Shown here: piece by piece, positions 1-35,276 of the stretch | Layout of the letters: every line of letters begins with the position of its first letter | How positions within the stretch are numbered: the stretch's first letter is position 1 | Origin: an uncultured Spirochaetales bacterium | GTDB taxonomy: Bacteria > Spirochaetota > Spirochaetia > Sphaerochaetales > Sphaerochaetaceae | Length of the DNA stretch: 35,276 bases | Assembly: GCA_949282255.1 (NCBI GenBank) | Contig: CASDPA010000021.1 | Location: 1 to 35,276, forward strand | Direction of reading: 5' to 3' | The notes under the pieces: generated by a model | Seen by the model: the letters and a program-made list of their open reading frames with translations, nothing else | The model's database searches: none | Told to the model about the DNA's origin: nothing | Program-made: the position numbers and the translations under genes

Positions 1-219
1 AAGCCGCGGATATTTTTTCAACTTCAAGCGTCCTGCCTTTTCCTCGCCGAACATTGGCTAAATCTTTCAATCTACCCTTTGTTGTTCGTGAATTGACAGA
101 AGCACCACGCTTCTGCTCCCTGAAGCAATCATCCTTAAGGACATCTTCAGAGTTCCTTCTCTCTTCCCTTCTCTGATATATCTGTCAAAAATCTTTACTA
201 CGCCGCTTGCTCGCGACGC
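1..219 (-). other. Gene-free left edge; putative untranslated leader of a transcript running off the window
   Basis: No open reading frame of useful length is present on either strand. A strong promoter at 226-255 points leftward into this stretch, so it would be the first roughly 220 bases of a transcript. It contains a 6-bp hairpin (AGAAGC / GCTTCT, near 99-115) and purine-rich stretches. A long untranslated leader behind a promoter with an A/T-rich upstream element is typical of rRNA operons. The 16S start itself would lie beyond base 1, so this identity is inferred. A decayed gene or another ncRNA remains possible. Confidence 0.35.
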
Positions 220-225
220 TAAGAC

Positions 226-255
226 AATCTACCGCAAAACGCGGTAATTTGTCAA
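226..255 (-). promoter_or_regulatory. Strong sigma70-type promoter, stable-RNA style, pointing leftward
   Basis: On the minus strand a perfect -35 TTGACA (255-250) is followed after 18 bases by TAGATT (231-226). Immediately upstream (about 256-300) are long A and T tracts resembling a UP element. The spacer holds a 5-bp inverted repeat, ACCGC/GCGGT, centred on GTTTT. This combination is known from rRNA promoters; no coding sequence follows within the window. Confidence 0.55.
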
Positions 256-276
256 CAAAAAAAAGAAAAAATTATC

Positions 277-297
277 AAAAAATTATTTTCGAAAATA
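277..297 (-). terminator. Weak AT-only hairpin with T run after the HAD gene
   Basis: Past the end of the HAD phosphatase gene the minus strand has the palindrome TATTTTCGAAAATA followed by six T residues. The stem is AT-only and weak, so termination would be inefficient. The same bases may serve as the A/T-rich upstream element of the next promoter. Confidence 0.3.
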
Positions 298-317
298 TTC
301 TCTTATAATATAGAAAA

Positions 318-1121
318 TTAATTCTCAGAACACAATAATCCGGCCACACTCGCAAATGAATCCCCTCCATATTCCATCGTATAATACTCAGGCAATACGG
401 AAAAAGAAGACCTTTCATCAAAGACCCTTTTATTGCCTATGGAATGCGGAAACATCTTAAACAGCGCTTCATCATTCCGGCTGTCTCCCAAAGCTAACGA
501 AGATGAGATAAAATCGGACCAATTCTCGGAAAAACCTAAAACAGTCTTAATGCGGGAAAAGAAGGCTTTAACGCCGTCTGCTTTGGAATAATCTGCTAAA
601 AGGACATTGACATGCATGCTGCTTATCAAAGCCTTGCAGCCGTTAATTCTGATTATTTCCAGCAAAGAAGAAAGGGATGCATCATCAAGGCAATTCCTTT
701 CATATGCAATATCATATATCCTGGCATATTGATCGGAAGAAAAAACGTATTTTTCTTCTGTCATTTTTAAAATCGAGGATCTGATGGAAGCTGTTTCCAC
801 CCTATCCATTATCAAAGGATTTGTCTCATAACAGATGCTATTATCTTCAGAGCGATATAAAAGAAGGGCGCCGCTTTCAGATATTACACAATCGACAGGC
901 CATTGCCTGATATAACCATCCGACCAGCCCGCAGATCCTCCAGTAACAAGTATGATGTACTTTCCGGCGGCCTTGAGCCTATATAAAGCATCCAACGCCT
1001 TTGGAAGCAAACGTCCATCGGTGGTTATCGTATCATCCACATCGCTGATAATAAATTTGATCCGCCTTTTCAAAGACGGATCAAAACTGCAAATATCCTT
1101 AAAAGCCATATCCATGATCAC
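318..1121 (-). CDS. HAD-superfamily (Cof/IIB-type) sugar-phosphatase-like hydrolase
   Basis: A cytoplasmic phosphatase of the haloacid dehalogenase superfamily, 267 aa, the usual size of the type IIB (Cof-like) branch. All four signature motifs are visible: the nucleophile motif DVDDT at residues 27-31, the motif II Thr in LVTGG (T60), a motif III Lys (K180) and GDSRND (212-217). The substrate cannot be read from the sequence; sugar phosphates are typical of the subfamily, and the spread of motifs also recalls sucrose- or mannosylglycerate-phosphate phosphatases. The start used is a GTG overlapping the pgsA stop as GTGA; an ATG two codons in is an alternative. It is the last gene of the T-box-controlled thrS operon. 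The family is certain, the substrate unknown. Confidence 0.85.
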   Translation of the reverse strand: MIMDMAFKDICSFDPSLKRRIKFIISDVDDTITTDGRLLPKALDALYRLKAAGKYIILVTGGSAGWSDGYIRQWPVDCVISESGALLLYRSEDNSICYETNPLIMDRVETASIRSSILKMTEEKYVFSSDQYARIYDIAYERNCLDDASLSSLLEIIRINGCKALISSMHVNVLLADYSKADGVKAFFSRIKTVLGFSENWSDFISSSLALGDSRNDEALFKMFPHSIGNKRVFDERSSFSVLPEYYTMEYGGDSFASVAGLLCSEN

Positions 1122-1717
1122 ATCGTCATACCTTTAAGGGCCTTTGTTTTGATGATATCGTTCAAATAAGTTATAAAACTCATCAAAGATGCCACCGCAC
1201 TAAGGGAGAAGAACACATAAAGTACCGTATGACAGATATCCACTACGGAAGAGAGATCCATGAAGGTCTCCAAAACGATGAATGATATGGAAAGTATGCT
1301 GGTAAAGGCATAAAGGCAGGTTTTGCTCTTTCCCCAGATGTTTGCAGGCATCGCCTTTCCCCCCTGCTTTATCAACAGCATTCTCAAAAAGAGAATCGAG
1401 AATTCACGCCACATGATAATGACGAAACACCACGCAGGCATTATTCCTTTATCCATGAAACAAACGAAAAAGGTCAGATGGCTCAAGGTATCGGCAAACG
1501 GGTCCATAACCTTTCCCAAATCTGTCACCAAATGATACTTTCTTGCAATTTTGCCGTCAACAAGATCGGTTATCTCGGCAGTAGCATAACAAATGAGCAT
1601 CAAGACTGTGCTAAAAACAGCTACCCCTGGACCGAACCATCCAGTCAAAGAATATGCAATAAAAAATACAGGAACCAAAATAAGACGCAAAACCGTCAAT
1701 CTGTTAGGTATGTTCAT
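1118..1717 (-). CDS. pgsA: CDP-diacylglycerol--glycerol-3-phosphate 3-phosphatidyltransferase
   Basis: An integral membrane enzyme that makes phosphatidylglycerol phosphate from CDP-diacylglycerol and glycerol-3-phosphate, the committed step to phosphatidylglycerol. The CDP-alcohol phosphatidyltransferase signature D-G-x2-A-R-x8-G-x3-D-x3-D is complete at residues 54-76, with an additional Asp at 51. Several hydrophobic segments flank it. At 199 aa the length is typical. I chose the ATG at 1717, which has GGAG seven bases upstream; a TTG one codon earlier is less likely. It starts 12 bases after the M32 peptidase gene and overlaps the HAD gene by four bases. Other CDP-alcohol transferases share the motif, but N-terminal NIPNRLTVLRL is characteristic of PgsA. 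Confidence 0.92.
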   Translation of the reverse strand: MNIPNRLTVLRLILVPVFFIAYSLTGWFGPGVAVFSTVLMLICYATAEITDLVDGKIARKYHLVTDLGKVMDPFADTLSHLTFFVCFMDKGIMPAWCFVIIMWREFSILFLRMLLIKQGGKAMPANIWGKSKTCLYAFTSILSISFIVLETFMDLSSVVDICHTVLYVFFSLSAVASLMSFITYLNDIIKTKALKGMTM

Positions 1718-1729
1718 CAAGCAACTCCA

Positions 1730-3238
1730 TCACAACAGGGATTTGAATTTATTTGCCAGATACCTGGTATAAGGCTGGGCATCCAACGCACTCCCCGTCA
1801 CCTGTAATAATAAATCCTTTGGAAGATATATTCCACCTTTATGCCATATATTCACATCCTGCCATTTCAGGATCTCTCCATAATCCCCATTTTCAAGCAG
1901 GTTTTCAACCCTCTCTTCTCCACCAAGATCATCGAGCATCCTGAAATAAAACTGCGCAGCATATATGTTGCCAAGAGCATATGAAGGGAAATATCCAAAC
2001 ATTCCGCCCGCCCAATGCGAATCCTGCAGGCATCCTTCCGAATCAGAAAGAGGAGTATATCCCACTATCTTGCGGCTCATTTCATTCCAAGCTTCAGGAA
2101 CCTCAGAAACAGGAAGGCTTCCATTTATGAGCATTTTCTCTATCCTATAGCGAAGAATTATATGCAAAGAATATGTCAATTCATCTGCATTAACACGGAT
2201 GGCGGAGGGATAAGCCTTATTGATCGCACGATAAAAATCCTTCAGCCCCACATTTGCAAGGTTCGGAATATATTGCTGCAAACGGGGATACCAGTATTTC
2301 CAAAAAGCAAGGCTGCGCCCCATGAAATTCTCCCAGAATCTTGACTGGCTCTCATGGATGCCCATTGAAACACCTCCAGAAAGGCATGTAGCCCTTATAT
2401 CCGGATTAAGAGAAGATTTCTGCTCATAAAGGGCATGCCCCGTCTCATGCACCTGGCTTCCGATTGGATCAAAAAGGCCCGCATCGGTAAATCGGTTTGT
2501 TATGCGCACATCATCAGGGCCAAGAGTGGTGGTAAATGGATGTGCAGAAATACCAAAGCCACCTCGGGATGTATCAAAACCCATGGCAAGAGATACCTGA
2601 GTGCAAAATTCTTCAAGAGCCTTTTTATCATAAGGCTGGAAAAGGAAAGAATCATCAATGGCTTTCAAACAGGGAACAACCTCATTTATGAGCAAATGGA
2701 TTTCATTTTCCAGATTCTCAAAAAGGGGATCCAAGTCATCAATGCCGATATCAGGCTCATAAAAATCCAACAGAACGTCATAGGGGCTTTTATTACCATC
2801 GCATGAACAAGCGATATCACGTTCCACCGACACGATATCAGCAAGATAGGGAGCAAAAATGGAGAAATCTGAAGCGCTTTTCGCTTCCAGCCATTTCGTA
2901 TGGGCACGCCCTGTCAGACCGCTCTTCCTTTTTATCAGTGATGACGGAATCCGAACCTCCCTGTCCACCTTCTTCCTATAATTTCTGATAAGCCCATTAA
3001 CCCAATCCGGATATGAAGAATTCTCCGTAAGGGAAGATGCCAAATCGACAAGGCGTGGATCTACAGACTTTTCATGAATGATGACCGATAGGGCCTCCAT
3101 CTGTTCAGATCTACCCTCAGAAGCACCGGAGGGCATCTTTGTCTCAAGATCCCATTCCAAAACAGCCAAGGCATAAGAAAGGACCTGAAGCGCCCTATCT
3201 TCATCCAAAAGCTGTGCAATCAGGTCCTTTTTTGTCAT
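1730..3238 (-). CDS. Carboxypeptidase Taq (M32) family metallopeptidase
   Basis: A cytoplasmic zinc carboxypeptidase that trims C-terminal residues from peptides, with broad specificity in family M32. At 502 aa it matches the family length. The zinc site is visible as HETGH at residues 264-268, with the third ligand Glu in HESQSR (E296). The start ATG overlaps the thrS stop by one base (TGATG), so the two genes are translationally coupled and both fall under the thrS T-box. Recycling amino acids from peptides while threonine is short would be a sensible pairing, but that is inference. No signal peptide is seen. Confidence 0.93.
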   Translation of the reverse strand: MTKKDLIAQLLDEDRALQVLSYALAVLEWDLETKMPSGASEGRSEQMEALSVIIHEKSVDPRLVDLASSLTENSSYPDWVNGLIRNYRKKVDREVRIPSSLIKRKSGLTGRAHTKWLEAKSASDFSIFAPYLADIVSVERDIACSCDGNKSPYDVLLDFYEPDIGIDDLDPLFENLENEIHLLINEVVPCLKAIDDSFLFQPYDKKALEEFCTQVSLAMGFDTSRGGFGISAHPFTTTLGPDDVRITNRFTDAGLFDPIGSQVHETGHALYEQKSSLNPDIRATCLSGGVSMGIHESQSRFWENFMGRSLAFWKYWYPRLQQYIPNLANVGLKDFYRAINKAYPSAIRVNADELTYSLHIILRYRIEKMLINGSLPVSEVPEAWNEMSRKIVGYTPLSDSEGCLQDSHWAGGMFGYFPSYALGNIYAAQFYFRMLDDLGGEERVENLLENGDYGEILKWQDVNIWHKGGIYLPKDLLLQVTGSALDAQPYTRYLANKFKSLL

Positions 3239-4974
3239 CAGAGCTGCTCCTTTGAATCTATCTTAGCCTTCAGTGCCGAAGCAAAGGTTTCATAGGTTAG
3301 CCCGTTATCCTGCTTGCCGTTGCGGTAGCGTACGGATACCGTACCATTCTCCTTCTCCTTATCCCCTACAATCAGCATATAAGGTATCTTCAGCTGCTGC
3401 GCCTTGCGGATCTTCGCATTCATCCTGTCATTGGAAAGATCACTCTTAGCCCTGAAGCCATCCTGGCGGAGTTTTCTTTCAAGCTCACATGCATAATCAT
3501 TTGCACTTTCAGCAACAGGAATGACTGCAACTTGATCCGGGCTGAGCCAGGGTGGGAACGCTCCTGCATAATGCTCTATGAGGACACCAAAGAAACGTTC
3601 GATGGACCCAAGCAAAGCCCTATGTATCATATACGGCCTCTTTTCAGTACCATCCTTATCGACAAAGGTGAGTTTGAATCTTTCAGGAAGATTGAAATCG
3701 AACTGCACTGTGGAAAGCTGCCACTCACGTCCGATAGCATCCTTTATCTTCAAATCAATCTTCGGCCCATAGAAAGCACCGCCGCCTTCATCGACATCAT
3801 ACGAAATGCCCTCCTTCTCCACCGCTCTCTTCAAAGCCTCGGTTGCAGCATCCCATTTCTCCTGTTCGCCAACACTCTTTTCAGGCTTGGTGGAGATATA
3901 GGCATGGATATCATTGAAGCCAAAGGAATGGAGCATATACAGCGAGAATCTGAGAACCTCCATGATCTCGGCATCCATCTGATCGGGAGTACAGAAGATA
4001 TGGGCATCATCCTGAGTGAATCCTCTCACCCTCATGAGTCCATGAAGCGCACCTGCCTTCTCATACCTGTATACGGTACCGAGTTCAGCCCAGCGGCAGG
4101 GAAGATCACGATAGCTCTTCTTGCTGTTCTGATAAATCATGATATGGAACGGGCAATTCATCGGTTTCACGTAGTAATCCATATTGTCCATTTCCATTTT
4201 TGGATACATCGATTCCTTATAAAAACCAAGGTGACCACTGGTCTCCCAAAGCCATGACTTTCCGACGTGTGGGGTATAGATCATCTCATAGCCGTTCTTA
4301 TAATGCTCTTCACGCCAGAAATTCTCTATTGCCTGACGGATACGTGCTCCCCTAGGATGCCAATAAACAAGTCCCGGGCCTGCTTCTTCATGGAGGGAGA
4401 AGAGATCCAATTCCTTTCCAAGCTTTCTATGGTCCCTCTTCTCGATATCAGCAAGATGATCGAGATAAAGTCTCAGATCCTTAGGATTAAGCCAGGCTGT
4501 TCCATAAATTCTCTGAAGCATCGGATTGGTTTCCTTGCCGCGCCAATATGCGCCGGCTACAGAGAGAAGCTTAAATGCTTCAGGATTAAGCTCCTTGGTG
4601 GATTCCACATGTGGTCCACGGCAAAGATCCGTAAATCCCCCCTGATTGTAAATGGATATCTCGCTTCCTTCTTCAATTGCATCGATGAGTTCAAGCTTAT
4701 ACTTCTGGTCCTTGAACATTTTCTTGGCTTCTTCACGGGTAATAACGGATCTCTTAAATTCCTTATTACTCTTGATTATTGCCTTCATCCTTTCGGTGAT
4801 ATCTTCCAAATCCTGTTCGTTCAAACTTCTCGGAAGATCGAAATCATAATAAAATCCATTGTCGATCGCAGGTCCGATCGCAATCTGTGCATCAGGGAAA
4901 ATCTCGAGTACGGCTTCTGCCATAACATGCGCCATCGAATGTCTGATTTTCTCCAATTTCGCTTCATCAGCCAT
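3238..4974 (-). CDS. thrS: Threonyl-tRNA synthetase lacking the N-terminal TGS domain
   Basis: This class II synthetase charges tRNA-Thr and hydrolyses mischarged Ser-tRNA-Thr. The protein has 578 aa against about 640 in E. coli. It opens directly in the editing (SAD) domain, with the metal-site residues H12, H16, C118 and H122, so the usual TGS domain is absent; short ThrRS forms of this kind are known in spirochaetes. The catalytic core follows with the zinc Cys in MNCPFH, motif 2 around YRYEKAG and motif 3 around PYMIHRA, then a C-terminal anticodon-binding domain. The start at 4974 has AGGAGG eight bases upstream. Expression should depend on the T-box leader directly upstream. It is first in the thrS-M32-pgsA-HAD operon. 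Confidence 0.97.
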   Translation of the reverse strand: MADEAKLEKIRHSMAHVMAEAVLEIFPDAQIAIGPAIDNGFYYDFDLPRSLNEQDLEDITERMKAIIKSNKEFKRSVITREEAKKMFKDQKYKLELIDAIEEGSEISIYNQGGFTDLCRGPHVESTKELNPEAFKLLSVAGAYWRGKETNPMLQRIYGTAWLNPKDLRLYLDHLADIEKRDHRKLGKELDLFSLHEEAGPGLVYWHPRGARIRQAIENFWREEHYKNGYEMIYTPHVGKSWLWETSGHLGFYKESMYPKMEMDNMDYYVKPMNCPFHIMIYQNSKKSYRDLPCRWAELGTVYRYEKAGALHGLMRVRGFTQDDAHIFCTPDQMDAEIMEVLRFSLYMLHSFGFNDIHAYISTKPEKSVGEQEKWDAATEALKRAVEKEGISYDVDEGGGAFYGPKIDLKIKDAIGREWQLSTVQFDFNLPERFKLTFVDKDGTEKRPYMIHRALLGSIERFFGVLIEHYAGAFPPWLSPDQVAVIPVAESANDYACELERKLRQDGFRAKSDLSNDRMNAKIRKAQQLKIPYMLIVGDKEKENGTVSVRYRNGKQDNGLTYETFASALKAKIDSKEQL

Positions 4975-4980
4975 GATACA

Positions 4981-5256
4981 TTCCTCCTAAAATGGAAAAA
5001 GCCTTTCCAGCTTCATCCATGCATTATTGCAAGGACGAAACTGCAAAGGCTTTTGCAATTCCGCGGTCCCACCTTGCTTCCTTCCCAAAAGGAAAGACGC
5101 TCTAAACACTTACGTAGTTGTACGGCAGGATATACTTGTTTCCTTTCCATCCTGCAGCTCGGGAGTGGTTTTCATATCTTGGCTCCGGATATCTTGCTTC
5201 CTAGGATATCCTCTCAGGGGCAGCATGGGATATTACTCGTCTCCGTCATTGCCGTT
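4981..5256 (-). promoter_or_regulatory. T-box riboswitch (threonine, ACC specifier) controlling thrS
   Basis: Read on the minus strand, the leader has the hallmarks of a T-box. The conserved T-box sequence AAGGTGGGACCGCGG is at 5075-5061. A specifier ACC followed by A sits at 5169-5167, upstream of a GAGCTGC element, as in Stem I of known T-boxes; ACC encodes Thr, matching the gene. A GAGAGG element lies near the Stem I base. A 6-bp hairpin (CTTTCC/GGGAAG) just before the T-box fits Stem III. The antiterminator can form by pairing GCAAGG (5077-5072) with CCTTTGC (5049-5043), whose bases are also needed by the terminator at 4997-5054. Uncharged tRNA-Thr(GGU) would therefore allow readthrough into thrS. 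Stem I overlaps the last codons of msrC. Confidence 0.93.
4997..5054 (-). terminator. T-box-linked intrinsic terminator
   Basis: A 22-bp stem with a single G-G mismatch and two G-U pairs. The outer arms are AAAAGCCTTT and AAAGGCTTTT, the inner arms AGTTTCGTCC and GGATGAAGCT, and the loop can fold further (TGCA/TGCA). A T run follows. Part of the 5' arm (CCTTTGC) is shared with the antiterminator, which makes the two structures mutually exclusive. The TTTCGTCC element matches the conserved segment found downstream of the T-box motif in many leaders. Confidence 0.88.
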
Positions 5257-5775
5257 AGCTAAAGGATAACCATAAACCGGATTTTGTGCAACAATGAGTT
5301 TGGCAATCCTCTCCACGAGTGCCGAATCATCCTCTTTAAACCTTTTCAAGGATGGGCTGTCGATATCGATCACACCAAAAAGCCGACCATCATTTAAAAC
5401 CATAGGGACTACCATCTCACTTCTGCTGGCGGACGAGCAGGCGATATGCCCTTTGAAAGACGATACATCATCCACTATGATAGTACGCCTTTCCTTTGCA
5501 GCTGTTCCACATACCCCGCGGCCAAGCCTTATGAGTCCACAAGCTGGCTCCCCCATAAACGGTCCAAGGAATAAAACTGAAGCAGACTCATCAAATATGT
5601 AAAAGCCTGCCCAGTTGATATCATCCATGTACCACCATAGAAGAGATGCGATATTTGCAAGAACACCAGGTGTCACAAAAGGAGAAGACATGTCCTCCAA
5701 ATAACAGGATGCAAGCTCGATAAAAAGCTTTAAATCCTCTTTTGCATCACCGGTACGCTCGAAAGGCCGAAACAT
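5233..5775 (-). CDS. msrC: Free methionine-(R)-sulfoxide reductase, GAF domain (fRMsr)
   Basis: A cytoplasmic GAF-domain enzyme that reduces free L-methionine-(R)-sulfoxide to methionine using thioredoxin. The three family cysteines are present at C79 (EPAC), C89 (GVCG) and C113 (HIAC), with the typical contexts NWAGFY, LGPFMG and GVIDIDSP. Length is 180 aa. The open frame extends 49 codons further upstream, but that part lies inside the hydrogenase gene; the ATG at 5775 overlaps the hydrogenase stop as TGATG and gives the normal family length. It is the last gene of the hydrogenase operon, suggesting repair of oxidative damage alongside an oxygen-sensitive enzyme (inference). Confidence 0.93.
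   Translation of the reverse strand: MFRPFERTGDAKEDLKLFIELASCYLEDMSSPFVTPGVLANIASLLWWYMDDINWAGFYIFDESASVLFLGPFMGEPACGLIRLGRGVCGTAAKERRTIIVDDVSSFKGHIACSSASRSEMVVPMVLNDGRLFGVIDIDSPSLKRFKEDDSALVERIAKLIVAQNPVYGYPLANGNDGDE
5263..5291 (-). promoter_or_regulatory. Candidate promoter for the thrS T-box leader, inside msrC
   Basis: Minus-strand TTGCAC (5291-5286) and TATCCT (5268-5263) are 17 bases apart. Initiation would fall near 5256, just where Stem I of the T-box must begin. Both hexamers match the consensus at only about four of six positions. Readthrough from the hydrogenase operon is an alternative source of leader RNA. Confidence 0.35.
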
Positions 5776-7223
5776 CAGGCTTTCTTTGCTGCAGCTGCCT
5801 TGTTTGCAGCCCTCAAGCGGAGCGCAACCTGCGGTTTTACAATTGTTCCAGGACCTGCAATACAACCACCCTGGCAGCACATGACCTCTACGAGATCGGC
5901 ATCCGGTGCCTTCTTTTGCCAAGTATTCATGAGTCTTACGGTCTTCTTATCAAGTCCATCGATCGGAAGAATCCTTATTGAAGACGAATCTCCCAGGCGG
6001 GAAAGCACGCATGACGCCACTCCTCCGGATACCGCATATTCCCTACAATCTTCGAACGAGGAGGTATCGCCCATATCGTCAGCTTCCATCTTCATGACAT
6101 CGATATCCTTGGCCATAAAAATTGCAGCAAGCTCGGCAAATGTTATCACACCATCGATGATCTCCGGATATTTAGCGGCCTCAACCCTCTTGGAAAGACA
6201 TGGTCCGATAAATACGGTTTTCACAGAACTATCCGCCTTCTTGCAGATTTCTGCGGAATATGCCATCGGCGAATAAGCGTCGCTGTACCTATCTTTGAGG
6301 AACGGAAGATGCTTTTCAATAAGATCCATGTAACTGGAGCAGCAGGAAGTGGTCATATAACCCTTCTTTTCCTTGATCTTCTCCACCAGCTCTTCACCTT
6401 CCCTGACACTTGTGACTTCGGCACCTTTTGCAACCTCGAAAACGTCAGAAAAACCTGCTTTCTTCAAAGCAGCCTTTATCTGAGCAAGAGAACCTGGGAA
6501 CTGTCCCTCAATCGCAGGTGCGATCATCGCAACAACCTTATCTCCAGATTTAAGCATCTTAAGAACCTTGAAAAGCTCACTGCGTTCGGCAATAGCTCCA
6601 AAGGGACAGGAACGGACACACTTTCCACACCCGATGCATTTGGAATGATCCACTTCCACAAAGCCCTGCTCATTCTTCTTTATCGCACCAACAGGACAAG
6701 CCTCCTCGCAAGGCACAGGGATATGAACAACAGCATGGAATGGACATACCTCCATGCACTTTCCGCATCTTATGCACCTTTCTTCATCGATATGGGCCTG
6801 GCCATTGATAAATACAATTGCGTTCTTCGGGCAGTTGGCCATACAAGGACGCGCAAAACAGCCGCGGCATGCATCCGAGACCCTATACTGGTCTTTCGGA
6901 CAGCCGTAGCAACCACTTTTGATCGTTGTAAGAAGAGGAAGATTGGGTTCATCCTTCTCCATGACATCCTTTACATAATCGGAAAGCGGTTTGAGCTCGT
7001 CATCATCTTTTTCAAGATCGACACCGAGCAGGCTGAGAATCCTGTAGCGTACCAGGGCTCTCTCCTTGTAGATACAACAACGCGAAGGTACTCTATCTTT
7101 GGGAATGATACGGATAGGAAGCTTATCCACTTCACTGATCAATGTATCATTGAAAAAATGGCGTACCACTTCCGTATCGATCTTTCTCTTCATCAGAGTA
7201 TATTGGTTGTTTATATCAATCAT
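5775..7223 (-). CDS. hydA: Ferredoxin-dependent [FeFe]-hydrogenase, group-B-like catalytic subunit
   Basis: A cytoplasmic enzyme expected to reduce protons to H2 with electrons from ferredoxin, or the reverse. The N-terminal third is rich in cysteine: C105, C108, C119, C122, C127 and C131, then ferredoxin-type 4Fe-4S motifs around 150-161 and 196-206. The H-cluster motifs follow: TSCC at 293-295 (L1), GPC with C342 (L2) and the E-x-M-x-C-x2-G-C pattern with C450 and C454 (L3). All four H-cluster cysteines are therefore retained, although L1 has TSCCSS rather than TSCCP and L2 has GPC rather than MPC. The architecture fits the poorly characterised group B. Its start overlaps the small [2Fe-2S] gene upstream by four bases. 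The maturases HydE, HydF and HydG are not in this window. Confidence 0.85.
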   Translation of the reverse strand: MIDINNQYTLMKRKIDTEVVRHFFNDTLISEVDKLPIRIIPKDRVPSRCCIYKERALVRYRILSLLGVDLEKDDDELKPLSDYVKDVMEKDEPNLPLLTTIKSGCYGCPKDQYRVSDACRGCFARPCMANCPKNAIVFINGQAHIDEERCIRCGKCMEVCPFHAVVHIPVPCEEACPVGAIKKNEQGFVEVDHSKCIGCGKCVRSCPFGAIAERSELFKVLKMLKSGDKVVAMIAPAIEGQFPGSLAQIKAALKKAGFSDVFEVAKGAEVTSVREGEELVEKIKEKKGYMTTSCCSSYMDLIEKHLPFLKDRYSDAYSPMAYSAEICKKADSSVKTVFIGPCLSKRVEAAKYPEIIDGVITFAELAAIFMAKDIDVMKMEADDMGDTSSFEDCREYAVSGGVASCVLSRLGDSSSIRILPIDGLDKKTVRLMNTWQKKAPDADLVEVMCCQGGCIAGPGTIVKPQVALRLRAANKAAAAKKA

Positions 7224-7477
7224 TCTTTCACAGCCTCCGCAAGAAGCTTACAGAATTTCTCCTGTGTCACACCGTCATAGACCACGCCGTTGATCTCTAC
7301 AAACGGAGCGGAACCGCCACCGACCTTACACTGTTCAAGACAAGAACATCCTTCAATCTCACAATCGGCAAGAATTGCCGGATCAAGGAAATCATTGTAG
7401 AGCAGGAGGTCCGCTCCACCCTGCACAAAACAGGCTGTACCCAAACAAATTCTTACTTTCACCTTTGACTTCTTCAT
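7220..7477 (-). CDS. Thioredoxin-like [2Fe-2S] ferredoxin of the hydrogenase operon
   Basis: An 85-aa protein of the NuoE / thioredoxin-like [2Fe-2S] ferredoxin family. The four cluster ligands appear as C-x4-C in CLGTAC and C-x3-C in CLEQC. It would pass electrons to or from the adjacent hydrogenase or act as a redox partner of the signalling proteins. The start has AGGAGG six bases upstream and follows the phosphatase stop; the end overlaps the hydrogenase start by four bases. A second paralogue lies at 10475-10723, so each hydrogenase gene is preceded by, or associated with, its own small ferredoxin. Confidence 0.88.
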   Translation of the reverse strand: MKKSKVKVRICLGTACFVQGGADLLLYNDFLDPAILADCEIEGCSCLEQCKVGGGSAPFVEINGVVYDGVTQEKFCKLLAEAVKE

Positions 7478-7487
7478 ACTTATCCTC

Positions 7488-8684
7488 CTACAGATATTCT
7501 AACGAAGTTTCTTTTATATAATTATCTTCAAGCGCCTTTCTAAGACGCGCAATGATGGTCCTGCGTATACCTATCTCGACAGGTATGTTCGGATCCTGAT
7601 GCGCTTCATTGATCTTCGTACCGACTATGAAATGCACCTGATCGGAATCAAGCAGTATCTCGACAAATTTCTTGGCCGGATCATTCGGAAGCTCTGCAAC
7701 ATTCTCCTTCTTCTCCAGAATCGACACGACCTTGCTGAGCGTCAGCATGCCCTCAGTGACAAGATCGATGCCTTCCATTTTCGAGGACGGAGGAACATCC
7801 GGCGACCAGCAGGAAAGATCGACGCTTATCTTTTTCCCAAAAAGTCTTGAAACAATCTGAGCCGTAGTTCCTCCGCTGACGATCTTCTTTCCATCAAACG
7901 AACGTATCTTCTCTCCAAGGATCTCATCCGCCTCTTTTGTAAAAGGAGGACCGGTAACGATCAACGTCCGACGCGGACGTCTTATATAGACGACCACACA
8001 GGTTATGTCATCCTTGCTTGAAAGCCCGTCAAGAGACCAGGCCTTATGAACAATAGCCCTTGACAGCTCCCTTGATGAGATATCCGGATTGGCCTTGATC
8101 TCGTCTTGAACGAATTTCCTGACTCCTTCCAGCCTCCATCCCAAAGGAAGGGACTTGCCCAATCCGGATTGTGTCACACCATCAGAAAACATTATCAGGC
8201 GTTCCCCTATATCCATCCGGAAGGAAGAGTGCATCACATTCTCTTTCTTGAACGCTCCCTGCCTCTGCAGCTCGGTCTTTGTCTTATCCCATTTGATGAT
8301 CTCATCCCCGGCAAACCTCAACGATGGCGGATTATCATATTCAACAAGATTGACATCAATGCTTGACATGTTCTCCTTGTACCGGATGTCTGCAATTGTA
8401 AAGGTGGAATAGCTTATCTTCCTTTCCTTACAAACCGGCAGGGTGTCCATGATAATCTCCGCAGAATGGTTCAAATCAATTGGTGAGAAGGAAAGCTTAT
8501 GTGCCATATGTGCAGTCAGCGAAGCAAGAACATTGGCCTTCACCCCGCTGCCAAGACCATCGGAAAGCGTAGCAACTATCTGATTATTGTCAGGGTTGCG
8601 GGACAGGAGAAACACATCTCCTCCTATCTTCTGCCCATGCTTGTAAATCTGTGCATAATCCACATCGATGAAGATATTGTTCAT
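7488..8684 (-). CDS. SpoIIE-type PP2C serine/threonine phosphatase with C-terminal extension
   Basis: A 398-aa cytoplasmic protein. Residues 1-230 resemble the SpoIIE/PP2C phosphatase domain, with metal-binding motifs SDGLGSG, MFSDGVTQSG and DDITCVV. The last 160 residues form a separate domain beginning TLIVTGPPFTKEAD that I do not recognise beyond its common presence in hydrogenase-linked phosphatases. The start overlaps the hydS stop by four bases. Phosphatases of this type sit beside sensory [FeFe]-hydrogenases in clostridia, so it is probably the output step of HydS signalling: H2 or redox state sensed by HydS is converted to dephosphorylation of an unknown partner. The partner is not visible here. 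Confidence 0.85.
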   Translation of the reverse strand: MNNIFIDVDYAQIYKHGQKIGGDVFLLSRNPDNNQIVATLSDGLGSGVKANVLASLTAHMAHKLSFSPIDLNHSAEIIMDTLPVCKERKISYSTFTIADIRYKENMSSIDVNLVEYDNPPSLRFAGDEIIKWDKTKTELQRQGAFKKENVMHSSFRMDIGERLIMFSDGVTQSGLGKSLPLGWRLEGVRKFVQDEIKANPDISSRELSRAIVHKAWSLDGLSSKDDITCVVVYIRRPRRTLIVTGPPFTKEADEILGEKIRSFDGKKIVSGGTTAQIVSRLFGKKISVDLSCWSPDVPPSSKMEGIDLVTEGMLTLSKVVSILEKKENVAELPNDPAKKFVEILLDSDQVHFIVGTKINEAHQDPNIPVEIGIRRTIIARLRKALEDNYIKETSLEYL

Positions 8685-10471
8685 GTCAGATCCCTATCAT
8701 CCTCCAATGTGAAGTCCTTATCCTGATCGGAAGAAGAATGCACACTGAACGCCTCGATCAGAGAATTAAGCATGATCTCCGTCTCCGCGGCATTCTCTCC
8801 CAACAGAGATGCAATCTGCTGTACGGTCTCAAGCGATTTTTGTATAACATCCTCGGCTTTTTTCACAACCGTCTCCCTCTTTATGGTCGGGTTCGTGATA
8901 TCATCGAACATCGCTCCCAAAAGCCTCTTCTTCTCGACAAGGAAGAAAGTCACACGGATGAACTTATCCTTGAAATGCATCCTGTATGAACCAGGATGAG
9001 ATAAGAAGAACTGGTCACGGAACTTATCTGCAAACGGTACAAAGCGCTCTACAGGAAGTCCTCGGACAAGGGATAGCATGCTCTGATCGATAAAGCCTTC
9101 TTCCATATCTCCGAAAAGATCAAGGAACTGTATGTTGCAATCAGCAATCTTAAGATCGCTGTCGACTATGACAACTCCCATCGGTATGGTTCTGAGCAAT
9201 ACGTCGACCTTGCTCTGTGCTTCCTTACGCATTTTAGTGACACACATCTCGATTTCAGCCATGCCATCAAGATATGCCACAGCCATTTCACGGCAGGTGG
9301 AGTATCCGCAGCCGCCGCAATTGAGTTCATCCGCCTTACTGAGCTTGCCAAGATCGACAAGTGCTCTCTTTATGTCATCTTCAGAATATGTCTTATGGAA
9401 AGAATCCTCTTTTCCAGGCTGGCCAGCGCCTATTATTCCATATCCCTTCTCAAGAATAAGGGATGCAAATTCATCATCACCCTTAAAGAGATTATCATTT
9501 GAAAGCCTCTTGACGGTATAATCGCTGCTGGCTTTCTTTCTGAAGGCGATGGAATAATCGCGATCGGTACCTGGACCGTTCACACATCCTCCGTCACAGC
9601 CCAAGAGTTCCAAGAAAGCAGTGGGCTCATGACGATCTCCAAGCGCAGAAAGGACCTGATCCATACCAGAAAGTGCAACCGCCCTCGGGTGGATGGGATC
9701 CTTGGACCAGTGCCTGCTGGTATTTATCTGTCCTCCCTCGATAGGATATAGGCTGGACATACCAGCCTTAGACGGCACGAATTCCACCTTCTCCTTCACT
9801 TCCAAAGTATCAAGATCTATATCCGCACTTGAAAGCCACCTTTTCAATTCAGTGAATGTCAAAGCGAAATCGGGATACCCCGGATTGGAGTCCGCCTCAT
9901 GTTTTTTTGCCACGCATGGACCGATGAAAACTATGATTATATCCTGACCATAAAGTTTTCTAAGATAAGCACTGTGTACCTGAAGCGGACTTGGAATCGG
10001 AGCAAGACGGTCAACGCTTTCAGGATAATACTTTTTAACAAGCTCAACCACCGACGGGCACGCAGTCCCTATCCAGGAACACTTTCCATCATGGCTGTCA
10101 ATATATTTATCAATCGCCTGGGAAACAAGATGCGCACCGATTGCTGTCTCGCTCACATAAGTGAAGCCAAGAAGTTTCAGCGCATAAAGAAGCTTCTCTT
10201 CCTGCCCTCTGAATTCAGATGAGAAACTGGGGGCGATGGAACAGATTGCAGTCTTACCTGAGCTCAAAGCCAATTTGACCCTTGATACATCATCCCTTAT
10301 TTTCTTTGCGTTGTTCGGACATACATGCACACACTTTCCACAGAATGTGCAGCGGTCCTTGATTACCATTGCATGCCCATCTTTGATCTGTATGGATTTT
10401 GTCGGACAGGCTCTGACACATTTGTAACAGTCCCTGCAACTGGTGACCTCTGTATAAATAGGATACTGCAT
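8681..10471 (-). CDS. hydS: Sensory PAS-domain [FeFe]-hydrogenase (group C, HydS)
   Basis: A 596-aa cytoplasmic protein expected to sense H2 rather than turn it over rapidly. Domains in order: two ferredoxin-like 4Fe-4S motifs (12-22 and 41-51); an H-cluster domain with TACPS (C138), GPCVAKKHE (C186) and GCDGGC (C292, C296); an additional 4Fe-4S motif with C385, C388, C393 and C410; a PAS domain at about 424-530; and a C-terminal helical tail. The TACPS and GPC variants plus the PAS domain define group C. No kinase or methyl-accepting domain is attached, so the signal must pass to another protein, most plausibly the adjacent SpoIIE-type phosphatase. It lies three bases after the small [2Fe-2S] gene. 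Confidence 0.92.
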   Translation of the reverse strand: MQYPIYTEVTSCRDCYKCVRACPTKSIQIKDGHAMVIKDRCTFCGKCVHVCPNNAKKIRDDVSRVKLALSSGKTAICSIAPSFSSEFRGQEEKLLYALKLLGFTYVSETAIGAHLVSQAIDKYIDSHDGKCSWIGTACPSVVELVKKYYPESVDRLAPIPSPLQVHSAYLRKLYGQDIIIVFIGPCVAKKHEADSNPGYPDFALTFTELKRWLSSADIDLDTLEVKEKVEFVPSKAGMSSLYPIEGGQINTSRHWSKDPIHPRAVALSGMDQVLSALGDRHEPTAFLELLGCDGGCVNGPGTDRDYSIAFRKKASSDYTVKRLSNDNLFKGDDEFASLILEKGYGIIGAGQPGKEDSFHKTYSEDDIKRALVDLGKLSKADELNCGGCGYSTCREMAVAYLDGMAEIEMCVTKMRKEAQSKVDVLLRTIPMGVVIVDSDLKIADCNIQFLDLFGDMEEGFIDQSMLSLVRGLPVERFVPFADKFRDQFFLSHPGSYRMHFKDKFIRVTFFLVEKKRLLGAMFDDITNPTIKRETVVKKAEDVIQKSLETVQQIASLLGENAAETEIMLNSLIEAFSVHSSSDQDKDFTLEDDRDLT

Positions 10472-10474
10472 AAT

Positions 10475-10723
10475 CTACTCCAACTCCTTTTTTATAAGAT
10501 CGATTATGCAATCTTCGTCCAAGCAGGAAAATTCCTTGCCATTAATGGCAATATGCGGCCCGGAATTGCACTTGCCCAAACAAAGATGCCCTTCAAGCTC
10601 CAACCTGTCTTCCAAACCATTTTCCGAAGCAAACGTCTCTATTGCTGAAAGCACGCTGCTATTGCCCCTTGCAAAACAGCTGGAGCCCATACAGAGCTCA
10701 ATCTTGATTTTTTCATCAGCCAT
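10475..10723 (-). CDS. Thioredoxin-like [2Fe-2S] protein, first gene of the hydrogenase operon
   Basis: An 82-aa paralogue of the small ferredoxin at 7220-7477. Cluster ligands are C-x4-C in CMGSSC and C-x3-C in CLGKC. The start has GGGAG about nine bases upstream. It is the first gene after the promoter at 10753-10779 and immediately precedes hydS, so it is likely the electron donor or acceptor for the sensory hydrogenase. Confidence 0.86.
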   Translation of the reverse strand: MADEKIKIELCMGSSCFARGNSSVLSAIETFASENGLEDRLELEGHLCLGKCNSGPHIAINGKEFSCLDEDCIIDLIKKELE

Positions 10724-10752
10724 AACTGATATCTCCCTCTTGTCTATTTAAG

Positions 10753-10779
10753 GTTATAGCATGATAGGAAATAAGTCAA
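10753..10779 (-). promoter_or_regulatory. Promoter of the hydrogenase operon
   Basis: On the minus strand TTGACT (10779-10774) is followed after 15 bases by TATAAC (10758-10753), about 30 bases upstream of the first start codon. The spacer is shorter than ideal, which is often seen at activator- or repressor-controlled promoters. No perfect Rex operator overlaps it by eye. Confidence 0.45.
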
Positions 10780-10808
10780 TAAATCTCTTGTACGCCAATA
10801 AATAACTC

Positions 10809-10848
10809 CTGTTTTTGTGGTTATTGTCAAAAAAAATAACCAAAACAG
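10809..10848 (-). repeat. Inverted repeat between rex and the hydrogenase operon (terminator or operator)
   Basis: Left arm CTGTTTT + GGTTATT (with TGT inserted between the halves) faces right arm AATAACC + AAAACAG across about nine bases. The arms are AT-rich. As RNA on the minus strand it would form a stem after rex, but the following T-run is poor. As DNA, the inner GTTATT/AATAAC palindrome lies upstream of the hydrogenase promoter and could be an operator. It does not match the usual Rex consensus TTGTTAAnnnnTTAACAA closely. Confidence 0.45.
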
Positions 10849-10893
10849 AAGTTTAATGTGAAAGCTGAAACATGAAATACAGTTTTTATATTT

Positions 10894-11553
10894 TTAAACG
10901 AGTTCATCGTCGGATTCTGCCCCTTCCTGCTCAGCTATTTTCCTTCCGAGCTTTACCGACAGAACCGCAAAGCTTGTAGCCAAATCAGTCCTTTGTACGA
11001 CAACTGAAGGCGGAACCTTGATATCTTTAGGAGCAAAATTCCAAATTCCCCGGATTCCACAGCCGACAAGCAGGTCGGCAACCGCTTGAGCGCTCACTGC
11101 GGGGACGGTTATTACTGCGATGCTTATCCTCTTTTCAGCTATGAACGCATTGATCGAATCAATCGGCAGGACTTCAAAGCGTCCGATACGGCTGCCTATT
11201 TTTGCAGGATCCTTATCAAAAAGAGCGACAATCTTCAAGCCGTATGCCTCAAATCCATCATAACGGGCTATGGCCGAGCCAAGACTGCCTGCTCCTACTA
11301 TGAGAGCATCGGAGGTATTGTCCCAACCCAATATATGCACGATGAGATGTATAAGCTCATCAATACAAAACCCAACCTTTGGCTTTCCTTCTATTCCGGT
11401 TGAGGAAATATCCTTCCTCACCTGGATGGGATTAAGATCCAGTTCCTCTGCAAGAGTCGTTGCACTTATATATTTTTTCCCGCCATCCTTGGCCTGCTTA
11501 AGAATCCTGAGATACGAAGGAAATCTTTTTACCGTAGGTATTGGAATAGTCAT
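10894..11553 (-). CDS. rex: Redox-sensing transcriptional repressor Rex
   Basis: A 219-aa dimeric repressor that binds DNA when NADH is low and releases it when NADH rises. Residues 1-80 form the winged-helix DNA-binding domain, with the family-typical NPIQVRKDISSTG recognition region. A Rossmann domain follows with the dinucleotide-binding VGAGSLGSA (about 103-111) and a C-terminal helix for domain swapping. It overlaps ispH by four bases and lies directly upstream of the hydrogenase operon. Rex regulates hydrogenase and fermentation genes in many anaerobes, so the downstream operon is its probable target. Confidence 0.95.
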   Translation of the reverse strand: MTIPIPTVKRFPSYLRILKQAKDGGKKYISATTLAEELDLNPIQVRKDISSTGIEGKPKVGFCIDELIHLIVHILGWDNTSDALIVGAGSLGSAIARYDGFEAYGLKIVALFDKDPAKIGSRIGRFEVLPIDSINAFIAEKRISIAVITVPAVSAQAVADLLVGCGIRGIWNFAPKDIKVPPSVVVQRTDLATSFAVLSVKLGRKIAEQEGAESDDELV

Positions 11554-12380
11554 AACTGCAACAACCTCCTCTCAACTTCTTCAATCACGTTATCCGGAGT
11601 GCTGGATCCCGCGCTCAAGCCCACCGTCTGATAACCTTTCAACATATTTTCGTCCAAATCCAAAGGATTTTCAACCAAAATGGCCTTTTTACCATAACGG
11701 CGGGCCTCTGCGACCAAAGCATTGGAATTGGCGCTCATCTTATCCCCCACCACGATTATGAAATCGACAAGGCTGGAAAGATGGCGGATGGAGTCTCTCC
11801 TGAGCTCGCTTGCCCTGCAAACGCTGTTTCCTTGGATGAACCTGATACCCAACTCATCCATTTTGGCCAAAATGGCTTCAAGCTTTTCAGTTTCAAACGT
11901 CGTTTGCACGATGGCCCTGTATACTTTACTGTTATCCAGTCCCTCAAGATCGGAAGGGCTTTCAACAAGATGATAAGGCCTCTTTGCAACACCTTCGACA
12001 GCAATGGTCTCGCTGTGTCCCTTGATGCCTATCAATATCACGTCAAGAGCACTCTCTCTCATGTTCCTTTGGTTGCGGAGGACCAAAGGACAAGTGGCAT
12101 CGACAAGGTGGACGCCTTTTTTTTCAAAATCCGCGCGATCCTTGTCGGAAATGCCATGCGCCCTTATCAAGACAACATCTCCGGCACCGGGGATCGTTGT
12201 ATCGAATATCGTTTTCATCCCCAGGCCTTCAATATGCTCCATGACAATCTTATTATGAGCAAGATTGCCATAGACATACATCGTAGATCCGGAATTTTCG
12301 CTTGCAACCTTCTCTGCAAGCCTTATTGCATTACGGACTCCGGAGCAGAATCCCATATCCTTTGCTTTGATAACTTTCAT
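11550..12380 (-). CDS. ispH: 4-hydroxy-3-methylbut-2-enyl diphosphate reductase
   Basis: An iron-sulfur enzyme of the MEP pathway that makes IPP and DMAPP from HMBPP. The three cluster cysteines are C12 (GFCSG), C97 (DATCP) and C188 (NSVC). Conserved substrate residues also appear in AHGIS, GHSE and VQTTFE. At 276 aa it is the short bacterial form without an added S1 domain. The ATG overlaps the secF stop as TGATG, and the gene overlaps rex downstream, so isoprenoid, secretion and redox-control genes are in one transcript. Confidence 0.95.
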   Translation of the reverse strand: MKVIKAKDMGFCSGVRNAIRLAEKVASENSGSTMYVYGNLAHNKIVMEHIEGLGMKTIFDTTIPGAGDVVLIRAHGISDKDRADFEKKGVHLVDATCPLVLRNQRNMRESALDVILIGIKGHSETIAVEGVAKRPYHLVESPSDLEGLDNSKVYRAIVQTTFETEKLEAILAKMDELGIRFIQGNSVCRASELRRDSIRHLSSLVDFIIVVGDKMSANSNALVAEARRYGKKAILVENPLDLDENMLKGYQTVGLSAGSSTPDNVIEEVERRLLQL

Positions 12381-13588
12381 CAGTCGACCAAGGAGTATTC
12401 TTCCTCCTTCTCCTTCTCAATATTGATAGGCCATATCTTATGAAAATAATGCAAAAGGGCTGGAGCGATGAAGTTGGAAGAATATCCACCGACAAGAATG
12501 CCCCAAGTAAGATTGATGGCAAACAGTTTTATGTCACCAGTCGCAAAGAACGCCAAAGGCACTATTGCAAAGAGTGTCGTAAGGCTTGTTATTATGGTCC
12601 TGGTAAGACTCATTCTGACACTCTCCTCAATCACATCATCGACATCTGCATTCTTTTCCAATCTTATACGCTCTCTTATGCGATCGAAAATAACGATAGT
12701 GTTATTCAATGAGTAACCGATTATAGTGAGCACTGCGGCAATCGTTGTCGTTGAAACCTCAAGCCTGAAAATGAGCATGAGAGAAAGCATGCATAACACA
12801 TCATGAAAGAGTGCGATTATGCTTGATACCGCATAGGCCACACGGAACCTGATTGTGATATAAATCAAAATCAGGACAATGGCTATAAGGATGGCTTTTA
12901 TAGATGATATGAGCAGTTGGGAAGAGAACTTCGGGCCTACGAAATCGGATTGCATCACCACCACCTCGTCTTCGCCGAAAGCCTTAGAAAGCGCAAGCGA
13001 AACCTTGCTCTCCATATCCTTCTGGGTATCCCCTTCCCCCGTTGCAAGACGAATCTGGAACACGCCATCGGAAGGATTTCCAACCACCTGCACATTCACA
13101 TTGCCCAACCCTTCAAGCGCACTGCGGAGCATTTCGATCGAGACATCCTTTGATTCCGTGGCAAAATTGATGCTTTCAAAAGAGCCGTCCAAGGTTTTAG
13201 GGAAGGAAAATCCAGAAACCACTTTAGCCGTCGAAAGAGAAGAATCTGCAACCTTTACAGACAGTCCCTCCGCTTCAAGCGCAGCAGCCAAAGAAGAGGT
13301 GTCAGGATAGATGGAAGCAGGAAAAGAGACCGACTCCACACCATTTGCATTACGCTTGTCCAGCACAAGAGTGCCGGATGAAACGTTTAAAACATAATCA
13401 TCACCACCTTGATAGGAAACATAAAGCCCCACCGGTGCTATCTGTATTTTTTCAGAATAACCAGAGCCAAAATCGATTCCAGCATTGAAGCCTTTGAAAA
13501 CTATCGCAAATATCACACCGAGCGCAATGAAGAGCAATGAGGCTCCGAAGGAAACAAACCTATATTTTATAACCGGTACTTTCTTCAT
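12380..13588 (-). CDS. secF: Protein translocase subunit SecF
   Basis: A membrane subunit of the SecDF complex, which uses the proton- or sodium-motive force to pull exported proteins out of SecYEG. An N-terminal membrane segment (about 10-32) leads into GFNAGIDFGSG, the family signature. After a large periplasmic domain come the RND-type membrane segments, with the conserved region around SLNNTIVIFDRIRE. At 402 aa it is about 100 residues longer than typical SecF (around 300), with the extra length in the periplasmic region (about 45-210). It overlaps secD by four bases. Confidence 0.94.
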   Translation of the reverse strand: MKKVPVIKYRFVSFGASLLFIALGVIFAIVFKGFNAGIDFGSGYSEKIQIAPVGLYVSYQGGDDYVLNVSSGTLVLDKRNANGVESVSFPASIYPDTSSLAAALEAEGLSVKVADSSLSTAKVVSGFSFPKTLDGSFESINFATESKDVSIEMLRSALEGLGNVNVQVVGNPSDGVFQIRLATGEGDTQKDMESKVSLALSKAFGEDEVVVMQSDFVGPKFSSQLLISSIKAILIAIVLILIYITIRFRVAYAVSSIIALFHDVLCMLSLMLIFRLEVSTTTIAAVLTIIGYSLNNTIVIFDRIRERIRLEKNADVDDVIEESVRMSLTRTIITSLTTLFAIVPLAFFATGDIKLFAINLTWGILVGGYSSNFIAPALLHYFHKIWPINIEKEKEEEYSLVD

Positions 13589-15285
13589 TTATTTTTCCTC
13601 CAGCTAAGGCGAATTCCCTTCGAATCCTCAGACCGTACGAACAAATCGAAAATAAGATGGCTGACAAACAAGGAGGTGAAAAGCGAACATGCGATACCTA
13701 TTGCGAGGGTATTGGCAAATCCTTTCACAGAAGATGATCCAAGGATGGACAAAATGATTGCAGCAATTATCGTCGTGACATTTGAATCCATGATCGTCCA
13801 GAAGGCGCGGACAAATCCGAGGTATACGGCTTCATACGGGCTCTTATGCTCCGCCATCTCATCTTTCATCCTCTCATATATGATCACATTGGCATCTATT
13901 GCCATGCCCAATGTCAAAACAAGGCCCGCAATGCTAGTAAGGGTTAAAGTGAACGACATGGCGCTGAGAATGCTGATCATCATATAGAAATTGAAAAGAA
14001 GGGCGATATCTGCGACAAAGCCTGCCGGGCCATAATAAGCAATCATGAAAACCAATACAAGCACGATTCCGACTATTATGGCCTTGAGCGCGATATGCAC
14101 CGCATCATCGCCGAGGCTTGCTCCGACTGCCTGCTGGGAAACCACCTCCAGCTCCAAAGGAAGAGCGGCGGTTTTGAGTATGACAGCCAGATTCTCCGCC
14201 TCCTCACGCGTAAACCCGCCTGAAAGCTGAACGCTGTCGCTGATTGCAGAATTTATGGTGGCTACACTCTTAGCCCTTCCGTCCATAACCACAGCCAGGG
14301 GCTCTCCCACATGTGAAGAGGTGAAGGCATAGAAAATATCTCCGCCCTCCGCATCCAAGCGGAAATCCACCACAGGCCTGTTGGTTTTAGCATCGGTGCT
14401 GGTATTTGCGCTTATAAGGTGTATCCCATCAAGGACGACCTCGTCGTAAATTACAACGAAATCCTTGAGAGTATCAAGCCCATACTCGTCTTCCTCATAG
14501 TATCCTACCAGGCTGCGTCCAGATGGAATGAAATCAGGAACGTTTATGCTTCCATTCTCATTGAAGGCCAAGCTGGGATGAAGCGAAAAATATTCTTTCA
14601 CACGGTTTGTCAGGGAAGCATCGACAAGATGGAATGTCAGAGAACCTTTTCCTTGCAAGAAGGAATTGACCCTCTCGGGATCGGCTTCTCCCGGCATCTC
14701 GATCAATATCTGGCTGTCTCCTTGCAGCCTGATGTCCGGTTCAGTCACACCAAACTGATCTATTCTTGCAGTGAGGATGGATATATCCTCGTTCAAAAGC
14801 GCTGTCAGCTCCCCGGAAGATGGCACGTTTCCAGTCTTTGCCGAATAAGCATCAAGATCAGCCTCAAGAAGGACAGACATTCCGCCCCGCAGATCGAGGC
14901 CAAGCTGAAGTACCTTTGTTGAAAGCTTTTTAACCGCTAAAAGGCGATCCCTATAGTGCGCCTCGACAACATCAAGCAGTTCCTGCTCGCTTTTGAATGC
15001 GGAAAGCACCTGGTAAGCATTCCCTTTAACATCCGCTGCCTTTTCAAGATAAGCATATTCTTCAGGCAATGCGGCATTTTTGTCTTCCGCGACAAGCGCA
15101 CGGAGATTCCTAACGTCCCTTGAAGCCTGCCCCAGAGAATACTCCTTAATCTGGATATTCCGTGTCAATGCAAGATCCTTTTCCTCGCTTGGGGTGAAAA
15201 GATACCATTTTATTGTTGGATAAAACAGCATCGTTGCCACAACCAGGACCAAGAGAATCAGCAAAATCCGTCCTGTATATTTCAT
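13585..15285 (-). CDS. secD: Protein translocase subunit SecD
   Basis: Partner of SecF in post-translocational protein export, 566 aa. It has an N-terminal membrane segment (about 5-22), the DLRGGMSVLLEAD signature, a periplasmic domain, and a C-terminal RND module with the conserved LGMAIDANVIIYERMKDE segment. I placed the start at 15285 because GGAG lies five bases upstream; the open frame extends 13 codons further to 15324, but those codons run into a hairpin. Three stem-loops separate it from yajC. Confidence 0.95.
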   Translation of the reverse strand: MKYTGRILLILLVLVVATMLFYPTIKWYLFTPSEEKDLALTRNIQIKEYSLGQASRDVRNLRALVAEDKNAALPEEYAYLEKAADVKGNAYQVLSAFKSEQELLDVVEAHYRDRLLAVKKLSTKVLQLGLDLRGGMSVLLEADLDAYSAKTGNVPSSGELTALLNEDISILTARIDQFGVTEPDIRLQGDSQILIEMPGEADPERVNSFLQGKGSLTFHLVDASLTNRVKEYFSLHPSLAFNENGSINVPDFIPSGRSLVGYYEEDEYGLDTLKDFVVIYDEVVLDGIHLISANTSTDAKTNRPVVDFRLDAEGGDIFYAFTSSHVGEPLAVVMDGRAKSVATINSAISDSVQLSGGFTREEAENLAVILKTAALPLELEVVSQQAVGASLGDDAVHIALKAIIVGIVLVLVFMIAYYGPAGFVADIALLFNFYMMISILSAMSFTLTLTSIAGLVLTLGMAIDANVIIYERMKDEMAEHKSPYEAVYLGFVRAFWTIMDSNVTTIIAAIILSILGSSSVKGFANTLAIGIACSLFTSLFVSHLIFDLFVRSEDSKGIRLSWRKNK

Positions 15286-15301
15286 AGCATCTCCATTCAA
15301 A

Positions 15302-15387
15302 CCAAAAGGCCCACAGAGGGCCATATATTTTTGGATTGAGGGGAGGGAGACCCCTCAAACAACATGAAAGGGGCTTTTTCAAGCCCC
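15302..15387 (-). promoter_or_regulatory. Three tandem stem-loops between yajC and secD
   Basis: In transcription order on the minus strand: GGGGCTT-GAAA-AAGCCCC (15387-15370) followed by TTTC; TTGAGGGG/CCCCTCAA with a 7-base loop (15358-15336); and GGCCC-TCTGT-GGGCC (15322-15308) followed by TTTTGG. All three stems are perfect. The first and last resemble partial terminators with short T runs. Together they probably attenuate expression of secD, secF and the genes behind them relative to yajC, or serve as RNA processing sites. No ligand-binding fold is recognised. Confidence 0.6.
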
Positions 15388-15405
15388 GTCATGAAACTTA
15401 ATTTT

Positions 15406-15849
15406 TTATTTTGTTTCGTCGGTTCCTTCTTCAACCTTGACTTCAGCTCCGGTTGTCTCTTCCTCAGACTTCTTATTCTCTTCTGCAGCAGCTTCACCCT
15501 TGGTAATCTCCATATTGGGCTTATCCTTTTTGGCAGGAGCGCTCTTTTCCTTGCTGATAACAGAAGAAATAGCAGCCTTTGAGAACTCAATCCTGGCTGA
15601 ATCGTCAACCTTGATAACCACTGTCTGTTCCTTCACAGTCACAATCGTACCGTGTATTCCACCGATGGTTACAACCTTATCGCCCTTCTTCATGGCCTCA
15701 AGCATTTTCCTGGCTTCCCTGTCCTTCTTCTTCTGAGGACGGATGATGAGGAAATAGAAAATGAGTATGATAAGAGCAAAAGTGATGAAAGTGGTCATCA
15801 TGGAACCCTGTGTGGCAGGATCGGACGACATCAAAGAAAATACGTTCAT
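15406..15849 (-). CDS. yajC: Preprotein translocase accessory subunit YajC
   Basis: A small single-span membrane protein of the SecDF-YajC complex. The membrane segment is at about 21-40, directly followed by the IRPQKKKDRE signature and the KKGDKVVTIGGIHGTI domain. At 147 aa it is longer than the E. coli form (110) owing to a low-complexity charged tail rich in Glu, Lys and Ala. AGAGG lies six bases before the start. It is first in the yajC-secD-secF-ispH-rex series. Confidence 0.94.
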   Translation of the reverse strand: MNVFSLMSSDPATQGSMMTTFITFALIILIFYFLIIRPQKKKDREARKMLEAMKKGDKVVTIGGIHGTIVTVKEQTVVIKVDDSARIEFSKAAISSVISKEKSAPAKKDKPNMEITKGEAAAEENKKSEEETTGAEVKVEEGTDETK

Positions 15850-15877
15850 TTGTTACCTCTGTAATGTTTCTAACAGA

Positions 15878-15907
15878 AAAGTAACATGTTTAACGTAATG
15901 CAGTCAA
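15878..15907 (-). promoter_or_regulatory. Promoter of the yajC-secDF-ispH-rex operon
   Basis: Minus-strand TTGACT (15907-15902) and TACTTT (15883-15878) are 18 bases apart, and the -10 is preceded by TGT, giving an extended -10. It lies between the groEL terminator and the yajC start. A TGTTAC/GTAACA inverted repeat spans the -10 and the region just before the start codon. Confidence 0.55.
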
Positions 15908-15942
15908 GGAATCGATGGATAATACGAAACTCATAAGGGCAT

Positions 15943-15969
15943 AAAAAAAGCGGCTCTTTCGAACCGCTT
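15943..15969 (-). terminator. Intrinsic terminator of groEL
   Basis: Minus-strand stem AAGCGGTT / AGCCGCTT with loop CGAAAG, followed by a run of T residues. It begins 17 bases after the groEL stop. Confidence 0.88.
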
Positions 15970-15985
15970 CAACAACCCTTTCGGA

Positions 15986-17614
15986 TCACATCATGCCGCC
16001 CATGCCCGGGTTCGGTGCAGGAGCCGGCTCCGGAGCAGGAATATCCGTTACAGCACATTCGGTTGTAAGGATAAGCGCTGCGATACTGGCTGCATTCTGC
16101 AATGCGCTTCTTGTAACCTTTACGGGATCGATGATTCCGGCTTCGACCATGTCTACCCAAATCATCTTGTTTGCATCAAAACCAAAACCATGCTTTGCAT
16201 TCTTGCACTTGTCAGCGACAATGGATCCGTCGACACCTGCGTTTTCAGCAATCTGCCTGATCGGCTCCTCAAGAGCCCTCTTAACAATCTTATAACCAAC
16301 CTTCTCCTCCTCTGTAAGAGCGGAAAGATCCTTCTTGTCAAGAACATTCACAGCCTGCACAAGAGCAACTCCACCACCGGGGATGACACCTTCTTCGATA
16401 GCAGCCCTTGTAGCGCTGAGGGCATCTTCAACCCTGTGCTTCTTTTCCTTGAGCTCAACCTCGGTTGCAGCTCCGACATTGACAACAGCAACTCCTCCGG
16501 CAAGCTTCGCAAGCCTCTCCTGGAGCTTTTCCCTGTCATAATCGCTTGTGCAATCTTGGATCTGAACCTTGATCTGAGCAATCCTGTCGCGGATGGCCTG
16601 CTGAGAACCGGCTCCATTGATGATGGTCGTATTCTCTTTCTCGACCTTGACGCTCTTTGCTCTTCCAAGCATTGAAAGATCAGCATTCTCAAGCTTGAAG
16701 CCAAGCTCTTCGGTGATCACCTGTCCACCGGTAAGGATCGCTATATCCTCGAGCATGGCTTTTCTTCTGTCACCGAAGCCAGGAGCCTTGACGGCAACAA
16801 CGTTAAGAGCACCACGTACTGCGTTCACAACGAGTGTCGGAAGTGCTTCACCGTCTACATCCTCTGCGATGATCAAAAGCGGCTTATTTGTCTGTACCAC
16901 TTTCTCAAGAATCGGAAGAAGATCCTTCATATTGCTGATCTTCTTGTCATAAATAAGGATATAAGGATCATCAAGCACGGAAACCATGGTATCCTTGTTC
17001 GTGCAGAAATATGCACTCAGATATCCTCTGTCAAATTGCATGCCTTCCACAAAATCCACGGTGGTCTCGATAGTCTTCGATTCCTCTACGGTGATGACAC
17101 CGTCCTTGCCGACCTTGTCCATGGCATTTGCAATCTCATCTCCAATGGTTCTGTCGTTATTCGCACTGATGGATGCGACACTTGCAATCTCTTCCTTGTC
17201 CTGGATCATCTTGGCTTCCTTCTTTATTGCCTCGACCGTATCCTTGACAGCAAGATCGATACCATGGCGGATACCCATGGGATTGACACCCGCGGCAACG
17301 CTCTTCATGCCTTCCTTGGTAATGGACCATGCAAGCACGGTAGCTGTTGTCGTTCCGTCACCTGCGACATCGTTGGTCTTGCTTGCAACTTCCTTAAGAA
17401 GCTGTGCTCCCATGTTTTCAAACGGGTTCTCAAGCTCAATCTCGCGTGCAACGGAAACACCATCTTTTGTAACCGTAGGTGCACCATACTTCTTATCAAG
17501 CAAAACAAGTCTTCCCTTCGGGCCGAGAGTAGTCATGACAGCCTTGGAAATTTTCTCTACACCGTCAACCAAAGACCTTCTGGCCTCTTCATTGAACTGC
17601 AGTTGTTTAGCCAT
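15986..17614 (-). CDS. groEL: Chaperonin GroEL (60 kDa)
   Basis: The cytoplasmic double-ring ATP-dependent folding chaperone, 542 aa, full length. Typical segments include [22 protein letters not shown], the nucleotide-binding [11 protein letters not shown] and the Gly-Met-rich tail ending GMGGMM. GGAGG lies about nine bases before the start. It has its own candidate promoter and terminator, and groES is not adjacent, unlike in most bacteria. No CIRCE element (TTAGCACTC / GAGTGCTAA) is visible upstream, so control by HrcA is not indicated here. Confidence 0.98.
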
Positions 17615-17646
17615 ATCAATATGCCTCCAAATTCATTCTAAAATGT

Positions 17647-17675
17647 AAAATATACATAAAACAAAAAATAGGCAA
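17647..17675 (-). promoter_or_regulatory. Candidate groEL promoter
   Basis: Minus-strand TTGCCT (17675-17670) and TATTTT (17652-17647) are 17 bases apart in the short gap between the DUF92 gene and groEL. The A/T-rich setting weakens the call. Confidence 0.4.
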
Positions 17676-17676
17676 G

Positions 17677-18495
17677 TTACAAAGCGAAAGATAAGCAAAA
17701 GGCCAGAGCGCAGGCAAAAAGACCGGAAAGAAAATTCACCATGTCATTTGTTATGAAAGGAATTCCCCTTGCCCTTTCATTCTCCATGCCGTCAGTAACC
17801 CTATGCTCGGTAAGCGAACCGTCCCTGCGTCTGTAATGCACCTGCACAGTAGCGCCCAAAACCGAATCAAAGAGAGCTCCGAGAATCCCTGAAACAGTTA
17901 CGACTGCAAGGAAAGCAAAAGATACTTCATAAAAACCTACAAAAAGACAGGCCATCAAAAATGATGCGACAAGGCCTGAAAGTGTTCCGGCAAGACTCAC
18001 CCCTCCTGAAAGACCTTTCGGAACTTTTGTGAAGGTGATTATTGAGACAGGATCGTTTTTGGAAAGCATCCCCAGCTCCCCGCTCCAGGTATCGGCAACA
18101 GCTTCCGCCAAACCGGAAGCAAACATGCATAGCCCGGCTGCCGGATAAGGCGAGAACCTATACACCAGGAGGCCGATCACAGAAGGGATACTGTTGGCAA
18201 AAACCTGCAGGCAATCCCTTCTGCCTCCTTTTTTCTGTATCTTCATGATGCCCGGATGCTTGAAAAATTTTCCTATCACAGCAGAGGAAAGAAAAAAGAA
18301 CAGCATCATCAAAATGCCGGAAAGCCCTCCGATATAGATTATGATCGCACCGATCAAGACGGCAGAAGCTATACCCCCCACAGTCAACTGCCTCTTTTTC
18401 CATGCAAAGACAGCAACAGCAGAAAGCACCAGCGCTATTATGAGCAGACGCAAGGCTATGGAAGAGGAAAAAAAACAGGAATCAACATATCTCAT
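17677..18495 (-). CDS. DUF92 membrane protein, VTE6 (phytyl-phosphate kinase)-like
   Basis: A 272-aa polytopic membrane protein of the DUF92 family. Family features are QVFANSIPS, EAVADTWSGELG, PKGLSGGVSLAGT and the Asp in GALFDSVLGAT. In plants and cyanobacteria the family includes VTE6, which phosphorylates phytyl phosphate to phytyl diphosphate; the bacterial substrate is unknown. It overlaps by four bases the gene for a protein resembling VTE5 / dolichol kinase, the enzyme of the preceding step. An isoprenyl-alcohol salvage role is therefore attractive but inferred. Confidence 0.85.
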   Translation of the reverse strand: MRYVDSCFFSSSIALRLLIIALVLSAVAVFAWKKRQLTVGGIASAVLIGAIIIYIGGLSGILMMLFFFLSSAVIGKFFKHPGIMKIQKKGGRRDCLQVFANSIPSVIGLLVYRFSPYPAAGLCMFASGLAEAVADTWSGELGMLSKNDPVSIITFTKVPKGLSGGVSLAGTLSGLVASFLMACLFVGFYEVSFAFLAVVTVSGILGALFDSVLGATVQVHYRRRDGSLTEHRVTDGMENERARGIPFITNDMVNFLSGLFACALAFCLSFAL

Positions 18496-19139
18496 TTCAA
18501 AATACCCATGATCAATGCAGTAATAATAGGAACCGTTATATTATCAAACCCAAGAGGAGTGAAACTTTCAAGCACAGTGGCTATCAATGCAATAATGCTG
18601 ATCCAATACCAAGGACAGGGGGTAAAAAGAATCATGACAACCAGGGAGACGGCGAACATGGCGATGCTTCCTTCAAAACTCTTTTTTCCGCCGAAGGAAA
18701 CATATTTATGCTTTCCCCAGTATGTTCCGATCAAAGCGGCAAAACCGTCTCCGAAACCCATCATCAGGGTCGGAGCGATAACTGCATAAGAAGGAAGAAA
18801 ACCACGATACATCAGGCTCACCATCACAGCCAGACTCAAGGGATAATATATCAGACCATTATCACGCTTACGATTTCCCATCCCCAGATGGCTGGCAAGA
18901 CCTCCATAAACCGCTATGAAATTGATAATAATGAAAGATACCGGACCAACCATTGCCCAGACATAGCTGTCATACATATAAACAAGGATAAAAACCCATA
19001 GTGAAACCAGAATGTGTATGAACTTCCTAGCACCTTCAGCGCCAATATGGAAAACCTTATAAAAAGCAAAGGCAATCCCTATGACTACGAATATATATAC
19101 GAATGACCAGAATGTGGCCACCAGATTGACATCATTCAC
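18492..19139 (-). CDS. Phytol/dolichol-kinase-like (CDP-alcohol kinase fold) membrane protein
   Basis: A 215-aa polytopic membrane protein with the features of the SEC59 / VTE5 polyprenol-kinase family: ARKFIHI near the N-terminal third, GDGFAALIGTYWGKHK followed by KKSFEGSIAMF, and the late ES...DNITVP motif. Known members transfer phosphate from CTP (or another NTP) to dolichol or phytol. The open frame runs 56 codons further upstream, but those codons are an Arg-rich shadow of the Gly-rich end of the DUF2207 gene. The GTG at 19139 overlaps that stop as GTGA and fits the family length. Substrate unproven; phosphatidate cytidylyltransferase-like annotation is an alternative label. Confidence 0.8.
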   Translation of the reverse strand: MNDVNLVATFWSFVYIFVVIGIAFAFYKVFHIGAEGARKFIHILVSLWVFILVYMYDSYVWAMVGPVSFIIINFIAVYGGLASHLGMGNRKRDNGLIYYPLSLAVMVSLMYRGFLPSYAVIAPTLMMGFGDGFAALIGTYWGKHKYVSFGGKKSFEGSIAMFAVSLVVMILFTPCPWYWISIIALIATVLESFTPLGFDNITVPIITALIMGILK

Positions 19140-21010
19140 CAGCTCCTGCCTCCTCCACCGGAAAAGCCTCCGCCGGCAAAACCGGAAAAACCTCTTCCTC
19201 CGAATGAACCTCCCTTGAAACCTCCTCCACCAGGACGGCTGGAAGGTCTTATGGAAGAATATATATGGTTGTAATTTGAACGCCATGAGGTTGTGAACAT
19301 ATGCCAAAACATATAATCAACAATCAGATCGGATCCGGAATACCATGCAGGCATAAAGGCAGTCAGGCCCTTGAACTTTTTCACATAGTCATTCTCAAGG
19401 CCCAATGCAACTGCATAAGCTAGGTTATGATAAAAATAATCAGGATCCTCTTCTATCAGGACCTTGAGCTTATCCACCTCCACTTCCTTCAGAAACTCCC
19501 GGTATCCCAAAACCTCACAAAGTATGGAATATCCATAATCACTCCGTTTTCTGGTCGCATTCGATAAGAATGTTGCAGAAAAAGCGATAAGAGCCGAAGA
19601 CAACCCGGATAAGAACGCAAGAAGGATGCTGCCTGTGAGAATCAGGCCGGCAGCCATCGAGGATAAAAAGGTTATGCCCAACAGCAATATGGTCAAGAAT
19701 ATCCTGCCTGCACTCTTGAAATAAAGTCCTATGCCGCTTTCATGGGTTATATCCCGATAAAGGGCCATGAGAGCAAAGAGCACAATCAATTGGGGAACAA
19801 GCACGATAAAGGTGGCGGCTCCGATTTCCTTCATGGAAATAAGAAGAGCACCAGCTATCGAGAGAATAAAGCCCATAGCCAAAAGGAATGAAGCTCTGGA
19901 CCGGCTCCTTACATCCTCAAGAGGGTGATTAAGCTCATAATACCGCTCCATATCCGGTATTATCTTTTCTGTGAGCTTCTCTCTGAATCCGCTTTTCACC
20001 ACATCTGCGATGTCCACATCGTCACCACGGCTGAAAAAAACATCAAAAAGATTTCTTTCATAGTAAGGCCTATCGTCCGGCAAATCTTTCAGCTTTATAA
20101 AATGGTACTCTTCCTTACCCCGCTCCTCTATCCTCAAAAAGCCTTTGTCCGCCCAATAAAAAATCATGCTCAAAGCATCAGAATCAGCATCTACCTTGTT
20201 ATCAACTATATATCCGCAATCAAGGCTGGAAAGCCCTTCTGGGGGACAGAAGCGTACAGGATAAACCAATTCTTCGTCCTTGCCATACTTGATATACGAT
20301 TTGATTGCAAACAGAAAGAACAGCAAAGATAAGATGAAGCAGCCTATAATACCATATATTGAAAAATCCATCTTAGGCACAAAACTGTCAAAATACCCTT
20401 CTTCGAATTCGGCAAGGACGGTTACTGCAAAATATGGAGGAAGATTGGAAAGACGTCCTGAAACTGTTCTTCCATCCGAAGAAAGAGTATAGTCTATGTA
20501 TTTCTCCGACCCATAGGCTCCGACCGATACATGTACTTTCGATGGATCTACGGCATATGGAAAGCTTACTGAAAAGGTGAAATCTCTCACCACTGTATCC
20601 CATGCCGCGGACAATACATTGTAATACCATCTTTCAAAACCGCGCTGCTTCACCTCCGGAATCATAAAATCATAACTGATGTTATATTCAACAGGCCCCT
20701 GCACTATCCGATCGGGAGAGCCAAGCCTGAGAACCATATACCCGTTTTCATAGCTATATGAAGATTCAACGTCGGTCCTCACATTCTCTATGCCAGCCTT
20801 AAGGCCGATTCCGAAATCATATTGTATATCCCGGAAAAGGCCATGACTTGGAGAGGTGAAATCAATATCCAACCTTTCCTTTACATGACTCATAGCAGAA
20901 GCATCGACATCGATGGAAACATCATATTTATCCACGATAAACGTCTCTGCAGCAAAGAAAGGAAAAATGATAAAAACAAGAAGAAAGATGGAAAGCAGGA
21001 TCCTTTTCAT
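19136..21010 (-). CDS. DUF2207 family membrane protein with Gly-rich C-terminus
   Basis: A 624-aa protein with an N-terminal signal sequence (about 1-20), an extracytoplasmic beta-rich DUF2207 domain, a membrane segment at about 225-245, a cytoplasmic segment and two or more membrane segments at about 380-490. The tail is strongly enriched in Gly, Ser and Phe, ending GGGGRSW, as in other family members. The biochemical role is unknown. DUF2207 genes commonly sit beside lemA, as here, suggesting a joint membrane function. RBS is weak (AGG). Confidence 0.88.
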   Translation of the reverse strand: MKRILLSIFLLVFIIFPFFAAETFIVDKYDVSIDVDASAMSHVKERLDIDFTSPSHGLFRDIQYDFGIGLKAGIENVRTDVESSYSYENGYMVLRLGSPDRIVQGPVEYNISYDFMIPEVKQRGFERWYYNVLSAAWDTVVRDFTFSVSFPYAVDPSKVHVSVGAYGSEKYIDYTLSSDGRTVSGRLSNLPPYFAVTVLAEFEEGYFDSFVPKMDFSIYGIIGCFILSLLFFLFAIKSYIKYGKDEELVYPVRFCPPEGLSSLDCGYIVDNKVDADSDALSMIFYWADKGFLRIEERGKEEYHFIKLKDLPDDRPYYERNLFDVFFSRGDDVDIADVVKSGFREKLTEKIIPDMERYYELNHPLEDVRSRSRASFLLAMGFILSIAGALLISMKEIGAATFIVLVPQLIVLFALMALYRDITHESGIGLYFKSAGRIFLTILLLGITFLSSMAAGLILTGSILLAFLSGLSSALIAFSATFLSNATRKRSDYGYSILCEVLGYREFLKEVEVDKLKVLIEEDPDYFYHNLAYAVALGLENDYVKKFKGLTAFMPAWYSGSDLIVDYMFWHMFTTSWRSNYNHIYSSIRPSSRPGGGGFKGGSFGGRGFSGFAGGGFSGGGGRSW

Positions 21011-21024
21011 TGAAAAACCTGTTA

Positions 21025-21576
21025 TCAGAAGCTCACACGTACGTTCTGTTTTGCCTCATCTGCCACTTCGGCATATTCAAGCTTCTTAAAGCCGAACGGC
21101 CCTGCAAGCAGATTCGCAGGGAATACCATTATCTTGTCATTATAGGATCTGGCAACAGCATTGTAATATTTGCGTGCATTCAGGATTTCAGTTTCTACAG
21201 CATCCAACTGCTTCTGCAGGTCCATGAAATTGGCATTCGCTTTCAGATCCGGATAGCTCTCGCTCAATGCAAAGAGATTCTTAAGTGCCCCAGAAAGCAT
21301 ATCGTCGGCTTTCTGTCTGTCATTGATTCCATGTGCATCGATACACGCGTTTCTGGCTCTGATGACATTTTCCAAAGTGGACTTTTCATGTCCTGCATAC
21401 CCTTTCACAGTCTCAACAAGATTAGGAATGAGGTCATACCTTTTGTTCAAATGCGCATCTATGCCGCTTTCAGCCTCTTCAGCTTTGTTTTTCGCCTTTA
21501 CCATCGAATTGTATAGGGAAACAATCCAAATCAGGATAACCAGAATTATGGCTATGACAATTGCAGCTACGATCAT
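21025..21576 (-). CDS. lemA: LemA family membrane protein
   Basis: A 183-aa protein with an N-terminal membrane helix (about 3-22) followed by a long helical cytoplasmic or periplasmic domain. Family signatures are the YNSMVKAKNKAEEAESGID region, RYDLIPNLVETVKGYA and the ARKYYNAVARSYNDKI segment. The function is not established. I chose the ATG at 21576, which has AAGGAG six bases upstream; the open frame allows nine more codons. It heads the lemA-DUF2207-kinase-DUF92 operon, divergent from the nitroreductase gene. Confidence 0.92.
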   Translation of the reverse strand: MIVAAIVIAIILVILIWIVSLYNSMVKAKNKAEEAESGIDAHLNKRYDLIPNLVETVKGYAGHEKSTLENVIRARNACIDAHGINDRQKADDMLSGALKNLFALSESYPDLKANANFMDLQKQLDAVETEILNARKYYNAVARSYNDKIMVFPANLLAGPFGFKKLEYAEVADEAKQNVRVSF

Positions 21577-21698
21577 ATCATTCTCCTTCGCACAATATAA
21601 CATATTATCGAAGTAATTGCATTAACGGATGTTTTGCATGGCATCATGGCCTTCACCCACCCTTTTCTTTTCTGATACGATGAGTACGGGATACAGAT

Positions 21699-22262
21699 AT
21701 GGATTTTAACGAAGTTTTGCAGAAAAGAAGAAGCATAAGAATGTACAAGGATGCTGCAGTGTCCGATGATCTTATAGAGAAGGTTCTGGAAGCCGGACGG
21801 CTTGCTCCGAGCGCAAAGAACGGACAGCCTTGGACATTCGCAGTATTATCGAAAGATAAGAAGGACAAGGTAGCCGCAATAATGAAGGGCTACTTCCCGG
21901 AAAAAGGGGTGGAGGATTTCACGCCGCGTTATGCGGTCACATCGAAATATACCGCAAGGACCATCCTGCACGCCCCGGTGCTTATACTCATATTAAGGAA
22001 ATACGTGCCACTTGGAGAGCTGCTGAAATATACAGATCTGCTTAGTATCGGTGCCGCGATCGAGAACATGTGCCTTCAGGCCGCGGATCTGGGTCTTGGC
22101 TCCCTTTGGATAAGGGACACCTGCTACACGGAGGAAATGATAATGAACTATCTGGGATTACAGGAATACGAGCTCGTATCGGCGCTCGCGCTCGGCTATG
22201 CGGCAAACGATCCGTCCCCTGTTGCGAGAAAGGCGCTCGACGAGATGACACTGAGGCTCTGA
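21699..22262 (+). CDS. Nitroreductase family flavoprotein
   Basis: A 187-aa FMN-dependent NAD(P)H oxidoreductase of the nitroreductase fold. FMN-binding features are RRSIRMY at the N-terminus, the LAPSAKNGQPW segment (34-44) and a late LGLGSLWIRD segment. The substrate is unknown; quinones or nitroaromatics are typical in vitro. It is divergent from lemA across 122 bases and is followed one base later by a GNAT gene, so the two are probably cotranscribed. The RBS before the start is weak. Confidence 0.9.
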   Translation: MDFNEVLQKRRSIRMYKDAAVSDDLIEKVLEAGRLAPSAKNGQPWTFAVLSKDKKDKVAAIMKGYFPEKGVEDFTPRYAVTSKYTARTILHAPVLILILRKYVPLGELLKYTDLLSIGAAIENMCLQAADLGLGSLWIRDTCYTEEMIMNYLGLQEYELVSALALGYAANDPSPVARKALDEMTLRL

Positions 22263-22263
22263 T

Positions 22264-22737
22264 ATGAAAGATCTGAAGATAAGAAACGCCGCTAAAGAGG
22301 ATTTTTTGGATTTCAATAATCTGATGCTGCAGGTACACCGGATCCATACGGAGGCACGTCCGGATATATATCGTCCAAACGGACAGATAATAGCGTTCGA
22401 CAAGTTCTGCAGCCTGGCAGAAGAAGGCTCGGTCATGCTCGCTTCTACCGAGGAAAAAATACTTGGAGCGGCCGTTTTCTTCAAAAAAGATTATTGCTCG
22501 CCAAATCATACGCAAAGATCCGTAATGTTGGTTGATTCCATCGTTGTTGATGAAAAATTCCGCAATATGGGAATTGGAAGCCTGCTTATGAAAAAAGTGG
22601 AAAAAGAGGCTGAAAGACAGGGATGTGCAACCATTGAATTGAGCGTATGCGCTTTCAATGCTCCGGCAAAGAAAGCCTACGAGCATATGGGGTTCTTAAA
22701 TAAGTCGATAATAATGGAAAAACCGATTGGAAAATGA
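22264..22737 (+). CDS. GNAT family N-acetyltransferase
   Basis: A 157-aa acetyl-CoA-dependent acetyltransferase. The acetyl-CoA pyrophosphate-binding motif R-x2-G-I-G appears as RNMGIGSLL near residue 100, preceded by the VDSIVVDEKF strand and followed by the NAPAKKAYEHMGF segment that closes the fold. The acceptor is unknown. Its start follows the nitroreductase stop by one base. Confidence 0.9.
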   Translation: MKDLKIRNAAKEDFLDFNNLMLQVHRIHTEARPDIYRPNGQIIAFDKFCSLAEEGSVMLASTEEKILGAAVFFKKDYCSPNHTQRSVMLVDSIVVDEKFRNMGIGSLLMKKVEKEAERQGCATIELSVCAFNAPAKKAYEHMGFLNKSIIMEKPIGK

Positions 22738-22799
22738 GACCTGCCTCATAACGAAAAAAAATGATTTAGATGGTTCCCGAAAGACTTCTATTGATGTAA

Positions 22800-22817
22800 A
22801 CTGTATAAATATTCAGA
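22800..22817 (+). promoter_or_regulatory. ARG-box-like operator upstream of argR
   Basis: TGTAT-AAAT-ATTCA fits the ArgR consensus TGAAT-N4-ATTCA with one mismatch. It partly overlaps a second perfect palindrome, ATATTC-AGA-GAATAT. It lies about 30 bases before argR, as expected for autoregulation. Confidence 0.5.
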
Positions 22818-22844
22818 GAATATACAAAAAACTAGGAGGATCGG

Positions 22845-23315
22845 ATGCGCGAAAGGCATAACAGGCTGTCTGTAATCAAGGAACTGATAAAAAACAACAG
22901 GATAGACAACCAGGATACTCTTCTTGAAATGCTTAAGAAGGAAGGTTTTTCTGTAACCCAGGCAACCCTCTCCAGGGATCTCAAGATGCTCAAGGTTGGA
23001 AAGATATCCGATGGCTGGTCGGGATATTATTACAGTCTTCCTGAAAATGATTTTGTAAGCGAATCGGAAAAAAGCTATATACAGGATGTAAGACGTGGTA
23101 TCATATCGATAGAGTTTTCTGGGAACATGGGAGTCATCAAAACACGTCCTGGACACGCAAACAGCGTATGCTTTGCACTGGACGTGCTGGCTCTTCCGGA
23201 AATCCTTGGCTCCATCGCAGGCGATGACACGATATTCATCATCCTGCGGGAGGGAATGACCAAGGAAGACCTGCTTGAGAGCTTCCAAACCAGGATTCCC
23301 GATGTAAAGGATTGA
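22845..23315 (+). CDS. argR: Arginine repressor ArgR
   Basis: A 156-aa hexameric transcription factor that binds DNA with arginine as corepressor. The N-terminal winged helix carries QATLSRDLK with the DNA-contacting Ser-Arg at 43-44. The C-terminal oligomerisation and arginine-binding domain has GSIAGDDTIFII (about 120-131). AGGAGG precedes the start. An ARG-box-like site upstream suggests autoregulation, and similar palindromes lie before argC at the other end of the window. It is followed three bases later by pgi. Confidence 0.96.
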   Translation: MRERHNRLSVIKELIKNNRIDNQDTLLEMLKKEGFSVTQATLSRDLKMLKVGKISDGWSGYYYSLPENDFVSESEKSYIQDVRRGIISIEFSGNMGVIKTRPGHANSVCFALDVLALPEILGSIAGDDTIFIILREGMTKEDLLESFQTRIPDVKD

Positions 23316-23318
23316 GTT

Positions 23319-24878
23319 ATGGAATACAATGATCTGAACTGCACAAAGGCCTACAAGGAGCTTCTTGATGCCCCGAAGGCGAGCGTGAAGGCCCTCCTTG
23401 GCAAGGAGAGGATTGAGAAAAATGAAATCAAGCTTGGTGGAGGACTCAAGTACAACTGGGCTGCAATGCCTATCGATGAAAATATCTGTTCAAAGCTCCA
23501 GGCGCTTGCAGATGAAATGGATATTGTCGAAAAGTATAAGAAGATCCTTTCAGGGGAGATGATGAATGTCGGAGAAAAAAGGCTTGTGCTCCACCATCTC
23601 ACCAGAGGCAATGTCCTGTCTGTCAAGGTTGAAGGCGACGGAGAGGATAAACAGGCTTTCTATGAGGGAGAGCTTGCAAAGATAAAGGATTTTGCACAAA
23701 AGGTGCATTCTGGAGAGATCAAAGGTTCGACAGGAAAGAAATTCACCACAGTCTGCCAAATCGGCATCGGAGGCAGCGACCTTGGACCGAGAGCGCTGTA
23801 TCTTGCGCTCAAGGGTTATGAGAAGAAGATGAATGCGGAATTCATCTCCAATGTCGACCCTGATGATGCGGCAGATGTCATCTCCCGCCTTGATTTCGAG
23901 ACCACGCTTTTCATACTCGTATCCAAGAGCGGAACGACACAGGAAACCCTCACCAACAGGGATCTTGTGCTGGAGACATTGAGAAAGAGTCCGATAAAAG
24001 GACTGGACAGCAGCAAGCACATTGTCGCCGTCACAAGCAAGACCAGCCCGCTCGCGCAGGGCAAGAGTGTTTTGGCGTCCTTCTTCATTGACGACTACAT
24101 CGGAGGAAGATACTCATCCACAAGTGCTGTGGGAGGAGTTGTACTCTCTCTTGCATACGGATATGAAGTATTTGAGAAGATTTTAAAAGGAGCCCATGAG
24201 GAGGACTGCCTCAGCCTTGAGAAGGATGTCACTAAAAACGGCGCTCTTCTGGATGCGCTTATCGGAGTTTATCTGAGGAACATCAAGAATTATCCGGCAA
24301 CGGCCATCCTCCCCTATTCCCAAGCCCTTTCACGTTTCCCCGCACACCTTCAGCAGCTTGACATGGAATCCAACGGAAAGAGCGTGAACCGCCACGGAAA
24401 GAAAGTGGACTATCCAACAGGCCCGGTCATCTTCGGAGAGCCTGGAACAAACGGACAACACTCCTTCTACCAGCTGTTGCACCAGGGAACCGATATCGTT
24501 CCTCTTCAGTTCATCGGTTTCAAGAACAGCCAATATGGCTTTGATATCATAACCGACGGCTCCTACAGCCAGACAAAGCTGAATGCAAATCTTGCCGCTC
24601 AGATAGTGGCATTTGCACTTGGAAAGGATGATGAGAACCCGAACAAGGTATTTGAAGGAGAAAGATGTTCCTCTCTGATATACGGAGATAAGCTTACTCC
24701 GGAATCGTTGGGCGCGCTCCTTGCACACTTTGAAAACAAGGTGATGTTCCAAGGCTTTTTATGGAACCTCAACTCCTTCGACCAGGAAGGGGTTCAGCTT
24801 GGAAAGGTGCTTGCAAAGAAAGTGCTCAAGGGCGAAGGAGACGAAGTGCTCAAGGCATTTGCAGGAAAACTTATATGA
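23319..24878 (+). CDS. pgi: Glucose-6-phosphate isomerase
   Basis: A cytoplasmic glycolytic enzyme interconverting glucose-6-phosphate and fructose-6-phosphate, 519 aa. Signature segments are IGIGGSDLGPRAL (about 149-161), the VTSKTSP phosphate loop, DDYIGGRYSSTSAVG and GEPGTNGQHSFYQLLHQG with catalytic Glu and His. Its start lies three bases after argR, suggesting one transcript, an unusual pairing of a regulator with a housekeeping glycolytic gene. Confidence 0.97.
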   Translation: MEYNDLNCTKAYKELLDAPKASVKALLGKERIEKNEIKLGGGLKYNWAAMPIDENICSKLQALADEMDIVEKYKKILSGEMMNVGEKRLVLHHLTRGNVLSVKVEGDGEDKQAFYEGELAKIKDFAQKVHSGEIKGSTGKKFTTVCQIGIGGSDLGPRALYLALKGYEKKMNAEFISNVDPDDAADVISRLDFETTLFILVSKSGTTQETLTNRDLVLETLRKSPIKGLDSSKHIVAVTSKTSPLAQGKSVLASFFIDDYIGGRYSSTSAVGGVVLSLAYGYEVFEKILKGAHEEDCLSLEKDVTKNGALLDALIGVYLRNIKNYPATAILPYSQALSRFPAHLQQLDMESNGKSVNRHGKKVDYPTGPVIFGEPGTNGQHSFYQLLHQGTDIVPLQFIGFKNSQYGFDIITDGSYSQTKLNANLAAQIVAFALGKDDENPNKVFEGERCSSLIYGDKLTPESLGALLAHFENKVMFQGFLWNLNSFDQEGVQLGKVLAKKVLKGEGDEVLKAFAGKLI

Positions 24879-24885
24879 GTCATGC

Positions 24886-24906
24886 GCGGGGGCGGGACGC
24901 CCCCGC
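24886..24906 (+). terminator. Perfect GC-only hairpin after pgi
   Basis: A 9-bp perfect stem, GCGGGGGCG against CGCCCCCGC, with loop GGA, seven bases after the pgi stop. No T run follows, so it is not a canonical intrinsic terminator. It may protect the 3' end of the mRNA or pause polymerase. It contrasts sharply with the AT-rich bases that follow it. The remaining gap to gdhA (24907-25154) shows only A/T-rich sequence with TATAAA near 25120 as a possible -10. Confidence 0.55.
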
Positions 24907-25154
24907 CAGGACATATAGCGCAGCAGGCGCTGAAAAAAGCTCAATAGCAAAATCAGACCAAAAAAATAATTATTTCTTTTACTGTCAAAAGAATCTTCTT
25001 TCCAATAAAAGGCAAAGGCGGAAATAAGGCTATGTTTTTCCTTTATGCCGGTAATTAAAAAAAATTATAAAAACTTTTAACATAAACCTTCCAATTACTT
25101 TATCAACAAAGACTATTTATATAAAATTAAGGCCATTATTATGGGAGGAAAATT

Positions 25155-26510
25155 ATGCACAGTCAAACCGAACAAGTGTACCAGATGGTTTGCAGGAGGG
25201 ATCCCAACGAGAGGGAATTCCAGCAGGCTGTCTACACATTCCTGCTCTCAATCGACAAAATCATCGATGAGCTTCCTGACGTGACCTATCACAAGATCCT
25301 GGAAAGGATGACCGAACCTGAAAGGGTGATCATGTTTCGCGTTCCATGGATGGATGATGAAGGAAATTGCCAGATCAACAGAGGCTTCAGGGTCCAGATG
25401 TCATCAGCAATCGGACCTTATAAAGGCGGATTGCGCCTGCATCCGTCGGTAAACCTCTCGATCATGAAATTCCTTGCTTTCGAACAGGTTTTCAAGAACA
25501 GCTTGACAGGCCTTCCGATGGGAGGTGGCAAAGGCGGCTCCGACTTCAACCCAAAGGGAAAGAGCGAACAGGAAATCATGCGCTTCTGCCAGTCCTTCAT
25601 GACCGAACTATATAGGCACATCGGTCCTGATACCGACGTACCCGCAGGGGATATCGGCGTAGGTGGAAGAGAGATCGGATATCTTTATGGCCAATATAAG
25701 AGGATCACAAACCAGTTCACAGGAGTTCTCACAGGAAAAGGCCCGGATTTCGGAGGGTCCTTCATCCGTCCTGAAGCAACAGGCTATGGCCTCGTCTACC
25801 TTTCTCAGGCAATCCTTGCTGACAAGAAGATGGATATCAAAGGATCCACATGCCTTGTCTCCGGAAGCGGCAACGTAGCACAGTTCACTGTTGAGAAGAT
25901 CAATGCACTCGGAGGAAAGGTCATCACCCTTTCCGACTCCTCAGGCATGATCATCGACGAAGAGGGCATCAACGACGAAAAGCTTGCATTTGTAAAAATG
26001 CTTAAAAACGTGAAGAGGGGCAGGATTAAGGAATATGCAGAAAAGTACCATGTGCCTTATATCGAAAGGACAAGCGAGGTTGCAAATCCGCTTTGGAACA
26101 TCAAAGCTGATTATGCCTTCCCCTGTGCCACACAGAACGAAATCGTAAAAGAGGATGCTCTCAACCTTGCAAAGAACAAGATCAAACTCGTAGGCGAAGG
26201 TGCCAACATGCCATGCTCCATCGAAGCAGAGGAGATACTCACATCCTCCGGAATCCTTCTTGCTCCTGCAAAGGCTGCAAACGCAGGCGGCGTGGCAGTA
26301 TCCGGTCTTGAGATGGCACAGAACTCACAGAGGATGAAGTGGACACCGGAGCAGGTTGACAAGGAATTGCAGAACATCATGAAAAACATTTACAAGAACA
26401 TCTCCGAAGCGGCTGAGACATATTCAACAAAAGACAACTTCATCGACGGCGCAAATATCGCCGGCTTCATGAAGGTCAGCCGTGCAATGCTTGCCCAGGG
26501 TTACGTATAA
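25155..26510 (+). CDS. gdhA: Glutamate dehydrogenase (hexameric, probably NADP-dependent)
   Basis: A cytoplasmic enzyme that aminates 2-oxoglutarate to glutamate, assimilating ammonium. At 451 aa it is the small hexameric type. Visible landmarks are YKGGLRLHPSVN, the catalytic GLPMGGGKGGSDFNPKGKS stretch with its Lys, DVPAGDIGVGGREIGY, and the Rossmann SGSGNVAQ. GGGAGG precedes the start. NADP preference is inferred from family resemblance to the E. coli type. The stop overlaps the next start by one base (TAATG). Confidence 0.96.
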   Translation: MHSQTEQVYQMVCRRDPNEREFQQAVYTFLLSIDKIIDELPDVTYHKILERMTEPERVIMFRVPWMDDEGNCQINRGFRVQMSSAIGPYKGGLRLHPSVNLSIMKFLAFEQVFKNSLTGLPMGGGKGGSDFNPKGKSEQEIMRFCQSFMTELYRHIGPDTDVPAGDIGVGGREIGYLYGQYKRITNQFTGVLTGKGPDFGGSFIRPEATGYGLVYLSQAILADKKMDIKGSTCLVSGSGNVAQFTVEKINALGGKVITLSDSSGMIIDEEGINDEKLAFVKMLKNVKRGRIKEYAEKYHVPYIERTSEVANPLWNIKADYAFPCATQNEIVKEDALNLAKNKIKLVGEGANMPCSIEAEEILTSSGILLAPAKAANAGGVAVSGLEMAQNSQRMKWTPEQVDKELQNIMKNIYKNISEAAETYSTKDNFIDGANIAGFMKVSRAMLAQGYV

Positions 26511-28018
26511 TGCACAAAATCGGTTTTGACAGCAAAAAATACATCGAGGAGCAGACACGCTACATTCTTGAGCGTGTCAAAGCCTCTTCCGGTCGCCTCT
26601 ACATCGAATGCGGAGGAAAGCTTCTTCATGATAAGCACGCATCCCGCGTGCTTCCCGGATTTGATGAAAACAATAAGATGAAAGTGTTCGAAGCGCTCAA
26701 GGAGCACTTGGACATAATCATCTGCATCTATGCCGGTGATATCGAGCAGAGGAAAATCCGTGGGGACTTCGGGATCAGTTATGATGCCGATGTACTCAAA
26801 ATGATCCACGATTTTGCGGATTACGGCCTCACCTGCAACAAAGTTGTCATTACCAGATATGAAAACCAGGTTGCCGCGGTACAGTTCATGCGTAAGCTTG
26901 AACAACGCGGCATAAAGGTTTATACCCATTCAGCCACGCCGGGCTACCCTTCGGATATCGATGTGGTGGTCTCCGACGAGGGCTACGGGAAAAATCCGTA
27001 CATCGAGGTGGATGCTCCGGTGGTCATTGTAACCGCACCGGGACCAGGCAGTGGAAAGCTTGCAACCTGTCTCAATCAGATGTACCACGAAGCAAAGAAA
27101 GGGCTCAAGCCGAATTATGCAAAGCTCGAGACCTTCCCGATCTGGAATCTTCCACTCAATCATCCGGTAAACCTTGCTTATGAGGCGGCTACTGTCGATA
27201 TCGGCGATGTGAACATGATCGACCATTTCCATCACGACGCATATAACGAGATAACTGTGAACTATTCCAGGGATCTTGAAGCCTATCCCCTTCTTAAGAG
27301 GATTTTGGAGCGTATAACCGGAGAGCCTTGCGTATATAAAAGTCCGACCGACATGGGAGTAAACAGATGCGGGTTTGGAATTTTCGATGACGAAGTCTGC
27401 AGAAAGGCGGCGCAACAGGAAATAATCCGCCGTGTCTTCCATACAAAGACCGATTATCTGCAGGGTATCTGTTCCAAAGAAGTATATAACAGGGCACTAG
27501 CCCTTTTGGATAAGGCAGGATTGAAGGAAGAGGACCGGTCTACAGTCATTCCGGCACGCATAGCCTTGGAGGAGGCAATCAGCAAAAAGAAAGGAAAAGA
27601 TGATGGGACCGTCTGCGCAGCGGCAATAGAGCTTGACGACGGAAAAATAATAACCGCACATAATTCCAATCTCATGCATGCTGGTGCCGCACTGATTCTC
27701 AATGCCTGTAAAGCCATGCTCGACATCGATCCATCCGTGGATCTCATCCATAAAAAGGTTGTACAGTCGATCACTGTCGTCAAAAGGGATATTCTTGCCA
27801 GCAAAGGTGTTTCTTTAAATGTTGACGAAATCCTCATAGCAATGGCAATGTCCAGCATCTACAATCCTTATACGGCACAGGCATGCCGTGCACTTAAGCG
27901 CTTGAAAGATTGTGATATCCATTTTACACATATTCCATCAGCCGGTGATATAGACGGGCTTAGGAAGCTTGGTATAAACTACACTTCAGAGCCTCATTAT
28001 CCTGGCAGAAACATATAA
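26510..28018 (+). CDS. DUF1846 (UPF0371) family protein
   Basis: A 502-aa cytoplasmic protein of the DUF1846 family, widespread in Firmicutes and some spirochaetes. The N-terminal part holds a P-loop-like PGPGSGK at 177-183, a conserved HFHHDAYN segment, and a C-terminal domain with EIDDG-like and HNSNLMHAGAA segments. The molecular function is not known to me. It overlaps gdhA by one base, which ties it to glutamate or nitrogen metabolism by context only. Confidence 0.9.
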   Translation: MHKIGFDSKKYIEEQTRYILERVKASSGRLYIECGGKLLHDKHASRVLPGFDENNKMKVFEALKEHLDIIICIYAGDIEQRKIRGDFGISYDADVLKMIHDFADYGLTCNKVVITRYENQVAAVQFMRKLEQRGIKVYTHSATPGYPSDIDVVVSDEGYGKNPYIEVDAPVVIVTAPGPGSGKLATCLNQMYHEAKKGLKPNYAKLETFPIWNLPLNHPVNLAYEAATVDIGDVNMIDHFHHDAYNEITVNYSRDLEAYPLLKRILERITGEPCVYKSPTDMGVNRCGFGIFDDEVCRKAAQQEIIRRVFHTKTDYLQGICSKEVYNRALALLDKAGLKEEDRSTVIPARIALEEAISKKKGKDDGTVCAAAIELDDGKIITAHNSNLMHAGAALILNACKAMLDIDPSVDLIHKKVVQSITVVKRDILASKGVSLNVDEILIAMAMSSIYNPYTAQACRALKRLKDCDIHFTHIPSAGDIDGLRKLGINYTSEPHYPGRNI

Positions 28019-28039
28019 AAAAAGAATAAGGTGGAAAAA

Positions 28040-29413
28040 ATGAAAGAAAGGGAAAAATTGTCCTCCCGTCTGGGCTTCATACTGCTTAGCGCAGGTTGTG
28101 CCATCGGCTTGGGCAATGTATGGAGATTTCCATACATAACCGGTAAATACGGTGGAGCGACATTCGTACTGATTTATCTGATATTCCTTCTTCTCATCGG
28201 TGTTCCGGCGATGACGATGGAATTTGCAATCGGAAGAGGTGGGAAGAAAAACATCGTAGGCGCATACAGGGCGCTGGAGCCCAAGGGAAGCAAATGGCAC
28301 ATCGCTGGCCCGTTTGCCATCTTTGGAAACTACATGCTTCTTTTCTTCTATCTCCCAATAACAGGTTGGCTGATTTACTATTTCATTTCCAACATGACCG
28401 GAAGCTTCGCCGGAGCGGACACCAATGCAGTTGCAGGATATTTCAATTCCATGCTTGCAAACCCTCCCCTTCAAATCGGTTGGATGCTTTTGGCCTTGGC
28501 AATAACAGCTTTTGTTGCAGTCATAGGCTTGGCCAAAGGGGTTGAAAGAGTGTCGAAAGTCATGATGGGACTTTTGTTCCTCCTCATGATCGCCCTTGCA
28601 ATAAACTCCCTTACCCTTGACAACTCCATGGAAGGGCTGATGTTCTTCATCAAGCCGGACTTTGGAAAGATGCTTGACTCGGGACTTTCCGAAGTTATAT
28701 TTGCCGCAATGGGACAGGCGTTTTTCACACTTTCACTAGGAATCGGGGCGATGGCCATAATGGGATCCTATTTCGGAGAAGATAGGACCCTTACAGGAGA
28801 GACCGAGAGGATCATAGTGCTCGATACATCAATCGCACTGCTTTCGGGCTTCATAATCTTCCCTGCCTGCTCATCCTTTGGAATTGAAGCTGGAAGCGGC
28901 CCCTCGCTCATATTCATAACATTACCAAATGTATTTGCAAAAATGCATGGAGGAATACTTTGGGGATCACTCTTCTTCCTTGCCATGAGTTTTGCCGCCC
29001 TCACCACGCTCATCGCAGTTTTTGAGAACATCCTCTCCTATTGGATCGATGTCAGGGGATACAGCCGCAAGAAAGCCACTCTGGTGAATATCGCAATTTT
29101 TGCAGTCTTCTGTCTTCCATGCATCTTCGGCTTCAACATCTGGTCTGCTTTCCAGCCTCTTGGAGCAGGAACAGGAGTGATGGATCTTGAAGACTTCATA
29201 GTCTCAAATCTGCTGCTTCCCCTCGGATCGCTTGTGATGATCCTTTTCTGCACCTCGCGCTATGGCTGGGGCTGGGACAAATTCATAGAAACGGCAGATA
29301 AGGGCAAAGGCGCAAAATTCCCGAAATGGATCAGATATTATGCTGCATACGTCCTTCCTCTCATCATCTTGTACGTGACGGTAAGAGGAATATTGGATAT
29401 TCTTATTAAATAG
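28040..29413 (+). CDS. Sodium-dependent neurotransmitter:symporter (NSS) family amino-acid transporter
   Basis: A 457-aa polytopic inner-membrane protein that imports an amino acid or related solute with sodium. The family hallmark GNVWRFPYITGKYGG lies in the first membrane segment, with the unwound-helix region AGCAIGLGN just before it. About eleven hydrophobic segments are countable. I chose the ATG at 28040 because AAGGTGG lies five bases upstream; a GTG at 28031 falls inside that RBS. It follows gdhA and the DUF1846 gene, and the substrate is likely an amino acid, but which one cannot be read. Confidence 0.94.
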   Translation: MKEREKLSSRLGFILLSAGCAIGLGNVWRFPYITGKYGGATFVLIYLIFLLLIGVPAMTMEFAIGRGGKKNIVGAYRALEPKGSKWHIAGPFAIFGNYMLLFFYLPITGWLIYYFISNMTGSFAGADTNAVAGYFNSMLANPPLQIGWMLLALAITAFVAVIGLAKGVERVSKVMMGLLFLLMIALAINSLTLDNSMEGLMFFIKPDFGKMLDSGLSEVIFAAMGQAFFTLSLGIGAMAIMGSYFGEDRTLTGETERIIVLDTSIALLSGFIIFPACSSFGIEAGSGPSLIFITLPNVFAKMHGGILWGSLFFLAMSFAALTTLIAVFENILSYWIDVRGYSRKKATLVNIAIFAVFCLPCIFGFNIWSAFQPLGAGTGVMDLEDFIVSNLLLPLGSLVMILFCTSRYGWGWDKFIETADKGKGAKFPKWIRYYAAYVLPLIILYVTVRGILDILIK

Positions 29414-29415
29414 AT

Positions 29416-29748
29416 ATGAACATCAAGTTTATTGCAGACAATATAGGTCTTGATTATGAACAGGCTCTTGAGTACGTCGGTGGGGACATCGGCGGACTCA
29501 AGGACAAGCTTATGCATCTTGAAGAGGATTCACACTTCAAAGAGCTTGAAGCCGCAATGGAGAAAAACAATGCGGAGGCCATAGCCCAAACAGCGCACAA
29601 GGCAAGAAAAACCTTCGAAAGGGTCTGCCTGAACAATCTTGCTTCCCTTGCTGGAAAAGTTGAAGAAACAAAGAACGGATCAAGTGTATACAGGGAGTTG
29701 AAAGACGAATACGACAAGGTCTTGAGAGTCTTGAAAGAAAACAGTTGA
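29416..29748 (+). CDS. Small Hpt-like four-helix protein
   Basis: A 110-aa acidic, all-helical protein resembling a histidine phosphotransfer (Hpt) domain. The candidate phospho-acceptor is H61 in the TAHKARKTF segment; canonical Hpt has H-x-L-K-G, so the Lys at +3 is Arg here and the Gly at +4 is Lys. Helices before and after (EALEYVGGDI region and LNNLASLAGKVEE) follow the usual pattern. No kinase or response regulator is nearby. It begins two bases after the transporter stop, suggesting cotranscription. Phosphotransfer is plausible but not shown. Confidence 0.6.
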   Translation: MNIKFIADNIGLDYEQALEYVGGDIGGLKDKLMHLEEDSHFKELEAAMEKNNAEAIAQTAHKARKTFERVCLNNLASLAGKVEETKNGSSVYRELKDEYDKVLRVLKENS

Positions 29749-29771
29749 TATATCCGTTTCATCATAACAAT

Positions 29772-29796
29772 AAAAGCCACCGTGCGGTGGCTTTTT
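29772..29796 (+). terminator. Bidirectional intrinsic terminator between convergent operons
   Basis: Stem AAAAGCCACC / GGTGGCTTTT with a short GTGC loop, flanked by T-rich sequence on both strands. It can end the plus-strand gdhA series and the minus-strand arg operon. Confidence 0.9.
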
Positions 29797-29824
29797 CCAT
29801 ACTTCAGATTTCGGAAAAATGAGT

Positions 29825-31006
29825 TCAGCTCAGAACCTCATCCAAAATCTCAATCGCTTTAAAAATATCCTCATTGCTTATAACAAGGGGTGGAACGAAT
29901 CTAAGCACGTCATAACCGGCGCTACAGACCAAAAGCCCCTTTTCAAAGCATGCGGAAACTATTTCCTTCGGCGGTACTTTGAGCACAAGGCCTTCCATCA
30001 GTCCCAAGCCTCTGGCTGTCAAACATTTATCAGGATGTTTTGCAGCAATTTCCTCAAGCCCTTTTTTAAGAAGCATTCCCTTCTTGGCCGCCTCGTCGGC
30101 AAGACCGTTCTCAAGCTCCTCAAGGACAACCAGACATAAAGCGGAAGAAAGCGCATTTCCGCCGAACGTTGAGGCATGCTCTCCAGGACAAAGCACATCT
30201 GCAGCCTTATCAAAGGCTGCACAGGCTGCAAAAGGCAATCCGCCGCCCAAGGCTTTTGCAAGGCTCATCACATCCGGTTTCACATCATAATGCTGGAAAG
30301 CAAAAATCTTGCCCGTTCTTCCAAGCCCGGTCTGAACGCAATCGAAGATAAGGAGCATATCCTTCTCATCGCAAAGCCTTCTCAGACCTGTAAGGAATTC
30401 CTTCTCCGCAGGAATTATACCACCCTCCCCCTGGATCGGTTCCACAAACACAGCACATACATCATCTCCGGCAAGAGCCTTGACACTGTCCAAGTCGTTA
30501 TAGACAGCATAAGATATCTCAGGCACAACAGGGAAAAATCCTTTTTGATATTTCTCCTGTCCCGTAAGCGTCATAGCCCCATATGTGCGGCCATGGAAGC
30601 TATGGGAAAACGAAATGATCCGACTACGTCCGGTCCTGCTGCCATACTTTCTTGCAATCTTCAGCGCAGCCTCATTGGCTTCAGCCCCGCTGTTGCAGAA
30701 AAAAACTTTCTTGGATCCCGCAAGAGAATTCAATTTCTCGGCGGCCTTCGGTGCCCATTTGTTGTAATAAAGATTCGACACATGGAATATGCCATCTTTG
30801 AGCACCTCCTTGACAGCTTTTTCAATCTTCTCATTGCCATAGCCAAGCGCATTGACTGCAATACCGGCCACACAATCTATATAGCATTTGCCATCAACTG
30901 AATATAAATGAGCCCCTTCTCCATGATCAAACACCACTGGAGTCTGAGCATATGTATTCATAATATTGTCTTTTCCAAGGGCGATAAGCTCTTCCATCGT
31001 TCCCAT
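29825..31006 (-). CDS. argD: Acetylornithine aminotransferase
   Basis: A PLP-dependent class III aminotransferase that converts N-acetylglutamate semialdehyde to N-acetylornithine. The PLP lysine is K251 in SLAKALGGG; the cofactor-binding NSGAEANEAALK and FDCVQTGLGRTG segments are also present. At 393 aa it has the normal length. AGGAGG, five bases upstream of the start, overlaps the end of argB. It is the last gene of argCJBD. Related ornithine or succinylornithine aminotransferases are hard to exclude from the sequence alone, but the operon settles the role. Confidence 0.95.
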   Translation of the reverse strand: MGTMEELIALGKDNIMNTYAQTPVVFDHGEGAHLYSVDGKCYIDCVAGIAVNALGYGNEKIEKAVKEVLKDGIFHVSNLYYNKWAPKAAEKLNSLAGSKKVFFCNSGAEANEAALKIARKYGSRTGRSRIISFSHSFHGRTYGAMTLTGQEKYQKGFFPVVPEISYAVYNDLDSVKALAGDDVCAVFVEPIQGEGGIIPAEKEFLTGLRRLCDEKDMLLIFDCVQTGLGRTGKIFAFQHYDVKPDVMSLAKALGGGLPFAACAAFDKAADVLCPGEHASTFGGNALSSALCLVVLEELENGLADEAAKKGMLLKKGLEEIAAKHPDKCLTARGLGLMEGLVLKVPPKEIVSACFEKGLLVCSAGYDVLRFVPPLVISNEDIFKAIEILDEVLS

Positions 31007-31015
31007 AGTATCCTC

Positions 31016-31885
31016 CTATTCGATCATAGTACCGATGCCTTCGCTCGTAAACACCTCCAAAAGGATCGAGTGAGGCACACGCCCATCAAGCACGTGGACG
31101 CTTGACACCCCTTTTGAGATCGCTTCAAGGCAGCATTCGGTCTTTGGAATCATCCCTCCGTTTATGATGCCGGAAGCAATATATTCCTTGGCCTCTTTTA
31201 CGCTGAGCCTTCTGATAAGCGATGAAGGATCATCCTTATCCTTCAATATACCTTCAACATCTGTAAGGAACATCAGCTTTTGGGCTCCGAGCGCACCTGC
31301 AACCGAAGAAGCCGCATAATCTGCATTTATATTATATGTATGCCCATCCTTACCTACACCGACAGGAGAAAGAATAGGGATGAAATCAGCATCCATAAGT
31401 GTTTCCAAAAGAGTTACGTCTATCTTGTCTATCTCACCAACAAAGCCAAGGTCCCTTCCTTTTGGATCAAGCTTTTTCACTGCGGTTATGGTATGACCAT
31501 CCTTTCCGTTGATGGAACAGGAATGGAGCCCTACCGCCTCGAAATCCTCAACAAGGCTCTTTGCAATGCTGCCTGAAAGCACCATCTCCGCAACCGATGC
31601 GGTTTCAGCGTCCGTAACACGGAGTCCGTCAATGAATTCGCTTTTTTTACCAAGCCTGGCAAGAAGTGCGGAAATCTCTTTTCCTCCGCCATGCACCACA
31701 ACGGGCTTGAGCCCGAGATATTTAAGCATGGCTATATCGGTTATGACAGCTTTTTTCAGTTTCTCATCAAGCATGGCCGATCCGCCGTATTTGACCACCA
31801 CAGTGGTTCCGCGGAACTTCCTTGCATAAGGGATGGCCTCTATTAGCGTCTCCGCTTTTCTGATGTAAGTCTCCATGTCCATCAT
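31016..31885 (-). CDS. argB: Acetylglutamate kinase
   Basis: An amino-acid kinase family enzyme that phosphorylates N-acetylglutamate. Landmarks are VVKYGGSAM (ATP site), VVHGGGKEIS (substrate site), FIDGLRVTD, and the late DVEGI and NGGMIPK segments. The likely start is the ATG at 31885, which overlaps the argJ stop by one base; another ATG follows directly. The N-terminal helix typical of arginine-feedback-sensitive forms is present (METYIRKAETLIEAIPYARK region, trimmed), suggesting feedback control by arginine. Confidence 0.95.
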   Translation of the reverse strand: MMDMETYIRKAETLIEAIPYARKFRGTTVVVKYGGSAMLDEKLKKAVITDIAMLKYLGLKPVVVHGGGKEISALLARLGKKSEFIDGLRVTDAETASVAEMVLSGSIAKSLVEDFEAVGLHSCSINGKDGHTITAVKKLDPKGRDLGFVGEIDKIDVTLLETLMDADFIPILSPVGVGKDGHTYNINADYAASSVAGALGAQKLMFLTDVEGILKDKDDPSSLIRRLSVKEAKEYIASGIINGGMIPKTECCLEAISKGVSSVHVLDGRVPHSILLEVFTSEGIGTMIE

Positions 31886-33096
31886 CAACTCCTGTAATCC
31901 CCATTTATCCTCACATAGTCGTATGTGAGATCGCAGCCCCAGGCGGTAGCCTTAGCTTCTCCGTCGGACAAGACGGCAAGCACGGAAACACTCGGTTCCA
32001 ATAAAATAGCCTTTGCTTTCGCCTCGTCGAATTTGACCGGCTCGCCATCCTCCAAAACGACTACCGATCCTTTTTCAGAGGAGAAAAGCAGCTTAACCTT
32101 TTCCGGGCTGAAAGAGGCACCGCTGTATCCCATGGCACAAAGGATGCGCCCCCAGTTGGCATCGGAGCCGAAGAACGCAGCTTTCACCAGGTTGGAAGAA
32201 ACCACGGAGCGGGCAAGGATGCGGGCATCCTTCACGCTTGCAGCCCCTTCAACCTTCACCTCGATGAACCTTCCCGCACCTTCACCATCTTTAGCGATCA
32301 TGCAAGCAAGACGACCGAGCACATAAGAAAGGGCTTCCTTGAATATCTCATAATCCTCACCTTTTGCCACAATCTCCTTATTTCCGGCTTTTCCATTTGC
32401 AAGCACCAGGCAGGTATCGTTCGTGGAGGTGTCTCCATCCACGCTGATCATATTGAATGTATCTTCCACCGTATCCCCAAGGATATGCTGGAGCATATCA
32501 TGGTTAATGGCACAATCTGTCGTTACAAAGCAGAGCATTGTAGCCATATTGGGGTGTATCATGCCAGAGCCCTTGGCAAACCCGGAAACAACCACATCCT
32601 TGTCATCTATCTTGACTGTAACCGAACACTCTTTACGCACAGTATCTGTAGTGAGGATGGCCTCGGAAGCATCCTTTGCGCTCGCATCGCTTTCAGAAAG
32701 ATTTTTCACAAGCTCTTTTATCCCGTATTTGATCTTGTCCATATCAAGATGGACACCGATCACACCGGTTGAGCATACGAAGAAATCCTCTTTCTTCGCT
32801 TTCAGATAACCCGCTGTCTCAAAAGCCATCATCGAAGCATCCTCGAGGCCCTTTGCCCCGGTTACGGCATTCGCATTTCCACTGTTTGCTATTATTCCGT
32901 GCTTTGGAAGATCCTTTATGGACATATCATAGACAACAGGGGCGGCCTTGACCTTGTTGGTTGTATAGGTCGAAGCGCTCGTGCAGACGGACGGGCTGTA
33001 AACCAGAGACATGTCCTTCTTATACTTTTTTATTCCGGCATGCACTCCTGCAGCCATAAAGCCTTTAGGCAATTTGAATCCTTGTGAAACAATCAT
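31885..33096 (-). CDS. argJ: Glutamate N-acetyltransferase / ornithine acetyltransferase
   Basis: An enzyme that recycles the acetyl group from N-acetylornithine onto glutamate and in bifunctional forms also uses acetyl-CoA. It is made as a precursor that cleaves itself; the nucleophile Thr is T186 in NMATML, splitting the protein into alpha and beta chains. At 403 aa it is normal. The presence of argJ means a cyclic arginine pathway, so argA and argE are not required. It begins nine bases after argC. Whether it is mono- or bifunctional cannot be read here. Confidence 0.96.
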   Translation of the reverse strand: MIVSQGFKLPKGFMAAGVHAGIKKYKKDMSLVYSPSVCTSASTYTTNKVKAAPVVYDMSIKDLPKHGIIANSGNANAVTGAKGLEDASMMAFETAGYLKAKKEDFFVCSTGVIGVHLDMDKIKYGIKELVKNLSESDASAKDASEAILTTDTVRKECSVTVKIDDKDVVVSGFAKGSGMIHPNMATMLCFVTTDCAINHDMLQHILGDTVEDTFNMISVDGDTSTNDTCLVLANGKAGNKEIVAKGEDYEIFKEALSYVLGRLACMIAKDGEGAGRFIEVKVEGAASVKDARILARSVVSSNLVKAAFFGSDANWGRILCAMGYSGASFSPEKVKLLFSSEKGSVVVLEDGEPVKFDEAKAKAILLEPSVSVLAVLSDGEAKATAWGCDLTYDYVRINGDYRS

Positions 33097-33105
33097 CGCT
33101 TTCTC

Positions 33106-34122
33106 CTATATTAATCCTTCTTTTTCATCAAGACCGAACATGATGTTCATATTCTGCACAGCCTGCCCGGCCGCTCCTTTGACAAGATTGTCTATTGCCG
33201 TCACCACTATGACCCTGCCTGTACGGGTGTCAATGCGAAGCGAAATATCAACAAAGTTTGTTCCCTCCACATCTCTTGTTTCGCTCAACGAGGGGCAAAG
33301 TCTTATAAACGGCTCTTTTCCATAATACTTGGCATAAGCATCATTGACAGTCTTTTCATCCACACCGTCAAGCAGCTTCGCATAGCATGTTGCAAGTATG
33401 CCCCTGTTCATCGGAACGAGATGAGGAGTAAATGTCAACACCACATCCATCCCTGCAGCAAGGGACAGCTCCTGCTCGATTTCAGGAGTATGACGATGCG
33501 ATGCCACCCCGTACGCCTTAACCGATTCGTTTACCTCGCAAAAGAGATTGGCGACCTTGGCACTGCGGCCTGCCCCGCTGACACCGCTCAAGGCATCAAC
33601 AATCAAGGAGGAAGGATCTACAAGATGCTCCTTCAGCAACGGATACAACGAAAGAATGGAACAAGTCGTATAGCAGCCGGGATTGGCAACAAGATTAGTC
33701 TTCCCTATTTCTGACCTGTGTATCTCGCAAAGACCGTAAACCGCCTGATCCATGACAGCCCTTCCATTGTGGCTGACCTTGTACCAGCTTTCATATACCG
33801 ATACATCCTTCAGCCTGAAATCCGCCCCCAGATCGATCACCTTCACCTTTTTTAGTATTTCAGAGGTGACAAAGGAGCTTGCAAGCCCATGAGGAAGTGC
33901 AAGGAAAACCACATCGCAGATCTCAGCTGCCTTAACGATATCGCTTTCATCAAGGACAAGGTCGCACAGGCCGCGGTATCGGGGATAGATATCCGAGAAC
34001 ACCACCCCCTGCTGTGATGAGGAACCAAGAAAAACTATTTCAACATCGGGATGTTTCAAAAGAAGGCTGACAAGCTCGCTGCCTGCGTACCCTGTAGCCC
34101 CTATGATGCCGGCTTTGATCAT
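33106..34122 (-). CDS. argC: N-acetyl-gamma-glutamyl-phosphate reductase
   Basis: An NADPH-dependent enzyme reducing N-acetylglutamyl phosphate to the semialdehyde. It has a Rossmann GATGYAGSELV at 8-18 and the catalytic Cys C150 in NPGCYTT, with HRHTPEIEQ providing the active-site His. At 338 aa it is full length. GGAG lies seven bases before the start. It heads the operon argC-argJ-argB-argD. Confidence 0.96.
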   Translation of the reverse strand: MIKAGIIGATGYAGSELVSLLLKHPDVEIVFLGSSSQQGVVFSDIYPRYRGLCDLVLDESDIVKAAEICDVVFLALPHGLASSFVTSEILKKVKVIDLGADFRLKDVSVYESWYKVSHNGRAVMDQAVYGLCEIHRSEIGKTNLVANPGCYTTCSILSLYPLLKEHLVDPSSLIVDALSGVSGAGRSAKVANLFCEVNESVKAYGVASHRHTPEIEQELSLAAGMDVVLTFTPHLVPMNRGILATCYAKLLDGVDEKTVNDAYAKYYGKEPFIRLCPSLSETRDVEGTNFVDISLRIDTRTGRVIVVTAIDNLVKGAAGQAVQNMNIMFGLDEKEGLI

Positions 34123-34145
34123 ATTTGTTCTCCACTTTTTGGATA

Positions 34146-34227
34146 ATTATACAGATTTTTAAAATATATTCCATACATTTATACATAAATATGTATTATT
34201 AATGCAGATATTACGAATAAAAATGTA
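34146..34227 (-). promoter_or_regulatory. argC promoter with ARG-box-like palindromes
   Basis: A perfect -10 TATAAT (34151-34146) lies about 25 bases before argC; the -35 is not clear. Immediately upstream are palindromes with the ArgR spacing of 5-4-5: TACAT-AAAT-ATGTA at 34182-34195, an overlapping TGTAT-AAAT-GTATG (minus strand, 34185-34172) and CGAAT-AAAA-ATGTA at 34214-34227. The second shares TGTATAAAT with the site before argR. Individual matches to the ARG box are imperfect, but their clustering fits repression by ArgR. Confidence 0.5.
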
Positions 34228-34236
34228 TATCAGAAA

Positions 34237-34257
34237 TAAAAAAGGGCTTCAAGCCCT
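34237..34257 (-). terminator. Intrinsic terminator of the CAT-fold gene
   Basis: Minus-strand stem AGGGCT / AGCCCT with loop TGA, followed by six T residues, three bases after the stop codon. It insulates the argC promoter from upstream transcription. Confidence 0.88.
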
Positions 34258-34260
34258 CTT

Positions 34261-35121
34261 TTAGCCATTATCTATGACAACCTCTTCCGGTTTTTCCAAA
34301 AGCGCTTCCGGATTGCCGAGGCATTTTTTCAACACCTTTACAGCGGATGCATAATAATAGCCGTCACATATCCTCTCATCGAGATTGAATACGATGTCTA
34401 TAACCCTGCGCTTGTTCACACTTCCATCCTCATTAAGCTCCATAACCCATCTCTTGGCCCCAAAAGCGATAAAAATTGGAACATTGCCGAAATTATACAG
34501 ATGATGCGTAACCGGCGGCAAATTAAGAGATGCGATGTTGGTTATATACATCGACCCATGGAAAGGGGAAACATTTATAAGGGCTTTGGGAAGAAGCCCG
34601 AAATAATCCAAGGCCTTAAAGCAGAAAATCATAAATTTCTTTATCAAGCCAGGAATATAATTTATCAAATCCGCTGTTTTATCCAATGAGGTGGAGTTCT
34701 CTGAATAAACATCCGCAAGCACCTTGTTGACCTTCTCATACACATCATAAAGCGTATCTGAAGGATCAAAAAACATTTTTATGGAGGTATCCCTTTCTTC
34801 CAATCTCATATGCCGCTTGACTACCATGTTCACGACAATACCGTTTCTGGCATAAATCTTCTGGCCACGTATGAAACGGTTGATCTTCGGCCTTTGGGAC
34901 ACTGTTCTGACATACGCAGCAAGGATGATATGCAATATGCCGATCGACTCGTACCCTTCAGAACGCAGCTTTCTTATAAGCGCTTCAGAGGCCTGACAAT
35001 CGAAAGACATAGTGAAATGGTTTGCAGCATCACACCTCTCAACCATAATATATGGAATGATTGCTGTGAAAGCATCAAGTTTCAGTCGGCGGCCTTCCTT
35101 CATTCTTTTTGCCATGCCCAT
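34261..35121 (-). CDS. CAT-fold / 2-oxoacid dehydrogenase E2-like protein with altered active site
   Basis: A 286-aa cytoplasmic protein with the fold of chloramphenicol acetyltransferase and the E2 catalytic domain. The C-terminal motif that is normally (D)H-R-x2-D-G reads DERICDG (residues 248-254), so the catalytic His is replaced by Glu while the structural Asp-Gly is kept. The middle part has INRFIRGQKIY and MYITNIASLN, typical for the fold. No lipoyl or E1-binding domain is present and no dehydrogenase genes are nearby. Function is unknown; an inactive or differently working acyltransferase is possible. I chose the ATG at 35121; a GTG three codons earlier and ATGs at 35115 and 35103 are alternatives, and a TATAAT directly before the ATG may be a -10 of a leaderless transcript. 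Confidence 0.78.
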   Translation of the reverse strand: MGMAKRMKEGRRLKLDAFTAIIPYIMVERCDAANHFTMSFDCQASEALIRKLRSEGYESIGILHIILAAYVRTVSQRPKINRFIRGQKIYARNGIVVNMVVKRHMRLEERDTSIKMFFDPSDTLYDVYEKVNKVLADVYSENSTSLDKTADLINYIPGLIKKFMIFCFKALDYFGLLPKALINVSPFHGSMYITNIASLNLPPVTHHLYNFGNVPIFIAFGAKRWVMELNEDGSVNKRRVIDIVFNLDERICDGYYYASAVKVLKKCLGNPEALLEKPEEVVIDNG

Positions 35122-35190
35122 ATTATACACCTAAAAAAATTTTTTTTCCTACACGGTTCCATGATAATCCTCAACAAACCCGTATTTTGA

Positions 35191-35226
35191 GTTTTAGCAC
35201 TAGAAAGTTTTAAGGCTAAAAAGCAC
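35191..35226. repeat. Unexplained inverted repeat at the right edge (CRISPR-repeat-like, single copy)
   Basis: A 36-base stretch starts GTTTTAGCAC and ends CTAAAAAGCAC, with a 7-bp inverted repeat TTTTAGC (35192-35198) / GCTAAAA (35215-35221). The start GTTTTAG is common in type II CRISPR repeats, but no second copy occurs before the window ends. On the minus strand TATAAC (35248-35243) could start a roughly 100-base transcript through it. The rest of 35131-35276 holds no gene that I can see. Confidence 0.35.
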
Positions 35227-35276
35227 TTTACAGAATCAACAAGTTATACAACTCTTTCAATTTCCAAGAATTATCT

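Follow-up and report, generated by a model that had tools for sequence, protein, structure and literature searches.

A linked pair of putative isoprenoid-alcohol kinase genes in a spirochaete family mostly devoid of a recognisable FPP/GGPP synthase

The window, i.e. the whole stretch of 35,276 nucleotides analysed here (contig CASDPA010000021.1 of assembly GCA_949282255.1, from an uncultured member of the Sphaerochaetaceae), carries two adjacent genes for integral membrane proteins, a VTE5/Sec59-like protein and a DUF92 protein, hereafter referred to as the pair [Table 1]. The initial annotation had described the two genes as overlapping, and its coordinates were borne out: both frames lie on the minus strand and share four bases, which suggests that the two genes are translationally coupled. 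The VTE5-like gene in turn begins within the last bases of the DUF2207 gene. The usual gene order in the family loci viewed was lemA, DUF2207, VTE5-like, DUF92, groL and yajC, with other genes sometimes interspersed in the lemA-yajC run and with secD and ispH nearby in some; lemA and the DUF2207 gene (19136-21603 in the window) were seen upstream of the pair in several genera of the family. Elsewhere in the window, a T-box leader lies just upstream of a threonyl-tRNA-synthetase-like gene; T-boxes are mostly known from Gram-positive bacteria.

Table 1 Features of the window discussed in the text.
Feature	Position	Strand	Remarks
VTE5/Sec59-like integral membrane protein, putative CTP-dependent prenol kinase (first step)	18492..19139	-	215 aa, GTG start
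DUF92 (PF01940, COG1836, VTE6-family) integral membrane protein, putative prenyl-phosphate kinase (second step)	17677..18495	-	272 aa
Stop/start overlap of the VTE5-like and DUF92 genes	18492..18495	-	4 bases; tight spacing in most relatives
DUF2207 membrane protein, upstream in the same run	19136..21010	-	PF09972/PF20990
LemA family protein, upstream in the conserved run	21025..21603	-	PF04011
IspH/LytB, last enzyme of the MEP pathway	11550..12380	-	PF02401, E 3.2e-68
T-box leader	5028..5258	-	RF00230, 100.4 bits
Threonyl-tRNA-synthetase-like gene	3238..4974		

The DUF92 protein matched PF01940 along profile positions 2-250 of 251 (197.8 bits, E 2.6e-58, cut-off 27.5) and scored 111.8 bits, below the cut-off of 205.85, against TIGR00297, the NCBIfam model of the same family. 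Seventeen positions were invariant in 27 DUF92 sequences, including D135, S163, G164, D210, S211, N250 and N254. Two conserved aspartates are given as a feature of the CTP-transferase superfamily in an earlier study (PMC5898192), and D135 and D210 would be these two residues in DUF92. The VTE5-like protein of the window matched no model of Pfam or NCBIfam, libraries that may contain no suitable one, and a scan of 26 relatives returned stray weak matches in single members and none to a VTE5, Sec59 or COG0170 family. Thirteen positions were invariant in these 26 sequences (R38, K39, H42, N73, G95, D131, G138, K153, G157, E191, D199, N200 and P204); the Asp of GDGxAA and that of DNxTVP, motifs taken here as a putative VTE5/Sec59 signature, were both invariant. 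The protein was named VTE5/Sec59-like because of these motifs, a moderate fold match and the published archaeal Sec59-like:DUF92 fusion, its membership of the VTE5 family being not proven by sequence. Putative catalytic residues are thus kept in both proteins, as the reading of the two as successive kinases in the initial annotation would have it. Sequence searches of the PDB returned no relatives. On plasmids, nothing resembled the VTE5-like protein, and a single stretch resembled DUF92; it lies in Thermomicrobium roseum, at a place that carries no annotated gene and has no annotated VTE5-like neighbour. Homology between the two partners was also considered and is unsupported (profile comparison probability 10%, E 0.003).

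AlphaFold2 models built from eleven sequences each were confident (pLDDT 87.1 for the VTE5-like and 83.1 for the DUF92 protein). When aligned to the PDB with VIA-align, both models had CdsA as the best of the folds listed (VTE5-like: Z 8.5, rmsd 5.0, 159 residues aligned, unrelated rows reaching 7.2; DUF92: Z 7.2, rmsd 4.3, 157 aligned, unrelated rows reaching 6.0), Z values at this level being attainable by chance for helical membrane folds. The second row for DUF92 (Z 6.9) was 5guf, presumably CarS, whose title names an enzyme that acts within the membrane on archaeal lipids. Foldseek also placed CdsA, a CDP-DAG synthetase, first for both models (E 0.09 for VTE5-like and 0.07 for DUF92) with low TM-scores. 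These matches agree, short of proof, with the CTP-transferase superfamily (CdsA fold), to which both proteins probably belong.

Each gene of the pair was found in 35 of the 36 genomes of the window's genus. Between the window and its nearest relative, the only comparison free of saturated synonymous sites, dN/dS was 0.082 for the VTE5-like gene and 0.069 for DUF92; more distant comparisons also gave low values where computable, but at saturated synonymous sites. Because of this near-constant presence and these ratios of 0.08 and 0.07, the gene pair is not a product of chance, and both genes are under purifying selection. Among 392 Spirochaetota genomes, 46 carried DUF92, namely 33 of the 36 from the window's family, 11 from elsewhere in the class and two from outside the class. 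The VTE5-like profile matched many more (264/392). Above 135 bits it gave 45 matches, which came from 44 genomes, every one of which also carried DUF92; the next score was 105. As proteins of the paired type had been used to make the profile, this gap arises partly by construction. Only the high-scoring type was seen in the 33 family members that had a VTE5-like match (twice in G380). All 11 DUF92-positive class genomes outside the family had at least two VTE5-like matches, and at least eight of them have a further copy of lower score. At four loci from outside the family (L156, L157, L159 and L160), the lower-scoring VTE5-like domain forms the C-terminal part of a protein of 411-459 aa whose N-terminus resembles a HAD phosphatase by sequence pattern; the L160 protein had no Pfam match at the threshold used.

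Linkage was scored at 67 DUF92 loci in 66 Spirochaetota genomes. The VTE5-like gene lay directly upstream on the same strand at 61 of them and was fused to DUF92 in one frame at five (G185, G247, G278, G335 and G416, the VTE5-like part of G278 being low-scoring); DUF92 stood alone at one, in G254, a genome with no VTE5-like match anywhere. Adjacency is therefore conserved, as the reading in the initial annotation requires. The pair is not a peculiarity of one bacterium, given the spread of DUF92 just described and a fusion already known in archaea. The 66 genomes were taken from the 70 found to carry DUF92 over both surveys, with G380 contributing two pairs; left out were G013, G018, G030 and G314, where by coordinates the two genes also adjoin and where, in G013 and G030, DUF92 runs over the contig end. 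G372 was scored as adjacent despite an interrupted DUF92 frame (L111), which was read as two pieces and reflects either assembly error or decay. The second pair of G380 (L109), located elsewhere in that genome, adjoins a gene whose 993-aa product resembles an ATPase by sequence pattern.

Outside the family, the pair showed a link to carotenoid genes. In G335 and G247, the fused gene adjoins crtB, which is preceded by a crtI-like gene; in G312, crtB is within three genes of the pair and a carotenoid-synthesis gene (PF04240) is likewise only a few genes off; and a crtI-like gene, crtB (within three genes) and one further gene run towards the pair in G051. Here crtB was called by PF00494 and crtI was named from sequence pattern, its Pfam match being to FAD amine oxidase. 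Across the 178 class genomes outside the family, DUF92 co-occurred with phytoene synthase (SQS_PSY; both/DUF92 only/SQS_PSY only/neither: 11/0/8/159, p 7e-13, or 10/1/8/159, p 7e-11, without a weak partial match in G387), such that the synthase was present in 10-11 of the 11 DUF92-positive genomes and in 8 of the 167 others, these eight having phytoene synthase without DUF92. Relatedness among spirochaete genomes makes these p-values overstate independence, and the genus-level test is fairer (11/0/5/45, p 1e-8; or 10/1/5/45, p 3e-7). A UbiA control gave a weaker association with DUF92 (9/2/43/124, p 3e-4; at the genus level 11/0/29/21, p 0.01). SQS_PSY was matched in 4 of 36 sampled family genomes and had no match in the DUF92-positive genomes from outside the class (G254 and G278). 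Phytoene synthase uses GGPP; the crtB linkage and the co-occurrence therefore point to GGPP as product. Carotenoid supply was rejected as the role of the pair in the window genome, where no SQS_PSY was found; neither SQS_PSY nor UbiA was found in it or in the other 15 genomes of the genus sampled (16 in all).

PF00348, the family of FPP/GGPP synthases, was absent from all 36 genomes of the genus, although 22 of 24 genomes from elsewhere in the class had it, as did 14 of 14 controls. A further search of 38 genomes detected it in all 13 DUF92-positive genomes outside the family and in seven family members. Over both searches, to both of which the window genome belongs, PF00348 was present in 7 and absent from 53 of 60 family genomes, the latter including G328, a single contig at 99% completeness. 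All seven PF00348-positive family members have a HepT-like enzyme as judged by tree and motif, and HepT was the best NCBIfam match, below cut-off, in the two of the seven tested. G310, G370, G399 and G401 have this type only; in G277, G372 and G424 it is accompanied by the type that prevails among other spirochaetes. In the loci viewed (G277, G310, G370 and G399), the HepT-like gene adjoins an NADH-dehydrogenase-like gene named from sequence pattern. Phytoene synthase is present in G310, G370 and G399, where the source of GGPP would have to be the HepT-like enzyme, the pair or some unrecognised enzyme. The seven PF00348-positive family members also keep the pair, which is hence older than the loss of PF00348 and did not arise to fill an FPP-synthase gap; the pre-existing pair may have made the loss tolerable.

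UppS, on the other hand, was found in 75 of the 78 genomes tested and is kept in 50 of the 53 PF00348-less family genomes, 48 of these 50 having both kinase genes. Its motifs were kept in 25 aligned sequences, of which 12 came from PF00348-less family genomes, with the exception of one FSTENW change in G291; a 26th sequence (G416) was not recovered. In the window genome, uppS is clustered with dxr and with genes resembling frr, cdsA and rseP, named from sequence pattern. In a profile check covering this genome, UppS was above its NCBIfam cut-off and Dxr was the best match of the other protein, at 291.2 bits against a cut-off of 315.7. Since Dxr and IspH are present, the cell can probably make IPP and DMAPP itself, but no trans-prenyl synthase was found. 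The one enzyme found in the window genome that would use a C15-C20 diphosphate is UppS. Two family genomes of 1.2 Mb (G364 and G371, genus g32) are without UppS, PF00348, VTE5-like and DUF92 genes together, as expected if the pair serves UppS. Their joint absence may mean that the polyprenyl carrier has been lost. Four genomes depart from the general pattern. G350 and G005, of the family, have UppS without PF00348 and without either kinase gene, and in G036 and G037, of the class, UppS is accompanied by a low-scoring VTE5-like protein, without PF00348 and with no DUF92 match in a one-protein search, as distinct from the family model. G005 (76% complete) and G036 (81%) are less complete than G350 (96%, 210 contigs) and G037 (91%, 440 contigs); the latter two are not easily dismissed and could be assembly gaps or true counter-examples. 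If they are real, another way to prime UppS exists.

From the observed gene structure, conservation, linkage, fusions and pattern of presence and absence, we infer a route of two successive activities. The VTE5-like protein would use CTP to phosphorylate an isoprenoid alcohol taken up by the cell, geranylgeraniol and farnesol being the likeliest substrates. Addition of a second phosphate by the DUF92 protein would yield GGPP or FPP. In carotenoid-forming spirochaetes, the pair would add to the GGPP pool drawn upon by phytoene synthase. In the window lineage, for which no trans-prenyl diphosphate synthase, phytoene synthase or UbiA enzyme was detected, the pair would provide, perhaps as the sole source, the allylic diphosphate that primes UppS. 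Extension of this primer with IPP, which the cell makes itself through the MEP pathway, would give the lipid carrier for wall synthesis, making the cell dependent on prenol salvage. A C15-C20 prenol converted to FPP or GGPP is favoured because of the carotenoid link and because the FPP/GGPP synthase is missing while UppS is kept. Plants are known to salvage prenols with two such kinases, one acting on the alcohol and the other on its monophosphate, and the same has been argued for bacteria (PMC9782597). The two kinase steps are modelled on the plant enzymes (PMC9782597, PMC10849223), and use of the product by UppS is deduced from gene content. We somewhat favour this account of two kinases making an allylic diphosphate from an imported prenol to prime UppS; an FPP synthase of another, unrecognised fold is a possible counterweight. 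Salvage by two successive isoprenoid-alcohol kinases, which the initial annotation had proposed, is thus the best-supported reading, whereas the substrates it had put forward, diet-derived phytol or polyprenols of cell-wall turnover, are less well supported: recycling of a long polyprenol would need the monophosphate only, and phytol is neither shown nor excluded.

The main rival holds that UppS starts directly on DMAPP or GPP, with no need of FPP, the pair being an accessory salvage route inherited from a carotenoid-forming ancestor. The four genomes with UppS but neither PF00348 nor DUF92 fit such priming, as does the presence of the pair in PF00348-keeping family members, which places it before the loss. 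An accessory route should however tend to decay; the pair is kept in 48 of 50 UppS-positive, PF00348-negative family genomes and is under purifying selection, although phytoene synthase was found in 0/16 genomes of the genus sampled. We regard this rival as unlikely.

An improbable alternative casts the VTE5-like protein as an undecaprenol kinase, which would convert the C55 alcohol back into the carrier monophosphate, with DUF92 modifying or regulating it. A DgkA-type kinase (PF01219) was detected in 0 of the 36 genus genomes, which speaks against recycling by a DgkA homologue there and for this alternative. The lower-scoring VTE5-like protein common in the class was not seen in the family, where only the paired form occurs, and the latter could have assumed its role. 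Yet the wall lipid carrier is used as the monophosphate, and the conserved second kinase, linked or fused to the first, and the crtB link point to a diphosphate product. Quite improbable, too, is the salvage of dietary phytol to phytyl diphosphate as by plant VTE5 and VTE6, suggested by the family resemblance of DUF92 and by a relative, Candidatus Ornithospirochaeta stercorigallinarum, whose name points to chicken faeces. The users of phytyl diphosphate known to us need UbiA-type enzymes, and none was found in the window genome, which disfavours a path from phytol to a quinone or tocopherol there; phytoene synthase, moreover, takes GGPP. Both members of the pair are also present in G256, taken as Salinispira pacifica, a saline-mat spirochaete reported to make carotenoids from GGPP and to be without lipoquinones (PMC4511686). 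A cytidylyltransferase role instead of a kinase role for one or both proteins, with a CDP-lipid as product as in the case of CdsA or CarS, is hardly credible despite CdsA being the top structural match of both models and 5guf a further match of DUF92, as a separate cdsA-like gene (sequence pattern) lies beside uppS in the window genome and the characterised plant members are kinases (PMC9782597, PMC10849223).

The proposed salvage route follows the same two-step logic as VTE5 (phytol kinase) and VTE6 (phytyl-phosphate kinase; COG1836/PF01940, the family of DUF92) in plants and cyanobacteria, from which it differs in that the genes are adjacent, or fused in relatives, that no UbiA-type enzyme was found in the window genome and that the product is probably GGPP or FPP. 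In archaea, the same domain pair occurs fused, as in Sec59-like:DUF92 proteins such as Mbar_A3310, and arCOG02245 (DUF92), which is linked to uppS there, has been suggested to carry out a kinase step in the making of isoprenoids (PMC5898192); the spirochaete pair, in contrast, is bacterial, lies near crtB or in a lemA-DUF2207 run, and is found with the FPP/GGPP synthase missing. Plasmodium PolK, which was found with VTE5/FolK seeds and is needed for prenol use under MEP block, is a prenol kinase like the VTE5-like protein in its proposed role, but is eukaryotic and about 20% identical to plant VTE5 (PMC10849223).

To our knowledge, FPP synthase is generally regarded as indispensable for walled bacteria. 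The exception known from the cited literature is intracellular Rickettsia, whereas the spirochaete clade is not known as intracellular. Rickettsia lacks IspA, keeps IspU and IspB and is reported as a probable importer of host FPP (PMC5615194, PMC6854040). The same enzyme is thus missing, and the same UppS retained, as in the window lineage; unlike Rickettsia, which is without the MEP pathway, the window genome has Dxr, IspH and a candidate salvage kinase pair. Archaea are already known to have the pair, and plants to have the DUF92 family, so the window pair is a new bacterial example. What is new is that it coincides with the lack of an FPP/GGPP synthase in most members of a bacterial family. 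Searches of the open-licence literature returned no recognised report of the pair in spirochaetes or of FPP-synthase absence in the family; a report elsewhere in print is possible.

The pair and the missing synthase together make prenol dependency directly testable. If salvage replaced FPP synthase, a cross-feeding dependency would be revealed, members known from assemblies alone would have a growth supplement to try, and a bacterial setting would be at hand in which to test DUF92 as a prenyl-phosphate kinase. The clade probably lives in guts, judging in part from the name of one relative. It is possible, though less likely than not, that these spirochaetes are prenol auxotrophs without any FPP/GGPP synthase, whose wall carrier would be built through the pair on scavenged farnesol, geranylgeraniol or phytol. 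Were this so, the end of the bactoprenol chain would bear the signature of an alcohol scavenged from the diet or from neighbours, and prenol supply would limit both growth and cultivation.
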